From: Acidisarcina polymorpha
Lineage (GTDB): Bacteria > Acidobacteriota > Terriglobia > Terriglobales > Acidobacteriaceae
DNA: 64,000 nucleotides
Assembly (NCBI RefSeq): GCF_003330725.1
Contig: NZ_CP030840.1
Span: 4,650,001 to 4,714,000, forward strand
Direction of reading: 5' to 3'
This document shows positions 1-64,000 of this stretch, in pieces. The position numbers and the translations under genes were made by a program. The notes under the pieces are model-generated. The model saw nothing but the letters and a program-made list of their open reading frames with translations. It had not been told where the DNA came from and searched no databases. Position 1 is the stretch's first letter. Each line of letters starts with the position of its first letter.

Positions 1-957
1 GTCAAGGTCCGCATCCAGCCTCGGTTTTGGCGGTGTCGATTCGCATATCGCCCGCTCCAATTCCCCCATGCTGCCAGTCGGCTTGAAAGGCCTCAAGCCG
101 GTAAGCAACTGGTATAGAAGTATGCCAAGCTGGTAAGTGTCTGTCGCCGTGGTAATGGCTTGCCCGCGCACCTGTTCCGGGCTTGCGTAGTCCGGCGTCA
201 TCAACCGAGTCCCGTCGATTGTGTGTACACCCGGAAGGCCCTTTGCTCCTGGATCGAGAGCCTTGGCGATACCGAAGTCCAACAACTTGGGCTCACCCGT
301 GGCCGTAACGAGGATGTTGTCCGGCTTCAGGTCGCGATGAACTACTAGGTGCTGGTGCGCGTAGTCCACCGCTCTAGCCACGATGACCATAAGTCGCACC
401 CGCGCGCGACGATCAAGCGCCGCATCGGCGCAGAAGATGTCGATCGGCTTGCCGGGAACGTACTCCATGACGACAAACGGAAGCCCATCGGTTGTCGTAC
501 CCCCGTCAAGAAGCCGTGCAATGTGCGGGTGGTCGAGGTTCGCCAGTATCTGACGTTCGCTTAGGAATCGCTCCCGAAAGTCGCCGGTTGACAAACTGAT
601 CGCAGCCACCTTGATGGCTACATCTTTCTCATACTCGGCGTCGTCACGAGTGGCTCGATATACAACTCCCATACCGCCCCGGCCAAGGATTGCGGTGATT
701 CGATAAGGGCCTACGCGTCCACCCAAAGCTGGGAGCGAAACGTCCAGAGTTTGACTCGCGGCCGCCCCAACCAACTCGCCTAGCTTTGTTCCGGCCTCAA
801 ACGAAGCAATGAGTGATTCCACTCGGAGGCGCACATCGGGGGTTTCCACGCAAGCCTGCTCGAGATAGTTCGAGCGCTCCTCACCGTGCAATTCCACGGC
901 GGCATCGAAGATCTCTTGCAGGCGAATCCAATCTCGGGATGTTAAAAGCGTCGGCAC
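1..957 (-). CDS. Serine/threonine protein kinase, Hanks type (3' end beyond window)
   Basis: Kinase expected to phosphorylate Ser/Thr residues of partner proteins in the cytoplasm. Only the first 319 codons are present; the gene runs off the left edge. The complement shows the glycine loop GRGGMGVV (about residues 92-99), the ATP lysine in VAIK (116), the catalytic loop HRDLKPDN (207-214), DFG (227-229) and the activation-segment motif YASPEQV. About 80 residues precede the kinase fold, as in many acidobacterial Pkn proteins. The start is a GTG at 957: the in-frame codon two positions upstream is TAG, so no longer form is possible. The start lies about 110 bases beyond the hairpin that follows the neighbouring large gene, so the kinase probably has its own promoter. 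Any sensor or TPR part C-terminal to the kinase is not visible. Confidence 0.9.
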   Translation of the reverse strand, partial: MPTLLTSRDWIRLQEIFDAAVELHGEERSNYLEQACVETPDVRLRVESLIASFEAGTKLGELVGAAASQTLDVSLPALGGRVGPYRITAILGRGGMGVVYRATRDDAEYEKDVAIKVAAISLSTGDFRERFLSERQILANLDHPHIARLLDGGTTTDGLPFVVMEYVPGKPIDIFCADAALDRRARVRLMVIVARAVDYAHQHLVVHRDLKPDNILVTATGEPKLLDFGIAKALDPGAKGLPGVHTIDGTRLMTPDYASPEQVRGQAITTATDTYQLGILLYQLLTGLRPFKPTGSMGELERAICESTPPKPRLDADLD

Positions 958-1065
958 AGCCTACTCGCCCATTATCATACCCCTCGATTGCTTGGATGGA
1001 CTGGCCGACCACAGCATGTGCAGGAAGAGAACTGGCGATTTATCAATGTTCACCGCAAAAGCAAC

Positions 1066-1095
1066 AAGGCCCTTAACCTGAAAGGCAAGGGCCTT
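1066..1095 (-). terminator. Hairpin terminator after the NHL/MBG gene
   Basis: Perfect 9-bp inverted repeat AAGGCCCTT (1066-1074) and AAGGGCCTT (1087-1095) with a 12-base loop. On the minus strand it is followed by a short T-rich run (GTTGCTTTTG). It begins directly at the second stop codon (1096-1094) that would end the NHL/MBG gene if the TAA at 1189-1187 were read through, which suggests that this was the ancestral gene end. Confidence 0.65.
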
Positions 1096-1186
1096 ACTGC
1101 TTTTCGTTCGATCGCACGCAGACAAGTGTCGCGAAGAACCCAAACTGCGTAACAGCCAACGTGCCATTCACAAGATGGAGCCACGC

Positions 1187-4100
1187 TTACTTTGGTGAGG
1201 GATGGGATCCTTGCGTGATGTCGGTTGAATAAGTGCCTGGAGCCAAGCCGATTGCTCCCGGTGTAGTTTGCGATGGATCGCCGGATACAACCGTAGGATC
1301 ATCCCCATCGGTTAGTCCGGTGATCGTGTAAGTGGAGGTAGATGCCGGGGCCAGATACGTGTTGCTCACGTTATTCGCAGAGACCATCAGTGGCGTCGCT
1401 GTTCTCGACGCTGCGGCTGCGGTTCCCGTCGCAGTGAAGCTTGTGCTTAGTTTGGTTCCGGTGACCGTCGCCGTTGCTATCAGGCTTCCTACGGCGGTTG
1501 GTGTCGCGGTCACCGAGGCGATGCCCGAGACAAGTGTGGTCGAGGTTTTGCTGGAGAATTTCATACCGGTAGAGGTGTAGGTGATCGGTACACCCCCTAG
1601 AGGCTGACGAAGGGTTCCCACAACAAGCGATTTCAGCGGGTTAACAAAGGCTGTGCCTTGGGGAGAAGATTGGTAAAGGCCTGAGTAAACCGTGACTGCA
1701 GCTGGTGTATCAATAATCAATACCCCTGGCTCATAAACGACTGTGTAGCTTGCCGGTATCACCAGCGTCCCCTTGCTAGCGGAGATGGAATAGAAGCCAA
1801 CTGGTGACCCCACATGTGCTGTCGCCGTCAAGACCGGTGTGCCGGTGACGGTGTCGCCGTTAACAAGTCCTGTAATGAGGTATTGCGTGAGCGGGAAGGC
1901 CTCGTTCAACTCCCACGCGAACGTCGTGGCAGTCACTTTCAAAGTCACCTTAGTGCCCGTCTCGTTGAAGGTAGCGGGCTTGGTCACGCCGGTGACCTTC
2001 GCCGTCGCGGTGACGCTGCCAACCCCAGCAGCGCTCGCCATGACAGATGCGTATCCGCTGGCATTAGTGAGCACCGTCGAGGAAGCGAATTTGACACCAG
2101 TGCCCGTGAAACTTACAGTCGCATTCGCCACTCCCGCCCCCGAGCTGTCCTGCACGAGCACGCGCAGAGGCGCTGCAAACCCGGCTCCATATGCTGCAGT
2201 TTGGCCCGAGCCGCCCACGTTGGTAATTGTTGTCGCAACATCCGTGCCTGTGCCCTTCAGCCCGATCAAAGTCGTGTCAGGATTGGCGTTGGACGCGAGC
2301 AAGTCGGAGCTGGCCAACGGCCCGGCCAGCGTGGGCTTAAAGCTGAAACTGAGTTCGCAATTGAACCCTGGTTCGAGCCAGAGTACCTCGGTGCAATCTG
2401 TGCCCGACCCTGTATAGGGGACCTGAGCGAAATTCGTACCGTTGGTCAATCCGCCGGCAGCCACCAGTGGAGCATTACCCACATTTGCAATCTGTACCGA
2501 CTTCGGACTATCGGCGCTCGTCGCGCCCACATGTGTCGATGCGAAGCTTAATGTCGGAGCTTGGGTGCGAGTGATTTTCAGGATGCGGCCGTTCCCGGAA
2601 TCCGCCACAAACACGTTGCCGATTGCGTCCAGAGCCACGCCACAGGGATTTAGAATGCCCTTTCCAAGATTCACTTGGGGTCCTCCGTTCACCGGAACTT
2701 CGACCACAGCATTGATATCTGAATCGCCCACGTATGCATTGCCTGCTGCATCCACGGCCAGGCCGCAGGGTTTGATGAAGCCACTGCCGATAACGGTTGA
2801 GACGCCAGTGCTTATCGTCAATTTCCAGACCTTCGGGTTGGTTACACCTGGCCCATCGATGGCATACACATTCCCTTCGCTATCCACGGTAACCGATTGC
2901 GGTGTTGTCCAGTTGCCAGCCACAATCGACGCATAGCCGCTCAGAGGCGCCACCTTGACGACACGATTGTTGTCCGCGTCCGCGATGTAGACATTCCCCG
3001 CATTGTCCAACGCCACGGCAAGCGGATTTGCTAAGTTGTTCCCCAGGTGGAACTGCGTTCCATCGGGCGCCACCTTGACTACCTGGTTGCCATCGGAGTC
3101 TGCGATGTAGACGTTGCCTTGAGCGTCGACTGCCACTGCGACTGGAGTTATCAAAAAGCTACCGATAGCCTTCGAGGGGCCACCGCCTGCTGGGAACTCC
3201 ACAACATTATGCGCCGCTGGGTTTGCGACAAACACGTTGTCTGCGCCATCGACAGCAATTGCCTTGAGACCTTTCCCCATACCAACGGTACTCTGCACCG
3301 CAGAGTTGAAAACGACCTGCGGTCCAACGCCCAAACCGTAGACGTTTGTACTCGACTGCACCTTCCCGCTCGAGTCCAATAGTTGCATCACCGCGCTGCG
3401 CGATCCGCTGTATTTCGGCGAGAAGGTCACGTTGAGTGGACATCCAGACCCGGCGCATGTGTTGCCAGGGTAGTTGGCTACGAAATCCTTATTCGGCACT
3501 CCACCCGACATGAACCGAACACCCGGCGTAATCGCTCCTGGGGTACCTAACCATAGCGTTTGCGTTGCGTTGCACGCGGATACCGAGGTCCAACCCGGAA
3601 CGCAGATCTCCGCCGATCCAAAATTCACGGAGGCTCGCTGAGTCGTTGCCACAAAATAAATTTCATTGCCGCCATCCGTAGCTGCGAACGTTAGATCTCC
3701 CTTCATATCTACCGCGATGCCCTCGGTTGGCACTACTTCAGGACCATAGTAGCCCGGCGAGTTGAGCACACTGTATGCCACGATCGGAGTCGAACTACCT
3801 GCCGGAATCTCGTCAATCTCGTTGCCGTTGTTGTAGAACAGATTTCCGGCTAGGTCGGTCGCAATTCCCCAGGCGGCGCTGAGTCCGGTCACCAGAGTCG
3901 TTTGCGTGGTGCTGTAGGCGGGCAATTCAGTAATCGTGCCTTGGTCCGAGTCCGTGACATACACATTCCCTAAGGGGTCAATCGCAATGCCGCTGGGTGA
4001 GATTAGTCCGTTGAAATTCAATTGAACGCGCGTGCCGCTCCCTCTCCCCACCATGAAAACGCCGGAAGCACCCGTAAAGTTGACGTTTGCCTCCACCACA

Positions 4101-4576
4101 TACACATCCCCAGCGAGGTCAACCGCGATTGCAACAGGGCTTATCCAGCCGGATGCAACAGTGCTCTGCGCGCCGCTTGGCGTCAATCTGATGATCGAAC
4201 TCGTCGACTGCCCGCCATAGCCTACAGAATCATTCGCGATGTAGAGGTTTCCGGCTCCGTCCACTGCGATGCCCAGCGGATTGCTTACGCCCTTCACATT
4301 CACTGGAGCCAACTGGTTGCTGCCTGCGGGAAGCTCCACAACCGAACCCAGGCTGCTATTGGCCAGGAACAGGTTCCCGGCCTGATCGACCGCCATGGAT
4401 TCGAGGGTGGGTTGAGAGGTTTCAGTTGCGGGGAGAATTTGCGCTGAACTAAACGCAAAAGTTGGTGTCTGTGCCGTCAAAGGAGAACTCGCGGCACACA
4501 GCATAATACCGCCCAACATGACAGCTATTTTGTGTGACACCTCAGAGATGCGGCGAAGAGCTGTTTGGAGAGTCAT
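1187..4576 (-). CDS. Secreted NHL-repeat protein with Ig-like and MBG domains
   Basis: Exported protein of 1129 residues, probably surface or periplasmic; no enzymatic function is visible. A signal peptide (hydrophobic stretch near residues 17-35, ending SPLTAQ) is followed by two blocks of NHL-type beta-propeller repeats (recurrent IAVDxxGNxYVAD, about residues 60-330 and 430-690). Next come a choice-of-anchor-D-like domain (FASTHVGATSADSPKSVQIA), Ig-like modules and MBG-type domains (YLITGLVNGDTV and YTITGLTDGDDPT). The last MBG domain is cut short by TAA, although the conserved VNGTLAVT strand continues in the same frame downstream of the stop. First of three large same-strand exported-protein genes. 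Family members are thought to mediate adhesion or extracellular binding; the ligand is unknown. Confidence 0.85.
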   Translation of the reverse strand: MTLQTALRRISEVSHKIAVMLGGIMLCAASSPLTAQTPTFAFSSAQILPATETSQPTLESMAVDQAGNLFLANSSLGSVVELPAGSNQLAPVNVKGVSNPLGIAVDGAGNLYIANDSVGYGGQSTSSIIRLTPSGAQSTVASGWISPVAIAVDLAGDVYVVEANVNFTGASGVFMVGRGSGTRVQLNFNGLISPSGIAIDPLGNVYVTDSDQGTITELPAYSTTQTTLVTGLSAAWGIATDLAGNLFYNNGNEIDEIPAGSSTPIVAYSVLNSPGYYGPEVVPTEGIAVDMKGDLTFAATDGGNEIYFVATTQRASVNFGSAEICVPGWTSVSACNATQTLWLGTPGAITPGVRFMSGGVPNKDFVANYPGNTCAGSGCPLNVTFSPKYSGSRSAVMQLLDSSGKVQSSTNVYGLGVGPQVVFNSAVQSTVGMGKGLKAIAVDGADNVFVANPAAHNVVEFPAGGGPSKAIGSFLITPVAVAVDAQGNVYIADSDGNQVVKVAPDGTQFHLGNNLANPLAVALDNAGNVYIADADNNRVVKVAPLSGYASIVAGNWTTPQSVTVDSEGNVYAIDGPGVTNPKVWKLTISTGVSTVIGSGFIKPCGLAVDAAGNAYVGDSDINAVVEVPVNGGPQVNLGKGILNPCGVALDAIGNVFVADSGNGRILKITRTQAPTLSFASTHVGATSADSPKSVQIANVGNAPLVAAGGLTNGTNFAQVPYTGSGTDCTEVLWLEPGFNCELSFSFKPTLAGPLASSDLLASNANPDTTLIGLKGTGTDVATTITNVGGSGQTAAYGAGFAAPLRVLVQDSSGAGVANATVSFTGTGVKFASSTVLTNASGYASVMASAAGVGSVTATAKVTGVTKPATFNETGTKVTLKVTATTFAWELNEAFPLTQYLITGLVNGDTVTGTPVLTATAHVGSPVGFYSISASKGTLVIPASYTVVYEPGVLIIDTPAAVTVYSGLYQSSPQGTAFVNPLKSLVVGTLRQPLGGVPITYTSTGMKFSSKTSTTLVSGIASVTATPTAVGSLIATATVTGTKLSTSFTATGTAAAASRTATPLMVSANNVSNTYLAPASTSTYTITGLTDGDDPTVVSGDPSQTTPGAIGLAPGTYSTDITQGSHPSPK

Positions 4577-5018
4577 CGAGATCCATCCTTTGAATTACGG
4601 AGTCGGACAAATTGGGGGAAGTCTCCGCCAGCTCAATTCTTAGCGGCCCCTGAACTTGCCTGCACTCCCTAATGCGCCAGCGCCGACAAAACTCTATCAC
4701 TCGTGACAAAAACGCTCCTTATCGACATCGCTTCGTTGTACCGATCAAGTTCCCGGCTGAATTTGCAATACCCTAGTCGGATGATGCAGCAGTGCTCAGA
4801 CGGCAGATGGAGTCCGCTTCCGCGACAGTTAATCTGCGCCTCCGGCGCCTTAAGCCACCTCCTCGCGCAACTAATCGGCGACAGTGCGAAAGGCCAATGC
4901 TAGTTGAGCGAATTGTCCACACGCGATCGACGAGTGTGCTTGTAGGATTAGCCGGTTTATCGGACAAAAGGAGCCGGCTTAGTGGCCGGCTCCGGAAAAA
5001 CGCCCTACTAGCCAGGAG
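4577..5018. other. Intergenic spacer with terminator and upstream region of the NHL gene
   Basis: No coding sequence is supported here. The segment next to 4576 must hold the promoter of the NHL/MBG gene; I could not pick reliable -35/-10 boxes. The other end holds the terminator of the FG-GAP gene, listed separately. Short open frames here lack coding character. Confidence 0.6.
4970..4993 (-). terminator. Intrinsic terminator after the FG-GAP gene
   Basis: Inverted repeat GGAGCCGGC (4970-4978) and GCCGGCTCC (4985-4993) with a 6-base loop. It starts about 25 bases past the stop codon of the minus-strand gene and is followed on that strand by CTTTTG. Confidence 0.75.
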
Positions 5019-8000
5019 CTAATTCACGGTAAGAGAAACCGTCGTCGTCTGTGCGGCGGCCGTACTGCCAGTGGCCGGTGTGGCCGACACGGTAATGGTG
5101 TAGCTGCCTGGGGTCACGGTCAGGGCCGACGAATTCTTGGGATTGCCACCGCCACCGCAACCAGCCATGAAAGCACCGATCCAGAGCAACGCAACGAGCC
5201 CGAGCGCCGACGAGATGTGGAGGCGTCGGCGGCGGAGGAACAAGACGCCGCAGAGGGCTGCTAGGCTTGCTCCGGTAGCGGGAACCTGCCAGGGTGAGGG
5301 AACGCTCTGCAACTCGGCATGCGTTGCGGAGGTTCCAATGAGCAGTGTCGCTACGGATGAACCGCCAGCCGTCAGCATCGCGCTACCCGGGTTAACCGTG
5401 CAAGTGCCGTTCGTTGGCATGCCCGAGCAACTGAGGGTGACCGCTCCGCTGAAGCTCGCGTTGGCCGTGAGATTCAGTGTAACCACGCCCTGCGATCCAC
5501 CCGTGACGGTTACCTTAGCCGGCGTTCCAGTGAGGGTAAAGGCAGGCGGCAGCGCAGCAACCGTGATCGACGACGAGGCCGATGTAACGGGGTTATAGTT
5601 CGTGTCTCCCGCATATACTGCGCTTATGGTATGCGTACCGATGGCCAGCGCAGCCGGCGAGTAGGTCGCCGCACCGGAGCTGAGCGAGGCCGTACCGAGC
5701 AGTGTCGTTCCATCGTAGAACGAGATGGAGCCAGTCGCTGCAGGACGACCTGCCAGGCCCGCCTTGACGGTGGCGGTCAACATGGTCGAATCGCCGAAGT
5801 TGATCAACGACCCCGATGAGGTCAGCGCGAGAGAAGAGCCGCCTTGGCCGATAAAGAGCGCCGGCCCATATCCGGTCTCGGTCATCACGTCCATTGCGTT
5901 GTCGTCGTAGAAGCTTCCCACCAGCGGCAAGGTGCTGCCGAGGGTCTGGAGCTGGTTGTACGGGCCCGTGAACTGGCCATTGCCGAGTCCGATGTAAGTG
6001 ACCATCCCAAAATTTTCTACGGGTTGGCCATCTGTCTCATACAGGCAGGCGACGATGTCGGGAATGCCGTCGTTGTTCATATCGGCTACCTGCATTCCGT
6101 AGAAGAAGTCGCCCATGGTGACCGTGGACGGCAGATTGAAGGTGCCGTCTCCGTTGCCGGTGATGGTCACAATGCCGCCGGTGGTGACGTCACTGCCGGC
6201 AACCTCTTCTGCGCTGAGCACAATGTCGAGCTTGCCGTCTCCGTTGATGTCGGCCGTCGCCACATTGCTGATGACATAGCTGCTCTCGATCACCGAGCTC
6301 TGACCGAAGGTCCCATCTCCGTTCCCGGGAGCATAGGAGAGTTGATATCCGGAGCCGTTGACGAATGGAACATCGTTGATCAGCATGTCGAGCTTGCCAT
6401 CGCCATTGATGTCGGCAAGCGTCAAGCTGTAGAGTTCGGTACCGAATTGCATAAATACGGGCTTGGCGAAGGTACCGTCTCCATTGCCCAGCGCCACCCA
6501 GTATCCTGAAGGGCCGCCGGAGAGAGAGCCGCAGGCTGCATCGCTACCGTATGGGATAACCAGGTCGACTTTGCCATCGCCGTTGATGTCGCCGGCCGCG
6601 CCGTAGTAGACAGGGCAGGCCTCAGTGCCAATGCCGATCGACGCGGGTGTGCCGAAGGTTCCGTCTCCTTTGGAGAGCGCAACCAGAACATCGCCCGTTG
6701 AGGTCGCGTAGGCGAGGTCGGTCAAGCCGTCTCCGTTGAGGTCGGCTTGGATGGGTTGAATATACTGGAGGTCTGAAGGCAGCCCACCGGCAAGCGATTG
6801 CACCGAGGTGAAGTTTCCCTTGCCGTCATTCACTCCGGTATAGAGCTGCGAAATAAAGGTAGTTGAATTCTGGTACAGAAACAGCGGGCTCTGATATCCG
6901 GACTTGGTGTAGTTTCCGCTCGCTACCAGCTCCGTCGAAATTGCCTGCGGATCGTTGTTGGCTGTCACAACCGGCGCTCCGGGAAAGTTCGTGCCGTTGC
7001 CGAAGAACAGCGAGACCTGTACGTAGGTGGCTCCGAGCAACGCGAGATCCTGCTTGCCGTCGCCGTTGAAGTCCCCCGCCAACAGCGAATTGTAGCCGGC
7101 CGGATCGATAACGTATTGGTTGCTGGCAGTCGGCGCGGCGAAGGTTCCGTCGCCGTTGCCGAGCAATATGCCGAGGGTGCCGCCCGCGGTCACGAAGTCC
7201 GGCTTGCCATCGCCGTTCACGTCTAGAATTACCGTCGATGCCGGGCCGACGATCGCGGCGTCTGAACTCGTGACGGGCGCGCCAAAGGTTCCGTCGCCAT
7301 TACCGGGGGCAACATAGAGAGTGCCGTCCAGCTCGGAGAGGACGTCGACCTTGCCATCGCCGTTCACATCCGCCAGAGAGACGCCGCTGCTATTGAAGAA
7401 CGGTCCGAAGGGGCCGGTAAGCGCCGCTGCCGAAATGGCCTGTGTCGCCCCAAAGATCGAAAAGGTTCCATCGCCGTTGCCGAGCACGGTCATCACAACC
7501 AAGTTGCCGGTGCTGCCGGTATTCTCGGGCAGCCCCAGAGCAAGGTCTATCTTGCCGTCGCCATTTATATCTCCCATGGCCATACTCGCCGCCTGAAACA
7601 GCGATACCGAGGCTGGAATTGTGAGCTGCTGCACCTTGGCCGCGGAGGACTGGCCGAAGGTTCCATCTCCTGCGCCCAGCTGCACCTCCAGGGCGATCGT
7701 GGTGCTGGTGTTGGATTGCGCGATCGTGGTGTCGTAGATCAGGTCGGCCTTGCCGTCGCCGTTGACATCGGCTGCATACACCTGGCCGGCATAGCCGTAC
7801 GTCGTATCGAGCAGCGTGGTGACAGCGGCGTTGAACTGGCCGTTGCCAAGATTCAACCAGGTGATCACGGCATTGTTGATGTAGTCGAAGGCCACGATAT
7901 CCACTGCGCCATCGCCGTTCACGTCCACTGCATTCGCATTCAAGACGTTAGTCGTCGCCTGGTTCGGATTGAAGTAGCTCGTTGGAGCGCTCAGATTGCC

Positions 8001-8438
8001 CGCCCCGTCTCCTATCAGGATGTTGAGAGTCCCGTCTTCCTGCATAACGGCGATATCCGGCTTGCCGTCCTTATTGAAGTCGGCTTCCAATTCAACGGTA
8101 ACGCCGGTATCGAAGATGCCGGCGGCCAGCGATGCGGTGTTTCGCGCGGGGAAATTCGGCGCGTTTACGTAACCACCGAAGTTCGGCACCGTGACATCGG
8201 ATGTTGCATTCGGATGGATCGCGTCGACCCGAGAGCCCGAGTTTCCGTGTGCCTTGAGATAGGGGATCATCAACTGGTCTGCCGGTGTCTGGTAGCGCTT
8301 TTGAAGAGCCGTGACCGGAGGGGTCTTGGTCTTCAGCGGCGCCGGCTGCGCTTGCCGCTGAGAGAAGGCGATACTTGAGCAACCGATCGTAATCAACGTA
8401 ACCGCCGTTCGAGCGCCGGCAGGGAGAAATCGCAGCAT
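5019..8438 (-). CDS. Secreted FG-GAP/VCBS-repeat protein with Ig-like C-terminus and membrane hairpin
   Basis: Exported protein of 1139 residues. After an N-terminal signal (TAVTLITIGCSSIAFSQ) there are about a dozen FG-GAP/VCBS repeats with the calcium-binding signature DxNxDGxxD (for example VDVNGDGAVD and ADINGDGKLD), predicted to form a beta-propeller. An Ig-like domain 3 repeat follows (GSISFYDGTTLLGTASL ... VYAGDTNYNP). The C-terminus is unusual: an Ig-like domain whose last strand (GSYTITVSATPA ... TTTVSLTVN) is separated from the rest by two hydrophobic helices flanking RRRR (about 1069-1072) and a lipobox-like GCGGGG (Cys about 1094). The same layout occurs in the sedolisin encoded upstream. 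The function is inferred to be surface binding or adhesion; no enzyme motif is seen. Confidence 0.85.
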   Translation of the reverse strand: MLRFLPAGARTAVTLITIGCSSIAFSQRQAQPAPLKTKTPPVTALQKRYQTPADQLMIPYLKAHGNSGSRVDAIHPNATSDVTVPNFGGYVNAPNFPARNTASLAAGIFDTGVTVELEADFNKDGKPDIAVMQEDGTLNILIGDGAGNLSAPTSYFNPNQATTNVLNANAVDVNGDGAVDIVAFDYINNAVITWLNLGNGQFNAAVTTLLDTTYGYAGQVYAADVNGDGKADLIYDTTIAQSNTSTTIALEVQLGAGDGTFGQSSAAKVQQLTIPASVSLFQAASMAMGDINGDGKIDLALGLPENTGSTGNLVVMTVLGNGDGTFSIFGATQAISAAALTGPFGPFFNSSGVSLADVNGDGKVDVLSELDGTLYVAPGNGDGTFGAPVTSSDAAIVGPASTVILDVNGDGKPDFVTAGGTLGILLGNGDGTFAAPTASNQYVIDPAGYNSLLAGDFNGDGKQDLALLGATYVQVSLFFGNGTNFPGAPVVTANNDPQAISTELVASGNYTKSGYQSPLFLYQNSTTFISQLYTGVNDGKGNFTSVQSLAGGLPSDLQYIQPIQADLNGDGLTDLAYATSTGDVLVALSKGDGTFGTPASIGIGTEACPVYYGAAGDINGDGKVDLVIPYGSDAACGSLSGGPSGYWVALGNGDGTFAKPVFMQFGTELYSLTLADINGDGKLDMLINDVPFVNGSGYQLSYAPGNGDGTFGQSSVIESSYVISNVATADINGDGKLDIVLSAEEVAGSDVTTGGIVTITGNGDGTFNLPSTVTMGDFFYGMQVADMNNDGIPDIVACLYETDGQPVENFGMVTYIGLGNGQFTGPYNQLQTLGSTLPLVGSFYDDNAMDVMTETGYGPALFIGQGGSSLALTSSGSLINFGDSTMLTATVKAGLAGRPAATGSISFYDGTTLLGTASLSSGAATYSPAALAIGTHTISAVYAGDTNYNPVTSASSSITVAALPPAFTLTGTPAKVTVTGGSQGVVTLNLTANASFSGAVTLSCSGMPTNGTCTVNPGSAMLTAGGSSVATLLIGTSATHAELQSVPSPWQVPATGASLAALCGVLFLRRRRLHISSALGLVALLWIGAFMAGCGGGGNPKNSSALTVTPGSYTITVSATPATGSTAAAQTTTVSLTVN

Positions 8439-8498
8439 GGAAAAGCCTCCTCAAACTTTCTTAGAACACTGCCAAATCGCAGAATTTCTTGGGTTGCG

Positions 8499-8530
8499 CC
8501 GCGAACCGAACGTGTGGCTTCGGTCCGCGG
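8499..8530 (-). terminator. Strong hairpin between the sedolisin and FG-GAP genes
   Basis: Arms CCGCGAACCGAA (8499-8510) and TTCGGTCCGCGG (8519-8530) pair over 12 bp with one G-U pair. The hairpin starts 17 bases after the sedolisin stop codon. No U-tract follows, so it may attenuate or stabilise the transcript rather than act as a complete intrinsic terminator. Confidence 0.5.
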
Positions 8531-8546
8531 GTCTACGGGAAATCCT

Positions 8547-11500
8547 CTAGTTCACAGTCACGTTCACGGTCGCGGTTTGCGCGCTGGCTCCAGCCGGAGT
8601 CGCGGTTACGGTAACGACATAGGCTCCCGCAGTGGTGCCGGTCGACGTTGAAGGAGGGGTGCCCGATGAAGCCGAGGAACCGCCGCATGCCACCATGCCG
8701 CCCAGAGCGATCAGAGCGATCAGCGAAAGGAAACCCCGAAGCTGACGACGCCGAACGGTTGGAACCAGGAAGAACAGCATTCCCGCCAGCGCTGTCCCGC
8801 CAATGGCGCGAAGCGGAATCGCTCCGATTGTGACAGGAGTTCCAGCCGTCGAGCTGATCGTCAGGGTTGCCGTCGCCGCCGTCGCGCCGCTGATTGTCGC
8901 CAAACTCGGCGATACCGCGCAGGTGATCGGCTGCTTTGCCGCAGCCGGGGACGTGGTGACGGCGCAGGAGAAGCTTACGGCGCCTGTGAATCCGTCAACA
9001 GGAGTCACCGAGAGTGCTGAACTGTTACCGGTCGTCGCCCCACGAGCGATCGTGATCGCCCCGCTGTTGGTCAGCGTGATGGCTGGAGTCCCGGTGACGA
9101 CGACCGTGCTGGTCGTCGAGGCCGTGACCATGCCGGTAGCGGCATCCTTACCCGATATCGTAACGACATAAGTTCCCGTCGTGGTGCCTGCGGAGGAGTT
9201 GACGGTCAGGGTTGCCGTTGCCGGGGCAGTTCCAGACAGATCGATCGACGCGGGGATGCCGCAGGTGATCGGGCTGATGGCATTGGCCGGCGCAGAGGTG
9301 ACAGCACAGCTCAGATTGACTGGGCCGGCAAATCCCCCGGCTGAGCTGACGGTCACCTTTGCCGTGTTGTCGGTGGTGCTGCCAGCGCTGACATCGATCG
9401 CTTCCGTCTGCAGCGAGATGGCCGCCTCAGTGACGGTGACGGTTGTCGCGCCAGTCGAACCGGAGTAGTTCGAATCGCCGCTGTAGGTTGCGGTAATCGT
9501 GTTCACCCCGTTGGCCAGATGCGACCCGAGGACGTTGAAGATCGCGTAGGAAAGCGAAGTTCCGTTCTGGACGCTCTCCGCGCTCGTGAGGTTCGAGGAG
9601 GTCCCGAGCGTTACGCCATTGGCGCTGAGGGTGATGGTACCGGTGGGCGCTAGCGCGAGGCTGGATGTTGTGATGTCCACTTCGATCTTGTCGCTGGTGT
9701 TTGAGACGAGCACTGCTGTTGCCGGGAAGAGAGCCGATGACGTTGCGCCCTTGACAACCGTGAAGCTCACCGCGTTGGAAGTGTTTGGCTTGTAGCTCGA
9801 GTCGCCTGGATAGGTCGCCGTCACGCTATGCGCGCCGACAGCGTAAGGATAGACAGTGGCGCCGACTGGCGGAAACGAGGCGTAGTTGCCGCTGGTGATC
9901 GGCGAGGTGCCGGCGATTGTTCCGTTATCCAGGTTGGTCATCGTTCCGGTGGCGAAACCCTGGGAGCCGGCATAACCCTCCGCCGTTCCATAGACCGACG
10001 TGTCGGCGAAGATATACGAGCCGTACGGGATCGCATTGAGGCTCGCCAGCGGCGTCCCGGCGAGGTTGTAGGCGTTCACTGAGAGCTGGGTCGAACTGGC
10101 CTCGGCAGAGATGTTTACGCTGATTGCGTTGGACTGGCTAGCAGCGGTCTTCGTGTCTCCGCCATAGTTGGCATAGACGGTATAGACGCCGCCGGGCAGG
10201 CCGTTGTAGCCGGTATTGCCCGTACCATCGCTGATCGCGATGGTGGCTGGCTGGCCATTGAGGGTGGGCGCGCCGGCTGCGGCCGTCGCGGTCGTCACCA
10301 GACCCGCCGCGCCTGTGGCGGTCGATGGAGTCACGTTTACGCCAAAATTCAGGGTTGTGCCATGAACCGCGGTGACAGGCGAGGTCGAGCCATTGATGGT
10401 CAGCCCGGTGGTCGAACTTGCGCCGACGGCGCTGGTCCAGTTGGCCAGCATGGCGGCGGCATCCACGCTGCCGAGGCCTGAGGCCTGGTCATACCCCGTC
10501 CCGGCGTTGTAGCCGGTCATGAAGCCGTTGCCGCCGCAGTTCTGGGTTCCGGAGGTACAGACGACTGCATTGTTTCCGGTGGTGACGTCATGGAAGACCG
10601 TGCTGTATTTATTTGCCGCCAGCGTGTAGAGGACATTGTTGACGTTGCCCAGGCGCGACCCGGTTGCCTGCACCACCAGCGCCAGCATCCCGGCGAAGGC
10701 CGGTGTCGCGGCCGATGTGCCGCCCGCCCCGTCAAACCGGGTGCTGGACGTAAACGCGCCGTTGTTGGTGACGCAGTCCGGACCGTAAATCGCGCTTGTT
10801 TCGCAGAGGACCCACACCGCGCCATAGAGGCCATTGGCGGCCAAGAGCGATACGTCGGGCAGATCGCGGGCATTATCGGCGGGTGTAAGCGCGTTCTGAT
10901 AGGCCGGCTTCGGGAATACGCTGCTCGCGCCGCCGCCGCCGCCGATGATGTTTGTGCTTCCGTTGGAAAGCAGGGATTGATTGTCGGCTAGGTTGCCGTT
11001 CACGCTGGTCGAGTCGTTCCACGGTTCTTCAGGAATATAGGAGAGCGCGGTCGCATAGTAAGGCGGATTGCCGGTGCTCCCGGTCTCCACATAGGTCGAG
11101 AACGCCGTCCCAAGAACATCGTAGTCGGTGCCGCCCACCGAAACGTTGTTCGGCGAAGAACCCAGTCCATTGACCCCCAGCCCGTTGATTGCGGTTGTTT
11201 CACTGTTTTGGTTGTCGCAAGCGGCGGATCCGGCGTCGCCGGAGGAGACCGTCACCGTGATGCCCTGCGCCGCGGCCTGCTGGAAGAGTTCTCCTATGAA
11301 GTCGGTGGTTTCCGTTCCGGCCAGCGCCTCGCACTCGCCGAAGCTGATGCTTAGTACGCTTACGGCATTGTCGTTGACGGCGCGAATCATCGCATTGAAC
11401 AGACCGGCGGAGATGTCGCTGTCGGCGCTGGTGTAATAGTTGATCTTCGCCTTGGGCGCGATGCCGCCCAGCACTTCAAGATCGAGCCAGGTTTCCACCT

Positions 11501-12449
11501 CATCGCCGTTGAGTCCCGGGTCGTCGCCGTCGACAATCACCGTCGGCAAATTGACGGTGGCGGTCGTCTCGCCTAGAAAGGCCGTGCGATAGTTCGTGAC
11601 CGGGGTGAGGTCGACATTCGAGTCGCCAACCACGCCGACAGTCACGCCGGTGCCGTCATAGGTCCTTCCCTTATAGCTAGTGTTGAGGTTGGCATTGGGC
11701 GTGTCGTAGATCGTGGCCGCATCCGCCGGATCCACATAGAGATACGGATTGCCCACCGAGTCGAACAGCGTGAGCTCCGGCTCTATCCGGCGAGTTAAAG
11801 AGTTATATTTCGCCGCAGGACCGATTTGAAGGTTGGAGCGGGGATGGATGTCATCCAGCCCCACCACGGTCTTTACCGCCGCCGCGAAGGCTCGTGGAAT
11901 CTGGGGCGCTGTGGTGTTGGCGATATGCTTTTGGCCGCCGATCGAAATCGAACGGATTGAAGTCGAGAATGCCGTTTCAAGCTGGCCCACCGAACCCGAA
12001 AAGGTGATGAGATTGGCTGCGGGCGATGTCTTTTCGATCGTCAGGCCTTCGGATTCAAGCCACGCTGTGATGGTCTGCACGTCCTCGGCCGCGGCGCCGA
12101 ACCGAGACCCGTATTCTGCCGGAGTGAGCCAGTGATGATATGCGGCGGAATGCGGGTTCTGAACATCGCTCAAGTACTGAGTGAGCGACGCCTGCCGCAT
12201 CCCCGGGCGCTGCAGCACCATGGTGACGTGATGTGCTGGGAGCGCAAGGTCGGCGGCGCCAAGGTCGACGGCCCGCTCGACCGCACTGCGCACGCTGCCG
12301 CTCAGCGGAACTCGGTCGGAGTTGTTTACCGTAGTCGTGATGAGGCGGGGAGCCGGGCTACCCTGCCCAACAGCGCACATGGGTTGGATAAGGCCCGCCA
12401 GGAATGCTGCTCCAGCGCAAAGAATACGGTACCGGGAATTTCGAATCAT
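8547..12449 (-). CDS. Sedolisin-family (S53) serine-carboxyl protease with Ig-like repeats
   Basis: Secreted endopeptidase of 1300 residues, expected to act at acidic pH outside the cell. Order: signal peptide (about 1-29), pro-kumamolisin activation domain (about 45-200, with HHWLTPAEYGSRFG), then the S53 catalytic domain. Catalytic residues visible are Glu319 and Asp323 in VETWLDLEV, the oxyanion Asp405 in SSGDAG and Ser579 in GGTSAATP. The C-terminal part of that domain carries the DVTTGNN...GTGYDQASGLG region typical of the calcium site. Several Ig-like repeats follow (VYANYGGDTKTAASQS, ATYPGDSSYKPNTS, ATYSGDSNYSGSTG). The extreme C-terminus holds two hydrophobic helices around VRRRQLR (about 1232), ACGG (Cys1255) and a final Ig-like strand, like the FG-GAP neighbour. 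Divergent from the CadC-like regulator, which may control it (inference). Confidence 0.93.
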   Translation of the reverse strand: MIRNSRYRILCAGAAFLAGLIQPMCAVGQGSPAPRLITTTVNNSDRVPLSGSVRSAVERAVDLGAADLALPAHHVTMVLQRPGMRQASLTQYLSDVQNPHSAAYHHWLTPAEYGSRFGAAAEDVQTITAWLESEGLTIEKTSPAANLITFSGSVGQLETAFSTSIRSISIGGQKHIANTTAPQIPRAFAAAVKTVVGLDDIHPRSNLQIGPAAKYNSLTRRIEPELTLFDSVGNPYLYVDPADAATIYDTPNANLNTSYKGRTYDGTGVTVGVVGDSNVDLTPVTNYRTAFLGETTATVNLPTVIVDGDDPGLNGDEVETWLDLEVLGGIAPKAKINYYTSADSDISAGLFNAMIRAVNDNAVSVLSISFGECEALAGTETTDFIGELFQQAAAQGITVTVSSGDAGSAACDNQNSETTAINGLGVNGLGSSPNNVSVGGTDYDVLGTAFSTYVETGSTGNPPYYATALSYIPEEPWNDSTSVNGNLADNQSLLSNGSTNIIGGGGGASSVFPKPAYQNALTPADNARDLPDVSLLAANGLYGAVWVLCETSAIYGPDCVTNNGAFTSSTRFDGAGGTSAATPAFAGMLALVVQATGSRLGNVNNVLYTLAANKYSTVFHDVTTGNNAVVCTSGTQNCGGNGFMTGYNAGTGYDQASGLGSVDAAAMLANWTSAVGASSTTGLTINGSTSPVTAVHGTTLNFGVNVTPSTATGAAGLVTTATAAAGAPTLNGQPATIAISDGTGNTGYNGLPGGVYTVYANYGGDTKTAASQSNAISVNISAEASSTQLSVNAYNLAGTPLASLNAIPYGSYIFADTSVYGTAEGYAGSQGFATGTMTNLDNGTIAGTSPITSGNYASFPPVGATVYPYAVGAHSVTATYPGDSSYKPNTSNAVSFTVVKGATSSALFPATAVLVSNTSDKIEVDITTSSLALAPTGTITLSANGVTLGTSSNLTSAESVQNGTSLSYAIFNVLGSHLANGVNTITATYSGDSNYSGSTGATTVTVTEAAISLQTEAIDVSAGSTTDNTAKVTVSSAGGFAGPVNLSCAVTSAPANAISPITCGIPASIDLSGTAPATATLTVNSSAGTTTGTYVVTISGKDAATGMVTASTTSTVVVTGTPAITLTNSGAITIARGATTGNSSALSVTPVDGFTGAVSFSCAVTTSPAAAKQPITCAVSPSLATISGATAATATLTISSTAGTPVTIGAIPLRAIGGTALAGMLFFLVPTVRRRQLRGFLSLIALIALGGMVACGGSSASSGTPPSTSTGTTAGAYVVTVTATPAGASAQTATVNVTVN

Positions 12450-12976
12450 TCCAAAAGCTCCTGTCTTACTTCACTGGGAACATCGAGGGTTTCAAAACCA
12501 GAGGATTTGCGAATCATTACGCCTGCCCCGCCGCGTAGTGGTCAGGGAGATTTTGGGCCTGGCGCGTTCGCTAGCGCTACGGACATATCTCGAGTCACGC
12601 GGAAGACACCGCGAGTCACAAATAGACTTCCCTAAAGTGAAGTCGCTGAGGATTTGGGTTACCGGCAAGCCCCGGCCGGCCGGCCGGGATCGCTGGAGAA
12701 GAAATGGCTCTGTTGTGAAGATCGTATGAACAGGTAGCCTTTGAGGCAATTGAACCAAGCTAATCTTTTCCTAAACAAACCCTAACCGGATAATCCTTAT
12801 GGTTTCTATGATTTAGGTGCTGTGCGCCAAAGAAGGGGCGTCTCGAAGCACTCCGGGTCGCGTGCTAAACTGGCATCAAGATTTGGTACCGAACGCTTTC
12901 TTCCGCTTGCCGGAGGCTCCAGCCGAGCTTTATCCACGGGGCCGGAGGCTCGCGCCCGGGGGCAATCCGCTGCGTT
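12450..12976. promoter_or_regulatory. Divergent control region between sedolisin and CadC-like regulator
   Basis: No gene is supported in this 527-base spacer. It must carry promoters for both flanking genes. An 11-bp direct repeat GCCGGAGGCTC lies at 12909-12919 and 12941-12951, just before the regulator start. The 32-base spacing is about three helical turns, which would suit a protein bound on one face of the DNA. Core promoter boxes were not identified with confidence. Confidence 0.4.
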
Positions 12977-15070
12977 ATGTCTAGAGACATTTTTGTATTT
13001 GCCGAGTTCACTTTCGATTCTGAAACCGGCATTCTCATGCGGAAGAATCGTGGTTCCCATCTTCCGGGCCAAACCGCCGTGCTGCTTGAGGTGCTGCTCA
13101 AAAATGCGAATAATCTGGTGAGCCGAGAGGAGCTCCGCCAGGTGCTTTGGCCGAACGAAGAATTTCTCGACTACACTCAGGGGATCAATGTCGCTGTCAA
13201 CCGGCTTCGCCACACTCTTCGCGACAGTTCACGGAATCCTCGCTTTCTTAAAACGATTCCTAAGCGCGGCTATACCTTCTATGCAGAAGTCCGGGTTGTA
13301 CCACGAACCACGACCTCTACAACAACGTCCCCGGCCTTGTCCGTTGATCTGTCGGCCTCTCCTCCGGCAGCCCCCCTCGAAATCCGAGCGGCCGAAGCTG
13401 GCGATCGTGCTTCAACGGAGATTGAAGCCGAGCCGATTGCCCAGATATCGACCAGTTCATCGGAATTTAGTCCTGTTCATGTCCTTCCGCCGTTCGCCCC
13501 GGCGACTGCCTCCCCGCTTTCACCCCTCAGCCGGTTTTCCAATCGACTTTCTGCGACGATCGCTCTCAGCCTCTGCGGTCTGATTGCGCTTATGGGGGGA
13601 ATCCACTTTCGCCATGCCCATGCGGCTACTCGAGTGCTCAAGCTTGGCATTATTCCACTGCGCGCTCATGGAGATACTCAGACCGGTGACGCTGGCGAGG
13701 GATTTCGGCTCATGCTCAGCGACGACCTCTCACGCTTACCGAACGTCCAGGTGCGCGCCACCAGCAGCCTCACCAGCTCCGACGCCGCCGACATCCCACG
13801 CCTTTCCCGCAAACTCGGCCTGGATGACCTCCTCCTGGGCAGCATCGCGCGGCAGGGAGATCAGTACGATCTGAAGTTCGAGCTCGTGCGCGCCGAGGAT
13901 GCGACCCATCTGGCATCCTTTGAATACAGCGGCGCAGCCAAGGACCTTCCCTCCCTCAGCCAACGTTTGCAGCAGGATGTCTTCCACTACCTGCAATCGC
14001 AGACCCAGGCGCTGCAAACGATCAAGGGCAGCACCAACGATGCCGATGCATATGAACTTTACCTGCAGGCCTCTTACCATATGTTCGAGCGGGACCAGGA
14101 CTCACTCCGTCGCGCCCTCGATCTCTTTCAACAGGCCACTATGCGCGATCCCAACTTTGCCGCTGCCCACGCCGGCATGGCGACGGCCTGCCTGAAACTG
14201 AGCAACTACTACACCAGCCCGCAGGAAAATTATCTCGGCAAGGCTGAGCATTTTGCCCAGACCGCCATTCGCCTCGATCCCTCCTTAGCGCAGGCGCATG
14301 CCGTCCTTGGTTCGACTGCCTACAAGCTCGACCGGGACTTTCCCCGTGGCGAAGCCGAGCTGCACAATGCTATTCGCATCGACTCGACTCAGGCCGAGTA
14401 CCGCAACTGGCTGGCCATCCTGCTTGCGGAAGAGGGACGCTTCGACGAAGCGCTGGCTCAACTTCAGCTTGCCCAGACCAGCGCTCCCTTCTGGCCATCG
14501 GTTTACGCAATGCAGGGGTTGGTCGGTACTTACGCCCGTCGCGATGATATTGCGCTGCGCGCTGCAGCTCACTATGCCGAGCTGCTTCCGGATCTTCCCA
14601 TCGCGCACAACACCCTGGCGTGGGTCGATTTCGAGACCGGCCATTATTCGGAAGCTGCGGCGGAGTGGCGGCGGATGGCACTGCTTCAAAATGACCAGGC
14701 CCGGGTTGAGCTGGAAGAAAAGGGCATGGGAATGCTCAAGACGCAGGGAATTCGTGCCTATGCCGAGCTCCACCTGGCCGCAATCCAGAATCACCGAGGC
14801 GTCGCTCAGGTTAACGATTTCTCGCCCGCCGAGTGGTATGCCTGTGCCGGACACCGCAATCAGGCAATCGCCGAGCTCGAAAGGCTCTCCGCCGCGCGCG
14901 ACCCGTATCTGCTGCACGTCGGCGTCGATCCCCTCTTCGACTCGTTGCATGGAGATCCGCGCTTCGCCGCGCTGCTTGAAAGAAGCGGCGTTGCGATTCC
15001 TGCATCCCTGGCCACCCAAGACTCGCATCTCTGCGAACCGGGCGTAAGACGCAGTGCACGACCGACTTAG
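12977..15070 (+). CDS. CadC-like transmembrane winged-helix regulator with TPR repeats
   Basis: Membrane-bound transcriptional regulator of 697 residues. The N-terminal ~105 residues form an OmpR/ToxR-type winged helix (FTFDSETGILMR, LVSREELRQVLWP, INVAVNRLRHTL, IPKRGYTFYAEV). A Ser/Thr/Pro-rich linker leads to one transmembrane helix (about 190-211). Beyond it lies a TolB-like segment (LKLGIIPLRAHGD ... LGLDDLLLGSI) and then TPR-like helices to the C-terminus (AAHAGMATACLKLSNYY, AQAHAVLGSTAYKL). In known family members the DNA-binding part is cytoplasmic and the C-terminal part senses or scaffolds. Divergent orientation to the sedolisin gene suggests local control of the exported-protein cluster. 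The ATG at 12977 begins the winged-helix domain directly, which supports this start. Confidence 0.88.
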   Translation: MSRDIFVFAEFTFDSETGILMRKNRGSHLPGQTAVLLEVLLKNANNLVSREELRQVLWPNEEFLDYTQGINVAVNRLRHTLRDSSRNPRFLKTIPKRGYTFYAEVRVVPRTTTSTTTSPALSVDLSASPPAAPLEIRAAEAGDRASTEIEAEPIAQISTSSSEFSPVHVLPPFAPATASPLSPLSRFSNRLSATIALSLCGLIALMGGIHFRHAHAATRVLKLGIIPLRAHGDTQTGDAGEGFRLMLSDDLSRLPNVQVRATSSLTSSDAADIPRLSRKLGLDDLLLGSIARQGDQYDLKFELVRAEDATHLASFEYSGAAKDLPSLSQRLQQDVFHYLQSQTQALQTIKGSTNDADAYELYLQASYHMFERDQDSLRRALDLFQQATMRDPNFAAAHAGMATACLKLSNYYTSPQENYLGKAEHFAQTAIRLDPSLAQAHAVLGSTAYKLDRDFPRGEAELHNAIRIDSTQAEYRNWLAILLAEEGRFDEALAQLQLAQTSAPFWPSVYAMQGLVGTYARRDDIALRAAAHYAELLPDLPIAHNTLAWVDFETGHYSEAAAEWRRMALLQNDQARVELEEKGMGMLKTQGIRAYAELHLAAIQNHRGVAQVNDFSPAEWYACAGHRNQAIAELERLSAARDPYLLHVGVDPLFDSLHGDPRFAALLERSGVAIPASLATQDSHLCEPGVRRSARPT

Positions 15071-15446
15071 ATCGACTTACACATACCGCGTGAGCATTGG
15101 CGTAAAAACTCCCCGACCGGTCCCTTGGGCTGCCAAAGAAACTGATTTAAGGGTGCTCCTTTCAGAGACTCCCAAGTTGTACCGTCCGCGCTACGCATTA
15201 AAAAAGGAGTTATCTTCAAGTGGGCCATAAGTCGGCAAGTCGGATACATGGTTGCGGCGAGCCGGCCGACTAACATTGCGGATAACTCTCATCGCGCAGT
15301 AAATATTCTGGTTTTGAGGTGGCGGAAAGGCCGTTCTGTAAGGGACACGGTCCGAGTTGGCTAGATGGCTGCCTCGTTCTTCGTGGGTCGCGTCCGTCCG
15401 TTTGAGAATCCTAAGATTGCCGTCATGGCCACAAAAGGTGGAACGT
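15071..15446. other. Spacer without recognised gene
   Basis: Small open frames on the minus strand here have no recognisable domain and overlap the start region of the downstream AraC gene. The segment presumably carries that gene's promoter. I see no strong hairpin or repeat. Confidence 0.5.
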
Positions 15447-16328
15447 GTGAGCGACTCGATTTCAGTGCGACAAGGTTCGCAAGTCATTCCAATCGTCCCT
15501 CACGTCGTAAGAAGACATCCGAGTCTCGCGGTACGGGGAGTGCTTGTCGAGCACCACGCGGTTGAACCGGCCGAGTTCCCTGAGCGTGAGCCCCAACAGC
15601 ATAACTTCTTCATGTACACCAGTCCGGCTGTGCGAGCGGAGATCAAGAGCCCTGATTTCTCCGGATTGCGATGGATTCGTCCCGGCGCTCTTTGGGTGAT
15701 GCCTCAAGGTTGTCGGCATGAAGTTCGTTTTGAAGGACCGGTGGAAGGAATTGCGCTGGCGTTCGAACCAGTCCGGTTCGACCACCTGGTGGAGTCTGCG
15801 GGCGGGAAGTGTTCTACAGCGATCGTTCAATCGCTAGCGGCCAGTCCGCCGAAGATTGAACACCTGATGCGCGCGCTCGGTCACGAGAGCCAACTGCCCA
15901 GCACCCACGACCACTTCGGCCTGGAGTGCATTGCCACAGCAATCGCCTTGGCGCTCAGCCAGCACGCAAGAGCCATAGCAATCGAGTCGTCGAAAACCGG
16001 CGCCCGGCTCGCGCCACGGCAAATTCGCGCGGTTCAATCGTACGTTGTTGAAAACTTGGATCAGCGCATTACCCTGGCCGAACTGGCTGGCGTGGCCGGT
16101 CTGAGTTCCTTCCACTTTCTTCGGGCTTTTAAGCGGAGCCTGGGAGTAACGCCTGGCCAGTACGTTCTTGACCTTCGTATGGAGAGAGCGAGGTCCTTGC
16201 TCATGACCAGCAATCTGACTGTAGCTGAGGTAGGGGTCCGTGTCGGCTTTGACTACTCGAGCCATTTCACCCGCGCCTTTCGTCGCGCTATTGGCACCGC
16301 ACCATCCACGTTCCGGAACGGCTTCTAA
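15447..16328 (+). CDS. AraC-family transcriptional regulator
   Basis: DNA-binding regulator of 293 residues. The N-terminal half resembles a cupin-like sensing domain (RHPSLAVRGVLVEHHAVEPA, GALWVMPQGCRHEVRFEG). The last ~100 residues contain the two helix-turn-helix units of the family (ITLAELAGVAGLSSFHFLRAFKRSLG and TVAEVGVRVGFDYSSHFTRAFRRAIG, each quoted in part). The start is placed at GTG 15447, five bases after the ribosome-binding sequence AAAAGGTGG. An ATG at 15357 in the same frame would add 30 residues but has no such site. The gene lies about 200 bases upstream of a co-oriented alpha/beta hydrolase, a likely target (inference). Confidence 0.85.
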   Translation: MSDSISVRQGSQVIPIVPHVVRRHPSLAVRGVLVEHHAVEPAEFPEREPQQHNFFMYTSPAVRAEIKSPDFSGLRWIRPGALWVMPQGCRHEVRFEGPVEGIALAFEPVRFDHLVESAGGKCSTAIVQSLAASPPKIEHLMRALGHESQLPSTHDHFGLECIATAIALALSQHARAIAIESSKTGARLAPRQIRAVQSYVVENLDQRITLAELAGVAGLSSFHFLRAFKRSLGVTPGQYVLDLRMERARSLLMTSNLTVAEVGVRVGFDYSSHFTRAFRRAIGTAPSTFRNGF

Positions 16329-16530
16329 ATTAGCGCAAGATATGTTTCTGGGCGGCAATATCCGGTAGCAGCCTTTCCGCGCAATTCCATCACAATCGAC
16401 TGAGTGCGGCGAAAGTCGGGCTCAACGCCTTATGTTTGTGAGCGCCCTCGGAACTTCCGCCTGCGGCTCGGTTAAAAGTCAGGAACCACTCTGAAATGAA
16501 ATCGCAAAACGGCAGTTGAAGGAGTTTGCC

Positions 16531-17310
16531 ATGAAAGTTACGATCGGAAATGTATCGCTGGCGGTTGAAGAGCGGGGAACAGGAAATGTTTCCCTCGTCT
16601 TCCTGCACTATTGGGGTGGAACGCACCGCACCTGGAACAAGGTGGCTGCGGAACTCCAGTCGACCTACCGAATCGTCACCTACGACATGCGCGGTTGGGG
16701 GGAATCGAGTGCGGCAGACGACGGCTACTCCATCTCAGCCCTGGCGGCCGAGTCTGCGGCGCTCATCGAGCACCTCGGGCTCAGCAAGTATGTTTTGATA
16801 GGTCATTCGATGGGCGGGAAAGTAGCCCAACTGGTTGCATCGCGAAGGCCGCAGGGACTTATTGGGCTGATCCTCGTAGCGCCAGCTACGCCCACGCCAT
16901 CTCATCTGCCGGAGGCAGCGAAGGAGCAACAGATTCATGCCTATGACAATCGCGAGACCGTGCTTCAGACCCTTGCTTTTCTCAGCGCTCGCATTCCCGA
17001 TCCGGATACGGTGGAACAGATCGTTCAGGATAGTCTGAGTGGAACTCCAGAAGCGAAGCTAGCGTGGCCAACCAGCGCTATGCTGGAAGACATCTCCTCG
17101 GAGGTTTCAAAGATCACCGTGCCGACCCTTGTACTCGCGGCGGAACTGGATCGTCTTGACTCGATCGAACAGCACCGGCGCGAAGTAGTCGCGAGGATTT
17201 CGGTTGCAAGGCTGGAAGTTATCCCGCACAGCGGACATCTTTTACCAATAGACGAACCCATGCAAACGGCGAGAGCAATCGACTCGTTCATCGGGCAATT
17301 GCACGTTTAA
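16531..17310 (+). CDS. Alpha/beta-fold hydrolase
   Basis: Cytoplasmic hydrolase of 259 residues; substrate not predictable from sequence. The oxyanion region FLHYWGGTHRTW, the nucleophile elbow GHSMGGK (Ser93), the acid in LAAELDRLDS and the C-terminal His in HSGHLLPIDEP fit the catalytic triad of the haloperoxidase/esterase-like branch. ATG 16531 follows GAAGGAG (16518-16524) at a normal distance. A TTG 15 bases upstream lies within that site and is unlikely to be used. The stop is directly adjacent to a truncated AraC remnant on the other strand, so its 3' flank is a rearrangement junction. Confidence 0.88.
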   Translation: MKVTIGNVSLAVEERGTGNVSLVFLHYWGGTHRTWNKVAAELQSTYRIVTYDMRGWGESSAADDGYSISALAAESAALIEHLGLSKYVLIGHSMGGKVAQLVASRRPQGLIGLILVAPATPTPSHLPEAAKEQQIHAYDNRETVLQTLAFLSARIPDPDTVEQIVQDSLSGTPEAKLAWPTSAMLEDISSEVSKITVPTLVLAAELDRLDSIEQHRREVVARISVARLEVIPHSGHLLPIDEPMQTARAIDSFIGQLHV

Positions 17311-17311
17311 C

Positions 17312-17497
17312 TCAAACCATCCTGCGAGAGTAGGCCCTCTCTATCGAGAGAGTGTAGAGTGACTGCCACTTAGCTGAGTTGCTATTCAGAAGCTCTTTGC
17401 AGTCTCCGGCATCACACCTGCCTCCTGCGTCCTCGGCTATCCTATTCAATCCATTTGCACCTCCTTTTTGCTCGCGAAATTTTGCTATTGAGCACAT
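17312..17497 (-). pseudogene. AraC regulator fragment, N-terminal ~45 codons only
   Basis: The minus strand reads LNRIAEDAGGRCDAGDC, then KELLNSNSAKWQSLY. This matches the N-terminus of the intact AraC gene at 27973-28908 (MNSLADDVRGKCDAGHS, KELLTSESAGWKSLY). The Shine-Dalgarno AAAAGGAGG is preserved; the ATG corresponds here to TTG (17449-17447). Upstream DNA is also similar for at least 60 bases. After SIERAYSRRMV the frame stops and all sensing and HTH parts are missing, because the alpha/beta hydrolase begins there on the other strand. Interpreted as the broken copy of a duplicated regulator. Confidence 0.75.
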
Positions 17498-17667
17498 TGA
17501 ATACGAGTTCAGCGGTTGCCCACCGTCTTGCGCGCCTGGCCGTTTCGTATCGCAACACGTTGTTCAACTTGCGGTTGCCGACGATGGCGTTTTGTGGCAG
17601 CAGATATAGATGTGGAAAAAACCGGTGCAGTATTAGGATTTCGGGGATTGAACCCTGTAGTTGAGAG

Positions 17668-18379
17668 ATCGTAAGCGTACATAAATTCCCGTTTCTTGAG
17701 GTAACGCCACCGGCCAAAACCCCATCGGCTGAAGCGGCAGTTGCATTCTGCATGACCTGAGCAATATCTCCCGCCGCATCACTCCGGGCACGCTAGTCAC
17801 TTGACCGGCATCAGTGTGAATAACTGGACCAACGGGACCTTCATCAAGGGCGCACCCGAGTTTGTTCGGCAAGCCTGCTCCCAATTGTTGCCTTGGAGCG
17901 AGGTTCAGGGCTTTGATCGGCAAAGTGCGTCCATCGGTCAGACGAACGCCTGAAAGCTCAACGTTTGGGCCCGCAAGACCTGCGACCTTTGTAGGTTCTA
18001 GCGTGACCCCGCGTTCCGCGAGCTATGCCCCGAACGCTTTTATCTTCGAGCGTATTTCCATCTAGGAATAACGTCGCGTGACCCCAATCAGAGATCAGTA
18101 GCGCCTGATAGATCGAGAGGGGTGCGACATGATTACGCCAAGTGGGCTGCCTTTGAACTCGAACCCGTGGCAATAGGGGCAATGCAGCACCGTCTTACCC
18201 GACGTTCAGCTACCCCCGGCAATTCAGGAAGAACGTCGATCCGCCCAAAGGCAAGGAGCAGCTTGGAAGTGCTTAGCGTCTCACCGGAACTCAGTGTCAC
18301 GCTGAAGGTCCCTGTGTTCTCTCATGGGACCGGAATCAACTAACTGCGTTGCTTCGACCGCGGACGCCTTTGTACTCAT
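17668..18379 (-). pseudogene. NAD(P)/FAD-dependent oxidoreductase (thioredoxin reductase-like), decayed
   Basis: Reading the minus strand across frames gives KTVLHCPYCHGFEFKG (redox motif CPYC), then PLSIYQALLISDWGHATLF, LAERGVTLEPTKVAGL, VRLTDGRTLPIKALNLAPRQ, DEGPVGPVIHTDAGQVTS and AGDIAQVMQNATAASADGVL. These match the C-terminal two thirds of the family. At least three frameshifts are needed, including one missing T between PGV and the AGDIAQ motif. An in-frame TAG replaces a likely Glu codon in FGA*LAERGV. The N-terminal FAD-binding GxGxxG part is absent, although an ATG (18379) with GAGGAGG upstream remains. Such genes are often found beside the AraC type whose fragment follows (recalled pattern, not checked). 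Confidence 0.8.
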
Positions 18380-18399
18380 GCTTCTGCCTCCTCAAGCTA

Positions 18400-18418
18400 C
18401 GTCAGTGGGACACTGATG
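18400..18418 (-). terminator. Short hairpin after catalase
   Basis: On the minus strand CATCAGTG, TCC and CACTGACG form an 8-bp stem with one G-U pair, directly after the catalase stop codon. There is no U-tract, so termination is only possible. Confidence 0.3.
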
Positions 18419-19868
18419 TTAGGTAGTTTCGAGAGTGAGCTTCAACGCTCGTGCCACACCATCGCCGTAGGCGGGATCCGCTCTTTTGCAGTTCGCAACA
18501 TGCCGCTCAAGAACCTCTTGAGACGCTCCGTTGATTGCGCGAGCCGTGTTATCAAAAAGCAGCTGCTTTTGCTCAGGTGACATCTTGCGGAAGAGATTGC
18601 CTGGCTGCTCCCAGTGATCGTCATCCAACCGATGGTCATAGTGACGAGCATCGCCCTCAAGCGCAAGCGGTGGTTCGGCGTATTCCGGTTGATCGTTCCA
18701 GAGCCCCTGGCTGTTCGGGTTATAGCTGATGGTCGCTCCAAGGTTTCCATCGGTGCGCATCTCGCCGTCACGGTGATAGGAATGGAAGGGGCACACCGGC
18801 GCGTTCACCGGTATGTGATTGAAGTTCACACCGAGGCGATAGCGTTGGGTATCTCCGTAGGAGAACAGGCGAGCCTGCAACATCCTATCGGGAGAAAAAC
18901 CAATTCCCGGAACCACATTCGCGGGAGAGAAGGCCGCTTGCTCCACTTCTGCGAAGTAGTTCTGCGGATAGCGGTTGAGTTCCATGACGCCGACTTCAAT
19001 CAGGGGATAATCGCCCTTTGGCCAGACCTTTGTCACGTCAAAGGGGTTGTGCTTGTGCGTCTTTGCTTGTTCCTCTGTCATTACCTGGATGAACAGAGTC
19101 CAGCGCGGGAAATCTCCGCCTTCGATAGCTTGCAAGAGATCGCGGCCGTTGCTCTCCCGATCATTCGCGACGACAGCGGCAGCCGCCTGGTCCGTCAGAT
19201 TCTCAATCCCTTGCTGGGAACGGAAATGGAACTTGACCCAGGTGCGCTTGTTTTCGCTGTTGATCAAAGAGAAGGTGTGACTTCCAAAGCCGTGCATGTG
19301 GCGGAATGACTTCGGAATGCCGCGGTCACATGACGATTGTGACTTGGTGAAGTGCCTCTGGAAGAAGAGTCCAGAAGTCCCAGTTATTTTGAGCGCTCCG
19401 AAGCCCGGTGCGTGGATCGCGCTTGATGGCGTGGTTGAGATCAGAAAAGCGTAGCGGGTCACGAAAAAAGAAGACTGGTGTATTGTTTCCCACCACGTCC
19501 CAGTTCCCATCTTCGGTGTAGAACTTGAGAGCAAATCCTCGGATATCGCGTTCCGCGTCGGCCGCCCCCCGCTCGCCAGCCACGGTCGAGAAGCGCGCGA
19601 ACATCGGCGTCTCCTTCCCAACCTTCGAAAAGATCGCTGCCTTCGTGTATTTCGTAATGTCGTGAGTGGTGATGAAAGTCCCATGCGCCCCCCAACCCTT
19701 GGCATGCATTCTGCGCTCAGGTATGACCTCGCGATCAAAATGTGCAAGCTTCTCGATCAACCAGATGTCCTGGAGAAGGGCCGGCCCACGGCGGCCCGCT
19801 GTCAAGATGTTCGTATTGTCCGGTACGGGCGAGCCTGTAGCGTTGGTAAAGCGGTTGGAATCGGACAT
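18419..19868 (-). pseudogene. Monofunctional heme catalase with a single frameshift
   Basis: The catalase would convert hydrogen peroxide to water and oxygen. The first frame (from ATG 19868, preceded by GGAGA) reads [12 protein letters not shown] through the catalytic-His region [13 protein letters not shown] to [11 protein letters not shown] and then TGA near 19326. The second frame continues with [20 protein letters not shown], the heme-ligand segment [12 protein letters not shown] and a normal C-terminus (ALKLTLETT). Total length is 1450 bases, two short of a full frame. Relative to the expected IVMSDRG, two bases are missing at the junction. All key residues are otherwise present, so this is either a very recent loss-of-function mutation or a sequencing error. 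It lies in a block with other broken genes, which favours real decay. Confidence 0.85.
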
Positions 19869-20531
19869 ATTGATCTCTCCTAAACTACCTAAAGCGTGTT
19901 CACGCAGTGGACATTGCGCCGAGCGGCGACATTCACCTAGCAGACGACTTAAGGCTGCTATCGAACAGCCCATCTCTCATGTTGGGTTCTTGAAGCTGCT
20001 CCGAAGTTTCGATATCGACGAGGTTCCGCGTGCCCGTGACACATCACCGGGGTGATCTCACTATCACTTCTTTAACGTCGGGAAAATTCCTCAAAACTCT
20101 CAAAGGTATGTGGAGTTCGCTCAAAGGCGCGCCTGTCCGCAGCAGAGGTGAGAGGTACGAGTCACTTAGCCCTATGGAAGTTTCACGTCGACGACGTGAA
20201 AGAAGGCCCTCGCTAGATATGAGCGTGTCTTTGCGAGTTTCAGGCAATCACTCTCGCACCAGGCGAGAGAAGCTTGAGGAGCCATAGGCAACGGTAATGC
20301 GTGATCATTGTAAAAGGCCTAATGAACTGACTTGTTGAATCGCGATCATGAAGGTGGGCAACTCTATAAAGCCTTCATCATCCTCATGGCTGGCTGGACG
20401 GGGGCCCGCGTGCGCAAGAACAACTGAGGCGTCTAATCATTTCAATGTTCTGAGTGGAGACTATGGCCACCGTCGCGGAGATCTTGGTAGAGACACTCGC
20501 ACTTTCGGGCTTGGCGAATGAAGGGGGCGAC
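19869..20531. promoter_or_regulatory. Divergent control region between catalase and lut operon
   Basis: No gene is supported. Two compact dyads occur: TTTCACGT-CGACG-ACGTGAAA at 20181-20201 and CTCTCGC-ACCAG-GCGAGAG at 20251-20269. Either could be a regulator site or an RNA hairpin for the flanking oxidative-stress and lactate genes. Core promoter elements were not assigned. Confidence 0.45.
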
Positions 20532-21275
20532 GTGAAGATCGCCCTCTTTGTACCATGCTACGTCGACGCCTTTTTTCCAGAGGTAGCCATCGCTACCCTT
20601 CAGCTCTTGGAGCGTCTCGGGCACGAGGTCGTAGTCCCGCCTCAGCAGACCTGCTGCGGTCAGCCCATGGCGAACAGCGGAGACCAGGCTGCGTCTGCCG
20701 CAACAGAGGCGCACTTCGTAGACACCTTCAAAAGCTACGACCTGATCGTTGGCCCGTCGGGGAGTTGCGTTCACCATGTTCGCCTGCATCTTGACGCATG
20801 CGAGCAGACACCAGAGGCGGCTCACGTGCGCAAGTCGATTCGAGAGCTGATCGAATTTTTACATGAAGATATAAAGAGCCTCCCCCCAATCGATTTCAAG
20901 CACAAGGTCGGGCTACATAACGGCTGCACCGCGCTGCGAGGACTCGGCCACGCACGACCGTCCGAGCGAGTCCATGAACCGGATTTTTCAAAGGCCAGGG
21001 ACCTCCTCACGCATGTCGGCGGCCTCGAGATCATCCAGTCCGATCGCGTGGATGAATGCTGCGGGTTCGGTGGCAGCTTCTGTGTCACCGATGAAGCTGT
21101 CTCCTCCAAAATGGGTCAAGACCGCGTCGCTGACTTTGAGCGGAACGGGGCCGAGTACATCGCATCTGCGGACAATAGTTGCCTCATGCATATGAAGGGC
21201 ATCATCGATCGCGAGAAGCGGCCTCTGAAGATTGTTCACATTGCACAGATCCTGAATGGAGGACCGTTCGCATGA
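20532..21275 (+). CDS. lutA: LutA, lactate utilisation iron-sulfur/CCG-domain subunit
   Basis: Subunit of the LutABC complex that oxidises L-lactate to pyruvate. The protein has two cysteine-rich CCG domains: TCCGQPMANSG in the first half and ECCGFGGSFC in the second, as expected for this ~245-residue family. GTG 20532 is chosen because it gives the family N-terminus MKIALFVPCYVD and follows AAGGGGG by about five bases. A GTG at 20454 and ATG at 20463 are in frame but would add an atypical extension. The stop overlaps the lutB start (ATGA), indicating translational coupling in an operon. Confidence 0.9.
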   Translation: MKIALFVPCYVDAFFPEVAIATLQLLERLGHEVVVPPQQTCCGQPMANSGDQAASAATEAHFVDTFKSYDLIVGPSGSCVHHVRLHLDACEQTPEAAHVRKSIRELIEFLHEDIKSLPPIDFKHKVGLHNGCTALRGLGHARPSERVHEPDFSKARDLLTHVGGLEIIQSDRVDECCGFGGSFCVTDEAVSSKMGQDRVADFERNGAEYIASADNSCLMHMKGIIDREKRPLKIVHIAQILNGGPFA

Positions 21276-22672
21276 ATCTGTTCAACGTTCTGACCGACAG
21301 ACCTGTCGACCCCGAGAGCGCAGCGGCAAAGTTCATCGCTGATACAAAGCACGAGGAGACACACGATCGTCTGGTGTGGGGTATGCGCATGCACAGGGAT
21401 GAGGCGGCGCGCCAGATTCCTGGGTGGGAAGAACTTAGGGAACTCGCTTCACAGATCAAAGAACACACGCTGACCCACCTCGACCAGTATCTCGAGCAAT
21501 TTGAACAGAATGCCATCGCTCATGGCGTGCATGTCCATTGGGCCCTTGATGCCGCCGAGCACAATGACATTGTGCTGAGCATCTTTCAAAAGCACAACGT
21601 TAAACGGGTGATTAAGAGCAAATCCATGTTGCAGGAAGAGTGTGGCATGGCAGCGGCTCTTGAAACCCAAGGAATCGAGGTGCGCGAGTCGGACCTAGGT
21701 GAACGTATTCAGCAGCTCGCGCACGAGCGGCCTAGCCACATTGTTGTTCCGGCCATTCACCAACTGCGGACGGACGTGGCGGCTCTTTTCGCCAAAAATT
21801 TGGCTACAGATGAGCAGAATTCAGATCCGCACTATCTGACTGAAGCCATGCGTAACGATGCTCGGCCTGCTCTTCTGCATGCTGATGCCGGCATGACAGG
21901 GGCTAACTTTGCCATTGCGGAGACCGGTGGAATCGTCATCTGCACCAATGAGGGCAATGCCGACATCGGTGTTACCGTCCCTGATCTTCAGGTCTGTAGC
22001 ATAGGTATTGAAAAGCTGGTGCCGCGCTCCGCTGATCTCGGTGTTATGCTGCGCCTCCTCTCACGCAGCGCGCTGGGAACGCCGATGACTCAATACACGA
22101 CGCACCTGCACCGACCCAGGCCGGGTACGCGGATCCATTTCATTCTCGTGGACAATAAGCGCTCTGACCGGCTGGCCTCGCCCGACTTCTGGCACGCACT
22201 GAAGTGCATTCGGTGTGGTGCATGCATGAACACTTGTCCGGTTTATCGTCGAAGCGGCGGATTGTCCTACCAGGCAACTTATTCCGGACCGATCGGAGTG
22301 ATCCTCGACCCGGGCTTTGATCACACCAAATATCGAGAGCTTCCGTACCACTCCACTCTCTGTGGAAGCTGTTCCGAGGTATGCCCGGTCCGGATTGACA
22401 TAGCAGACCAGATTTACAAGTGGAGGCGAGTCATTGCCGATGAAGGGCTACTCCCTCTGGCGAAGAGAGCGGGTATGGCGGTTATGGGCGAGACCCTTTC
22501 TCATACCGAAGCCTTCCATGGAGCCGAAGCTGTCGCGATCAAGGCAATCGAACAACTGCCCGGCGTCGTCTTCAATAATCCTCTCAACCCGTGGACAAAG
22601 CACCGCGATATGCCGAACCCGCCGAAGCAGACATTCCATCAGTGGTACCAAAAGAATCGAGGCTCGGAGTGA
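21272..22672 (+). CDS. lutB: LutB, lactate utilisation iron-sulfur protein
   Basis: Central 466-residue subunit of the lactate-oxidising complex. It has an N-terminal LUD domain (including AGMTGANFAIAETGGIVI) and a C-terminal ferredoxin-like region with two 4Fe-4S motifs, CIRCGACMNTCPVY and CGSCSEVCPVRI. The ATG at 21272 overlaps the lutA stop as ATGA; a longer in-frame start at 21179 would lie inside lutA. The 3' end overlaps lutC in the same coupled fashion. No disruption is seen, in contrast to the catalase upstream. Confidence 0.93.
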   Translation: MNLFNVLTDRPVDPESAAAKFIADTKHEETHDRLVWGMRMHRDEAARQIPGWEELRELASQIKEHTLTHLDQYLEQFEQNAIAHGVHVHWALDAAEHNDIVLSIFQKHNVKRVIKSKSMLQEECGMAAALETQGIEVRESDLGERIQQLAHERPSHIVVPAIHQLRTDVAALFAKNLATDEQNSDPHYLTEAMRNDARPALLHADAGMTGANFAIAETGGIVICTNEGNADIGVTVPDLQVCSIGIEKLVPRSADLGVMLRLLSRSALGTPMTQYTTHLHRPRPGTRIHFILVDNKRSDRLASPDFWHALKCIRCGACMNTCPVYRRSGGLSYQATYSGPIGVILDPGFDHTKYRELPYHSTLCGSCSEVCPVRIDIADQIYKWRRVIADEGLLPLAKRAGMAVMGETLSHTEAFHGAEAVAIKAIEQLPGVVFNNPLNPWTKHRDMPNPPKQTFHQWYQKNRGSE

Positions 22673-23346
22673 ATCCACAGCAGATCGCACGAACCACGAT
22701 CCTGAATGCTGTTCGCAAAGCGCTGCCGACTCAAAAAATTGATCTCCCTGCGGTCCCTGTGGAGCAGAAGCACTTGGGCGCAACTGGAGGTTTTGGCTAC
22801 CGAGGGAATCTTTCGTCGCTCGAAAAGATTGAAGGCGCTCCTCAACCGGGCGAGTCTCTCACGCCTTACTTTGAACGTCAGTTGGCCAGAATGGGAGGCC
22901 GAAGCCTTACCATCAATACCGCTGCAGAGATCCCAGATAAAGTGAGGGAGTTGTTTCCGGCCGCGCGTCGGATCTGTTCTGTCATTCCGGAGATGTCCGA
23001 CGCGAAGCCACTTTCACAGGCAACATCTTCTCGTTCTTTAGCTGACGTAGATGTCGCGGTAGTGCGAAGCCACTTAGGTGTGGCAGAAGCGGGCGCCGTC
23101 TGGCTTACAGATCTCGATTTAATCGTTCCCGCTCTTGGCGTCCTCACGCAACATCTTGTCGTTCTCTTAGATCCGAAGGATATCGTTCCGACCCTTCACG
23201 AGGCATACGGCGGGATCATTCCATTCGACAAATATCCGTACGGAGTCTTCATGGCCGGGCCGTCAGCTACCGGGGACATCGAAGGTGTCATCATTCACGG
23301 CGCGCAAGGCGCTCGTACGCTTACGGTTTTTCTCCTGGCGACCTAA
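22669..23346 (+). CDS. lutC: LutC, lactate utilisation LUD-domain protein
   Basis: Third gene of the lactate-utilisation operon, 225 residues. It has the single LUD domain of the family, ending VAEAGAVWLTD ... IVPALGVLTQHLVVLLDP ... GPSATGDIEGVIIHGAQGA. GTG 22669 overlaps the lutB stop (GTGA) and gives the usual length. The alternative ATG at 22591 would sit entirely inside lutB. The role in the complex is known for the family; no permease or lutR-type regulator gene is adjacent in this window. Confidence 0.9.
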   Translation: MNPQQIARTTILNAVRKALPTQKIDLPAVPVEQKHLGATGGFGYRGNLSSLEKIEGAPQPGESLTPYFERQLARMGGRSLTINTAAEIPDKVRELFPAARRICSVIPEMSDAKPLSQATSSRSLADVDVAVVRSHLGVAEAGAVWLTDLDLIVPALGVLTQHLVVLLDPKDIVPTLHEAYGGIIPFDKYPYGVFMAGPSATGDIEGVIIHGAQGARTLTVFLLAT

Positions 23347-23525
23347 CTTTCGCGGGCAAAGGCAGCTTCGAATGTGTAAGCTGAGCGGATCCTGGCGATG
23401 AATTCAGCAACGCCGCGAGTAACGAGGATAGGCTTCAGATCTAGCGAAGGTACTAAGCAAGCGCGCCGGTCCGCTCGGATCGTTTCGGAATTAGAAACTG
23501 TTGAAAGTAGAGAGGGGGTCCACCG

Positions 23526-24233
23526 ATGCTTTCTTTCCGTCTCTCGTTAGTCGCCAGCACCGTCGTTCTGCTCGTCGTCGCCGGGGCGATGATTGCAACT
23601 CCAGCTGCCCTTGGTCAAACGCCCGCCCGGGTTCGCGGAACCATTACCGCGATCGATGACCGCAGCATTACGCTCAAGGATCAGAGCGGCCGCACTCTCA
23701 CGCTAAACACGGGAGCGTACTCGACGTATGCCAACTTACTTCCATCGGGCCTCGACGAGATCAAGATTGGCGATTTCGTCGGTTCCGCCGTCAAAGGAAC
23801 TCCGAAGTCGATGATCGCGGTCGAAGTCGCGCTCGTTCCCAAAGACATGCGCGCCGGACGGATTGCCTACTACGGATGGGACGCCTTGCCCGACCCTACC
23901 GCCAAGCACTCCTCTGTCAAGACTCCAACCAAGATGACAAACGGTCTGGTCACAAACATCTCGGAAGCAGTAGCGACCAAACTCGTCGACGCGAGGATGA
24001 CCAGCGGCGTCGTCTCGGACAAGAGCAGTAGAGTTGGCCGCACGCTTACGGTCGCTTACGATGGCGGCAGCAAGACTTTTAGGATCACGGTGCCTGCTAA
24101 CGCGCCGATCGTGCGCTACGTACTGGCGGACCGATCCGCGTTGAGCATTGGTGCAGCTGTGATGATTAAGACAAGCCCGGGCGACGAGGCCGGACTTGTC
24201 AGCATTGGCAAAGGAGTTATACCGCCGATGTAA
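23526..24233 (+). CDS. Exported OB-like protein, unknown function
   Basis: I do not recognise a characterised homologue. The 235-residue product has a signal peptide (LVASTVVLLVVAGAMIATP ... LGQ). It is followed by a short beta-rich segment VRGTITAIDDRSITLKD and GRTLTLN, of the DUF5666/OB-fold kind, then IKIGDFVGSAVKG. A repeat of the same style appears later (GRTLTVAYDGG ... ITVPANAPIVRY). Probably periplasmic. ATG 23526 follows GAGAGGGGG. A damaged paralogue lies at 26531-27100, so this family was duplicated within the segment. Standing alone between the lut operon and an AraC gene, its role cannot be inferred from context. Confidence 0.75.
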   Translation: MLSFRLSLVASTVVLLVVAGAMIATPAALGQTPARVRGTITAIDDRSITLKDQSGRTLTLNTGAYSTYANLLPSGLDEIKIGDFVGSAVKGTPKSMIAVEVALVPKDMRAGRIAYYGWDALPDPTAKHSSVKTPTKMTNGLVTNISEAVATKLVDARMTSGVVSDKSSRVGRTLTVAYDGGSKTFRITVPANAPIVRYVLADRSALSIGAAVMIKTSPGDEAGLVSIGKGVIPPM

Positions 24234-24849
24234 TGCCTGGGTCAACACTTTTACCGGTGCGAGCTCACCTCGCTTTTCGATTTACCTAGATCTCGGGAAG
24301 AGAGCCCCGAAGCCCACTCCATCCACGAGGGGTCTGTATCGGGAGCGCAAGCCTCCAAGGGGCAGAACGACTGCAAGCGACAACTCCATACGAAGCTAAG
24401 TGGTGACTTGCTAAAAACGGCGAAAGATTATCAGAATCTTGCGATTCGTGCGAACCGTACGTAATCACTTGCAACCGCCTAATTTGCCGGGCACATCGTA
24501 GTAGTCGGGACGCGAGGAGGTACGCGCTTTTCGGCTGCCTCTGCAAGAGAAGTTTTGTGATCAGCGTCCAAGTCCTGTTTACGAAAGGCGGCTGGATTAT
24601 CCGGCGGAGATGGATTTTATCCCAGCCCTGATGCGCCTGTGCCCAGTAGCTAATCAGAGCCGCACCCGTTAAGGAATCTCGGTTCACTTGAGACAGCCAT
24701 GCGCAGTGTCTTCGCAGCCACGATTCACGTGAAGTCAGGATTCGGTCTTCACGATGGCTCAGGGGAGAAGTTCCTTCTGAAAGACGACGCGATGCTTTTC
24801 TTGCGCCACGAGCGCTGCGATGGGCGTTCGAACTTGAAAGGAGGTTGTT
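24234..24849. other. Spacer with copy A of the 24-bp motif
   Basis: No recognisable gene on either strand; a 191-codon minus-strand frame across it has no domain and poor coding character. It contains motif copy A (24420-24443) about 400 bases upstream of the AraC gene, and the ribosome-binding site AAAGGAGG of that gene at its end. Confidence 0.5.
24420..24443 (+). promoter_or_regulatory. 24-bp motif, copy A
   Basis: GCGAAAGATTATC followed by AGAATCTTGCG. It contains the dyad AAGATT-ATCAG-AATCTT. It is identical to copy C (29100-29123) at 20 of 24 positions and to copy B (27577-27600) at 19 of 24. All three lie in DNA around AraC-type genes. It could be a regulator site or a leftover of a repeated coding segment (reads AKDYQNLAI). 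Confidence 0.45.
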
Positions 24850-25836
24850 TTGACCGCTCAAGATGCTATTCCAGTGAGGAACGATGTCATTGTGTCATCT
24901 CGGCAGGCGTGCTTGGAACTCCTCGCGCGTACTCTCGAGGCCCAAGTCAGGCCGGATCCCAAAAGTGTCATAAAGAAGACCGTAGTTCCTGAAATTTCCA
25001 TCATTCGGTCCAACCAGGCAACGGTGCCGAAGGCTCAGTTGTCGCGACCGGCAGTTTGGATAACGCTGCAGGGCGCGACTAGAGTTATTCGCAGGAAGCA
25101 AGAGTCCTCTTATGGTTCCGGTGAAGCGTTTCTCTTGACGGTTGACTCGGGCTGCAGCTGCACGATTCACGCAGGTAGTGCAGGGAATTCCTATCTCGGG
25201 CTCTGTATAGAGTTGGATTACGCCTACTCCCGAGAGATCGCGGATAGACTTGGTCTCTTGCGGAAGCCGGAAGGTTCCTCCGACCAGTCCGATATTTCGG
25301 TACTTGATCTAAGCTTGCCGCTACTGCAATGTTTGTTGCGCGCCATCTCTTTACTCGAGCGCCCGGAAGCACTGAAAATTCTCCGGCAGAGTCTGCTGCG
25401 AGAATTTAGCTATTGGCTACTGTCAGGTACGGGCGGCAGGCAGCTTGCGCAGCGCCTGGTTACAGCTGGTCAGGGAATTCGCGCATCCGACGCTGTGCAG
25501 CACTTGCATGCAAATTATAGCAATCCCGTGTGTATTGACGACCTGGCAGATCTTGTATGCATGAGTCCAGCGACGTTGCATCGCCAGTTCAAACTCTTGA
25601 CCTCCTTGTCCCCACACCAGTACCTAAAAAGGCTTCGGCTTCTCGAAGCCAGGCGGCTCCTCTTTGGTGGAAAGACGAATGTTAAGAGCGTTGCCTTTCA
25701 GGTGGGGTACCTAAGTGCGTCCCATTTCAGCCGGGAGTATGCACGCTTGTACGGCCAGCCCCCAGGACAGAAGGAGACGACGCGCGCAAGCGATCGTACC
25801 TACCGAGATCAACGACAGAATGAGGTGACAGCTTGA
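24850..25836 (+). CDS. AraC-family regulator with AraC_N sensing domain
   Basis: Regulator of 328 residues. The N-terminal part matches the AraC_N type (ISIIRSNQATVPKAQLSRP, YGSGEAFLLTVDSGC, SYLGLCIELDYAYSREIADR). The C-terminal HTH pair is clear (VCIDDLADLVCMSPATLHRQ and NVKSVAFQVGYLSASHFSRE). A TTG at 24850 is the start, supported by AAAGGAGG (24838-24845) at the right distance; no ATG fits better. In many genomes this regulator type lies beside short-chain dehydrogenases. Here only an SDR fragment and a SnoaL-like gene follow, so the original target may be lost. Confidence 0.85.
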   Translation: MTAQDAIPVRNDVIVSSRQACLELLARTLEAQVRPDPKSVIKKTVVPEISIIRSNQATVPKAQLSRPAVWITLQGATRVIRRKQESSYGSGEAFLLTVDSGCSCTIHAGSAGNSYLGLCIELDYAYSREIADRLGLLRKPEGSSDQSDISVLDLSLPLLQCLLRAISLLERPEALKILRQSLLREFSYWLLSGTGGRQLAQRLVTAGQGIRASDAVQHLHANYSNPVCIDDLADLVCMSPATLHRQFKLLTSLSPHQYLKRLRLLEARRLLFGGKTNVKSVAFQVGYLSASHFSREYARLYGQPPGQKETTRASDRTYRDQRQNEVTA

Positions 25837-25872
25837 GAGCTTTAGACACGAAAGCCGCATCTTGTTGGACAG

Positions 25873-26070
25873 GTGGATGTAACGGTGGCTAGGGATCGAA
25901 AGAAAGCAATAAAGTGGGGTATCGAGATCCTGGTGAATAATGCCGGCGTACTTGAGTTTGGCGCGGTCGTAGATATTCCAGGGGACAACATGCGAAAGGA
26001 ATTCAAGGTCAACGTCATCGGCGCGATCATTCTTACGCAAGGAATTGCTAAAGTCAGATACTCACTGTGA
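25873..26070 (+). pseudogene. Short-chain dehydrogenase fragment
   Basis: The open frame contains the SDR signature ILVNNAGVLEFGAVVDIPG followed by FKVNVIGAIILTQ. It lacks the N-terminal cofactor-binding TGxxxGxG part and the catalytic YxxxK half. Only about 65 codons remain between the AraC gene and the SnoaL-like gene. Interpreted as the residue of an oxidoreductase once controlled by the adjacent AraC regulator. Confidence 0.7.
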
Positions 26071-26079
26071 GGTAACCCA

Positions 26080-26487
26080 ATGGACTCGATAGATATCGAT
26101 ATAGAGCAGGCTAACGTCGACCTGATCCGCCGTCATTTCGCTGACTTTGTAGATCGCAAGGACGTCACGGCAGCGGAGCGCAACTTTGCTCCGGACCTCA
26201 TCGACCATAATCCTCCCGGCGGGACCAAGACGATTGCCGAAGGGATGGCATTCGCAAGGCGCATCTATGAGCGGTTCCCGGATATGTGTTGCGAGCTAAA
26301 AGATGTCCTTGCGCAAGGCGACAAGGTAGCGGTGCGAGCCGTCTGGAGCGGACATGACGCAGAAAGCGGACAACTGATGGAGTTTCACGGCTTCACGCTT
26401 TGGCGGTTCAGGGGCGACAAGATCGTTGAGAGGTGGGCCACGATGACTGATCTAAAACCGGTTAGTCGCGACGATCCGAGCTGGTAG
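26080..26487 (+). CDS. SnoaL-like / ester cyclase family protein
   Basis: A 135-residue protein with the NTF2-like SnoaL fold pattern: an N-terminal helix (VDLIRRHFADFVDRKDV), DLIDHNPPGG, AFARRIYERFPDM, VAVRAVWSGHDAESG and FHGFTLWRFRGDKIVERWATMTD (quoted in parts). Members are small cyclases, isomerases or ligand-binding proteins; no specific reaction can be named. It appears intact, starting 10 bases after the SDR remnant, and probably shared a transcript with it. Confidence 0.8.
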   Translation: MDSIDIDIEQANVDLIRRHFADFVDRKDVTAAERNFAPDLIDHNPPGGTKTIAEGMAFARRIYERFPDMCCELKDVLAQGDKVAVRAVWSGHDAESGQLMEFHGFTLWRFRGDKIVERWATMTDLKPVSRDDPSW

Positions 26488-26530
26488 TCCTTACGTTGCA
26501 GATTGCAAAGCTTCGGGCATCTGCTCGCTT

Positions 26531-27100
26531 GTGGGGACCCGCGCCAATGTGCAGGAACCAACTCAGACGGTTTGTTGGCAAGAAGGCGATCCTCAATCGA
26601 AAGCTTATTTGACGGTTCTCTCCGCAACGCTGATCTGTGTCAAGGTCGCCCCAGCCCTTTGCCAAGTTCCTCCTAGGGTCTGCGGCACTGGTACCGACGT
26701 TGTCGAAGGTTAAGTGACAAAAAAGCAGTCGAATGGCAAGATCCTGAAGCTGAGCATTAGGCCTGATCCGAGTAGGCAGAAGGTTCCTGCAACTCTTGAA
26801 ATGGTTGCGATTGGAAGTTTTGTTGGTACAGCAAGTAAGGGACCAATAGATCGTTGGACAGCCGTTGAACTCGTCATTGTGCCTAAAAGCATGCAGGTTG
26901 GGAGGAGGGGTTTAGCTCCTGAACCAGGCGCAACGTCTATCAATGAGGCGCTCAATGTTTGCAAGTTCCAGAGTCGGTATTCCGAGCGGCAACGTATAAG
27001 ATCGACAACTCTTTCATCGTTTGCAACAAAAGACCCAACGTCGATTGGATCTTCGATTCCTCGTTCTATAGCCAACATGACCTCTGCAAAAGTTACGTAG
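26531..27100 (+). pseudogene. Broken paralogue of the exported OB-like protein
   Basis: One frame, interrupted by TAA at 26711-26713, reads SATLICVKVAPALCQVPPRV before the stop. After it come VTKKQSNGKILKLS, MVAIGSFVGTASKG and AVELVIVPKSMQVGR. This parallels the intact protein at 23526-24233 (PARVRGTITAIDD, ITLKDQSGRTLTLN, IKIGDFVGSAVKG, AVEVALVPKDMRAGR). The C-terminal half is not alignable, so the gene also appears truncated. The ATG is lost or displaced. Confidence 0.65.
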
Positions 27101-27576
27101 TGGGCCTGCGCGTGAGCCGATACTAGGCCAGCAGCGCCCGGCTTCATGGAAGGCTAACCGCGCAGCGAGGGCGAGATCAGCGGCGACATAGTGCTCGAGG
27201 ACCGTATCTCGAGGATGATGATGTTGGCGGTCGAAGCGACCGTCTACCGAACTATCGGTTCGTCGTCGGAGACGATATCGCCACTGGCCACTGGTCTAAG
27301 ATCCTGCCTAAATAGGAAGGGACCTAGCGTCCTTGAGTCTTATAGACTCGGGCCAGCCGCGCACCGGACACGGCTGCCATGCTTTATCAATTTCGTCGGA
27401 CCGGAGGTCGCCGTGGCCGCTCGCAGGATCGCTGCCGAGCCCAACCCTGGACCTCTTGCGGCGCGCTCGGATTTGTTTTGGACCATGTTTTGGCTCTCCA
27501 TACGTCGGCGAGACGCTCGGCTCAAATAACGCTAATACTGTGATTCGACCAGTGCTTAATGGACCTGCAAAAAACA

Positions 27577-27600
27577 GCGATAGATTATCCAAAACTTACG
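27577..27600 (+). promoter_or_regulatory. 24-bp motif, copy B
   Basis: GCGATAGATTATC followed by CAAAACTTACG. It matches copy A at 19 of 24 positions. It lies about 370 bases past the 3' end of the AraC gene at 27973. Confidence 0.35.
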
Positions 27601-27846
27601 GTTTGCGCGATGGGAAGGGCAGCAAGGATGAACGAGCTTCGCGGCCGGTGACCGGAGAGCATCACCCTAGTGTGCGTCAACGATCATGTGGTCGAAATCG
27701 CAACGACGACCGAGCCAGGTGTCTCGACGAATGATCATCCCGGTTCCGCATGAATAGGCGGTCACTACCCGTTAGGAACCCGATCGCTCTCGAACACGGA
27801 TTGTCGCGCGGCTTGCTGAATTCTGTCGCTTGAGGATTTCGACTGC

Positions 27847-27883
27847 CAATGCACTGATTGACCGCTAATCAGTGAACGCATTG
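27847..27883. repeat. Interrupted inverted repeat
   Basis: Core arms CACTGATT (27852-27859) and AATCAGTG (27867-27874) are perfect over 8 bp. CAATGC and GCATTG outside them extend the pairing after a 3-4 base bulge. No U-tract follows on either strand. It lies about 90 bases past the AraC stop and could be its terminator-like structure or an operator. Confidence 0.4.
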
Positions 27884-27972
27884 CCGATTATGCACTCGTT
27901 GCAATCTGCGGTGGGCTCGAACGCAACTCCAGGTTGCCACCAACTGGTGTCACGATAAAAGGGGGCATATCA

Positions 27973-28908
27973 CTAGTCTTTACTTTTCTCGGGTCCGATA
28001 CGAAGGCTGTAGTGAGAAGATCTATATTCCGTTGGACTTTGTGAGAACTTCCGGCGGAAGGCGGCGGCGAACTGAGATGCCGTACCAAATCCGCATGTCA
28101 AGGCAATATCAAGAACCGCTTTGTCTGTTTCCGCAAGCATCCGTTTAGCAGCTTCCATTCGTAGGTGCTGCACGTGCCGGTGAGGTGTTGCTCCGACGGC
28201 TTTGCGGAAGAGAGTTGCGAAGTGAAATGGACTAATGCCCGCCTCTTTGGAGAGGACGCTGAGGTTCAGGCTTTCAGAAAGATGCGCTTCGATGTACTCG
28301 AGTACGCGCACGAGGCGGTAATCGGAAATGCGCTCTTTGGCGAGCGACTGACGCCATTCAAAACCTTTGGTTGCGCCAAGCAACAGATGTGCTGATATCC
28401 ATTGCGCAGCGGCTTGAGCGTAAAAATCTGGAGCTCCATTCTGGAGGGCCGACATCGCAGAGAAGGCGAGGTTGCCAACGACCGGATCATCAAAGAACGG
28501 ACAATCGCTGAGAGAACCTCCTATGAGGGTTCTCGGATTTTGCACTTCCTGGGCGACGACATCCACGGTCTCTTGAGGCACAACCAAGAGCAATAAATTA
28601 AGAGCTTTCCCTACAAAGTCGTGGCGTACAAGGCGCGGGCACCCTGCAGGTGTGAGCATGCCGGTGCCTCGGGTGTAATCGATCTTGCGCCATCGTCCTT
28701 CAGAGAAATGGCTTATGCGGAAGCTTCTTTCAAGGACAAGGATCATTGAGGGATTAGCAAAAGCGTCGATGGGGAACGGTTCGGGAGAATACGCCTTCAC
28801 TCTCGATCGGAGGTAGAGTGACTTCCATCCAGCTGACTCGCTAGTCAGAAGTTCCTTGCTGTGTCCCGCATCGCACTTGCCTCTTACGTCATCGGCTAGG
28901 CTATTCAT
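27973..28908 (-). CDS. AraC-family transcriptional regulator
   Basis: Regulator of 311 residues with an N-terminal sensing half (GTGMLTPAGCPRLVRHDF) and a C-terminal pair of HTH units (LNLSVLSKEAGISPFHFATL and AVLDIALTCGFGTASQFAAA). ATG 28908 is chosen because AAGGAGG precedes it by nine bases; a start at 28953 would include that site. A truncated copy of its first ~45 codons and upstream DNA lies at 17312-17497. Motif copy C lies about 190 bases upstream. No intact target gene is adjacent: the flanks are degenerate DNA and an integrase fragment. Confidence 0.85.
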   Translation of the reverse strand: MNSLADDVRGKCDAGHSKELLTSESAGWKSLYLRSRVKAYSPEPFPIDAFANPSMILVLERSFRISHFSEGRWRKIDYTRGTGMLTPAGCPRLVRHDFVGKALNLLLLVVPQETVDVVAQEVQNPRTLIGGSLSDCPFFDDPVVGNLAFSAMSALQNGAPDFYAQAAAQWISAHLLLGATKGFEWRQSLAKERISDYRLVRVLEYIEAHLSESLNLSVLSKEAGISPFHFATLFRKAVGATPHRHVQHLRMEAAKRMLAETDKAVLDIALTCGFGTASQFAAAFRRKFSQSPTEYRSSHYSLRIGPEKSKD

Positions 28909-29388
28909 TCGTTTTGGCCTCCTTCCCCCTTGGTCAGCTCCTGAATCGAGCATATCGAAGGCGATTTCAGTGGCTCCTGACCACGCTTTGCCGATTCACA
29001 TCGGATGCATCCTACGTTAGCTCACCGCCGCCGATGCATAGCATGTTGTGAAACAAGCCTGACTGCGCCCGACTCAGGAACGGAAGATTGCAAGAACTGG
29101 CGAAATTTTATCGAAATCTTGCGATTCTGGCGAACGAACCACGAAAAGGGGGTCCAGACAAAATGATACAGAGAGATACGAAACAGTCTGCAATTGTTGC
29201 TACTCCTCTAAGATTAGCCCTTCACTTTTGTCTCGGAGTTGGATTAGCAGGGGCGATCTCAGACATTGCAGAAATTGCGACTGGCCGCCGGGCCTTCGGT
29301 AGCAAACGACTAGCTCATGTGACACGGCGACCGCAACCGTGTTCTATGATGACGCCGGTGCGGCACACATCGCTTTTACACTGACGAT
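28909..29388. other. Upstream region of AraC gene, partly duplicated elsewhere
   Basis: The first ~70 bases after 28908 resemble the DNA upstream of the AraC fragment at 17450-17530, so promoter and gene start were duplicated together. Motif copy C follows. A 98-codon plus-strand frame starting at 29088 includes the motif but has no recognisable domain and is not called a gene. Confidence 0.45.
29100..29123 (+). promoter_or_regulatory. 24-bp motif, copy C
   Basis: GCGAAATTTTATC followed by GAAATCTTGCG. It is identical to copy A at 20 of 24 positions, with shared flanks GATTC and GCGAAC. It lies 192 bases upstream of the divergent AraC start at 28908. In the plus frame it reads AKFYRNLAI, similar to AKDYQNLAI in copy A. 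Confidence 0.45.
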
Positions 29389-29800
29389 ATGAGTGGAACC
29401 GGGGCTGCACTGCGGGCAAAGGGCGTGACGGTTCTCAGGAAGCGCCATAGCGAGATCGCCAAGCAAACGGGCCAGATCCCGCACGGAAGGCTACTGAAGG
29501 ATGCCGTGACGTTTGAGTGGTTCGTGCGCAGCCGCCACCTTCCGGTTTGCCAGGGAGACTGGTGGCCAGAGACGGCGAAGGAGAAGACGGCTCAGGTTGA
29601 AATCATCTTCAAGTTGGGATCACCAATCTTGGAGTCGGTAGACAAGTTTGAGCTTCAAAATGCATGTGAATCATCTGGCAAAGACGGATTGCCAGGATCG
29701 CGTGAAGCAAGCGAGGTCGTATCTCGATGAAGTAATCGAGCAGGAGTTTCTGGTCAAGGACCCGACCCGCAGCAAGAAATCCGACGTGGGCGAGTGCTGA
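29389..29800 (+). pseudogene. Site-specific integrase fragment (N-terminal and core-binding region)
   Basis: The first frame reads KRHSEIAKQTGQIPHGRLLK, AVTFEWFVRSRHLPV and VDKFELQ. After a frameshift near 29660 the product continues as MHVNHLAKTDCQDRVKQ, SYLDEVIEQEFLVKDPTRSK and stops at 29798-29800. This is the SAM-like core-binding part of an acidobacterial tyrosine recombinase family as I remember it. The catalytic R...HxxR...Y domain is missing. It marks a decayed mobile element next to the two-component genes. Confidence 0.6.
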
Positions 29801-29819
29801 CCGTGAGGGATCAGCCCGA

Positions 29820-30470
29820 CTATGAGTTGCGTTCTACGTCGGACAACAGCCCGCTGCGAAACGCCATTGCAACCGCCTCTGTGCGGTCTGATACGGCGAG
29901 CTTGTCCATAATGCTGTGGACATAGTGGCGAATTGTGTAGTCACTGAGATGTAAGGTCGAGCCGATCTGCTTGTTCGTTAGCCCCTTGGCGAGCAGCTCG
30001 AGAGTCTGTACCTCGCGTGGGGTCAGGTCGGCCCTCATCATGCGATCGGCCAGTTTGGCTGCGATATGAAGGGGGATGTACCGCTTGCCCGCATGAACCA
30101 CGGTGATCGCGGCGATGAGATCTGCTTCCGCAGCATCCTTGAGGACATAGCCTTGAGCGCCTGCGCGAATCGCTTGATAGATGAGTTCGTCCTGCTCATA
30201 GCTGGTGAGCACAACGACCTTCGGTGCCACTGCAAATGACTGTAGAGCCTGAAGTACGGCGATGCCGTCCATGCCCGGCATGCGCACATCCAACAGCAGC
30301 AGATCGGGGCTATAGATGTTGACCATCTTGATAGCCTCCGACCCGCTTCCGCATGTTCCGATGACCGTCATGCCCGCCTGACCATTCAGGAGGTTCGACA
30401 ACCCTGAGCACATAACAGGATGATCATCAACGATCAGAATGCGGATCGAGGAGGCGCTTGTTCTTTGCAT
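29820..30470 (-). CDS. NarL/FixJ-type response regulator
   Basis: Cytoplasmic response regulator of 216 residues. The receiver domain has the acidic pair in LIVDDHPVM, the phospho-acceptor Asp in DLLLLDVRMPGMDG and the Lys in GYVLKDAAEADL. A LuxR-type HTH follows (LTPREVQTLELLAKGLTNKQ, then IRHYVHSIMDKLAVSDRTEA). ATG 30470 is preferred over 30503: it begins just before the receiver fold and follows GGAG. It overlaps the end of the sensor kinase gene by 44 bases, so the two are co-transcribed and translationally coupled. Its DNA target may be the palindrome at 32671-32692 (inference). Confidence 0.9.
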   Translation of the reverse strand: MQRTSASSIRILIVDDHPVMCSGLSNLLNGQAGMTVIGTCGSGSEAIKMVNIYSPDLLLLDVRMPGMDGIAVLQALQSFAVAPKVVVLTSYEQDELIYQAIRAGAQGYVLKDAAEADLIAAITVVHAGKRYIPLHIAAKLADRMMRADLTPREVQTLELLAKGLTNKQIGSTLHLSDYTIRHYVHSIMDKLAVSDRTEAVAMAFRSGLLSDVERNS

Positions 30471-32583
30471 GAATTGTATTCTCCAGGAAACGGATGCCCG
30501 CACGAACGTACGATGTTAGCCTGTTTATTCCAAGGACGGGTACGGTGACCGAAACGCACGTTCCAGTTCCGAGCATACATGAGATATCCAGCTCGCCGGC
30601 AATCTCCGAGGCACGCCTCCGCATGCCTCGGATACCAAACCCAAGAAGATCGCCGCTCATCGTGAAGCCTCGACCATTATCGGTCACCTTCAACTGAACA
30701 TGCTCCGGCTGGTAGTCGATGGCGATGGCGACCTTAGTTGGTGAAGCGTGACGTACGGAGTTCGCAATGGCCTCCTGACCTATGTGGAACATCTGCTCAG
30801 TAATCGCACTGGGCAGAGCACGTGATATACCCGAGGAGCTTGTCTCGATCGCAATATCCCCGCTACCCGTGAGACCCTGCGCACACTCTCTTAGCGAGGA
30901 GAGCAGATCCGTGCTGGAGAACGACTTTTTCGATATGGGTGTCAGACTTTTGCGAGCCTCACGGTGGCTGAACTGAACCAGCCTTCTGGCTACATCCACA
31001 TGATGTAGAGCGCTGTCCTCCTTATTGGCGACGCTCCTGCGGATCACCTGAAGTTGGAAGCCGATCCCGGTGAAGCTTTGCGCGAGGGTATCGTGGATGT
31101 CTCGCGCTAGCCGTTCTCGTTCGTGCAGAACAGTCTCCATCTTCCATCGTTTGAGCTGAACATAGAAGAGAAGTACGAGGATGACTGCCGCCACAGCTCC
31201 GAGCGCAATGGATAGATTCACGAGCCGCGCCGTTGTCCACCAGGGGGCGGCACGAACTACGGAGACATCCGCGAGACTACGAAGGAGCAGCTCCGATCGA
31301 ATGGCGTTTCCATACGTCAACCCGGTTTCGCCGGTGAGAACGTTGATACCCGACACCCGGACGGCGCTTCCCGGAACAAGGGCTTTCGAAGAACCCGTGC
31401 TATGCGCTTCGAGCTCCGCCGTGATCACTTGATCGTCCTTTTCAAGCAGCAGTAGAGTCCGCGCGGGTTCGTCGATGACTCGCAACAGGCGCATCTCGAT
31501 GCTGATGAGACAGAAGCGGTATTTGCTCGACGAAGTACTCTGCAGATCGAGATGCGCAGGCGTCAGGGGAGTGCCGTGGCCGAGCTTGCGCAGCACAGCA
31601 TCCCGAAGAATGGGGCCTGTCGCGTCAGGGCTCGGATATCCGACTGCTTCGACCAGGTCTCCGACCTGCAGCGTTGGAGCGTCCGCTGAAAAGATCTCGA
31701 TTGCCTGCGTACCGTCCTGCAACACCAGGCTATTGCCGGGTGCATAAAAGGTCAGCACACCACGCACACGCACGGGGTGAAAGTAGTCGGTCCCGGATCC
31801 ATACCGCATCAGGTTTCCGATCTGTAACATCGGCGTTTCGAAGGGATCGGGTGGCTTCGGCTGAAGGATTTCGATGTTGTTTGGATCCGGGATGGCGAGA
31901 ACGACGCCTGTCGACTGCATGTTGTCGTTCTTGCGGTCCATGGCTGTCGCTGTGACACGTACCCTCGCGTCGAAAAATGCGGAGAGAGGCAGCTTGAGGG
32001 ACGAGGTAAGGATCGCGTCCACACGACCTTCCGGCATCATGATGGAAAACGCGATGCCCTCCAGACCAGCGATTTTAGTTCTGGAGTTCACGGCACGGAT
32101 CGTGCCTTCGATCGAGACGTACTGAACATCCTGCTGTCCGCTGCTCAACTGTCTGAAGGAGACCTCTGTGGGAGTCGGCAGCGGACCGTGCCCGAGGAAA
32201 CGGATGTGCGGAGCCGTGATGCGGGGCGAGTACTGCCCGGGGCCGACCAAGCCGACCACCTCAATGCGGTCGCCGGGCTCATAGCGCCTGGAAGTGCCAT
32301 CGGGGTCCACCCAAAGGCCGGCTGTGTGGTCGCGAACGACGAGCCCGAGACTGCTTGAGAGTGTGACGGTTCCGACAACGCGCGCCAGGCCGCCCTGCGC
32401 CGCTACTCCGTAGGGCAAGGCAAGGATTGAGGCTGCACTTGTGTACTTGATCCTAGACGAAGGAACCTGGCCGTCCTGAGCGAGAAGGACGGAGCATAAC
32501 GTACAGAGCCACAAGAGCGCAGCGATTGCGTGTGTCTTCGAGACGATCCTTGCTGCGAATTCGGAGTCACTACGCCGGTTCAT
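30427..32583 (-). CDS. Sensor histidine kinase (HisKA_3 type) with OB-like periplasmic repeats
   Basis: Membrane sensor of 718 residues, partner of the overlapping response regulator. An N-terminal signal or helix (AIAALLWLCTLCSVLLA) is followed by about 430 extracytoplasmic residues. These contain at least two repeats of the style ARVVGTVTLSSSLGLVVRD ... GDRIEVVGLVG and VRVRGVLTFYAPGNSLVLQ ... GDLVEAVGYPS, which look like OB-fold modules rather than PAS, CACHE or Y_Y_Y domains. One transmembrane helix (LVNLSIALGAVAAVILVLLF) leads to the phospho-acceptor His in RLARDIHDTLAQSFTG. The HATPase has GQEAIANSVRHAS, VTDNGRGF and GFGIRGMRRRA. Divergent from the GH2 gene, suggesting it senses a sugar or cell-surface signal (inference). 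Confidence 0.88.
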   Translation of the reverse strand: MNRRSDSEFAARIVSKTHAIAALLWLCTLCSVLLAQDGQVPSSRIKYTSAASILALPYGVAAQGGLARVVGTVTLSSSLGLVVRDHTAGLWVDPDGTSRRYEPGDRIEVVGLVGPGQYSPRITAPHIRFLGHGPLPTPTEVSFRQLSSGQQDVQYVSIEGTIRAVNSRTKIAGLEGIAFSIMMPEGRVDAILTSSLKLPLSAFFDARVRVTATAMDRKNDNMQSTGVVLAIPDPNNIEILQPKPPDPFETPMLQIGNLMRYGSGTDYFHPVRVRGVLTFYAPGNSLVLQDGTQAIEIFSADAPTLQVGDLVEAVGYPSPDATGPILRDAVLRKLGHGTPLTPAHLDLQSTSSSKYRFCLISIEMRLLRVIDEPARTLLLLEKDDQVITAELEAHSTGSSKALVPGSAVRVSGINVLTGETGLTYGNAIRSELLLRSLADVSVVRAAPWWTTARLVNLSIALGAVAAVILVLLFYVQLKRWKMETVLHERERLARDIHDTLAQSFTGIGFQLQVIRRSVANKEDSALHHVDVARRLVQFSHREARKSLTPISKKSFSSTDLLSSLRECAQGLTGSGDIAIETSSSGISRALPSAITEQMFHIGQEAIANSVRHASPTKVAIAIDYQPEHVQLKVTDNGRGFTMSGDLLGFGIRGMRRRASEIAGELDISCMLGTGTCVSVTVPVLGINRLTSYVRAGIRFLENTIHAKNKRLLDPHSDR

Positions 32584-32898
32584 CTTTTAAAGCCTGCAGA
32601 GGATCGGTTGCATCCTCCTTCAAAACGCATGCTATCGCACTCGGGCCTTTAGCCGCTGGACACCGCTGGCATATGGCACAAATGTGCCATATCAATGTGG
32701 CCCATGTGATGGCTGCTTTACTGCGCTAAATAGGCCACCTCTTTCCGCTCATCAGTCCGTTCACGATCGTGTTCGTGGTTGCGTATCGTTCGCGAGGTAC
32801 ATCAATAAGCGTTTTGTGCGCTCTGATCTGCGGTTTCCGGACTGCCCGTGAGGCGAGGCCGCTGCGGTACGGGAGCTGCGACAGAGGAAAGTTGCCGA
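32584..32898. promoter_or_regulatory. Divergent promoter region of the two-component and GH2/TonB genes
   Basis: No gene fits in this 315-base spacer. It contains a perfect 22-bp palindrome at 32671-32692, listed separately, and must hold promoters for both directions. GAGGAAAG just before 32899 is the ribosome-binding site of the GH2 gene. Confidence 0.55.
32671..32692. promoter_or_regulatory. 22-bp perfect palindrome, candidate operator
   Basis: Arms ATATGGCACA (32671-32680) and TGTGCCATAT (32683-32692) are exact reverse complements around AA. The site lies 88 bases upstream of the sensor-kinase start and about 207 bases upstream of the GH2 start. Length and two-fold symmetry suit a dimeric regulator such as the NarL-type protein encoded nearby. 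Confidence 0.6.
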
Positions 32899-35451
32899 AT
32901 GAAGATGGACAAGGGACTTACACGGCGGGAAGCCATGCAAGGCCTGCTGGGAGCCGCATTGATAGCGGCAACTCCGTTGAGTGCTTATACCGAACAGAAG
33001 CAGAAGGGAACGACCGCCTGGCCAGCAGAAGCTGTGCGCAACCTGCCCCGGCCACAGCCTTTGAATGAAGGCTGGCGTTTTCATCGCGGCGAGTTGGAAG
33101 GAGCATCCGCTGGCGACTTCAGCGATGCGTCGTGGCGGACCGTCACGGTTCCCCACGACTGGAGTATTGAGGATGGGGTCGCGCAGCCCCAGTCGATGCC
33201 GGGCACCGTCTGGGCCCTGGGTGACAAACCGGTGCGCGTTGGTCCTTTCGACATGTATGAGAGCGCGGGCCAGACGGCAACTGGATGGACCGTCGGTGGT
33301 GTCGGCTGGTACCGCAGGACGTTCGAGATGCCCGAGGTCCCTGCAGGCGGCAAGGTCGAGCTGCAGTTTGAGGGTGTCTACATGAACTCCGATGTTTGGA
33401 TCAATGGCGCTCACCTGGGCAATCATCCTTACGGTTACACCGAGTTCGCGTACGACCTGACCCAGCACTTGAAGCCGGGCAAGAACACCATCGCCGTAAA
33501 GGTGAACAATGCCGGGCGCAACAGCCGCTGGTACTCGGGGTCTGGGATCTTTCGCAAGGTCTGGCTCCGCATGAAGGGCGAGCTGAGTATCCCTGAGTAT
33601 GGCGTCTTCGTGTGGACGCAGAGCGCTACTGCCGATGCCGCACAGATCAAGGTCGAGAGCACGGTTGAGAATCGCGCGTCGACGCCGAGAAAGGTTCGTG
33701 TGGCTGTTCGTCTTGTCGATGATCAAGGCGTTCCAAGCGCTTCATCGACACAGGGTATGACCATTCCCGCGAACGCAAGCGCGGTGGCTTCCTTGCCCTT
33801 GCAGGTACAGCATCCTCGCCTCTGGTCCTCGGAGCGTCCTCAACTGTATCGGGTTGAGGTTGTCGTCGAAGACGGCACCAAGGTGGTAGACGCGGCCAGC
33901 GTCTCGACCGGCATACGCACCGTGGAGATCGATGCGGCCCATGGGCTGAGAATCAACGGCGAGAACGTGAAACTACGTGGCGGCTGCGTGCACAACGACA
34001 ACGGGCCCATCGGCACCGCGTGCATTCCGCGGGCCGAAGAGCGCCGGCTCGAGATACTTAAGGCGAACGGCTACAACGCCGTTCGCACCAGCCATGCGCC
34101 TCCGTCGCGGAACTTCCTCGATGCGTGCGACCGGCTGGGCATGCTGGTGATTGACGAAGCTTTCGATGGATGGGAGCAGGAAAAGAATCCTGACGACTAT
34201 CACCTCTTCTTCAACGAGTGGTCGCACCGGGATCTTGAAAACATGATCCTGCGCGATCGGAATCATCCCTGCGTCATTCTCTGGAGTATCGGCAACGAGA
34301 TGAAGGAACGTGCCGAACCTCGCGGCGTGGAAATCGGCAAAGGCCTAGCCGCCGTCGCCCACAAGGTCGACCCCACACGCAGGGTGACAGCGGCTATCTG
34401 CGAACCGTATGACCACCCTAAGCAAACTTGGGAGGACATGCAGCCGGCGTTCACCTATCTTGATGTCGCCGGCTATAACTACCGGCTTGATAAGTACGAG
34501 TCAGACCATGCGAAATACCCTGACCGCGTGATGGTTGGTACTGAGTCCTATCCGGGCGCCGTGTACCAGATATGGGATTTCATTGAGAGATCAAGCTGGG
34601 TGATCGGCGACTTCGTCTGGACGGCGGCCGATTACATGGGCGAGTCGGGGCTGGGCTTCACGGCTCTTCGAAACGGCCCCGGCCGCGCTGCTGGACTGCA
34701 GGGCTACCCGTGGTTCAACTCCTATTGCGGTGATATCGATCTGATCGGCAACAAGAAGCCGCAGTCTTATTTCCGCGATATCGTGTGGCGGCGCAGCAAG
34801 ATAGAGATGGCCGTGCAGAGGCCGATCCCCGCAGGGTGGTCGGAGCGCCTGGGGGATTGGTCCTGGAGTGACGAGCTGCGAAGCTGGAGCTGGTACGGCT
34901 TCGAGGGAACTCCTCTCAAGGTGCGTGTGTACACGCGCGCGACGCGTGTGAAGCTTCTACTGAACGGCAAGGAGATCGGCACGCAGGAGTTGAAGCCGAG
35001 CGATGGCCTTAAGACGGAGTTCGCCGTTCCGTACAGCCCTGGCGAGTTGAAGGCAATTGCCTACGAAGGCGACATCGAGACATCCTCGATCGCCTTTGCC
35101 ACGACAGGGCAGCCTCACCATCTGGTCCTCACGCCCGATAGGCGCAGGCTCATCACCGATGGCGACGACCTCGGCTATGTCATGGTCACCGTCGTGGACG
35201 AAGCAGGTAGGCCCGTCCCGGATGCTGTCGTGCCGGTTTCCTTCACGGTAGAAGGCGCTGGCGAACTTATGGCCGTGGGCAACGCCAATCCTAAGGACGT
35301 TACCAGCTTCCAACAGCCACATCGCGATACCTACCACGGAGTTTGCCTGGCTGTGGTGCGGCCGCGCGGCGCAGCCGGAAAGATCGTCATCCGTGCGCAA
35401 TCCCCTGGCTTGCAGGGCGGCACGGCCGAACTGGAATCCGCATCAAGCTAG
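32899..35451 (+). CDS. Glycoside hydrolase family 2 (beta-galactosidase-like)
   Basis: Exported retaining glycosidase of 850 residues. A signal with twin-arginine character (LTRREAMQGLLGAALIAATP) is followed by the GH2 sugar-binding domain (VPHDWSIED, EGVYMNSDVWINGAHLGNHP), the Ig-like domain and the TIM barrel. The acid/base Glu lies in ILWSIGNEMKER and the nucleophile Glu in VMVGTESYPG. C-terminal Ig-like modules follow (LKVRVYTRATRVKLLLNGKE and VMVTVVDEAGRPVPDAVVPV). ATG 32899 is placed behind GAGGAAAG; a start at 32848 has no such site. Substrate specificity among beta-galactoside, beta-glucuronide and beta-mannoside cannot be set by eye. The next gene is a TonB receptor, suggesting joint glycan use. 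Confidence 0.9.
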   Translation: MKMDKGLTRREAMQGLLGAALIAATPLSAYTEQKQKGTTAWPAEAVRNLPRPQPLNEGWRFHRGELEGASAGDFSDASWRTVTVPHDWSIEDGVAQPQSMPGTVWALGDKPVRVGPFDMYESAGQTATGWTVGGVGWYRRTFEMPEVPAGGKVELQFEGVYMNSDVWINGAHLGNHPYGYTEFAYDLTQHLKPGKNTIAVKVNNAGRNSRWYSGSGIFRKVWLRMKGELSIPEYGVFVWTQSATADAAQIKVESTVENRASTPRKVRVAVRLVDDQGVPSASSTQGMTIPANASAVASLPLQVQHPRLWSSERPQLYRVEVVVEDGTKVVDAASVSTGIRTVEIDAAHGLRINGENVKLRGGCVHNDNGPIGTACIPRAEERRLEILKANGYNAVRTSHAPPSRNFLDACDRLGMLVIDEAFDGWEQEKNPDDYHLFFNEWSHRDLENMILRDRNHPCVILWSIGNEMKERAEPRGVEIGKGLAAVAHKVDPTRRVTAAICEPYDHPKQTWEDMQPAFTYLDVAGYNYRLDKYESDHAKYPDRVMVGTESYPGAVYQIWDFIERSSWVIGDFVWTAADYMGESGLGFTALRNGPGRAAGLQGYPWFNSYCGDIDLIGNKKPQSYFRDIVWRRSKIEMAVQRPIPAGWSERLGDWSWSDELRSWSWYGFEGTPLKVRVYTRATRVKLLLNGKEIGTQELKPSDGLKTEFAVPYSPGELKAIAYEGDIETSSIAFATTGQPHHLVLTPDRRRLITDGDDLGYVMVTVVDEAGRPVPDAVVPVSFTVEGAGELMAVGNANPKDVTSFQQPHRDTYHGVCLAVVRPRGAAGKIVIRAQSPGLQGGTAELESASS

Positions 35452-35631
35452 CCACTCGGAATAAGGAGCGTTCCCGTTCCTCGCAATGTTCAGCGAAGCT
35501 GTGCGGGGAGAGACAAAGACCAACCCTATCAAGGCTCGATGCTCACAATTCGACAGCTCGGCGACATAAAGAACGCCTACGGCCGCGCCTCAGGCGCGGA
35601 CTCATATGAAACCAACACAAAGGCAGGATGT

Positions 35632-38600
35632 ATGACTACCAACCGGACACTTTCTCTCCTCCACTCTCTTGGCGGCAGCCATGCGGGTAATCTGCTTGCG
35701 CTTGTCGCGATCTTGGCCTTGGCTCTTGTTCCTGTGGGAGCTCAGGTCACGGCGGCTTCGCTCTCCGGCTCAGCGACGGACCCGAGTGGAGCGGCGCTAC
35801 CGAACGCGACCGTGACCGCACTGAACGTCGACACCGGTGCATCGCAGACCACCAAGACAAGCGGCGCAGGTACGTTTACCTTCACGACCTTGCCTCCTGG
35901 AACTTACCGCGTCACGGTCGCAGAGGATGGCTTTGCGACCAAGGTCCAGGAAGGTCTGCAACTCACGGTCGGCCAAGCGGCCACGCTCAATACGGTCCTG
36001 ACGGTTGGCGCTCAATCAGAAAGTGTGACGGTCAATGCGGAGTCAGGCACTCTCATCAACTCGAGCACTGCTGAGGTCAGCTCACTGGTGAATGAGCACT
36101 CTGTCAAGGAGCTGCCGCTGAATGGCCGCGACCCGTCGAGCCTCGTTTTGCTGGCGCCGGGCGTCACAAACGTTTTGAACTCCAGCGGTACTCTGCAGAC
36201 GATCGCCGCCTTCCCGACGGAGTCGGGTGCGTCCGCCAACGGTGGCCGCCAAGGCAGCACTTACTACCTGCTGGATGGCGTGCAGAACATGGACACATAC
36301 CTACTGCTGGCCGCACCGTTTCCGAATGCGGATGCCACGCAGGAGTTCCGAGTCATCACCAACAACTTCGATGCTCGTTATGGCTTCGCTCCGGGGGCGG
36401 TCGTCAGCATCCAGACAAAAGGCGGCAGCAACGAGTTCCATGGCGGCGCCTTTGAGTTTCTCCGCAACAGCGCTCTGAACGCCGGAAATTACTTCAGTCA
36501 CCAAGTTGATCCGCTGCGGCGTAACCAGTTTGGTGGCGATCTGGGTGGCCCTGTCATCAAGAACAAGCTCTTCTTCTTCGCCAACTACCAGCAGACGCTC
36601 GCGAGCACAACTGCCGCCACCAATGTGACGGACACGCCGACCGCGGCCATGCTGGCCGGAGACTTTAGCGCTGTGCCGATCACGCTTGGTGGCCCCTTCA
36701 CGACGATCGGTGGCAAACCGAATCAGGTGGACCCCGCACTTCTGAGCGCTCCTGCACTGGCTCTCTCCCAGCAGCTGCCGCTGGGCATGGTTCCTGCCAC
36801 CGGGCAGGTGACCTATACGGGAGCCTCGCAAAGGTACAGCTACAAGGAAGCAACCGGGCGACTTGATTGGGATGTATCTCCTTCCCACCGAATCACCGCA
36901 CGCTCGTTCCTCGACTTTCTTGATCAGCCGGGACTCGGTGTTCCCGGCAATGTCCTGACCTACGTGATCGGTGAGAGAGGCCGGATCTATAACGAACTGA
37001 TCTCGGACACATGGACCATCTCCCCGAACTCAGTGAACACACTCTCCGCAGCCTGGCTGCAGAACGACTATTACACCGCAGCGCAGGTCCTCAATCATGA
37101 TGGGTCCCCCTTCTGCCTCTCACAAATTATCAACGTCAGCGACCCCCCGGGTGTCTGCTACATCGAGGGTGGCGTGAGCATATCTGGTGCGTTCAATCAG
37201 GGCTATTCGTCGCCCAACACCGAGGACCGCAGAACCTGGACGCTGAACGACGACTACTCCCGCGTTATCGGTCAGCACGTCGTCACCGTGGGTGGAAATC
37301 TGCTGCGGCAGTACGCCAATGAGATCTCTGCCTACCCGGCAAATCCGCAGGTCAACTTCAACGGGCAGTACACGGGATTCGGCCTGGCCGACTTCCTCCT
37401 TGGCGATGTGCAGAGCTACGGTCAAGGCGCGGGTGAGGTTCAGAATGAGCGTGGATTCCTGCTCGGTATCTACGCACAGGACGCTTGGCGAATCAAACCG
37501 AACCTTACGCTCACGGCCGGTGTACGCTGGGAGCCGAACCTGCCACCTTCCTTGCAGAACGGGCGCGGCGCGGCCTTCATTCCGGGTCAGCAGAGCACAC
37601 GATATCCCAACGCCCCCACGGGCATGGTCTTTCCTGGCGACGCTGGCGTGAGCGACAGCCTGATACCGCGTGACTACACGCAGGTGGCTCCTCGCATCGG
37701 CATTGCCTGGCAGCCTCGCTCCTTACCGACAACGGCCTTCCGCGCGGCCTTCGGCACCTTCTTCGCGCCCCTCGAATATTCCATCTACAACCACACCGCC
37801 GACATCAGCCCTTTTAGCCCTACCTACAGTTTTGCCGGAACACAAACAACGCCTATCCCATTTGCTTCGCCGTGGACCTCGCCTCAGTCGGGCACGGGTG
37901 GTGTCAATCCGTTTCCGCCGTTTGCTTCGGCATCGCAGGTTCCCGGACCGGACGCTACCTTCCCGACCGGTCCCAATGCGGTCAACATCTCTACCGTGTT
38001 TGCTCAAGACTTCAAGCTGGCCCGGACGCAAAGCTGGAATCTGTCAGTCGAACAGCAGCTTCCAGGTGATCTAGCCATGCACCTTGCCTACGTTGGTAGT
38101 GAAACGAACCATCTTCAGTTTCCTCTCGATCTCAACCCTGGCATCTACAGCACCAATCCAGCGCTGAACGGGGCACGTACGATCTATCCAGCCTTCTCGC
38201 GCGTGCAGGAGAACGTGAGCGGAGGAAATGCGAGCTACAACTCCTTGCAGGTTGGTCTGGAAAAGCGGTTCTCGCATGGGCTGCAGTTCCAGTCGAACTT
38301 CACCTGGTCGAAGAATGAAGATCTTTTCACTGCAAACAGCATCTCCTTCGTGAACAACATTCCAGACCCGTTCGACCCGAAGCAGAACTTCGGACGCTCC
38401 GATCTAAACATCCCATTGATCTCGGTCACGAATCTGGTTTACACCACGCCTTCGCTGTCGAACCACAGTGTCTTGCTTCGCGAAGCCCTCGGCGGCTGGC
38501 AGGTGAGCGCCATCTACACCATGCAATCAGGCACGCCATTCAGCATCCAGGGTGGCAGTGGCAACAACAACTCTGGCGCGCAGCAGAACGGCGATCGTGC

Positions 38601-38967
38601 CGATTTCGCTCCCGGCGCGAGCTACGGCAGCAGCAGCTTCGGCATCCACAACGGCAGCAAGCAGCAGTTGAACCGCTACTTCGACATTTCCAAGTTCGTT
38701 CAGAACGCGCCGGGGACATTTGGCAATACGCCGCGTAACCTCTTCAATGGGCCTGGTATTAACACCAGCGATCTTGGACTGATGAAGAACTGGATGTTCG
38801 AGCAGCGCTTCAATCTGCAATTCCGCTGGGAGATGTTCAACGCCTTCAACCACCCGAACTTCGCCAATCCGAATACATCCCCAACCAGCGGTAACTTTGG
38901 CCAGATTACGACCATCGGTCCTATTGCGCCCCGCGTACAGCAGGCCGCTCTGAAGCTGACGTTCTAA
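35632..38967 (+). CDS. TonB-dependent receptor with carboxypeptidase-like regulatory domain
   Basis: Outer-membrane transporter of 1111 residues. After a signal peptide (LLALVAILALALVPVGAQ) there is a CarboxypepD_reg domain (SGSATDPSGAALPNATVTAL, PPGTYRVTVAEDGF). A plug-like region (YYLLDGVQNMDTYL, QEFRVITNNFDARYG, SIQTKGGSNEFHGGAFEFLR in parts) and a long beta-barrel follow. The barrel ends in ALKLTF, with the terminal Phe expected for barrel insertion. ATG 35632 follows GGCAGG; the upstream ATG 35539 would add 31 residues before the signal peptide. This is the oligosaccharide-type receptor common in Terriglobia. It lies 180 bases after the GH2 gene and probably shares its transcript. The hairpin at 38980-39027 follows. 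Confidence 0.9.
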   Translation: MTTNRTLSLLHSLGGSHAGNLLALVAILALALVPVGAQVTAASLSGSATDPSGAALPNATVTALNVDTGASQTTKTSGAGTFTFTTLPPGTYRVTVAEDGFATKVQEGLQLTVGQAATLNTVLTVGAQSESVTVNAESGTLINSSTAEVSSLVNEHSVKELPLNGRDPSSLVLLAPGVTNVLNSSGTLQTIAAFPTESGASANGGRQGSTYYLLDGVQNMDTYLLLAAPFPNADATQEFRVITNNFDARYGFAPGAVVSIQTKGGSNEFHGGAFEFLRNSALNAGNYFSHQVDPLRRNQFGGDLGGPVIKNKLFFFANYQQTLASTTAATNVTDTPTAAMLAGDFSAVPITLGGPFTTIGGKPNQVDPALLSAPALALSQQLPLGMVPATGQVTYTGASQRYSYKEATGRLDWDVSPSHRITARSFLDFLDQPGLGVPGNVLTYVIGERGRIYNELISDTWTISPNSVNTLSAAWLQNDYYTAAQVLNHDGSPFCLSQIINVSDPPGVCYIEGGVSISGAFNQGYSSPNTEDRRTWTLNDDYSRVIGQHVVTVGGNLLRQYANEISAYPANPQVNFNGQYTGFGLADFLLGDVQSYGQGAGEVQNERGFLLGIYAQDAWRIKPNLTLTAGVRWEPNLPPSLQNGRGAAFIPGQQSTRYPNAPTGMVFPGDAGVSDSLIPRDYTQVAPRIGIAWQPRSLPTTAFRAAFGTFFAPLEYSIYNHTADISPFSPTYSFAGTQTTPIPFASPWTSPQSGTGGVNPFPPFASASQVPGPDATFPTGPNAVNISTVFAQDFKLARTQSWNLSVEQQLPGDLAMHLAYVGSETNHLQFPLDLNPGIYSTNPALNGARTIYPAFSRVQENVSGGNASYNSLQVGLEKRFSHGLQFQSNFTWSKNEDLFTANSISFVNNIPDPFDPKQNFGRSDLNIPLISVTNLVYTTPSLSNHSVLLREALGGWQVSAIYTMQSGTPFSIQGGSGNNNSGAQQNGDRADFAPGASYGSSSFGIHNGSKQQLNRYFDISKFVQNAPGTFGNTPRNLFNGPGINTSDLGLMKNWMFEQRFNLQFRWEMFNAFNHPNFANPNTSPTSGNFGQITTIGPIAPRVQQAALKLTF

Positions 38968-38979
38968 TTCTGATTGCCT

Positions 38980-39027
38980 GTAGACGACGATAGATGGCGC
39001 CCGGCATACCATGTATCGTCGTCCTAC
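38980..39027 (+). terminator. Long hairpin after the TonB receptor gene
   Basis: ACGACGATA (38984-38992) pairs with TATCGTCGT (39014-39022), with further pairing on both sides (ATGG/CCAT and GTAG/CTAC). It starts 12 bases past the stop codon. The U-tract is weak. Confidence 0.6.
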
Positions 39028-39145
39028 CTGTCTCATTCGAAACTGCGAGGCACGAGCGGAATCGCTCTACGTCCGGTGGGCCGTCCAATGTTCCAATTGG
39101 AAAATTGGACTACGCTGAAGCCTTCGCGTAAAGCCGCTCGGGCAG

Positions 39146-39333
39146 AACGCCTCGAAAGCAGCGCTGAACAGGTTTAAGGTCAACCCGGCGTGGGAATTGC
39201 GGGACACAAACATGATGGTCAACTCGGTTTGCCCCGGCTAGGTCGCCACGGGTCTGAACAACCACAGTGGCCCAGGCTCGCAGCCGACGGCGCCATCGCG
39301 ATTGTGAAGTATCCACAAATTGGCGGAGAGTAG
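39146..39333 (+). pseudogene. Short-chain dehydrogenase C-terminal fragment
   Basis: The plus strand reads NASKAALNRFKVN, AWELRDTNMMVNSVCPG, then in-frame TAG, VATGLNNHSGP and, after a frameshift, GAIAIVKYPQIGGE. This is the C-terminal third of a classical SDR (YxASKxAL helix, VNSVCPG). An in-frame stop and a shift show decay. The N-terminal two thirds are not present upstream. Confidence 0.7.
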
Positions 39334-39767
39334 TGCCGCCGATCGAAGCCGTGGCCGCGCTTTCACGGTTCGCTGAACCTAGTTGGGTTGTATGAATCAG
39401 GCGGGAGTTGGTACGAGGGCTCGCACAGCCGCGTGGGATGCTGCCCAGGCGCTAAGCGAACGTGGCCTTGAGTTCCGTAGCCCGAGATATGGCAGCGGCG
39501 AGAGCCATTCGGACGGGGTGCGGATAGCATGTCCCCCAATCGATCGCCCTGCTCCCGAGTCGTCGAACGGCAAGAAGTGGTCAGCATTCTTGATCGCGAG
39601 TGGCAGATTTTGGAACCTGCGGAGATCGCGGCGGCGTTCGTCGATCTCCGACGTTGTGGCCATTCGCGTCTCCAAAGAAGGAGCTGACGCCGACCAATTG
39701 GTTTTCCAGGACCTTCAGAATGAGCGACAAGATCGACCGCTCTCAATGTGCGCGTCTGTGCGTTCTA
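39334..39767. other. Spacer without recognised gene
   Basis: Open frames on both strands (for example one starting MATTSEIDERRRDLRRFQ on the minus strand) have no domain I recognise. Probably residual DNA next to the SDR fragment. Confidence 0.4.
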
Positions 39768-39893
39768 GTGTCCTGAGTCATTAACTCGTCCACGAATTGG
39801 ATTAGATATCGCCGTGATGGAAATAGCTGAAAACGCGAATCCGTCGCTACGCTCAAGATGACATTTATTTAACGAATGAACGACCCGAGACAC
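39768..39893. mobile_element. Small TA-flanked MITE-like element
   Basis: The two ends are imperfect inverted repeats: GTGTCCTGAGTCATTAACTC from 39768 inward, and GTGTCTCGGGTCGTTCATTC read inward from 39893 on the other strand; 16 of the first 22 positions match. Each end is flanked by TA (39766-39767 and 39894-39895), the target duplication typical of IS630/Tc1-mariner-related elements. At 126 bp it has no coding capacity. Confidence 0.55.
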
Positions 39894-40003
39894 TAGTGTC
39901 ATGCATTCCAGCCTAGACGATTGCAGCCGGGACGGCGCGACGTAGCGCCACGGACGGCCTCAGGGAGAGACCGCTCGTGGCGTTGAGCGCGGCGTTCGAG
40001 TTT

Positions 40004-43000
40004 CTACTGGGCATTCACGATTTGGAAGAGGACGGGAGAGCCCTTCTCCGAATCGATGTCGTTGCCGGTGTAGACGGCGGTGATGTCGTGCCCCAGCGGA
40101 GACAGCCCCGAGTAGGTGAAGGTTGCGACGCCGTTCTTCAGCGGAGCCGTGCCGAACACCTCATCCCCGCTGCGAAAGAGCACCGTGCCGGTCGGTACCG
40201 GACCGGAATCCGCCTTGACGGTTGCGGTGAAGGTGACCGCTTCGCCTAGCGTTGAGGGGTTCGCCGAAGACGTCAGAGTTGTGGCTGTCTGAATCGCGTG
40301 AGGGTTGATCGTGTAGATTCCCGTCGTGACCGAGCTGGGAGTATTTCCCGACTGGACGGCGATCGCGCGCACGATCAGCGAAGATTGCGGGTTGGGGTTT
40401 ATAAGTTGTGCTCCACCGACCGGGTAAACGGCGGAAGAGGTAGTCGGAGTAGTCCCGTCCGTCGTGTAGTAGATAGTTGCGCCCGGGGTCGGGGACTTAA
40501 TCAGGACGCCATTGTGGATAGCCAGATCGCCCGCGAAATATTTCGGAGCATACGTGCCGGGGACCGGGTAGAAGATTGGAGCGGCCACTGCTCCGCCCGT
40601 GACCTCTTGGGTGACGACAGCGCTGCCGGAAGAACTCGCCTTGCTCCCGAAATAGCTGGCATTGACTACGTGAGCGCCGGCTGAGAGCGCTGAGGTTGTG
40701 TAATCGGCGTTCCCCGCTCCGTCCAGGACAACGTTCGCCGCCGGGATGCCGTCCACGAGGAACTCGAGGTGACCCTGAGGAATCGTCCCTCCAGACTGGG
40801 ATCGAACCGACGCGCTGAAAGTGACGCTGCTCCCCAGCTTCACGGACGAGTCGCTGCTCGATACCGTCGTGGTGGTTGCGCCATTGAAAACGAATTTAGT
40901 GACGAAGCTGTTCGCGTAGCCCTTGTTTGTTCCGTAGCTGGACTTGCCTTCGCTTGCCGGGTAGTAAATCCCCTCTTTGTTGACGGTTTGAAAGGCTCCA
41001 TCGGTGACCGGGAAATCGACCGAGCTAGTGACCCCAGCTAGATATACATTTCCTAGTGGATCGCATGCGACGGCGCTCGCCGCGTCGCCTGTCGGATGGG
41101 TAGTTCCATCATTTTGGAAAGACCCGACGGATCCGCTGCCGCCGAGGTAGGTGGCGTAGGTGAGAGCGGAGCCCGTGGGATTCAGTTTGGCGAGAACTGC
41201 ATTGATTGTCTGGCCGTCCGGATTGCTTTTGAACGGGTAGGCATCACTGGTGATCGGGAAACCGGGCCCACCAGACCCGGCAAGGAAGACATCCCCCTGG
41301 GGACCGGCTGCCAGCCCGTTGAAGGCGTAAGTAGCATTTTCAGGCACCAGGAAAGTGCCAAAGACCAGCGCAGTTCCGCTGGCGTTGAGCTTGCCTAACC
41401 ATTCGCTGCCACTCTTGAGATATGCCCCTTTCGTGACCTGATCCTTTCCGTAGCTGTACAGGTCGAGCGCATAGATATTGCCCTCTTGATCCAACGCAGA
41501 CGCTACGTAAGGAAAAAACGTGGAGTAGATCAGGCCCGATCCTGAAGGGTTCAACTTCGCAGCAAATGCCATTTCGTCAACACGCGGCGCGTAGGTTGGA
41601 TCGTACGCATTCGGCGTGATTGGAAAATCCGGCGAATACGTCAGGCCCCCAACATAGGCATGGTTGGAGGAGTCGACAAACACTGACATGCCGTAGCTTT
41701 GGTACTTCCCGCCCAGAAACGTGGAATACAGCAATCCGGACCCATTCGCGTTAAGTTTGGTCACAAATACCGTGGAGGCCCCGCTTGGATTTGTCTTTGT
41801 CGTCTGGAAGGCCCCGGGGGTTACGGGAAAATCGTTCGATTGGGTGGCGCCTACTATGTAGGCATTCCCCGAGGAGTCCGCCGCTATGCCGTAGGCCTGT
41901 TCGGCGATACTTCCTCCGAGGTAGGTTGAATAGACAAGGGTCGAACCAGTGCTATCAAGCTTCGCGACTGAAGTCTTCCCGTAATTACTATTGGTTGTTT
42001 GGAAGGCGCCAGGCGTGACCGGGATATTCGCCCCGGCCAGATAGACATTCCCGGCATTATCCACCGCGAACAAGTTAGGCGCGTTGCCACTGACATAGGT
42101 GGAATACATCAAAGCGGAGCCAGACGCGTTCAACTTGCTGACGAAAGCACTATAGTGCAGATTGTTCGCCTTCAAGGCACGGCTCGTGACCGGGAAATCC
42201 GCGGTATCCGTTTCACCCGAAAAGTACGCGTTCCCAGCCGCATCCACCGCCACCTTGGAAATTGCGTATCCGTCGGTGCCATATGCCTCGCTTCCGCCAA
42301 TGTAGGTTGAGTAAGCCAGCACCGGATCGATCACCAACTCGCGGCTGTGATCGTAGCTGCCGAGTTCAAAGCCTACAGTGTTGCCGGCCAACAGGGCGAA
42401 CTTGCCCTCGACCGGCTGGCGCTGGCCGTCTTTCTTCTGATAAACGACGGGCTGGTGGAACGCGATCTCGCCGTCTCCGGCGCTCACCTTCAAGTCGCCG
42501 TTGCTGGCCAGCTTGAGCGATTCCGCACCGTCGAAGTGCAGCTTGACGGGCTTGGCGCTGGCATTCGGCGCGACCACGAAATCGAATTCAAGCTGCTGCT
42601 GGTTGCCGTAGTAGAGCAGGTCGACGCCGGGATAAACGCCGGTGTACCGCACTTTGCTGAAGGTCGGCACATTGGTGTGCCACTTGGCCGGATCGCTGCC
42701 GATGAAGTAATTCTTCTTGCCTGGCAGCGGCACGGCGCCGTCGACGCGAAGGCCGTTTGCGGCTCCGGCAAGCTCCATGCGAACGACCGCGCTCTCGGCA
42801 GATCTGGTCTCAGGGGATTTGCCCGACGGCTTCGCCAGCGACAACACCGCCGCCTTGTCGGTCAAGAAGAGGGAATAGCCCTGTCCGCGGGAGAGGAAGC
42901 GGACCTGCGCGTCGGTCTGCCCCTGGTTGGCTTCAAAGCTCAGCGGGAGCTTGCCATAGTTGGCCGCGACCGCCGCAGTGGCAAGGTGGTTTGTCGAGAG

Positions 43001-43075
43001 GGATGATTCCTGCGAGAATCCATAAGCCTGGCTGAGAGTGGCCAGAGCAATACCGAGGCAGAATTTAATTTTCAT
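40004..43075 (-). CDS. Secreted SBBP-repeat beta-propeller protein with Ig-like domains
   Basis: Exported protein of 1023 residues. A signal peptide (LGIALATLSQAYGFSQ) is followed by the conserved N-terminal region of this family (KLPLSFEANQGQTDAQVRFL, YTGVYPGVDLLYYGN, FDFVVAPNA). A beta-propeller of SBBP repeats follows (YSTYLGG ... GNAYIVGATQSNDFPVTPGA, in parts). Then come an Ig-like domain 3 module (GHLEFLVDGIPAANVVLDG), a chitobiase/HEX-type C-terminal module (GATIYYTTDGTTPTTSS) and a last Ig-like module (TGTVLFRSGDEVFGTAPL). It lacks the transmembrane hairpin and Cys seen in the proteins at 5019-12449, so it is probably released or anchored differently. It stands alone; no operon partner. 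Confidence 0.85.
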   Translation of the reverse strand: MKIKFCLGIALATLSQAYGFSQESSLSTNHLATAAVAANYGKLPLSFEANQGQTDAQVRFLSRGQGYSLFLTDKAAVLSLAKPSGKSPETRSAESAVVRMELAGAANGLRVDGAVPLPGKKNYFIGSDPAKWHTNVPTFSKVRYTGVYPGVDLLYYGNQQQLEFDFVVAPNASAKPVKLHFDGAESLKLASNGDLKVSAGDGEIAFHQPVVYQKKDGQRQPVEGKFALLAGNTVGFELGSYDHSRELVIDPVLAYSTYIGGSEAYGTDGYAISKVAVDAAGNAYFSGETDTADFPVTSRALKANNLHYSAFVSKLNASGSALMYSTYVSGNAPNLFAVDNAGNVYLAGANIPVTPGAFQTTNSNYGKTSVAKLDSTGSTLVYSTYLGGSIAEQAYGIAADSSGNAYIVGATQSNDFPVTPGAFQTTKTNPSGASTVFVTKLNANGSGLLYSTFLGGKYQSYGMSVFVDSSNHAYVGGLTYSPDFPITPNAYDPTYAPRVDEMAFAAKLNPSGSGLIYSTFFPYVASALDQEGNIYALDLYSYGKDQVTKGAYLKSGSEWLGKLNASGTALVFGTFLVPENATYAFNGLAAGPQGDVFLAGSGGPGFPITSDAYPFKSNPDGQTINAVLAKLNPTGSALTYATYLGGSGSVGSFQNDGTTHPTGDAASAVACDPLGNVYLAGVTSSVDFPVTDGAFQTVNKEGIYYPASEGKSSYGTNKGYANSFVTKFVFNGATTTTVSSSDSSVKLGSSVTFSASVRSQSGGTIPQGHLEFLVDGIPAANVVLDGAGNADYTTSALSAGAHVVNASYFGSKASSSGSAVVTQEVTGGAVAAPIFYPVPGTYAPKYFAGDLAIHNGVLIKSPTPGATIYYTTDGTTPTTSSAVYPVGGAQLINPNPQSSLIVRAIAVQSGNTPSSVTTGIYTINPHAIQTATTLTSSANPSTLGEAVTFTATVKADSGPVPTGTVLFRSGDEVFGTAPLKNGVATFTYSGLSPLGHDITAVYTGNDIDSEKGSPVLFQIVNAQ

Positions 43076-43343
43076 GGAAGTCTCCTGGCTAGGGAGCAGT
43101 GCAGAATCGTAGTCCGAAGCTGCCAGCTCATCGTGTATGTGGCTTGCGGAACTTTGAGCCTAAGTCCGAAGACGACCCTCGCCCGACTGAGGCCGATGAT
43201 CGTTTCGAACGTCAACATCCTACCACGCTGATGGCGAGTTTTGGTTGAGACCCCAATCCTGTGATTGGTTGGGACGTGGGACGGAGGCGACCGCAAAAAG
43301 CGTTGCCCGTCCCGCCTGACCGAAGACTATACTCGCAGGCTGA

Positions 43344-43712
43344 AACGCGGGAACGAACTTCCGGGCTCCCAATATCCCGCAGACCGTCGGCTCCGCCGAG
43401 GAAGACATCCGCTCCCATGCCGAACGGCTGCAATTTGAGACCGTCGCCGACTCCGCCAACGCTCCGCTCTTTCCGCTCGCCAAGCCTTTGCCACTCGGCA
43501 CCAGCGAGGATGCGTGGCCATTGCTCAAAGAGGCGGCGAAGGCCACCGGCGCCTTTCCGCTCTTCCTCGCGCTCAGTCGGCTTTACCGCGTCGCTGGAGA
43601 CTTCCTCAAGTCACTGTGGGAGCCGGACCTCTACGTCGAACCCTACGACTTCGCCGACAACAGCAGCATTTCCCCCGTACTTACTACATTGGAAGAACGG
43701 TTCTTCCTACAA
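43344..43712 (+). pseudogene. Gene remnant, possibly patatin-like
   Basis: A clean coding-style frame reads TVGSAEEDIRSHAERLQFE, SANAPLFPLAKPLPLGTSE, KATGAFPLFLALSRLYRVAG and YVEPYDFADNSS. It has no start and is cut on the right where PanE ends on the opposite strand. ATGAFP followed by a hydrophobic stretch reminds me of patatin-like phospholipases, but no GxSxG or DGG is present. The identity is a guess; that this is a fragment of a once longer gene is better supported. Confidence 0.35.
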
Positions 43713-44639
43713 TTAGTTTGCTTGAGCGGCTTCATACACCTTCAGTTGCACATAGGCCGCCGCGACGAGCGGCGCGGATACGCCTTTGGCTCGGTCGACC
43801 AGATCCCCAAGGATGTGGTCGGCCTCAACGGGGGCTCCCTTTATCAAATCTCGGTACATTGAAGAGGAAAGCGTAGACCCAGGTTGGGTCATGGTGTCGA
43901 TGTGGTGGAGGAGGGCAGACTCCGCGATCGGATAGCCATTGGCTTGGGTGATCGCTGCGCATTCCTCGATCACGGCACGAGCCAGTGACGGGCCATAAGG
44001 CACAACGGCGGCAATGTCGCCCACGACTCCGCGCCCCAACACGCAGGTAGCGCTGAGGCTTGCCAGGAACCACCACTTCTGCCACAGCGTGGCAAGAATG
44101 TCGGGTTCCAGAACAGTTTGGAAGCCCGCGTCCCTGAGCGCTCGATCAACGGACAGAATCCGTTCGGAGCGCTCTCCAGAGTGCTCGCCATAGTTGATCT
44201 GGCTAGGTCCTGCGGATTGATGAATTCGACCTAGTTCGTCCATCTCCGCGTAGATTCGTGCGCACCCACCCAATACGTGCTCTGCACCGAACCTTTCATC
44301 AAGCATAGAGAACTGCCGCATTCCGTTCAGGATTGGCAGAAGCATTGTCGCCTGCCCAACTGCCGGGGCCAAGTCTTCCATTGCGGCTTGAAGTTGATAG
44401 GCCTTGGTGGTGAGCACGATCAAGTCGAAGCGTTCTCTGCTTTCACGAAGTTGTTCCGCGGTAGCGACCTTAGGCTGTATTGTCAGATCGCCGTTTGGCG
44501 TAGTGATCTCGAGTCCGCGCTCGCGAATTTGCTCCGCTCGCCGCTCGCGGAGCAGAAATGTTACATCGCGTCCAGCCTCGGCAAGTTTGCCGCCAAAAAA
44601 TCCACCCGTCGCACCGGCGCCGACCATAAGGATACGCAT
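43713..44639 (-). CDS. 2-dehydropantoate 2-reductase family protein (PanE/ApbA)
   Basis: NADPH-dependent reductase of 308 residues. The Rossmann motif GAGATGGFFGGKLAEAG is at the N-terminus. The substrate-binding part contains LIVLTTKAYQLQ, LLPILNGM, KWWFLASLSATCVLGRG and the C-terminal GAPVEADHILGDLVDRA. Classic PanE makes pantoate for coenzyme A; several paralogues have other keto-acid substrates, so panE itself is not asserted. ATG 44639 follows GAGGAAGG. A longer start at 44789 would run into the neighbouring gene. It lies 56 bases after the NTF2-like gene on the same strand, probably one transcript under the divergent LysR regulator. Confidence 0.88.
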   Translation of the reverse strand: MRILMVGAGATGGFFGGKLAEAGRDVTFLLRERRAEQIRERGLEITTPNGDLTIQPKVATAEQLRESRERFDLIVLTTKAYQLQAAMEDLAPAVGQATMLLPILNGMRQFSMLDERFGAEHVLGGCARIYAEMDELGRIHQSAGPSQINYGEHSGERSERILSVDRALRDAGFQTVLEPDILATLWQKWWFLASLSATCVLGRGVVGDIAAVVPYGPSLARAVIEECAAITQANGYPIAESALLHHIDTMTQPGSTLSSSMYRDLIKGAPVEADHILGDLVDRAKGVSAPLVAAAYVQLKVYEAAQAN

Positions 44640-44694
44640 TTCAAATACCTTCCTCAGAAATTGACACCGAGTTTCTGCAAGCCGGAGGCTCACC

Positions 44695-45294
44695 CTAATG
44701 ATCGCTGTCGTGGAGATAGCGTTCAGGGATGGGGAGGTCGGGCCGCTCCCAATTCCAATAGACTCCGACGATGTACCAGCGGTTTGCACTTTTCAGCAAT
44801 TCGAACGACTTGATGCCGCGACGTATAGGCTTCGGGTCTTCTAAGTTTGTGCGGGATTCAAACGTGGAGTAAACGTGAGCCATCTCACCGAACCTCTCGA
44901 TCTGGTTGGCTGGATTGCTATCAAAGAAGCCCGACGTAACCGTCTGGGAGTCGGATATAGCGGCATACTCTTCTGGCGAAAGAAAGCGAACATCCGCTGT
45001 ACGCGAAGAATTTGGTGGCACACTAGCCGCGATCCGTCCACCTGGGACAAACAAGGACCGTAGACGAGTTTGATCCAACTTCCCGCCAGCCGGAGTTGAA
45101 ATGGTGGCGTAGAACGCTCGGATAATGTCTTCGACGGTGTCAACATCGGCTGGGTTCGCCTTTGGCCATTCCGGGTGCGAGGCGAGGGCGGACTGCGTAT
45201 GCTGCTGTGGCGTGGCTGGCGGGTTCTGAGCAGACATAAGAGTTGCGGAACACAAAATGAAAGAGAGAGCAAAGTGGCGAATAACGGCCTCCAA
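44695..45294 (-). CDS. Exported NTF2-like hypothetical protein
   Basis: A 199-residue protein with a signal peptide (HFALSFILCSATLMSAQ). The pattern VEDIIRAFYATISTPAGG, LRSLFVPGGRI, VYSTFESRT and FELLKSANRWYIVGVYW resembles secreted NTF2/SnoaL-like proteins. No catalytic assignment is possible. The start used is a TTG at 45294 overlapping GGAGG; an ATG occurs only inside the signal peptide, so the exact start is uncertain. Divergent from the LysR gene, 112 bases apart, and upstream of the PanE-like gene. Confidence 0.7.
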   Translation of the reverse strand: MEAVIRHFALSFILCSATLMSAQNPPATPQQHTQSALASHPEWPKANPADVDTVEDIIRAFYATISTPAGGKLDQTRLRSLFVPGGRIAASVPPNSSRTADVRFLSPEEYAAISDSQTVTSGFFDSNPANQIERFGEMAHVYSTFESRTNLEDPKPIRRGIKSFELLKSANRWYIVGVYWNWERPDLPIPERYLHDSDH

Positions 45295-45406
45295 GGAGAG
45301 AGACAGGTCTGGTCATCATGACCGCGTACTACAGTTCCAGCTTACATACCCGTTTTGAGAAACAACAGTTCGTAATTCTGACATTATTGTTGATTATTAT
45401 TAAAGT

Positions 45407-46291
45407 ATGAATCTTACGAACGTAGATCTCGACAGTCTTCGAGCGCTTGTGATCGCGCAAGATCTTGGCGGATACGGACGCGCAGCGGAGCAGTTGGGAA
45501 GAACTCCCTCAGCGATCAGTCTCCAGATGAAGCGCTTGCAGGCAGAAGTGGGCGTGTCGTTGTTTCGCCGCCAGGGGAAACGGACCCTCCTGACGGAGCA
45601 GGGCGAGATTGCAGTTCGCTACGCTCGTCGAGTATTGGAACTGAACGACGAGATGCTCGACACGTTGCGCGGCGCTTCTCTATCAGGCGTCGTGCGAGTT
45701 GGCTTCGGGCACGATTTCGTTGATACACTGCTTCCCTTGGCATTGGCCCGCTTCAATGCTCTTTATCCACTCGTCAAGCTGGAAGTGACGATCGACCGAA
45801 ACTCGTTACTGGAAGGCGAAATCGGCGCGGGAAGACTTGATGTAGCGCTTACCCTCGGCAATCATCGTGAGGGATCAGGCACGAAGATCGGGAAGTTGCC
45901 GCTTTGTTGGATCATCAATTCTAAGTTCCCCCTCAAACCCAAAGACCCTCTACCTTTGGTTCTCTTTGAGCACCCCTGCATCTTCCGAACTTACGCACTC
46001 GATGCGTTAGACCGTGCAGGATTATCCTGGCGCATAGCGATGACAAGCCCGAGCGTCGCAGGACTCTGGGCCGCCGTCAAGGGCGGGCTAGGAATGACCG
46101 TCCGTGCCAAGATCGGTGCTCCGGAAGAATTCGATTTCGCTCCTCCGGCGATGCCATCGCTGGGAATGACTGATGTCATCCTTCATCGCCGGAAATCCGC
46201 AAGAGCGGCTTATGTCCGTCGTTTTGCTGAAATCGTTGGTGAATTGGCAGTTTCGCATTACAAATTGAACGGTACGACGGGCAATCTCTGA
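45407..46291 (+). CDS. LysR-family transcriptional regulator
   Basis: A 294-residue regulator. The N-terminal winged HTH is typical (LDSLRALVIAQDLGGYGRAA, GRTPSAISLQMKRLQAEVG, LFRRQGKRTLLTEQG). It is followed by an inducer-binding domain (VRVGFGHDFVDTLLPLALAR, AGLWAAVKGGLGMTV). Divergent orientation to the NTF2-like/PanE pair with a short AT-rich spacer (45295-45406) is the classic arrangement for LysR control of the divergent genes and itself. The 3' end overlaps the convergent small membrane-protein gene by 34 bases. Confidence 0.9.
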   Translation: MNLTNVDLDSLRALVIAQDLGGYGRAAEQLGRTPSAISLQMKRLQAEVGVSLFRRQGKRTLLTEQGEIAVRYARRVLELNDEMLDTLRGASLSGVVRVGFGHDFVDTLLPLALARFNALYPLVKLEVTIDRNSLLEGEIGAGRLDVALTLGNHREGSGTKIGKLPLCWIINSKFPLKPKDPLPLVLFEHPCIFRTYALDALDRAGLSWRIAMTSPSVAGLWAAVKGGLGMTVRAKIGAPEEFDFAPPAMPSLGMTDVILHRRKSARAAYVRRFAEIVGELAVSHYKLNGTTGNL

Positions 46292-46623
46292 TCCGCGGCG
46301 AGGAACAAGTGGGTCCTGATCCTGCCTCCTTCGGCGGCCATATCGGAAGGAAGCCAACTACGGCCGCTGCGCCACCGTAAGATCGTGGCGACAACAGCGA
46401 TGCCAGCGCCCACCGGGCAGATAACGTTGCAGACCCAGTTGGCGGCATTCAGGAATGCCCCCTCTGGCTGCGACGCGGTCTGACCCTGGACTGCGTGGCC
46501 TGTGGCTGCTGCCGTTCCTAGGTTTTGGGCCACGCTGACGACGGGAGCTACCAGCGCGGCTCCGATGAAGGATACGACCATGATCGCCCGCAGCTGCTTC
46601 TGCGTGGCGCGCAAAACTCGCAT
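46258..46623 (-). CDS. Small exported/membrane protein, unknown
   Basis: A 121-residue product with a signal peptide (AIMVVSFIGAALVAPVVSVAQ) and one further hydrophobic helix (WVCNVICPVGAGIAVVATIL). It resembles small acidobacterial proteins with a VirB2/TrbC-like outline, but this is only an impression. The frame starts at ATG 46623, which lacks a good ribosome-binding site. A strong AAGGAGG instead serves an ATG at 46639 in another frame. The C-terminus overlaps the LysR gene antisense. A small indel near the start or at the 3' end is possible. Confidence 0.45.
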   Translation of the reverse strand: MRVLRATQKQLRAIMVVSFIGAALVAPVVSVAQNLGTAAATGHAVQGQTASQPEGAFLNAANWVCNVICPVGAGIAVVATILRWRSGRSWLPSDMAAEGGRIRTHLFLAADQRLPVVPFNL

Positions 46624-47103
46624 GAAATGACTTGATCATGGACTTGCCTCCTTGACGGGGTTCCATCAAGGTGGAAGTCGCATCGTTCTGGATTTCGATC
46701 AATTGCAGAAAGGCACTGATTGATTACGGGCGGCGCACGTAGCAGTCAGTACTGACTGTTGAATTGCCCCGGTAGCGTATGCTGGATCGCTACTCAGCGT
46801 TCATTGAACCTACCTGAACCGTGCCTCTTGTCTTCTCGTGCCGAATACAAGTGCGGCTTATGTGGCGACGTGGATGCGGCATTACATAAGTGGCGCACAC
46901 GCATTTTCTCTCTTCATCGATCGCGGGACGTCGCGATGCATTACATGAGTCTAGTCATTTGGATCGCGCGATCGGGACCGAGGAGTGATTCTGACTTCCA
47001 ACAATTGCCGAGAGCGGCTTTTTCGATGCAAATCTTCTGCGGATAGGTTCGACGACACTCACGTGGACACGACGTCGGCGCAGTCTTGGTTTGCCTGCTT
47101 TAG
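46624..47103. other. Spacer without recognised gene
   Basis: Contains the strong Shine-Dalgarno AAGGAGG before ATG 46639 and otherwise only short frames with no domain. I see no clear terminator. Confidence 0.45.
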
Positions 47104-47688
47104 CTATTGGGTGGCACTGAGGAATACAGGCTTCACCATAGCTTCAATTCTGGCGGCCATCTCTTCAGCGGGGATGCGGCCGGGAGTCTGAAGCCAGCGT
47201 CGCGCGGCTCCGAAGACGGCCCAGGCAGCCGTGGTCGCCAGAAGCACTGTATCGACACCGGGTGCCGGCTCATGACGGGCGGCGCCCTCCATGAATATGC
47301 CCTCAATGACTGGAATAATGGAGCCTTCAATGGGCATCTTCGCTAGCTGGCTTGGGCAGCCGGTCGTCTCGGCGAGATAATCACAAACGCCGAGCGCTAT
47401 GGCGCGAAGTGCGCCGTTGCAGTCTGTGAAGGAAAGGCCACGGCGCGCGATCAGCTCACGGAAGCGGGCGTCGGTCATGGCTTGGAGCAAGGCGTTCTTA
47501 TCTGGGTAGTGGAGGTAGAAGGTAGCCCGGTTGAGGGTCGCCTCATCCGCAATCTCCTGAATCGAAATGTCGGCGAACTCCTTTTGAGTCAATAGCCTGA
47601 CCAAGGCTTCCATCAGCATGCGCCGACTGCGCAGAATGCGCGGATCGGTCGCTTCAGGTGCGGCGGCTGATTGTAGTGCCTGGGTCAT
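47104..47688 (-). CDS. TetR-family transcriptional repressor
   Basis: A 194-residue regulator. The HTH is clear near residues 20-65 (ILRSRRMLMEALVRLL, ISIQEIADEATLNRATFYLH). The C-terminal ligand-binding half is variable. Divergent from the azoreductase gene, with an inverted-repeat operator candidate in the 114-base spacer. In related loci such repressors control NAD(P)H:quinone or azoreductases in response to quinones or other electrophiles (known of the type, inferred here). Confidence 0.9.
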   Translation of the reverse strand: MTQALQSAAAPEATDPRILRSRRMLMEALVRLLTQKEFADISIQEIADEATLNRATFYLHYPDKNALLQAMTDARFRELIARRGLSFTDCNGALRAIALGVCDYLAETTGCPSQLAKMPIEGSIIPVIEGIFMEGAARHEPAPGVDTVLLATTAAWAVFGAARRWLQTPGRIPAEEMAARIEAMVKPVFLSATQ

Positions 47689-47731
47689 CTCAGGCTTAAG
47701 GATACTCTTCCCGCGTCATTTGATGCTAAAG

Positions 47732-47787
47732 CGACAGTTGTCGATGTATTATGAATCAACACGTGTCGATTAGACATCAACTGTCGT
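47732..47787. promoter_or_regulatory. Candidate TetR operator pair
   Basis: CGACAGTTGTCG (47732-47743) has CGACA and TGTCG arms around GT. A related site in opposite orientation lies at 47776-47787 (CATCAACTGTCG). Together GACAGTTG (47733-47740) and CAACTGTC (47778-47785) form a perfect 8-bp inverted repeat spanning the spacer. A direct repeat TGTCGAT occurs at 47739-47745 and 47764-47770. Position between the TetR and azoreductase starts supports a repressor site. Confidence 0.6.
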
Positions 47788-47802
47788 ACAGGAGATTTTA
47801 CT

Positions 47803-48429
47803 ATGCCCACCCTTCTTCACATCGATTCAAGCCCACTCTACGGCCGATCAGTCTCTCGTGAACTCACCGCTGCATTCGTCACCCAATGGAAAGCATCGCA
47901 CCCGGATGGAGCTGTCATCGATCGTGACCTCAATGCAACCGCGATCTCGCCGATCACCGAGGAATGGGTGGGCGCCGTGTATACGCCTGAAGAGGCGCAA
48001 ACTCCAGAGCAGAAGAAACTCCTTGCGCCATCGGATGCCCTGATAGCTGAACTAAAAAATGCTGACGAATACGTCATCGGAGTTCCGATGCACAACTTCG
48101 GTGTGCCCTCGGTGCTGAAGCTTTGGATTGATCAGATTTCTCGTGTTGGCAAAACATTCTCCTATGCGGACGGAACACCGAAAGGTCTCATCATTGACAA
48201 GAAGGCGACGTTCATCATTGCGACCGGCGGCATCTACGACGCCCAGACACAGATGGCCTCGTTCAACTTTGTAGAACCGTACCTGCGATCGCTATTCGGC
48301 TTCCTTGGCCTGACAGATGTGACGTTCCTGACCGCGGGCGGAACGATGGCCCTGAATCATGGGCAGGACCGTGTCGCGTTTCTTGCGCCACATCTTGAAG
48401 CTGTGCACACGCACGCTGTGACGATCTAG
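47803..48429 (+). CDS. azoR: FMN-dependent NADH-azoreductase (flavodoxin-like fold)
   Basis: Cytoplasmic flavoprotein of 208 residues. It reduces azo bonds or quinones by two-electron transfer from NADH. The FMN-binding start HIDSSPLYGRSVSREL, the central VIGVPMHNFGVPSVLKLWID and the ATGGIYDAQT segment are typical of AzoR. ATG 47803 follows GGAGA. The repressor gene is divergent. The downstream DoxX-like gene starts 14 bases after the stop, so the two are probably co-transcribed. Confidence 0.92.
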   Translation: MPTLLHIDSSPLYGRSVSRELTAAFVTQWKASHPDGAVIDRDLNATAISPITEEWVGAVYTPEEAQTPEQKKLLAPSDALIAELKNADEYVIGVPMHNFGVPSVLKLWIDQISRVGKTFSYADGTPKGLIIDKKATFIIATGGIYDAQTQMASFNFVEPYLRSLFGFLGLTDVTFLTAGGTMALNHGQDRVAFLAPHLEAVHTHAVTI

Positions 48430-48443
48430 TGAGGAGGATAGAC

Positions 48444-48833
48444 ATGAAGGTTGTTTCAATCATCGCTCGCTATCTGCTTGGCCTGATCTTCGTCGTCTTC
48501 GGCCTGAACGGATTTCTCCATTTTATCCACCAGCCGCCACCGGCCAACCCACTGGCACTCCAGTTCCTTGTTGCTGTCAGCACCTCGCACTTCGCCGCCT
48601 TCTTTTTCGCTGTGCAGGTTCTTGGCGGGCTGCTCCTGCTCTGCGGGTTTTTCGTTCCACTTGCGCTGACACTGCTTGCGGCAGTGCTCTACAACATCCT
48701 TGCATTTCACCTGACGCTCTCGCCGGGAATCGCGCCGGGGTTGGTGTCCTGTGTCCTTTGGGTGCTGGTCTTCCTTCAGTACCGCGAAAGCTTCAACGGC
48801 ATCTTCAGCGCGAAGCCCACGATACACGCCTAG
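48444..48833 (+). CDS. DoxX-like integral membrane protein
   Basis: A 129-residue protein with four hydrophobic segments (IIARYLLGLIFVVFGLNGFL, FAAFFFAVQVLGGLLLLCGF, FVPLALTLLAAVLYNILAFH and GLVSCVLWVLVFLQYR). Length and pattern fit the DoxX family. ATG 48444 has GAGGAGG in front; the GTG at 48429 overlaps that site. Association with an azoreductase under TetR control suggests a membrane role in redox or quinone stress (inference). Confidence 0.85.
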   Translation: MKVVSIIARYLLGLIFVVFGLNGFLHFIHQPPPANPLALQFLVAVSTSHFAAFFFAVQVLGGLLLLCGFFVPLALTLLAAVLYNILAFHLTLSPGIAPGLVSCVLWVLVFLQYRESFNGIFSAKPTIHA

Positions 48834-49799
48834 CACGGTCGCACCAGGAAGGGGTACGGTATCATTCTGCTGCGAAGTACTTACGCCTGCCTTAGGGCCG
48901 TTTCCGGCTTAGGAACAAGCCTGCCAGCAGCCACACACTACCGCCGCAATACTCCGATTTCTAGACTCACTGCTTGAGTGATGAGCACCAGCGATCTACC
49001 AGCCTCATTTTCAACGCGGCGTTTGTTACAAAGCAAAGTACACATTTTTTCTCTTCTCACACGACTATTTTGACGGGATCGTCGGCATGGATTGAAGCCA
49101 TTCCACAGAACACCCAAGAGCTGCTTGGCCAGCGACTCCGACGTTTCCGGGAATTCGATCGAAGAGAATGTGATGTTCACGAAGCCCGACGGGTCTGCTT
49201 GCGTGATCTTACCTACGATGCGGCTTCTGCAGGGATTAGAACTGCTCCGTCCCGCTCGTAGTTGTACTCAACCGCCGCGCTTACTGGGGCATGTACGGCG
49301 GTTGAGGCGATTGACTCGATCCGGGTTGCGACGTGATATCCGGAGCTAGGCCCAGATTGCCGGCGTTTGGTCACGACGTTCGCGAGTCGGAGCGCACACC
49401 GCTAGTGCTTCGACATGGGCAGTGAAGACAAGCGACGGTTGGTTCAATTCTTCCTCTTCCATGTTAGGACCTGCTGTTCATTTCGACCGGCACTATAGGG
49501 AGGCGGTGTCCACTTCGGAGATCCATTAGACGTTGTGTCCGGCTGCTCGAACGTGGGCACCTGATTGAGGCGCTTGCTGCCAGGTTGACCACTTTGGGCA
49601 GTCGCGTCCTGTACGTAAACGGGAGTTCCAGTCTTCGGCTGGTAGAGCAAAAGACTATGCTCGTGAAGACGGTGGCGCTCAAGGAGAATTGCGTCGCGGA
49701 TTCACCGGCCGCTCCAGCGCATGAGAAGCGTGGGGTGCGGAGGCAAGTCCGGGTGTCCTCAATCGGGATGTAGCCTCCGCGCGGATCGCCTTACACGCA
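48834..49799. other. Long spacer without recognised gene
   Basis: Nearly 1 kb between the DoxX-like gene and the integrase remnant. Several short frames exist, such as one at 49444-49650 on the minus strand with VYVQDATAQSGQPGSKRL, but none shows a domain. Probably residual island DNA associated with the tmRNA integration site. Confidence 0.5.
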
Positions 49800-50455
49800 C
49801 TTCGCCTCGAGAATTCTCTGAACTCATCAGGAGGGAATTAGTCGATCTGAACGACCTTGACCCTTCCGAGGCCGAGTGTGGGATTTTCGATCAGGTAGCG
49901 ACGTCGCACGCAGGCCAAGAAGAAACCGATAACGCGGCTCTGCTTCGTTTGCTTGGCAAGGGCCGCCATGCTTCCATTTGCTGCGGAAGTTGAGCAGAGC
50001 GTCGAGATCGATCTCGTAGATATACTCGAATCCCTGTGCCTGGGTCCAAGTGAGAAACTGCTTGTCGAAGATGGTCCCGAGCTTGTTGAGTGTGGCCTCG
50101 GCTAGGCTGCGGCTGACCGCATCCTCGACGTAGGCTTCGACGGCCTTCTTGATTGGGACAGGTAGTCTCTTCGGTGCAGAAGGCAGAACTTTGACGGATG
50201 AATGTGCTTGAATAGCGGGTGATGAGAAAGCGAGAGGCGTTGTCGGCGCAACGGCCTGCTGTACAGGGAGCACCGGCGGTGTAAGAGGCGCTGGCGCAGT
50301 TCTTCGGCTTCTTCCCATAGACGGGTTCTGGCGCTCCGACGAATGAACTTGCCGTTGACGGATCCCCAAATCCACTTCGGGCCGTTGCAGCGACGCCAGG
50401 CCTTGTCGCCCGAATTCTTGCAGTCCGGATGATGACGGGTATAGACGGAAAGCAT
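49800..50455 (-). pseudogene. Tyrosine-recombinase integrase, frameshifted and truncated, next to tmRNA
   Basis: Read across frames, the minus strand gives MLSVYTRHHPDCKNSGDKAW, GPKWIWGSVNGKFIRRSA, then PIKKAVEAYVEDAVSRSLAE, LGTIFDKQFLTWTQAQGFEY, IYEIDLDALLNFRSKWK. After another shift come RVIGFFLACVRRRYLIENP and VVQID, then in-frame TAA and FPPDEFREF. This is the N-terminal zinc-like and core-binding part of the acidobacterial integrase family. The catalytic domain is missing. The gene starts about 140 bases from the tmRNA 3' end and points away from it, the usual arrangement for an island inserted in ssrA. Confidence 0.7.
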
Positions 50456-50592
50456 TTCGAGCCCGACTTCAGCGAGATACTGCTTCGATCGCTGAAGAGG
50501 AACATCTGAGGCAACTGTACAGTCACGGTACAATTTTGCCCTGATTTCTTTGTCCGATTGCCTAACTTATCGACGCGAGGTCAGTTAGGAAT

Positions 50593-50942
50593 GGTGGAGG
50601 CGGCGGGAGTCGAACCCGCGTCCGAAATCGTTGACAACAAAGAGACTCCATGCTCAGTCGCGTTCCGGTGACTTCGCGTTACGCGCTCAGAACGGACAAG
50701 GTGCGCGTAACGCTAGCCTGTGGATCTCGTTCTCACAACCCAGACGTAGCGGTAAGAACCAGCCTGCTGTGCGACGTCCTTTCGAAGCCCGCAGACAAAG
50801 CCGCGAAGGACGGCAACTTAATTAATTAAGCTGCGTATGCTAGTTGGTTGTTGGCAACTATGTTTTTCCAGGCGATTACGGGTGCCCAGACCCCGGCATG
50901 CCTCTTTGCCGCAAGCAATTCCGTCGAAACCGTGACGCCCCC
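50593..50942 (-). ncRNA. ssrA: Transfer-messenger RNA
   Basis: Rescues stalled ribosomes and tags the nascent chain for degradation. The 5' end GGGGGCG (50942-50936) pairs with CGCCTCC before ACCA at the 3' end, forming a 7-bp acceptor stem. The tRNA-like T arm is visible as GCGGGTTCGACTCCCGC. The 5' domain has the conserved GTTTCGACGG. The internal reading frame encodes the tag ANNQLAYAA followed by TAA within AGCTTAATTAATTAAG. Length about 350 bases. Its 3' end adjoins the integrase remnant, so it served as an attachment site. Confidence 0.92.
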
Positions 50943-51040
50943 ATCGGGTTGTCCTGCGATCAGCCGGAACATCCTTACAACAAATCTAGTTTACGCCCAA
51001 ATGGACTCAGGCGCGCAGGACGCAGACCACCCGTCGACAG

Positions 51041-51544
51041 CTATTCTCCCGGAACGCTCTTTCGGCTGTCTCCAAGCGAGCTTGGCCGTGCTGCCGCAAC
51101 GGTCTGCAGATTAAGAGACTCATACTCCTTGCGTTCGATCCCTTCACGAATCTGCTTGGCCGTCATCTTTTTCTGAGTCATCAGATAGGCGTAATGCTCT
51201 TCTTTGGCGCAGGTGGAGCAAACGGCGCCGTGGGTCCCTTCGAAACAACTATGCAGGCTGTTGTGTCCCATTGCCTGATCGCAGCGGCAATAGCAGGGAA
51301 GCTGGTGGAGAACCGGTTGAATGGTTGCGGCCTCCTGGTAGACCTTGACCTGCCAGGGATACCTGAAGGAATCCCCCGTAAGCTGACTACCCGAGAGAAT
51401 AGGGGGAAGCTTGGAACCTTTCGCCGGCGGCTGGGAGTTGTAGGCCGGGATGTCATCCGCGGGATTAGACCACTGCGCGTACCCAGCAACCGTCAACGTT
51501 CCTACCAAAACCGCCCAGGCGCTCTTAACCAACAACCGTCTCAT
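51041..51544 (-). CDS. Exported PCYC-motif protein
   Basis: A 167-residue protein with a signal peptide (LLVKSAWAVLVGTLTVAGYAQ, quoted in part). It carries the cysteine-rich signature PCYCRCDQAMGHNSLHSCF followed by CSTC and KMTAKQIREGIERKEYES. This is the PCYCGC-type domain with Arg instead of Gly in CYCxC; the function is unknown, and metal or heme-iron binding is often suggested. ATG 51544 follows AGGAGCT; a start at 51616 would precede the signal peptide by 24 residues. Its 3' end lies just upstream of the tmRNA gene on the same strand. Confidence 0.8.
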   Translation of the reverse strand: MRRLLVKSAWAVLVGTLTVAGYAQWSNPADDIPAYNSQPPAKGSKLPPILSGSQLTGDSFRYPWQVKVYQEAATIQPVLHQLPCYCRCDQAMGHNSLHSCFEGTHGAVCSTCAKEEHYAYLMTQKKMTAKQIREGIERKEYESLNLQTVAAARPSSLGDSRKSVPGE

Positions 51545-51623
51545 TGATAGCTCCTGACTGCATTGTAACGGGAAGGGAAGCGAGGGAGGGCCCGGCGTCT
51601 TTTTACCTTCAAACAAAAAAAGG

Positions 51624-51652
51624 CGGCACGATCGGTCTTTTGAATCGTGCCG
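51624..51652 (-). terminator. Intrinsic terminator with T-run, no obvious gene upstream
   Basis: CGGCACGAT (51624-51632) and ATCGTGCCG (51644-51652) form a perfect 9-bp stem. On the minus strand it is followed by CTTTTTTTG, the best U-tract in the window. No minus-strand coding gene ends here; the nearest one upstream ends at 52269. Confidence 0.8.
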
Positions 51653-52034
51653 GGAGGCCAGTGACGCAACTTATAAACTTTTCAAGATAAGGAGAGCGCC
51701 GCTCCATCACTCATCTGAAGTCATCTTACATACACATAGATGTAGAAATCCATGAAAAAGTTTCTATATTCAGAATATTTTCTTTCGAAGAATTCGAAAG
51801 CACCTATTTGTCTACCGATCTCCCAAGATTCCCTGTTTAAAATCAAACGTTTAGACGGGTACTCTATAAATCAAGGCAGGGAATCGTAGAAAAAGGCAAT
51901 CCAGCTTCCAAGATAAATCTTCCTGGATCTACATTTCCGCATAGAATTCGGGCGGCCCGATCTTGATTGGGGCCACTTCCTCCCGATGTTGTAGCGCTCA
52001 ATCTGCATCTGTTACAAGAAAGGAGTGGCGATCC
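51653..52034 (-). other. AT-rich structured spacer, possible small RNA
   Basis: Clearly more AT-rich than its surroundings and without coding frames. It contains the hairpin CTTTCGAA-GAA-TTCGAAAG (51782-51800) and a 9-bp inverted repeat GATTCCCTG (51827-51835) with CAGGGAATC (51877-51885). It ends on the minus strand in the strong terminator at 51624-51652. This fits a minus-strand untranslated RNA, but also a long leader of the PCYC gene; no known RNA family is recognised. Confidence 0.3.
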
Positions 52035-52232
52035 ATGGAACAAGACTCTGAGAGTTCGAGGAAGAGCGCTCCCCACGGGATAGGGCAGACGGCTTTATGG
52101 GTGGCGGCGAGCGTCGTGTTTGGCTCGCTGGCGCTGGTTTTGTGGAACCGGAGCGCCCTGAAGTCGCTGCTTGATGCCGCTCAGAATGCCACAGAACCAC
52201 TGGGCAGCCGGGACGATGAGGGAATCTACTGA
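52035..52232 (+). CDS. Small single-span membrane protein
   Basis: A 65-residue product with an N-terminal polar stretch (MEQDSESSRKSAPHG), one transmembrane helix (ALWVAASVVFGSLALVLW) and a polar tail. ATG 52035 follows AAGAAAGGAG. No family is recognised. Length, a good ribosome-binding site and a coherent helix support it as a real gene; the tail overlaps nothing and ends 36 bases before the convergent dehydratase gene. Confidence 0.65.
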   Translation: MEQDSESSRKSAPHGIGQTALWVAASVVFGSLALVLWNRSALKSLLDAAQNATEPLGSRDDEGIY

Positions 52233-52268
52233 TCTTGAGCATTTGCCCAAGCGCAGCGGAAGCGGAAG

Positions 52269-52547
52269 CTAGGCTAGCGAGTCGATATCCAGGGCGAGTT
52301 CAAAGTCACGGTCTGTGAGGCCCCCCGCATCGTGGGAAACCAGAGCCAGCTTGACCCTGTTCCAACGAATATCGATGTCGGGATGGTGGCCGGCGCTCTC
52401 CGCCTTTTCAGCGACTCGATTGACAAAAGCCATGGCCGCGTTAAAGTCGGCGAAGGTCAAGTCGCGCACGATTTCGGCCCCCACCAGGCGCCACTCCGGC
52501 AACCTAGTGAGTTCTTCAGCCACTTCAGCATCAGTCAACTGAGTCAT
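52269..52547 (-). CDS. Pterin-4a-carbinolamine dehydratase
   Basis: A 92-residue enzyme that dehydrates 4a-hydroxy-tetrahydropterin, recycling the cofactor of aromatic amino-acid hydroxylases. The family motif is clear (ESAGHHPDIDIRWNRVKL and SHDAGGLTDRDFELA). ATG 52547 gives the standard length; the longer frame to 52778 would extend into the HD-GYP gene. It lies seven bases after that gene on the same strand. No pterin-dependent hydroxylase gene is visible in the window. Confidence 0.88.
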   Translation of the reverse strand: MTQLTDAEVAEELTRLPEWRLVGAEIVRDLTFADFNAAMAFVNRVAEKAESAGHHPDIDIRWNRVKLALVSHDAGGLTDRDFELALDIDSLA

Positions 52548-52554
52548 AGGCTCT

Positions 52555-53655
52555 CTATCGATTGCGAAGTGTCTCCGGCACGTCGACAGCAATCGACATT
52601 TTAGGATGATTGACCTCGGTGCGCAAATCTTCCCAGAGCTGGTCCGGCAGGGACTGGAAGACCCTGACAATCGCTGGATCGAACTGTGTTCCACTGCAGC
52701 GTTCGATCTCCCGCCGGGCGTTCGCGAATGGCTGCGCTTTGCGGTAAGGCCGATCGGAGGTGATGGCGTCCAGCGCATCGGCTACGGCAAAGATCCTCGC
52801 GCCCAGTGGAATTTCTTCGCCTTTCAGTCCCCGCGAGTAACCACTACCGTCGAAGTGTTCTTGATGGCTAAAAACAATTTCCGATGCCTTTTCGAGGAAA
52901 GGTATCTTTTTCAGAATCGTGTATCCCCGCAAACAATGCTCACGCATGATCGCTTGTTCTGCGGGATCCAGTTTTCCCGGCTTCGACAGGATCGCGTCCG
53001 GAATGGCCATTTTGCCGATGTCGTGCAGGTAAGCGCCACGCGCTATGATCTTGACCTCGGCGGGATCGATGCGCATCGCCCGGGCCAGCACGATCGCGTA
53101 AGCGGTGACTCGCTTTGAGTGCCCCTCGGTCTCGGCATCCTTAAGATCAAGTGCATTGCCCAGGGCTTCCAGTGTGATGTCATAGGAACGCTCAAGGTCG
53201 GTTATGGCGCGGCGCAACAACTCCGTGCGCGCTGCAACCAGATTTTCCAGGTTCTGCCGCTCTTGCGTCAGTTGTCGGCCATGTTCACGGTGTTCCACCG
53301 CAGCCTGGACTGTGTTCAGCAATTCCTCCGTCCTTAGAGGCTTCAGCAGATAATCGTAGGCCCCCGCCTTGATGGCCGTAATCGCCACCCGGATGTCCTC
53401 GAGGGCTGAAATGACGACAACGGCTGAATCCGGGTAGAGCTGCAGGATTCGCCGTAAAAGCTCCAATCCAAGAGCGCCATTGCCTTTGATGTCCAGGATC
53501 AGAGCATCGAAGACGACTTTGCCGTTCAGATTCTGCAAGGCTTCGGAGCTCGCCCGCACGAAGACGGGGATGTACCCGGCGTCTTCAAGCAGGCTGCCGG
53601 TCTTGTGGCCGGAGCTGGCTTCATCATCAATAATCACGATTCGCTTGGCAGGCAC
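52555..53655 (-). CDS. Response regulator with HD-GYP domain
   Basis: A 366-residue protein. The receiver domain (IVIIDDEASSGHKTGSLLED, the Asp in LILDIKGNGALG, the Lys in YDYLLKPLRTEEL) is followed by a coiled linker (about 130-155, QERQNLENLVAARTELLRR). The HD-GYP phosphodiesterase domain has HSKRV, YLHDIGK, HCLRGYTIL, HQEHFDGSGY and FAVADALDAITSDRPYR. It is predicted to degrade cyclic di-GMP under control of a sensor kinase not encoded nearby. Start ATG 53655. Probably co-transcribed with the pterin dehydratase downstream. Confidence 0.92.
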   Translation of the reverse strand: MPAKRIVIIDDEASSGHKTGSLLEDAGYIPVFVRASSEALQNLNGKVVFDALILDIKGNGALGLELLRRILQLYPDSAVVVISALEDIRVAITAIKAGAYDYLLKPLRTEELLNTVQAAVEHREHGRQLTQERQNLENLVAARTELLRRAITDLERSYDITLEALGNALDLKDAETEGHSKRVTAYAIVLARAMRIDPAEVKIIARGAYLHDIGKMAIPDAILSKPGKLDPAEQAIMREHCLRGYTILKKIPFLEKASEIVFSHQEHFDGSGYSRGLKGEEIPLGARIFAVADALDAITSDRPYRKAQPFANARREIERCSGTQFDPAIVRVFQSLPDQLWEDLRTEVNHPKMSIAVDVPETLRNR

Positions 53656-54346
53656 TAGCTACGCCCTTCCTGTTCGAACGTTCGCAAACGAAGCCAAGAA
53701 GACTCGAACCCACACAGCGTATGGAAAAGTTTAAGTCTTGGATGATCTAGGCCGGATGCCTTAGCGAAGGAGGCAAGCCGCTACATTTCGAAATTGTGGC
53801 ACTTAAGTAATTGGCATCTTGTTCTGAAATCTGTGTGCCAGGAATTGGATATAGTTCTTAGCTTACTTATACATTCCGGTCCGCCGAAGCACAAAAGGTT
53901 AAGGGCGCATAAGCGGAACATGGTAATTGAAATTCGGTTTGAACCAACGCAAGCCTCGCGGGGATTGCGTATCCTGAGCAGAACATAAATCGGGCATTAG
54001 GAGACGCCCCGGAACCAACGCTACCCAGATCGCGTATTCCCTGATCATGAGCTGCGTAGGGGTCCTACCGTGGAGCAACATTGGAGGCGAGGGAAGAACC
54101 AGTCGCGGACCGGCGAAGACGTCGATTACGATCCTGCCGGGATCAGCCGACGGCCGTAGGGCGACGCAAACGAGTTCAAACTCGTCTGGGAACCCCACGG
54201 AGCAGGAGCCCGACAGACCGGGTAAATCGGGTCAAAGCGCGACCCGTGCGGCTGTGGCGCCGATGGCAAGCTGGGAGCGAGGAATTCCGGTTCCGGGTAG
54301 TGACCGGGTCCGGCAAGCTCCTGCTAGGGGACTTGAGGAGAGACGC
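53656..54346. other. Spacer and upstream region of the sigma operon
   Basis: Contains plus-strand open frame continuing into the sigma factor (an ATG at 54047 and another at 54263 are in frame), but this part is rich in Pro, Ser, Gly and Arg and has no domain. I therefore regard most of it as untranslated leader. Promoter boxes were not assigned with confidence. Confidence 0.45.
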
Positions 54347-54937
54347 TTGGAAGTTGACTGGGCCGTAATTGTCCGGCGGTGCCTCGATGGAGATTCGCTC
54401 GCTTGGGCCGAATTGGTCCGAGGTCAGCATCGGCGCGTCTACAGTCTCTGCTACCGTTTCACCGGTTCGTCGCATGACTCTGAAGATTTGACCCAGGAAG
54501 TTTTCCTCAAGGTCTATGGGAATCTAAACAGTTTTGACCTGAGCCGAGGTAGCTTTCAGACCTGGCTCACAACGCTCACTCGCAACCTGCTGGTGGACCA
54601 CTTTCGCCGTGGACGTCAGCAGCGCGCAACCGACTCGATCGATGCGGGCTGGGAAGATTCCAGTGAACTCCAGATGTCCGACCGGTTGGCAGACACGCAG
54701 CCGAGCCCGCACCAGCAGGCGGCGGCGCGGGAACTCGAGCGCATGGTGCAGCAGGCGCTCACCAAGATTTCACCAGAGCTCCGGGAGGCTGTGATCCTTC
54801 GTGATCTCCAGGACCTTGATTACAAGGAGATTGCACAGGTATTGCGCATCCCCGAAGGCACGGTGAAGTCGCGCATCAGCCGCGGCCGGGCGGAACTTGC
54901 AAGGTTGCTTGAACGTAACAAAAGGCAGGTGGTTTAG
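54347..54937 (+). CDS. ECF-type RNA polymerase sigma factor
   Basis: Alternative sigma factor of about 197 residues directing RNA polymerase to stress promoters. Region 2 is visible (RVYSLCYRFTGSSHDSEDLT, QEVFLKVYGNLNSF, FQTWLTTLTRNLLVDHFRRG in parts). Region 4 follows (ALTKISPELREAVILRDLQD, YKEIAQVLRIPEGTVKSRIS). The preferred start is a TTG at 54347 behind GAGGAGAG; in-frame ATGs at 54047 and 54263 would add a disordered 28-100 residues. The stop codon is directly followed by the anti-sigma ATG. First gene of a five-gene operon. Confidence 0.85.
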   Translation: MEVDWAVIVRRCLDGDSLAWAELVRGQHRRVYSLCYRFTGSSHDSEDLTQEVFLKVYGNLNSFDLSRGSFQTWLTTLTRNLLVDHFRRGRQQRATDSIDAGWEDSSELQMSDRLADTQPSPHQQAAARELERMVQQALTKISPELREAVILRDLQDLDYKEIAQVLRIPEGTVKSRISRGRAELARLLERNKRQVV

Positions 54938-55930
54938 ATGTCAGAACACAGTCAACATAAGACGACGAATGAGGACCTACCAAGTAGGAACAGAACTGGC
55001 GCATCGCCCGCCATCAGAAAACTCACCTGCGAAGAGTGGGAGGCCATGCTAGTGGATTTCCTGGATGGCACCCTGGCTGCAGGCGATCTCGAAAGTTTCC
55101 AGGCTCATCTCCAGTCCCCTCCCGAAAGTGCATCGGGGGGCGACCAGAGTTGTGCACCCTGCTCGGAGATGTTTTCGCATGCGCCCCAGGGCCGCGAATG
55201 GTTGAACTTTCTTCGCGTCGAACCGCCGGTCTCTTCGCTGCTGGTTTCGAAAATCCTGGCCAAAACCAGCGGCACGGCTGCCGCCAGGACAATCGACAGC
55301 GGCAATCTTGCCAGCGAGGGACCTTCGGCATCGGTGCTCGCCGTCCCCAGCGCTCCCGCGCTGCCTTTTTGGAAGCGGGGAACGATGGCAACTGCCGGCC
55401 GACGTGTCGCACAGCCCCGCCTGCTCATGACGGCTGCAATGGCATTTTTCTCCATAACCCTGACGCTGAACATGGCCGGGGTGCGGTTGACGGCTATCCG
55501 CGTTTCGGATTTGAGACCCGCTGTGCTGAGCGTCAATCTCGACAAGCAATATCACATGGCCAGTGCCCGCGTCGTTCGGTACTACGACAGTCTCCGCTTC
55601 GTTTATGAGATGGAAGCTCAATATCGGGAACTGCGGAGAGATGCCGATCTCGACAACAGCAGCCCTGCCAGCAATCCAACGCCGCCTGCCTCGAATGGTT
55701 CTTCGCAGGATGGTAATCATAAAAATGGCGGCAAGTCCGAGGCGCCTGGCGCCCAGGAACCGCAGGCGATCCTCTGGGGTGAAAAAGTCGAAGCAGCGTT
55801 GCGGCTCCCGGCTGTGCAAACCGAGAAGAGTCGACCTGGATTTAAGCCAGATTTTCGAGAGGATATGGGGAATACGTTGGACCAGATCGACTTTAAAGCT
55901 GCAGATCAGGCAAAGGAAGGCATCGCATGA
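54938..55930 (+). CDS. Transmembrane anti-sigma factor
   Basis: A 330-residue protein with an N-terminal zinc-finger-like anti-sigma segment (LTCEEWEAMLVDFLDGTLAA, FQAHL, CAPC). A central transmembrane helix (PRLLMTAAMAFFSITLTLNM) and a periplasmic part with polar low-complexity sequence (NSSPASNPTPPASNGSSQDG) follow. The canonical HxxxCxxC spacing is altered: His in FQAHL and CAPC are about 18 residues apart owing to an insertion. It should hold the sigma factor inactive at the membrane. Start immediately follows the sigma stop; its own stop overlaps the next start (ATGA). Confidence 0.75.
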   Translation: MSEHSQHKTTNEDLPSRNRTGASPAIRKLTCEEWEAMLVDFLDGTLAAGDLESFQAHLQSPPESASGGDQSCAPCSEMFSHAPQGREWLNFLRVEPPVSSLLVSKILAKTSGTAAARTIDSGNLASEGPSASVLAVPSAPALPFWKRGTMATAGRRVAQPRLLMTAAMAFFSITLTLNMAGVRLTAIRVSDLRPAVLSVNLDKQYHMASARVVRYYDSLRFVYEMEAQYRELRRDADLDNSSPASNPTPPASNGSSQDGNHKNGGKSEAPGAQEPQAILWGEKVEAALRLPAVQTEKSRPGFKPDFREDMGNTLDQIDFKAADQAKEGIA

Positions 55931-56793
55931 ACTGCATCAATCATCCCGAAACGCCGGTATCGTCGTATTGTCAGAATTGTGGCAAGGCACTCTGTGCGGA
56001 GTGCACTCGACCTGTGGGCGGCTTCATCTATTGCGAGCAATGTTTGGCCGCCAAAGTTGGAATACCGGGCGCCCAGCCGGGTGTTCCATTTCCCGCTGGA
56101 GGGGCCTTTTCGCAACCTGGACCGAATCCTGCGTTAGCCACAATCCTCGGTGTCATTCCCGGGGTGGGCGCGATGTACAACGGCCAATTCGTCAAGGCCA
56201 TGATTCATGTCCTGATCTTCGTGCTGCTCATCGCGATCACCAACGAACACGACTTTTTTGGCTTCTTTATCGCCGCCTGGGTGTTGTACCAGATCTTCGA
56301 CGCAAATCAAACGGCGAAGGCGCGCCGCGAAGGATTACCGTTGCCTGATCCCTTCGGCATCAATGAACTCGCGAGCCGGCTGGGAAGCCAATACCCGGCC
56401 GGTGCCGCTCGCCCCCCGGTGCAACCTGGTTTTCATCCCGGGTATCCACCCCCGCCCTACACGCCACCGGTTGCCACCCCGTTTGTGGGCGAGGCCTATC
56501 CTCCGAATCCGGCAGCCGGAGCAGCTTACGTGCCGCCGCCGCCAAACGTGCCATTCACACCTTCTGCCCCCTACCCCGAGGTTCCACCGCCGCCCTTTCC
56601 TGAGATGGCTCGACGCAATGAGCCAGCGGGCGCGATCGCACTTATCGTCCTGGGCTTCCTGTTCCTCTTCGGAACCTTGGGCATCTTCCGCTTCGATTGG
56701 ATCGGTCGTGGGTGGCCCTTGATCATCATCGCCATCGGCGTCTGGCTCTTTCTCAAACGGGCGCGGGAAACGACTTCCGGAGGTGGACGATGA
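55927..56793 (+). CDS. B-box-type zinc-binding membrane protein with proline-rich linker
   Basis: A 288-residue protein. The N-terminus has a zinc-binding cluster (MNCINHPETPVSSYCQNCGK, ALCAECTRPV, YCEQCLAAK). Two or three transmembrane segments follow (ALATILGVIPGVGAMYNG, AMIHVLIFVLLIAIT, FFGFFIAAWVLYQIFD). A long Pro/Tyr-rich linker (PGYPPPPYTPPVATP, VPPPPNVPFTP) leads to a C-terminal hydrophobic pair (GAIALIVLGFLFLFGTLGIF and GWPLIIIAIGVWLFLKRARE) of the LiaI/LiaF type. Start and stop overlap both neighbours (ATGA), showing tight coupling. The function is unknown; it is probably part of the signal input of the sigma switch. Confidence 0.8.
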   Translation: MNCINHPETPVSSYCQNCGKALCAECTRPVGGFIYCEQCLAAKVGIPGAQPGVPFPAGGAFSQPGPNPALATILGVIPGVGAMYNGQFVKAMIHVLIFVLLIAITNEHDFFGFFIAAWVLYQIFDANQTAKARREGLPLPDPFGINELASRLGSQYPAGAARPPVQPGFHPGYPPPPYTPPVATPFVGEAYPPNPAAGAAYVPPPPNVPFTPSAPYPEVPPPPFPEMARRNEPAGAIALIVLGFLFLFGTLGIFRFDWIGRGWPLIIIAIGVWLFLKRARETTSGGGR

Positions 56794-57101
56794 CTCAGTG
56801 GCTGCTCATTCGCAGACTTCGCGGACCGGCCTTCCTGCTTCTCCTGGGGATTATGGCTATGCTGCACGAGTGGACGGACTTCGGGTTTAGTCGAAGCTGG
56901 CCGCTGTTTCTAATCCTCGGAGGGGTCCTCGCCTTGGCAGAACGCGCTGCTCTTGCTCAGGCGGACCTCGAGGCCTATGACCCAACCACTGGACAGCCAC
57001 GCTCGATGGCGGGCTCTACCCATATCGACACCGGCAATCCGATCGGTTCCCCGGTTTCACCCGCGGGACCAGGACCGGATCCCACCGCGGGGAGGCCCTG
57101 A
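56790..57101 (+). CDS. Small LiaF/DUF5668-like membrane protein
   Basis: A 103-residue protein with two hydrophobic segments (PAFLLLLGIMAMLHEW and RSWPLFLILGGVLALAERAA), of the LiaI/LiaF transmembrane type, and a polar tail. ATG 56790 overlaps the previous stop. The next gene starts directly after its own stop codon. The same membrane module recurs in both neighbouring proteins, suggesting that the three interact in the membrane (inference). Confidence 0.8.
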   Translation: MTQWLLIRRLRGPAFLLLLGIMAMLHEWTDFGFSRSWPLFLILGGVLALAERAALAQADLEAYDPTTGQPRSMAGSTHIDTGNPIGSPVSPAGPGPDPTAGRP

Positions 57102-58727
57102 ATGGCCGCTTCGCCTCCCCCCTATCCGCCTTCGTCGCAAGATCCGCGTCAACAGAAAGCCTATTGGCGTGCACAAAAAGAGGCTTATCGCTCCCAGAAA
57201 GACCTCTGGCGCGCGCAACGGCGCGATCAACGGTACTATTGGCAGTCGATGCACCGGCCGTCGATCGTCGGACCGGTCGTGCTGCTGGCCATCGGCATCG
57301 TGGCCCTGCTCATCACTTCGGGAAGACTGAACGCGCCGTACTTCTGGGATTGGTTTCTGCGCTGGTGGCCGGTTCTGCTGGTCGGCGTGGGTATGGTCTC
57401 GCTGCTGGAGTGGTTTCTCGACCGCGATCAACCTTACCGGCGGAAGAGCGGCACCTTTGGCATTGTGCTGCTTATCTCGATTCTGGTCGGCATCGCGTAT
57501 TCGCAGGATCATGTCCACCGGCTCGCTGAAGGTTTTGGTGTCGAGGGCGACAAAGGGTGGCCTAACTTCATGGGGAACGACCATGATCACGACGCCGACA
57601 GCAGTGTGTCGATTCCGTCGAACGCTTCGGTCGAAGTACAAAATCCTCGCGGCGACGTGACGGTCACTGGTTCCGGAGACAATCAGCTGCATGTTCACGC
57701 CCACCAGGTCGTCAACACAAACTCCGACTCGGACGCAGAGCGCACGTTTCCTGCGCTGAATCCGCATGTGACCGTAAATGGGAACAATGTCCTGGTTAAG
57801 ATCGAAAGCCGCAACAACGGGCATGCAGATCTGACCATTGAAATGCCGCAAGGAGCGAGCGCCGACATCACCGCCGGTCGCGGCGACGTCAGTATCGATG
57901 GTCTCCGCGGGAACTCGAATGTCATCGCCAATCGGGGTGACGTGAAGTTATCGAGTATCGGAGGGAGCGCCCACGTGCACATGAATAAAGGCGACTTCTC
58001 CGCCCATGAAATTGGCGGCCCGGTCTCGCTCGATGGCCACTTCGGCGACGTGACGATTTCCGAAGTCACCGGAAATCTCTCGATGGATGGGGAGTTCTTC
58101 GGCGACACCCACCTCGAACAAATCGCCTCGCCTCTGCACTTTCACTCCAGCCGGACAGACATGGAGGTCGCCCGGCTCGCTGGGGATCTGACCATGGACT
58201 CGGATGACTTACATATTGGCCAGTCAGTCGGGCCGTTGCGGATCGTGACTCATTCTAAAAACATTGAATGCTCGCAGATTTCCGGAGACATCCATATCGA
58301 GAATGCCAATGGGGAGGTCTCGGTGACCGCAGTCGAGCCGCTTGGCAATATCCAAATCACGAATGCCAGCGATCCCGTCAATCTTACGTTACCGCCAAAT
58401 GCGAGCTTTTCTATGAATGCGACGACGAACGGCGGCGATCTGAACAGCGACTTCAACTTGAACGTCAACGGAAGCGATCAACATCGGACCGCGACGGGAG
58501 ATGTAGGGAAGGGTGGGCCCAGGATCGAGCTGAATGTGCGCCACGGAGACATTTCGATAAAGAAAGGCGATTTCAATCCTCCGCCACTTCCACCGATGCC
58601 TCGGATGCCTGTAATGCCCGCCATGCCAAAGACGCCCGCATTGCCCAAAGTTCCGGCACCGCCCTCGGGGCCAGTGAGACATCTCCACGCCTCGGATGGT
58701 GAGAACCCGGACTCCAAAATACTCTAG
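57102..58727 (+). CDS. Membrane protein with LiaF-like region and DUF4097 beta-helix
   Basis: A 541-residue protein. An N-terminal Gln/Arg/Tyr-rich cytoplasmic segment (WRAQKEAYRSQKDLWRAQRR) is followed by three transmembrane helices (IVGPVVLLAIGIVALLITSG, WWPVLLVGVGMVSLLEWFL, GTFGIVLLISILVGIAYS). A long periplasmic region then consists of DUF4097-type beta-solenoid repeats (VEVQNPRGDVTVTG, ADITAGRGDVSIDGLRGNSN, VSLDGHFGDVTISEVTGNLS). The tail is a proline/methionine-rich repeat (PPMPRMPVMPAMPKTPALPK). Last gene of the sigma operon. DUF4097 proteins often accompany anti-sigma or LiaF-type systems. It may be the envelope component that senses damage or acts as effector; this is inference. Confidence 0.85.
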   Translation: MAASPPPYPPSSQDPRQQKAYWRAQKEAYRSQKDLWRAQRRDQRYYWQSMHRPSIVGPVVLLAIGIVALLITSGRLNAPYFWDWFLRWWPVLLVGVGMVSLLEWFLDRDQPYRRKSGTFGIVLLISILVGIAYSQDHVHRLAEGFGVEGDKGWPNFMGNDHDHDADSSVSIPSNASVEVQNPRGDVTVTGSGDNQLHVHAHQVVNTNSDSDAERTFPALNPHVTVNGNNVLVKIESRNNGHADLTIEMPQGASADITAGRGDVSIDGLRGNSNVIANRGDVKLSSIGGSAHVHMNKGDFSAHEIGGPVSLDGHFGDVTISEVTGNLSMDGEFFGDTHLEQIASPLHFHSSRTDMEVARLAGDLTMDSDDLHIGQSVGPLRIVTHSKNIECSQISGDIHIENANGEVSVTAVEPLGNIQITNASDPVNLTLPPNASFSMNATTNGGDLNSDFNLNVNGSDQHRTATGDVGKGGPRIELNVRHGDISIKKGDFNPPPLPPMPRMPVMPAMPKTPALPKVPAPPSGPVRHLHASDGENPDSKIL

Positions 58728-58805
58728 CGGAATCCGCGTACTTGAAGGCGCGGCCGAACAGTTCACTGTCGTGTCGGGTTGATTGAGTTACATCCGGTAA
58801 TTGCC

Positions 58806-59498
58806 CTAAGCCAGACCAAGCCGCTCGCGAATGATCTCCTCGACACGCGCGATGACTTGATCCAGGGTGAGACTCGTCGAGTCTATTACGACCGCGTCGG
58901 CAGCGGGCTGAAGAGGCGACAGTGCTCTCGTCCGGTCTCGCTGATCGCGTTCGCGCATCTCCCGCAGAACGGACTCGGCGGCGGCTATGGGTGCAGCCGG
59001 CGCTGCCTCGATCTGCTCGTAGCGCCTCTGACTCCTGACCACCGGATCGGCATCCAGGAAAATCTTGACATCGGCGTCTGGAAAGACGGCAGTGCCGATA
59101 TCCCGTCCCTCCATGACAATCCTGCCATTTTCTCCGAGCTCGCGCTGCAACCGCACCATCCATTTGCGAATTGCCGGATGGACGCTCACCTTGGACGCGG
59201 CGTCGGTCACGGAGTTGTCGCGAAGCCGGGAAGTCACCTCAACTCCGTCCAGGTAGACGCGATTGCCGTCGGGAGAGGCTTCGAGCCGAATTGAAGAACT
59301 TGCGGCAAGCGCTTCCAGCCCGGCGGCATCTTCAGGCGAGACGCCATTCTCGATCGCTTTGAGAGCGAATGCCCGATACATTGCGCCAGTCTCCAGATTC
59401 AGGAGATTGAATCGGCTGGCGATGCGTGCTGCCAGCGTGCTCTTGCCTGCTCCTGCTGGTCCGTCGATCGCAATAATACTGCGCTGCTGCTGATTCAT
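58806..59498 (-). CDS. cmk: Cytidylate kinase
   Basis: Phosphorylates CMP and dCMP with ATP. The 230-residue product has the P-loop IDGPAGAGKSTLA at the N-terminus, the LNLETGAMYRAFAL segment and the signature IVMEGRDIGTAVFPDADVKI, plus the lid region EMRERDQRDRTRALSPLQPA. Length is normal. The ATG overlaps the stop of the upstream RG/P-rich gene by four bases, so they are translationally coupled. In many genomes cmk precedes rpsA or ispH; here it follows mutL and the RG/P-rich gene. Confidence 0.95.
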   Translation of the reverse strand: MNQQQRSIIAIDGPAGAGKSTLAARIASRFNLLNLETGAMYRAFALKAIENGVSPEDAAGLEALAASSSIRLEASPDGNRVYLDGVEVTSRLRDNSVTDAASKVSVHPAIRKWMVRLQRELGENGRIVMEGRDIGTAVFPDADVKIFLDADPVVRSQRRYEQIEAAPAAPIAAAESVLREMRERDQRDRTRALSPLQPAADAVVIDSTSLTLDQVIARVEEIIRERLGLA

Positions 59499-61768
59499 GC
59501 GGAAGGCTCAGGCCGTTTCTTGAACTTCGACGGTCCCCCGGCTCGTGGCTTTGAGAAAGGCCGTCCGGCGCTTGACCCAGGCCTTGGACCTTGGCCAAAT
59601 CCGGGCCGTGCGCCGGTTCTGGTCCCAGAGCTTCCACCAGGCTTCGAGCCTCTTGGTTTGTAGTCTGGCTTGAACCCAGATCCAGAAGGCCTGCCACCGC
59701 TACTCGATGGTCCGCCAAATTTGCTCCCGCCCGGCTTGCCGGCGAAGGATCTTCCCGAGGCTGGCCTTCCGGTCGCCGATCGACCCGAAGGCCCGGATCC
59801 GCGGTAAGCAGAGGGGCCGCCTGGCCTAGGTCTGTCGGTGCTAGGTCTGTCGGACGCTGGTCTCCCATACGGCGGCCGGCCGCCAGGACCGCTGGGTCGC
59901 GGCTTGAATGGCCTCGACTCTCCCGTGCTTGGCCGAGAGGCGCGGAATTCACCGCCTCGCGGAGGCCGAGGAATAAATTTCCGGTCGCCGCTCGCTGCGC
60001 GATCCCGGGGAGCTCCGCCTACCGGCGAACCATCCGCTCTCGGCGGTCGCGGGTAAGGACGTGTTCCCTCCGGTCTCGTGCCGGAAGACCCGCCCGCCGA
60101 TCGCGCCGGCGGACGGCCCCCGAACCGGGTATCGGTCGAACGCGACGGCGGCTGGTTGCCACCTTCGCGACTCCCGACTTCGCGACTTTTGGTCCCGCCG
60201 TAGCTTGGGCGGTCCGAACGCGGTCCGGAGGAAGGGCGGAAGCCGCCTGCTGGACGTCCCGTTCCAGATGCGCGCGGAGGGCCGCTGCTCTTGAACGGAG
60301 GCCGCGTTCCGGCGGAACGGTAAGGGGGTCTTGCCGCTGAGGATCTTGCATCTGCTGGCCGTCGGAAGCTCGCCGTCTCCTGACGTGGCGGTCGAGGCTC
60401 CCGCCCTTCGCTGGTCGATGCTTCCGCCTTTCTGGGACCAAATCGCGCCGGCTTGCCTTTCTGATCAGGCCTGCCGCCGGGCAAGTCTCGCCAACGCGCC
60501 TTCTTCGGAGTTCCGTCCGGACGCAAACCGGAACCCGGCTCTGTACGTTCGACGGAAGATGCCTTGCTAAAGGAAGAAGAAGTCTTCGGACGGAAGGCGG
60601 GCCGGGATCCACCTGTTCCTGGCCGAGAGCTGCTCGAGTTCTCGCGTTTGCGAGGGGCGGAGTGACCACTCGCCGCTGGACGCACTCTTTCGCTGACGGC
60701 GCCGGGCTCTCGGGCTACCGATGGCCTGTCATGGGAAGGCGGAGAAGGGCGCTTGTAGGGGGGTCTTGTTGTTGAGCCTCCCGTCCTCCGTGACAAGGAT
60801 GCCTGGAGGCCTTCAGGAGAAGTAGGGTGCTGACGCCGGACGACCTGTGCCGCACCTTCCACCATCGGTGGCTTCTCCGCTTCGGCGAACTCCGGCAGCG
60901 ATCCTTCGACATGGAGAAGGGAGTGCGTTTCCATTTGAATCAGTGCGAGCTGGCGAGTCGCGGTAAGTCCGCGAACTACCTCGCGCACCTTCGAGCGCGA
61001 CGCTAACGGCGAGAGAAAAGACTCTGCATCGTCGCTGCTCGACGCCACCACCGACTGCAAGTACACGGAAACGAGAACGGAAAGGGCGGTCACCTGGGAC
61101 ATTCCCGCGCCAGAGTTGATTGCTTTTTGGTACCGTGACTGCAATGGTTCCCAAAGCGTCTCTTGACCTCCCGGCTGATAAAGGGGCACCACCCGCAGCG
61201 AAGACCAGAGTTCATGCAAGGCGCGGATTACAGCAGCCTCGGTCAGTTCGCGGCCGAGCTCTTCCTGAATCTCCGTGGCGGTCAGAACGCCGCGGCGTTC
61301 CAACAACTTCCAAACCTCCGCAATTAACGGCGAAACGCGGTTGGCGCCCGCGGTTCCAGGAGCATGCTTCCAGTCGCGATCTCCACGCAGCGCGTAAACG
61401 AATGGCAACGCCTCGATGCTTACCAAAAAATCCGGATGATCCACCGACGTACCCAGCAGATTAAGCGGCAGGGCAGCATTGGCTTCAATTAGCCGGATGA
61501 GCAGCTCTTTGGCGGTCTCGATTGCTTTTCGAGGCGGAGTTGGGTTGGTTTCCCCAAGACATGCTTCCACGAAAGACGGAGCAGGAGCGGAGATCTGGGC
61601 CTTTCGTGGAAGAAATAAGCAAAGGCCTGATTGCAAGAGCCAGGATTGCGCGTCGTCAAGGGTCAACAGGGGATCGCCCTTTTGCCGCCAGAGAGTCGCG
61701 CGAGTTGCTAAAAGCTGTTCGGATGTCAAAGAAACCTTTTTCGTGAGCGGACGGGATCTCGACAGCAA
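59495..61768 (-). CDS. Winged-helix-like protein with long Arg/Gly/Pro-rich disordered tail
   Basis: A 757-residue protein of unknown function. The N-terminal ~310 residues look folded and partly helical (IAEVWKLLERRGVLTATEIQ, EELGRELTEAAVIRALHELW, YQKAINSGAGMSQVTALSVL) and suggest winged-helix units. From about residue 320 to the end it is low-complexity, rich in Arg, Gly, Pro and Ser with motifs such as RPPYG, GGRP and RPSTDRP, typical of an RNA- or DNA-binding disordered region. The start used is a TTG at 61768; another TTG at 61729 behind AAAAAGG is possible. It lies 16 bases after mutL and overlaps cmk by four. Unlike its strongly folded neighbours, its tail shows no conserved catalytic motif. 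Confidence 0.7.
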   Translation of the reverse strand: MLSRSRPLTKKVSLTSEQLLATRATLWRQKGDPLLTLDDAQSWLLQSGLCLFLPRKAQISAPAPSFVEACLGETNPTPPRKAIETAKELLIRLIEANAALPLNLLGTSVDHPDFLVSIEALPFVYALRGDRDWKHAPGTAGANRVSPLIAEVWKLLERRGVLTATEIQEELGRELTEAAVIRALHELWSSLRVVPLYQPGGQETLWEPLQSRYQKAINSGAGMSQVTALSVLVSVYLQSVVASSSDDAESFLSPLASRSKVREVVRGLTATRQLALIQMETHSLLHVEGSLPEFAEAEKPPMVEGAAQVVRRQHPTSPEGLQASLSRRTGGSTTRPPYKRPSPPSHDRPSVAREPGAVSERVRPAASGHSAPRKRENSSSSRPGTGGSRPAFRPKTSSSFSKASSVERTEPGSGLRPDGTPKKARWRDLPGGRPDQKGKPARFGPRKAEASTSEGREPRPPRQETASFRRPADARSSAARPPYRSAGTRPPFKSSGPPRASGTGRPAGGFRPSSGPRSDRPSYGGTKSREVGSREGGNQPPSRSTDTRFGGRPPARSAGGSSGTRPEGTRPYPRPPRADGSPVGGAPRDRAASGDRKFIPRPPRGGEFRASRPSTGESRPFKPRPSGPGGRPPYGRPASDRPSTDRPRPGGPSAYRGSGPSGRSATGRPASGRSFAGKPGGSKFGGPSSSGGRPSGSGFKPDYKPRGSKPGGSSGTRTGARPGFGQGPRPGSSAGRPFSKPRAGGPSKFKKRPEPSA

Positions 61769-61784
61769 ACCTCTTGATTCGCGC

Positions 61785-63761
61785 CTAAATCCGCTGAAAA
61801 GCCCGCTGGATGTCCTTCCAAGAATACCTCAATGCGATGGGTCGGCCGTGCGGACAGCTGGTCGGGTGCGCAGTTTTCGCTAGTTCCGTCAGCAGCCACT
61901 CCATGCGTTTTGGATCGAGGCGAGTGTTGATCTTGATTGCCGCATGACAGGCAATCGAAGCGGCAATTCGGGTACGCGCCGCTTCCAGGTTCTCTGACTG
62001 TGTCTCCTTCTCGGTCTGTTCCAGCACTTCGGTCAACATGCGCTCGAGCTGCCTTCCCTCGAGACCCACCGGGGCCGCTTTGATGGCAATCGTCCGCGGT
62101 CCAAACGGCTCGGCTTCGAAGCCATTCCGCTCCAACTCCAGCGCAATGCGAGCGAAGATAATCATCTGCTCTGGAAGCAAGTCGATCAGCATCGGCATCA
62201 GCAATTGCTGCCGCTGCACACGTTCGACCTCTCGCTCTCGCAGGACCTTCTCGAACAATACCCGTTCGTGGGCCACGTGCTGATCGATGATCCAAAGCCC
62301 CTCATCGTTGACCGCAAGGATGAAGGACTCGCGCAGCTGCCCAAGGGGTTTCAAGCTTGCCAGAGAATTGAGGCTCGGCACAGTCTCACTTGCTGACAAG
62401 TCTTCTGGCTCTTCGACCAGAAATTGCTCTCCGCAGTTGTGGGTCGCAGGCAGCGCAATCGCCGCGCCGAGGGCAAGCAGGGAATCTCCGTTGAAGGGCA
62501 GTTGCTGCGGGATCTGCCGTGGATCCAATGGTGCAAGGCTGAACGGTACGGCGTCCTCCGCCTGCGCGGGCGGGTCCGACTGCAGTTTGTGGTTGAGCGC
62601 TTCTTCAGCCGCCAGGTCCGGCGACGGCGAGGCCACCGGCAACAGCGAAGCGGTAGCATGAGCGCTCGCGGTGATTGCCTGCAGGAATGCCGCTGCCGGC
62701 CGCGCACTCACCAGCACGTTTCGGATCGTATCGCGCACGAAATCATGCACGAAACTCGGTTGCCGGAAGCGTACCTCCGTCTTTGCCGGATGGACGTTCA
62801 CATCGACCTCCTCCGGTGGCATCTCCAGAAACATGAGGATCACCGGAAAAGAGGTTGGCGGAATGATATTGCGGTATGCTTCAATCACTCCATGAACGAT
62901 CAGCCGGTCCCGGACCAACCGCCGATTGACAAAGAAATAAATTGAATTCCGATTCAGCTTTTGCAGCTCCGGCTTGGAAACGAAGCCGCTGATGCGCAGG
63001 TGTCCGGGCGATGGAGGCGTGTAGCTCTGATCCCGCTTCCACGGCGGGGGCTCCGGCAGCCCGGTGCGCTCCATCCTCAACTCGGCCGCCACCGGAATCA
63101 ACTGCTGCAAAGTATCGCCGCCAAAGATCTGAAAGATGCGCTCGGCAGGCTTCTTCACTGGAGGCGCAATCAGCAGCGCGTGGGTAGCCGAATGCAATTC
63201 GAAATGCTTCTCTGGATGGGCGAGCGCATAATGCGTCACTAACGCCGTTACATGAGAGAGCTCGGTTGACTCTGCCTTGAGAAATTTCCTTCGAGCCGGA
63301 GTATTGAAGAACAAATCCTGCACAGCGATCGTCGTCCCCGGCGGACCGCCGGCATCGTCAACCCGCAGGATCTTGCCGCCGGCTATCTCAATCGCGGTGC
63401 CGGTGGACTCCTCCGCCATGCGGGTCGTCAAGTCAAGTCGAGAGATCGAAGCGATCGAGGGTAGGGCCTCGCCGCGAAAGCCCAGAGTGGCGATCGACAG
63501 CAGGTCCTCGCTCGAGCGGATCTTGGAAGTGGCATGGCGTTCGAAGGCGAGAAGAGCGTCATCACGCCCCATGCCATGGCCGTTGTCCGCCATGCGAATG
63601 AGTTTGCGTCCACCCGCTTCGACATCGATGCGAATGCGGGTGGCGCCCGCATCGAGCGAGTTCTCCAGCAGCTCCTTGACCACCGAAGCAGGGCGGTCCA
63701 CCACCTCGCCAGCCGCAATCTGGTTGGCTACCTGATCAGTGAGGATATGGATACGGCCCAT
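61785..63761 (-). CDS. mutL: DNA mismatch repair protein MutL
   Basis: A 658-residue mismatch-repair protein. The GHKL ATPase motifs are present: ELLENSLDAGATRI, RMADNGHGMG, ATSKIRSSEDL and TLGFRGEALPSIAS. The transducer part has FFNTPARRKFL and VDVNVHPAKTEVRF. The C-terminal domain carries DQHVAHERVLFE, a form of the endonuclease motif DQHAxxExxxxE with Val for Ala, plus ACHAAIKIN and CPHGRP. This indicates the nicking type of MutL found in bacteria lacking MutH. ATG 63761 starts MGRIHILTDQVANQIAAGEV. The mutS gene is not in the window. Confidence 0.96.
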   Translation of the reverse strand: MGRIHILTDQVANQIAAGEVVDRPASVVKELLENSLDAGATRIRIDVEAGGRKLIRMADNGHGMGRDDALLAFERHATSKIRSSEDLLSIATLGFRGEALPSIASISRLDLTTRMAEESTGTAIEIAGGKILRVDDAGGPPGTTIAVQDLFFNTPARRKFLKAESTELSHVTALVTHYALAHPEKHFELHSATHALLIAPPVKKPAERIFQIFGGDTLQQLIPVAAELRMERTGLPEPPPWKRDQSYTPPSPGHLRISGFVSKPELQKLNRNSIYFFVNRRLVRDRLIVHGVIEAYRNIIPPTSFPVILMFLEMPPEEVDVNVHPAKTEVRFRQPSFVHDFVRDTIRNVLVSARPAAAFLQAITASAHATASLLPVASPSPDLAAEEALNHKLQSDPPAQAEDAVPFSLAPLDPRQIPQQLPFNGDSLLALGAAIALPATHNCGEQFLVEEPEDLSASETVPSLNSLASLKPLGQLRESFILAVNDEGLWIIDQHVAHERVLFEKVLREREVERVQRQQLLMPMLIDLLPEQMIIFARIALELERNGFEAEPFGPRTIAIKAAPVGLEGRQLERMLTEVLEQTEKETQSENLEAARTRIAASIACHAAIKINTRLDPKRMEWLLTELAKTAHPTSCPHGRPIALRYSWKDIQRAFQRI

Positions 63762-63770
63762 CGAATCAGC

Positions 63771-64000
63771 TTACTCTTCGCGGGATGCTCCAACCGGAGG
63801 CTTCCAGCGAAGCACTGGATTCCGTGCGGCCGCAGTCTCATCCAGCCGCGAGATCCGCGTCGAGTGCGGCGCGCTCAGAATGACTTCCGGATTCTCCTCC
63901 GCCTCTTGAGCGACCTGCCGCATAGCGTCGATGAAGAGATCCAGCTCCTCCTTCGACTCGCTCTCCGTCGGCTCAATCATCAGTGCGCCGGGAACGATCA
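63771..64000 (-). CDS. gcvPB: Glycine dehydrogenase (decarboxylating) subunit 2, C-terminal end
   Basis: Only the last ~75 codons are present; the gene continues beyond the right edge. The minus strand reads [55 protein letters not shown] and LRWKPP. This matches the C-terminal end of the P-protein subunit 2 of the glycine cleavage system. The rest of the enzyme, including the PLP lysine, lies outside. The stop codon is nine bases from the mutL start, so the two may be co-transcribed. Confidence 0.88.

Follow-up and report, generated by a model that had tools for sequence, protein, structure and literature searches.

Why do two exported proteins with different main domains both end in Ig-like strands that are interrupted by a hydrophobic hairpin and a Cys, and what might such an ending do for the proteins that bear it? 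The question is raised by two genes in the window, the whole stretch of 64,000 nucleotides that was analysed, which encode an FG-GAP repeat protein (P0001) and a sedolisin/kumamolisin-type protease (P0002) with the following features.

5022..8438, minus strand: P0001, FG-GAP repeat exported protein, 1139 aa (Pfam FG-GAP_3, FG-GAP, Big_3_5)
5019-5021, minus strand: stop codon of P0001
5334..5540, minus strand: N-part of the predicted split Ig-like domain of P0001, residues 967-1035, seven predicted strands (AlphaFold2 model mb1e579da8884 and profile test)
5160..5276, minus strand: hydrophobic hairpin of P0001 with RRRR loop, residues 1055-1093
5157-5159, minus strand: codon of Cys1094 of P0001, lipobox-like, MAGCGGGG
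5025..5108, minus strand: Ig-like C-part of P0001, residues 1111-1138, last two predicted strands (model and profile test)
8550..12449, minus strand: P0002, sedolisin/kumamolisin-type exported protease, 1300 aa (Pfam Pro-kuma_activ, Big_3_5)
8547-8549, minus strand: stop codon of P0002
9090..9428, minus strand: intact Ig-like repeat of P0002, residues 1008-1120, immediately ahead of the split one
8853..9080, minus strand: N-part of the predicted split Ig-like domain of P0002, residues 1124-1199, seven predicted strands (AlphaFold2 model m5ab9f9614adf and profile test)
8691..8801, minus strand: hydrophobic hairpin of P0002 with RRRQLR loop, residues 1217-1253
8685-8687, minus strand: codon of Cys1255 of P0002, lipobox-like, MVACGG
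8553..8627, minus strand: Ig-like C-part of P0002, residues 1275-1299, last two predicted strands (model and profile test)

P0001 and P0002, which are otherwise unrelated, end in one common tail. Its order is the same in both, with seven predicted Ig strands followed by a hydrophobic helix, an Arg loop, a second helix, (G/A)C, a linker and two further predicted Ig strands, and 45 residues separate the Cys from the C-terminal end of either protein (1094/1139 and 1255/1300). A sequence-only reading of this DNA had already pointed to the likeness, and both open reading frames and all of the motifs that it quoted (RRRR, VRRRQLR, GCGGGG, ACGG, GSYTITVSATPA and GAYVVTVTATPA...TVN) were found; the range that it gave as spanning the two proteins, 5019-8750, needs correction, as the sedolisin gene occupies 8547-12449 and this range takes in its tail only. 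The similarity goes beyond chance. Both tails score above the cut-off of 37 (48.7 and 50.8 bits) against NF058595.1, an NCBIfam model of 113 positions named 'invert_tail' and described as 'lipo-invert putative C-terminal anchoring domain'. The matches cover nearly the whole model (positions 3-113 and 1-113) and end at the C-terminus of either protein (residues 1030-1139 of 1139 in P0001 and 1192-1300 of 1300 in P0002). In the model, a strand, a helix, the Arg loop, a second helix, the Cys, a linker and strands follow one another as they do in the window tails; its match sets in close to the final strand ahead of the hairpin and omits most of the N-part.

As the subject of a curated NCBIfam model, the tail itself is already known, and what the present analysis contributes beyond the model's name and description line is evidence for a single Ig domain split by the hairpin. 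The anchoring function is 'putative' in the model's own name, and lipid attachment is likewise a guess on the part of NCBI. The earlier remark that such tails have no formal description is only partly right in view of this model; among the papers listed by literature searches for the NF058595 name or accession, and by wider ones, none on the tail was seen from title or start of abstract. Homologous C-termini occur in relatives, in line with that reading: all 47 members of our set A4 are matched by NF058595 at E<=0.001, and the tail was found in 26/26 sampled genomes of the host family (Acidobacteriaceae), with 5 to 17 matches per genome (17 being the number scored), and in 30/247 genomes of the phylum sample. 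The genome of the window itself holds 9 matches over the cut-off, as well as two complete tails that stay under it at 30.6 and 24.8 bits. Several unrelated heads bear the tail, including, in this genome, kumamolisin, multicopper oxidase, FG-GAP, NHL-like and ASH/Cep192-like ones.

The point at which the hairpin is inserted is revealed by the uninterrupted Ig-like repeat of P0002. Profiles built from uninterrupted domains were run on the N-part, the middle and the C-part of 154 tails. At iE<=0.01, they matched 94 and 113 of the 154 N-parts over profile positions 1 to ~73, and 125 and 92 of the C-parts over positions ~69 to 98-99, and the middle (hairpin) part was matched in 0/154. At the same threshold, shuffled parts gave 0-1 matches and reversed C-parts 12-13/154; at iE<=1, the C-part controls rose to 54-55/154 (shuffled) and 137-139/154 (reversed), so that part of the C-part signal reflects composition. 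Sixteen of the 154 N-parts had no match to the two-domain profile at iE<=1; read by eye, every one of them has strands of the usual kind, and the idea of tails that lack an N-part was dropped.

The predicted structures agree with the profiles. The strands that follow the Cys (model residues 152-162 and 171-179 in P0001, 155-165 and 171-179 in P0002) belong to a C-part whose ten-residue blocks have a mean pLDDT of 95-97 and 91-93, respectively; the hairpin blocks of both models reach just 59-81. The best structural match of both tail models is a single Ig-like domain, that of the Micromonospora viridifaciens sialidase (PDB 2ber, residues about 403-502), aligned over 99 and 98 residues with Z of 12.6 and 13.2 and rmsd of 2.0 and 1.8 A. 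This length exceeds what the N-part alone could supply. With Foldseek alone, the first tail model had no match at E<=0.001. The sialidase domain is continuous over ~100 residues, whereas the window tails carry ~75 residues, including the hairpin, ahead of the last two strands. Profiles and models together point to one complete Ig-like sandwich to which the strands before and after the hairpin both contribute, a call made from the profiles and from predicted structures aligned as a whole to single Ig domains. The earlier proposal that hairpin and Cys lie inside one sandwich is supported at this level, the helices being predicted within the Ig fold and not outside it, and is amended in one respect: the models place the last two strands after the Cys, and not a single missing one.

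We lean towards the reading that the tail is a 'lipo-invert' C-terminal envelope anchor, in which helix 2 acts as an internal lipoprotein signal. The protein would be exported via its N-terminal signal until transfer is stopped by helix 1, with the Arg loop kept cytoplasmic, and helix 2 would go back to the outer face much as a lipoprotein signal peptide placed internally would, with an Arg n-region, a hydrophobic core, a small residue and the Cys. This Cys would surface on the outer side of the inner membrane; there Lgt could attach lipid, and LspA may afterwards cleave ahead of the Cys. The final two strands would fold back on the earlier seven to form one closed Ig-like domain, and because it is these strands that close it, the domain would sit directly on the membrane; a move to the outer membrane may follow later. 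We regard the topology and the retention at the envelope as very likely, lipidation by Lgt as on balance probable and cleavage by LspA as doubtful. Each of the 154 tails has at least 34 residues after the Cys, in which the linker is mostly Gly/Ser/Thr, and the prediction assigns the final pair of strands and the seven before the hairpin to one domain. The residues after the Cys and this shared domain would suit the assembly gate suggested in the sequence-only reading, whereby the Ig domain closes only once the tail has crossed the membrane and thus couples folding or activity to insertion. Such a gate appears very improbable, as nothing observed here ties the heads to the Ig domain, and proteases, oxidases and propellers would be expected to fold alone.

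Several features around the Cys speak for the lipoprotein-like anchor. The Cys is found in 154/154 tails, an invariance that is partly a matter of selection, because tails entered the set through profiles that include the Cys column or through a TPAGTY pattern. At -1, G/A/S occurs in 153/154 tails (three of them read at their earlier GC), compared with about 34% further back in helix 2 (111 tails); the loop contains at least three K/R in 153/154 and is free of D/E in 147/154. A small residue and an invariant Cys are thereby placed at the outer end of a helix that, judging from the positive loop, is probably oriented N-in. The strict lipobox, [LVI][ASTVI][GAS]C, occurs in only 41/154 tails, with the MAGC and MVAC of the window outside it and Gln at -3 in 21/154. 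A box like that of the tails is seen in YfiO/BamD-type proteins from the host family, with A or T at -3 in 12/18, A or G at -1 in 18/18 and L/V/I at -3 in only 1/18; these boxes were obtained from 18/29 loci with a filter that itself favours small or hydrophobic residues ahead of the Cys. OEP proteins, considered as a further control, gave a candidate in 4/29 loci, none of them convincing, and the YfiO/BamD-type set alone was used.

The loose -3 position, the strong mean hydropathy of the two hydrophobic stretches (2.07 and 2.44, 111 tails) and the positive loop could also be read as a plain two-helix anchor: the hairpin would suffice to keep the protein in the inner membrane, with the Ig domain closed around it and no lipid on the Cys. 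We consider this rather unlikely, since it leaves unexplained both the Cys with its small neighbour and the likeness to the YfiO/BamD-type boxes.

The genome of the window encodes homologues of Lgt, of which there are two, and of LspA. A dedicated second Lgt can be dismissed as a requirement, given that three of the 26 family genomes (G023, G121 and G210) have one Lgt match yet 12, 12 and 8 tail matches. Should LspA cut before the Cys, it would leave a lipopeptide about 35-56 residues long. Its two strands might stay in the Ig domain and, by strand complementation, form a two-chain anchor that ties the protein to lipid non-covalently; with the hairpin cut or extracted as well, the protein could accompany the lipopeptide to the outer membrane. 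Such an arrangement would account for a hairpin placed inside the domain instead of after it, and we judge it unlikely. A separate small gene that encodes the second chain, from helix 2 over the Cys to the last strands, is not supported. The candidates were two 88-aa frames of one genome (G276), where one (L329) is interrupted by a run of N and the other (L330) is partly explained as a fragment, with no N-part within 1200 bases upstream on the same strand; a 275-aa frame (L331) holds, by eye, the whole tail plus extra loop sequence.

Borne by proteases, oxidases and propeller-like proteins of one genome, the tail may govern the location of a large share of the degradative proteins that are exported. 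A lipoprotein signal situated within a folded domain would be an unusual route to lipid attachment, and none of the literature matches listed names a precedent in its title or at the start of its abstract. The split-domain architecture makes the fate of the Cys, and the choice between one chain and two, directly testable.

Among known systems, MYXO-CTERM is a short C-terminal tag on many exported proteins, with an invariant Cys whose lipidation is predicted, a helix and an Arg cluster, which is processed by myxosortase, the cleavage of TraA needing Cys residues (PMC11980579). Both kinds of tail combine a Cys, a hydrophobic helix and an Arg cluster on varied exported proteins, and a dedicated myxosortase-like membrane protease might recognise the Cys region here as well and release the protein or hand it to the cell surface. 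The order is opposite, however: Cys, helix and Arg at the very end in MYXO-CTERM (PMC11980579), versus helix, Arg loop, helix, Cys and two Ig strands in the window tails. The family-model search gave no MYXO-CTERM model for P0001 or P0002 at E<=1, and the enzyme search, which covered Lgt and LspA, yielded no candidate protease. A second Lgt is dispensable, as stated above, and a fixed cut site in helix 1 was rejected, with Pro in or near this helix in 144/154 tails at scattered positions. A cleaved sorting signal is, in our assessment, distinctly improbable. The internal lipoprotein signal that we favour resembles the signal peptide of Lgt and LspA substrates in its positive region, hydrophobic stretch, small residue, Cys and Gly/Ser/Thr linker. 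The usual lipoprotein signal is N-terminal, whereas that of the window proteins would be internal and near the C-terminus, where a large exported protein and an initial membrane helix come before it.

Two neighbouring window proteins on the minus strand share a genuine C-terminal tail, one that recurs elsewhere and for which NCBI already has a name. In such tails, seven strands of an immunoglobulin (Ig)-like domain (the N-part) are followed by a hairpin of two hydrophobic helices joined by an arginine-rich loop, a small residue and Cys, a linker, and the last strands (the C-part).

Window 5022-8438, minus strand: P0001, exported FG-GAP protein, 1139 aa
Window 8550-12449, minus strand: P0002, sedolisin-type protease, 1300 aa
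Window 1187-4576, minus strand: NHL-like protein (by eye), adjoining these two and ending without a tail

NCBIfam entry NF058595.1, by its name and description line a "lipo-invert putative C-terminal anchoring domain", matches the tails of P0001 and P0002 with 48.7 and 50.8 bits (curated cut-off 37), and both proteins are new members of this type. A literature search found no paper using either the lipo-invert name or the accession. The elements that the sequence-only reading had quoted are indeed present at both ends; the single Ig strand it placed after the Cys is replaced by two in the AlphaFold2 models of both tails. In the adjoining NHL-like protein, which is followed by a Ser/Thr kinase-like frame, the last MBG-like repeat seems to continue in frame for a few residues past the stop, and its end may therefore be degraded.

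That the hairpin splits one predicted Ig domain is well supported by sequence comparisons and models. Directly ahead of its split domain, P0002 carries an uninterrupted Ig repeat (residues 1008-1120). Two profiles of uninterrupted domains, one of three domains and one of just two from own-genome proteins in which no complete tail was found, were compared with 154 distinct tails (11 from the own genome, 100 fetched and 45 from a wider contig collection, minus two duplicates). At iE<=0.01, the N-parts matched in 94/154 and 113/154 cases, from profile position 1 to about 73, and the C-parts in 125/154 and 92/154, from about 69 to 98-99, with no hairpin matching (0/154). Controls at this threshold gave 0-1 matches for shuffled parts, 0-1 for reversed N-parts and 12-13 for reversed C-parts, each of 154. 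The C-part controls are unclean at iE<=1 (shuffled 54-55/154, reversed 137-139/154), and iE<=0.01 is thus the threshold to read. Sixteen N-parts had no profile match even at iE<=1; all look alike by eye. Exactly two Cys lie within the 87 residues ahead of helix 1 in 127 of the 154 tails, possibly forming a disulphide in the Ig domain.

The AlphaFold2 models, run on alignments of 47 tails, reached mean pLDDT 79.6 and pTM 0.65 for P0002, and 84.5 and 0.66 for P0001. The final three ten-residue blocks, comprising the strands after the Cys, scored pLDDT 91-93 (P0002) and 95-97 (P0001), and the hairpin blocks 59-81 across both. Both models found their top structural match in one Ig-like domain of a sialidase from Micromonospora viridifaciens, with 99 residues aligned at Z 12.6 and rmsd 2.0 for one model and 98 residues at Z 13.2 and rmsd 1.8 for the other. 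These alignments extend to model residue 180, and an N-part of about 80 residues could not supply them alone, so they must take in strands on either side of the hairpin. Among the lower-ranked matches many also have Ig-like folds, so that the fold is common and the telling point is that one domain spans both sides. Foldseek alone returned nothing at E<=0.001 for the P0002 tail model.

In the own genome, nine NF058595 matches exceed the cut-off and two more complete tails fall below it, joined to diverse heads.

Heads joined to the tail in the own genome
Kumamolisin-type proteases: P0002, L255, L258, L259
Multicopper oxidases: L254, L257
FG-GAP proteins: P0001; L256 (match below Pfam's cut-off)
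NHL-like protein (TEN_NHL): L262
ASH/Cep192-like protein: L261
Nothing but the Ig repeat recognised: L260

Among 247 genomes sampled from the phylum Acidobacteriota, 30 have a match above the cut-off, including all 26 sampled Acidobacteriaceae; the other four include at least genome G216. This search listed at least 150 matches; 100 were fetched, all from matches 1-115 (leaving out six from the own genome, five G163 matches seemingly duplicating those of G094, and four others), and every one was recovered as a C-terminal tail. Of the 46 loci found by a pattern scan of the wider contig collection, 45 are C-terminal tails and one, L253 of Actinacidiphila, is not. Records titled Acidobacteria or groups within account for 43 of the 46; the remaining two tails, one match per genome, lie in MAGs titled Gammaproteobacteria (L229, fen_1219) and Candidatus Aminicenantes (L240, Chersky_507), and may reflect binning error or transfer. 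In locus L331 (G276:C337:9900-15000, match 2951-3139), the loop seems to contain an in-frame, dispersed-repeat-like insertion of about 40 residues; by eye, the tail otherwise looks intact.

When the site was taken as the last Cys near helix 2, neighbours ignored, a Cys was present in 154/154 tails; for L127, L150 and L169, however, a GC further upstream is the correct site. Once those three are corrected, G, A or S directly precedes the Cys in 153/154 (Asn in L231), Gly or Ser follows it in 141/154, and 14-23 uncharged residues (median 19) precede it. Further back in helix 2 the G/A/S share is 34% (111 tails). Three or more K/R occur in the loop of 153/154 tails, 147/154 loops contain no D/E, and 34-55 residues (median 42.5) follow the Cys. 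The strict lipobox, [LVI][ASTVI][GAS]C, fits 41/154 tails, position -3 being Leu in 47 and Gln in 21. For comparison, 18 of 29 YfiO/BamD-type loci of Acidobacteriaceae (among L263-L291) have a recognisable lipobox under a filter requiring mostly small or hydrophobic residues ahead of the Cys; -3 is A or T in 12/18, L in 1/18 and Gln in 0/18, and -1 is A or G in all 18. As these boxes are themselves loose at -3, the looseness of the tail does not on its own make a lipoprotein signal unlikely in these bacteria, whose lipoproteins, given these A/T-rich, L-poor boxes, may escape tools trained on L-rich ones.

The tail is very probably an envelope anchor. By the positive-inside rule, a positive loop stays on the cytoplasmic side; both hairpin ends would thus face outwards, with helix 2 running in the direction of a lipoprotein signal. 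On balance we predict lipidation of the Cys; cleavage there is possible but less likely than not, and would turn the two last strands into a short lipopeptide tied to the remaining domain by strand pairing alone. No candidate frame examined was convincing as a separate gene for such a short second chain. The own genome encodes one LspA and two diverged Lgt homologues:

G000:C1:5534575-5535255, plus strand: Lgt homologue L175
G000:C1:5382909-5383658, minus strand: Lgt homologue L176

At least two Lgt matches occur in 23/26 Acidobacteriaceae genomes, and in 20/26 the best E-value lies between 1e-32 and 1e-43, a poorer match than most other families in this phylum give. When Lgt and tail matches were compared across these 26 genomes, a dedicated second Lgt was not needed for the tail.

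The tail may act as a lipoprotein signal does, but it lacks the N-terminal position of such signals. MYXO-CTERM has a known processing protease and a predicted lipidation (PMC11980579), and its order of Cys, helix and Arg is the opposite of that in the tail.
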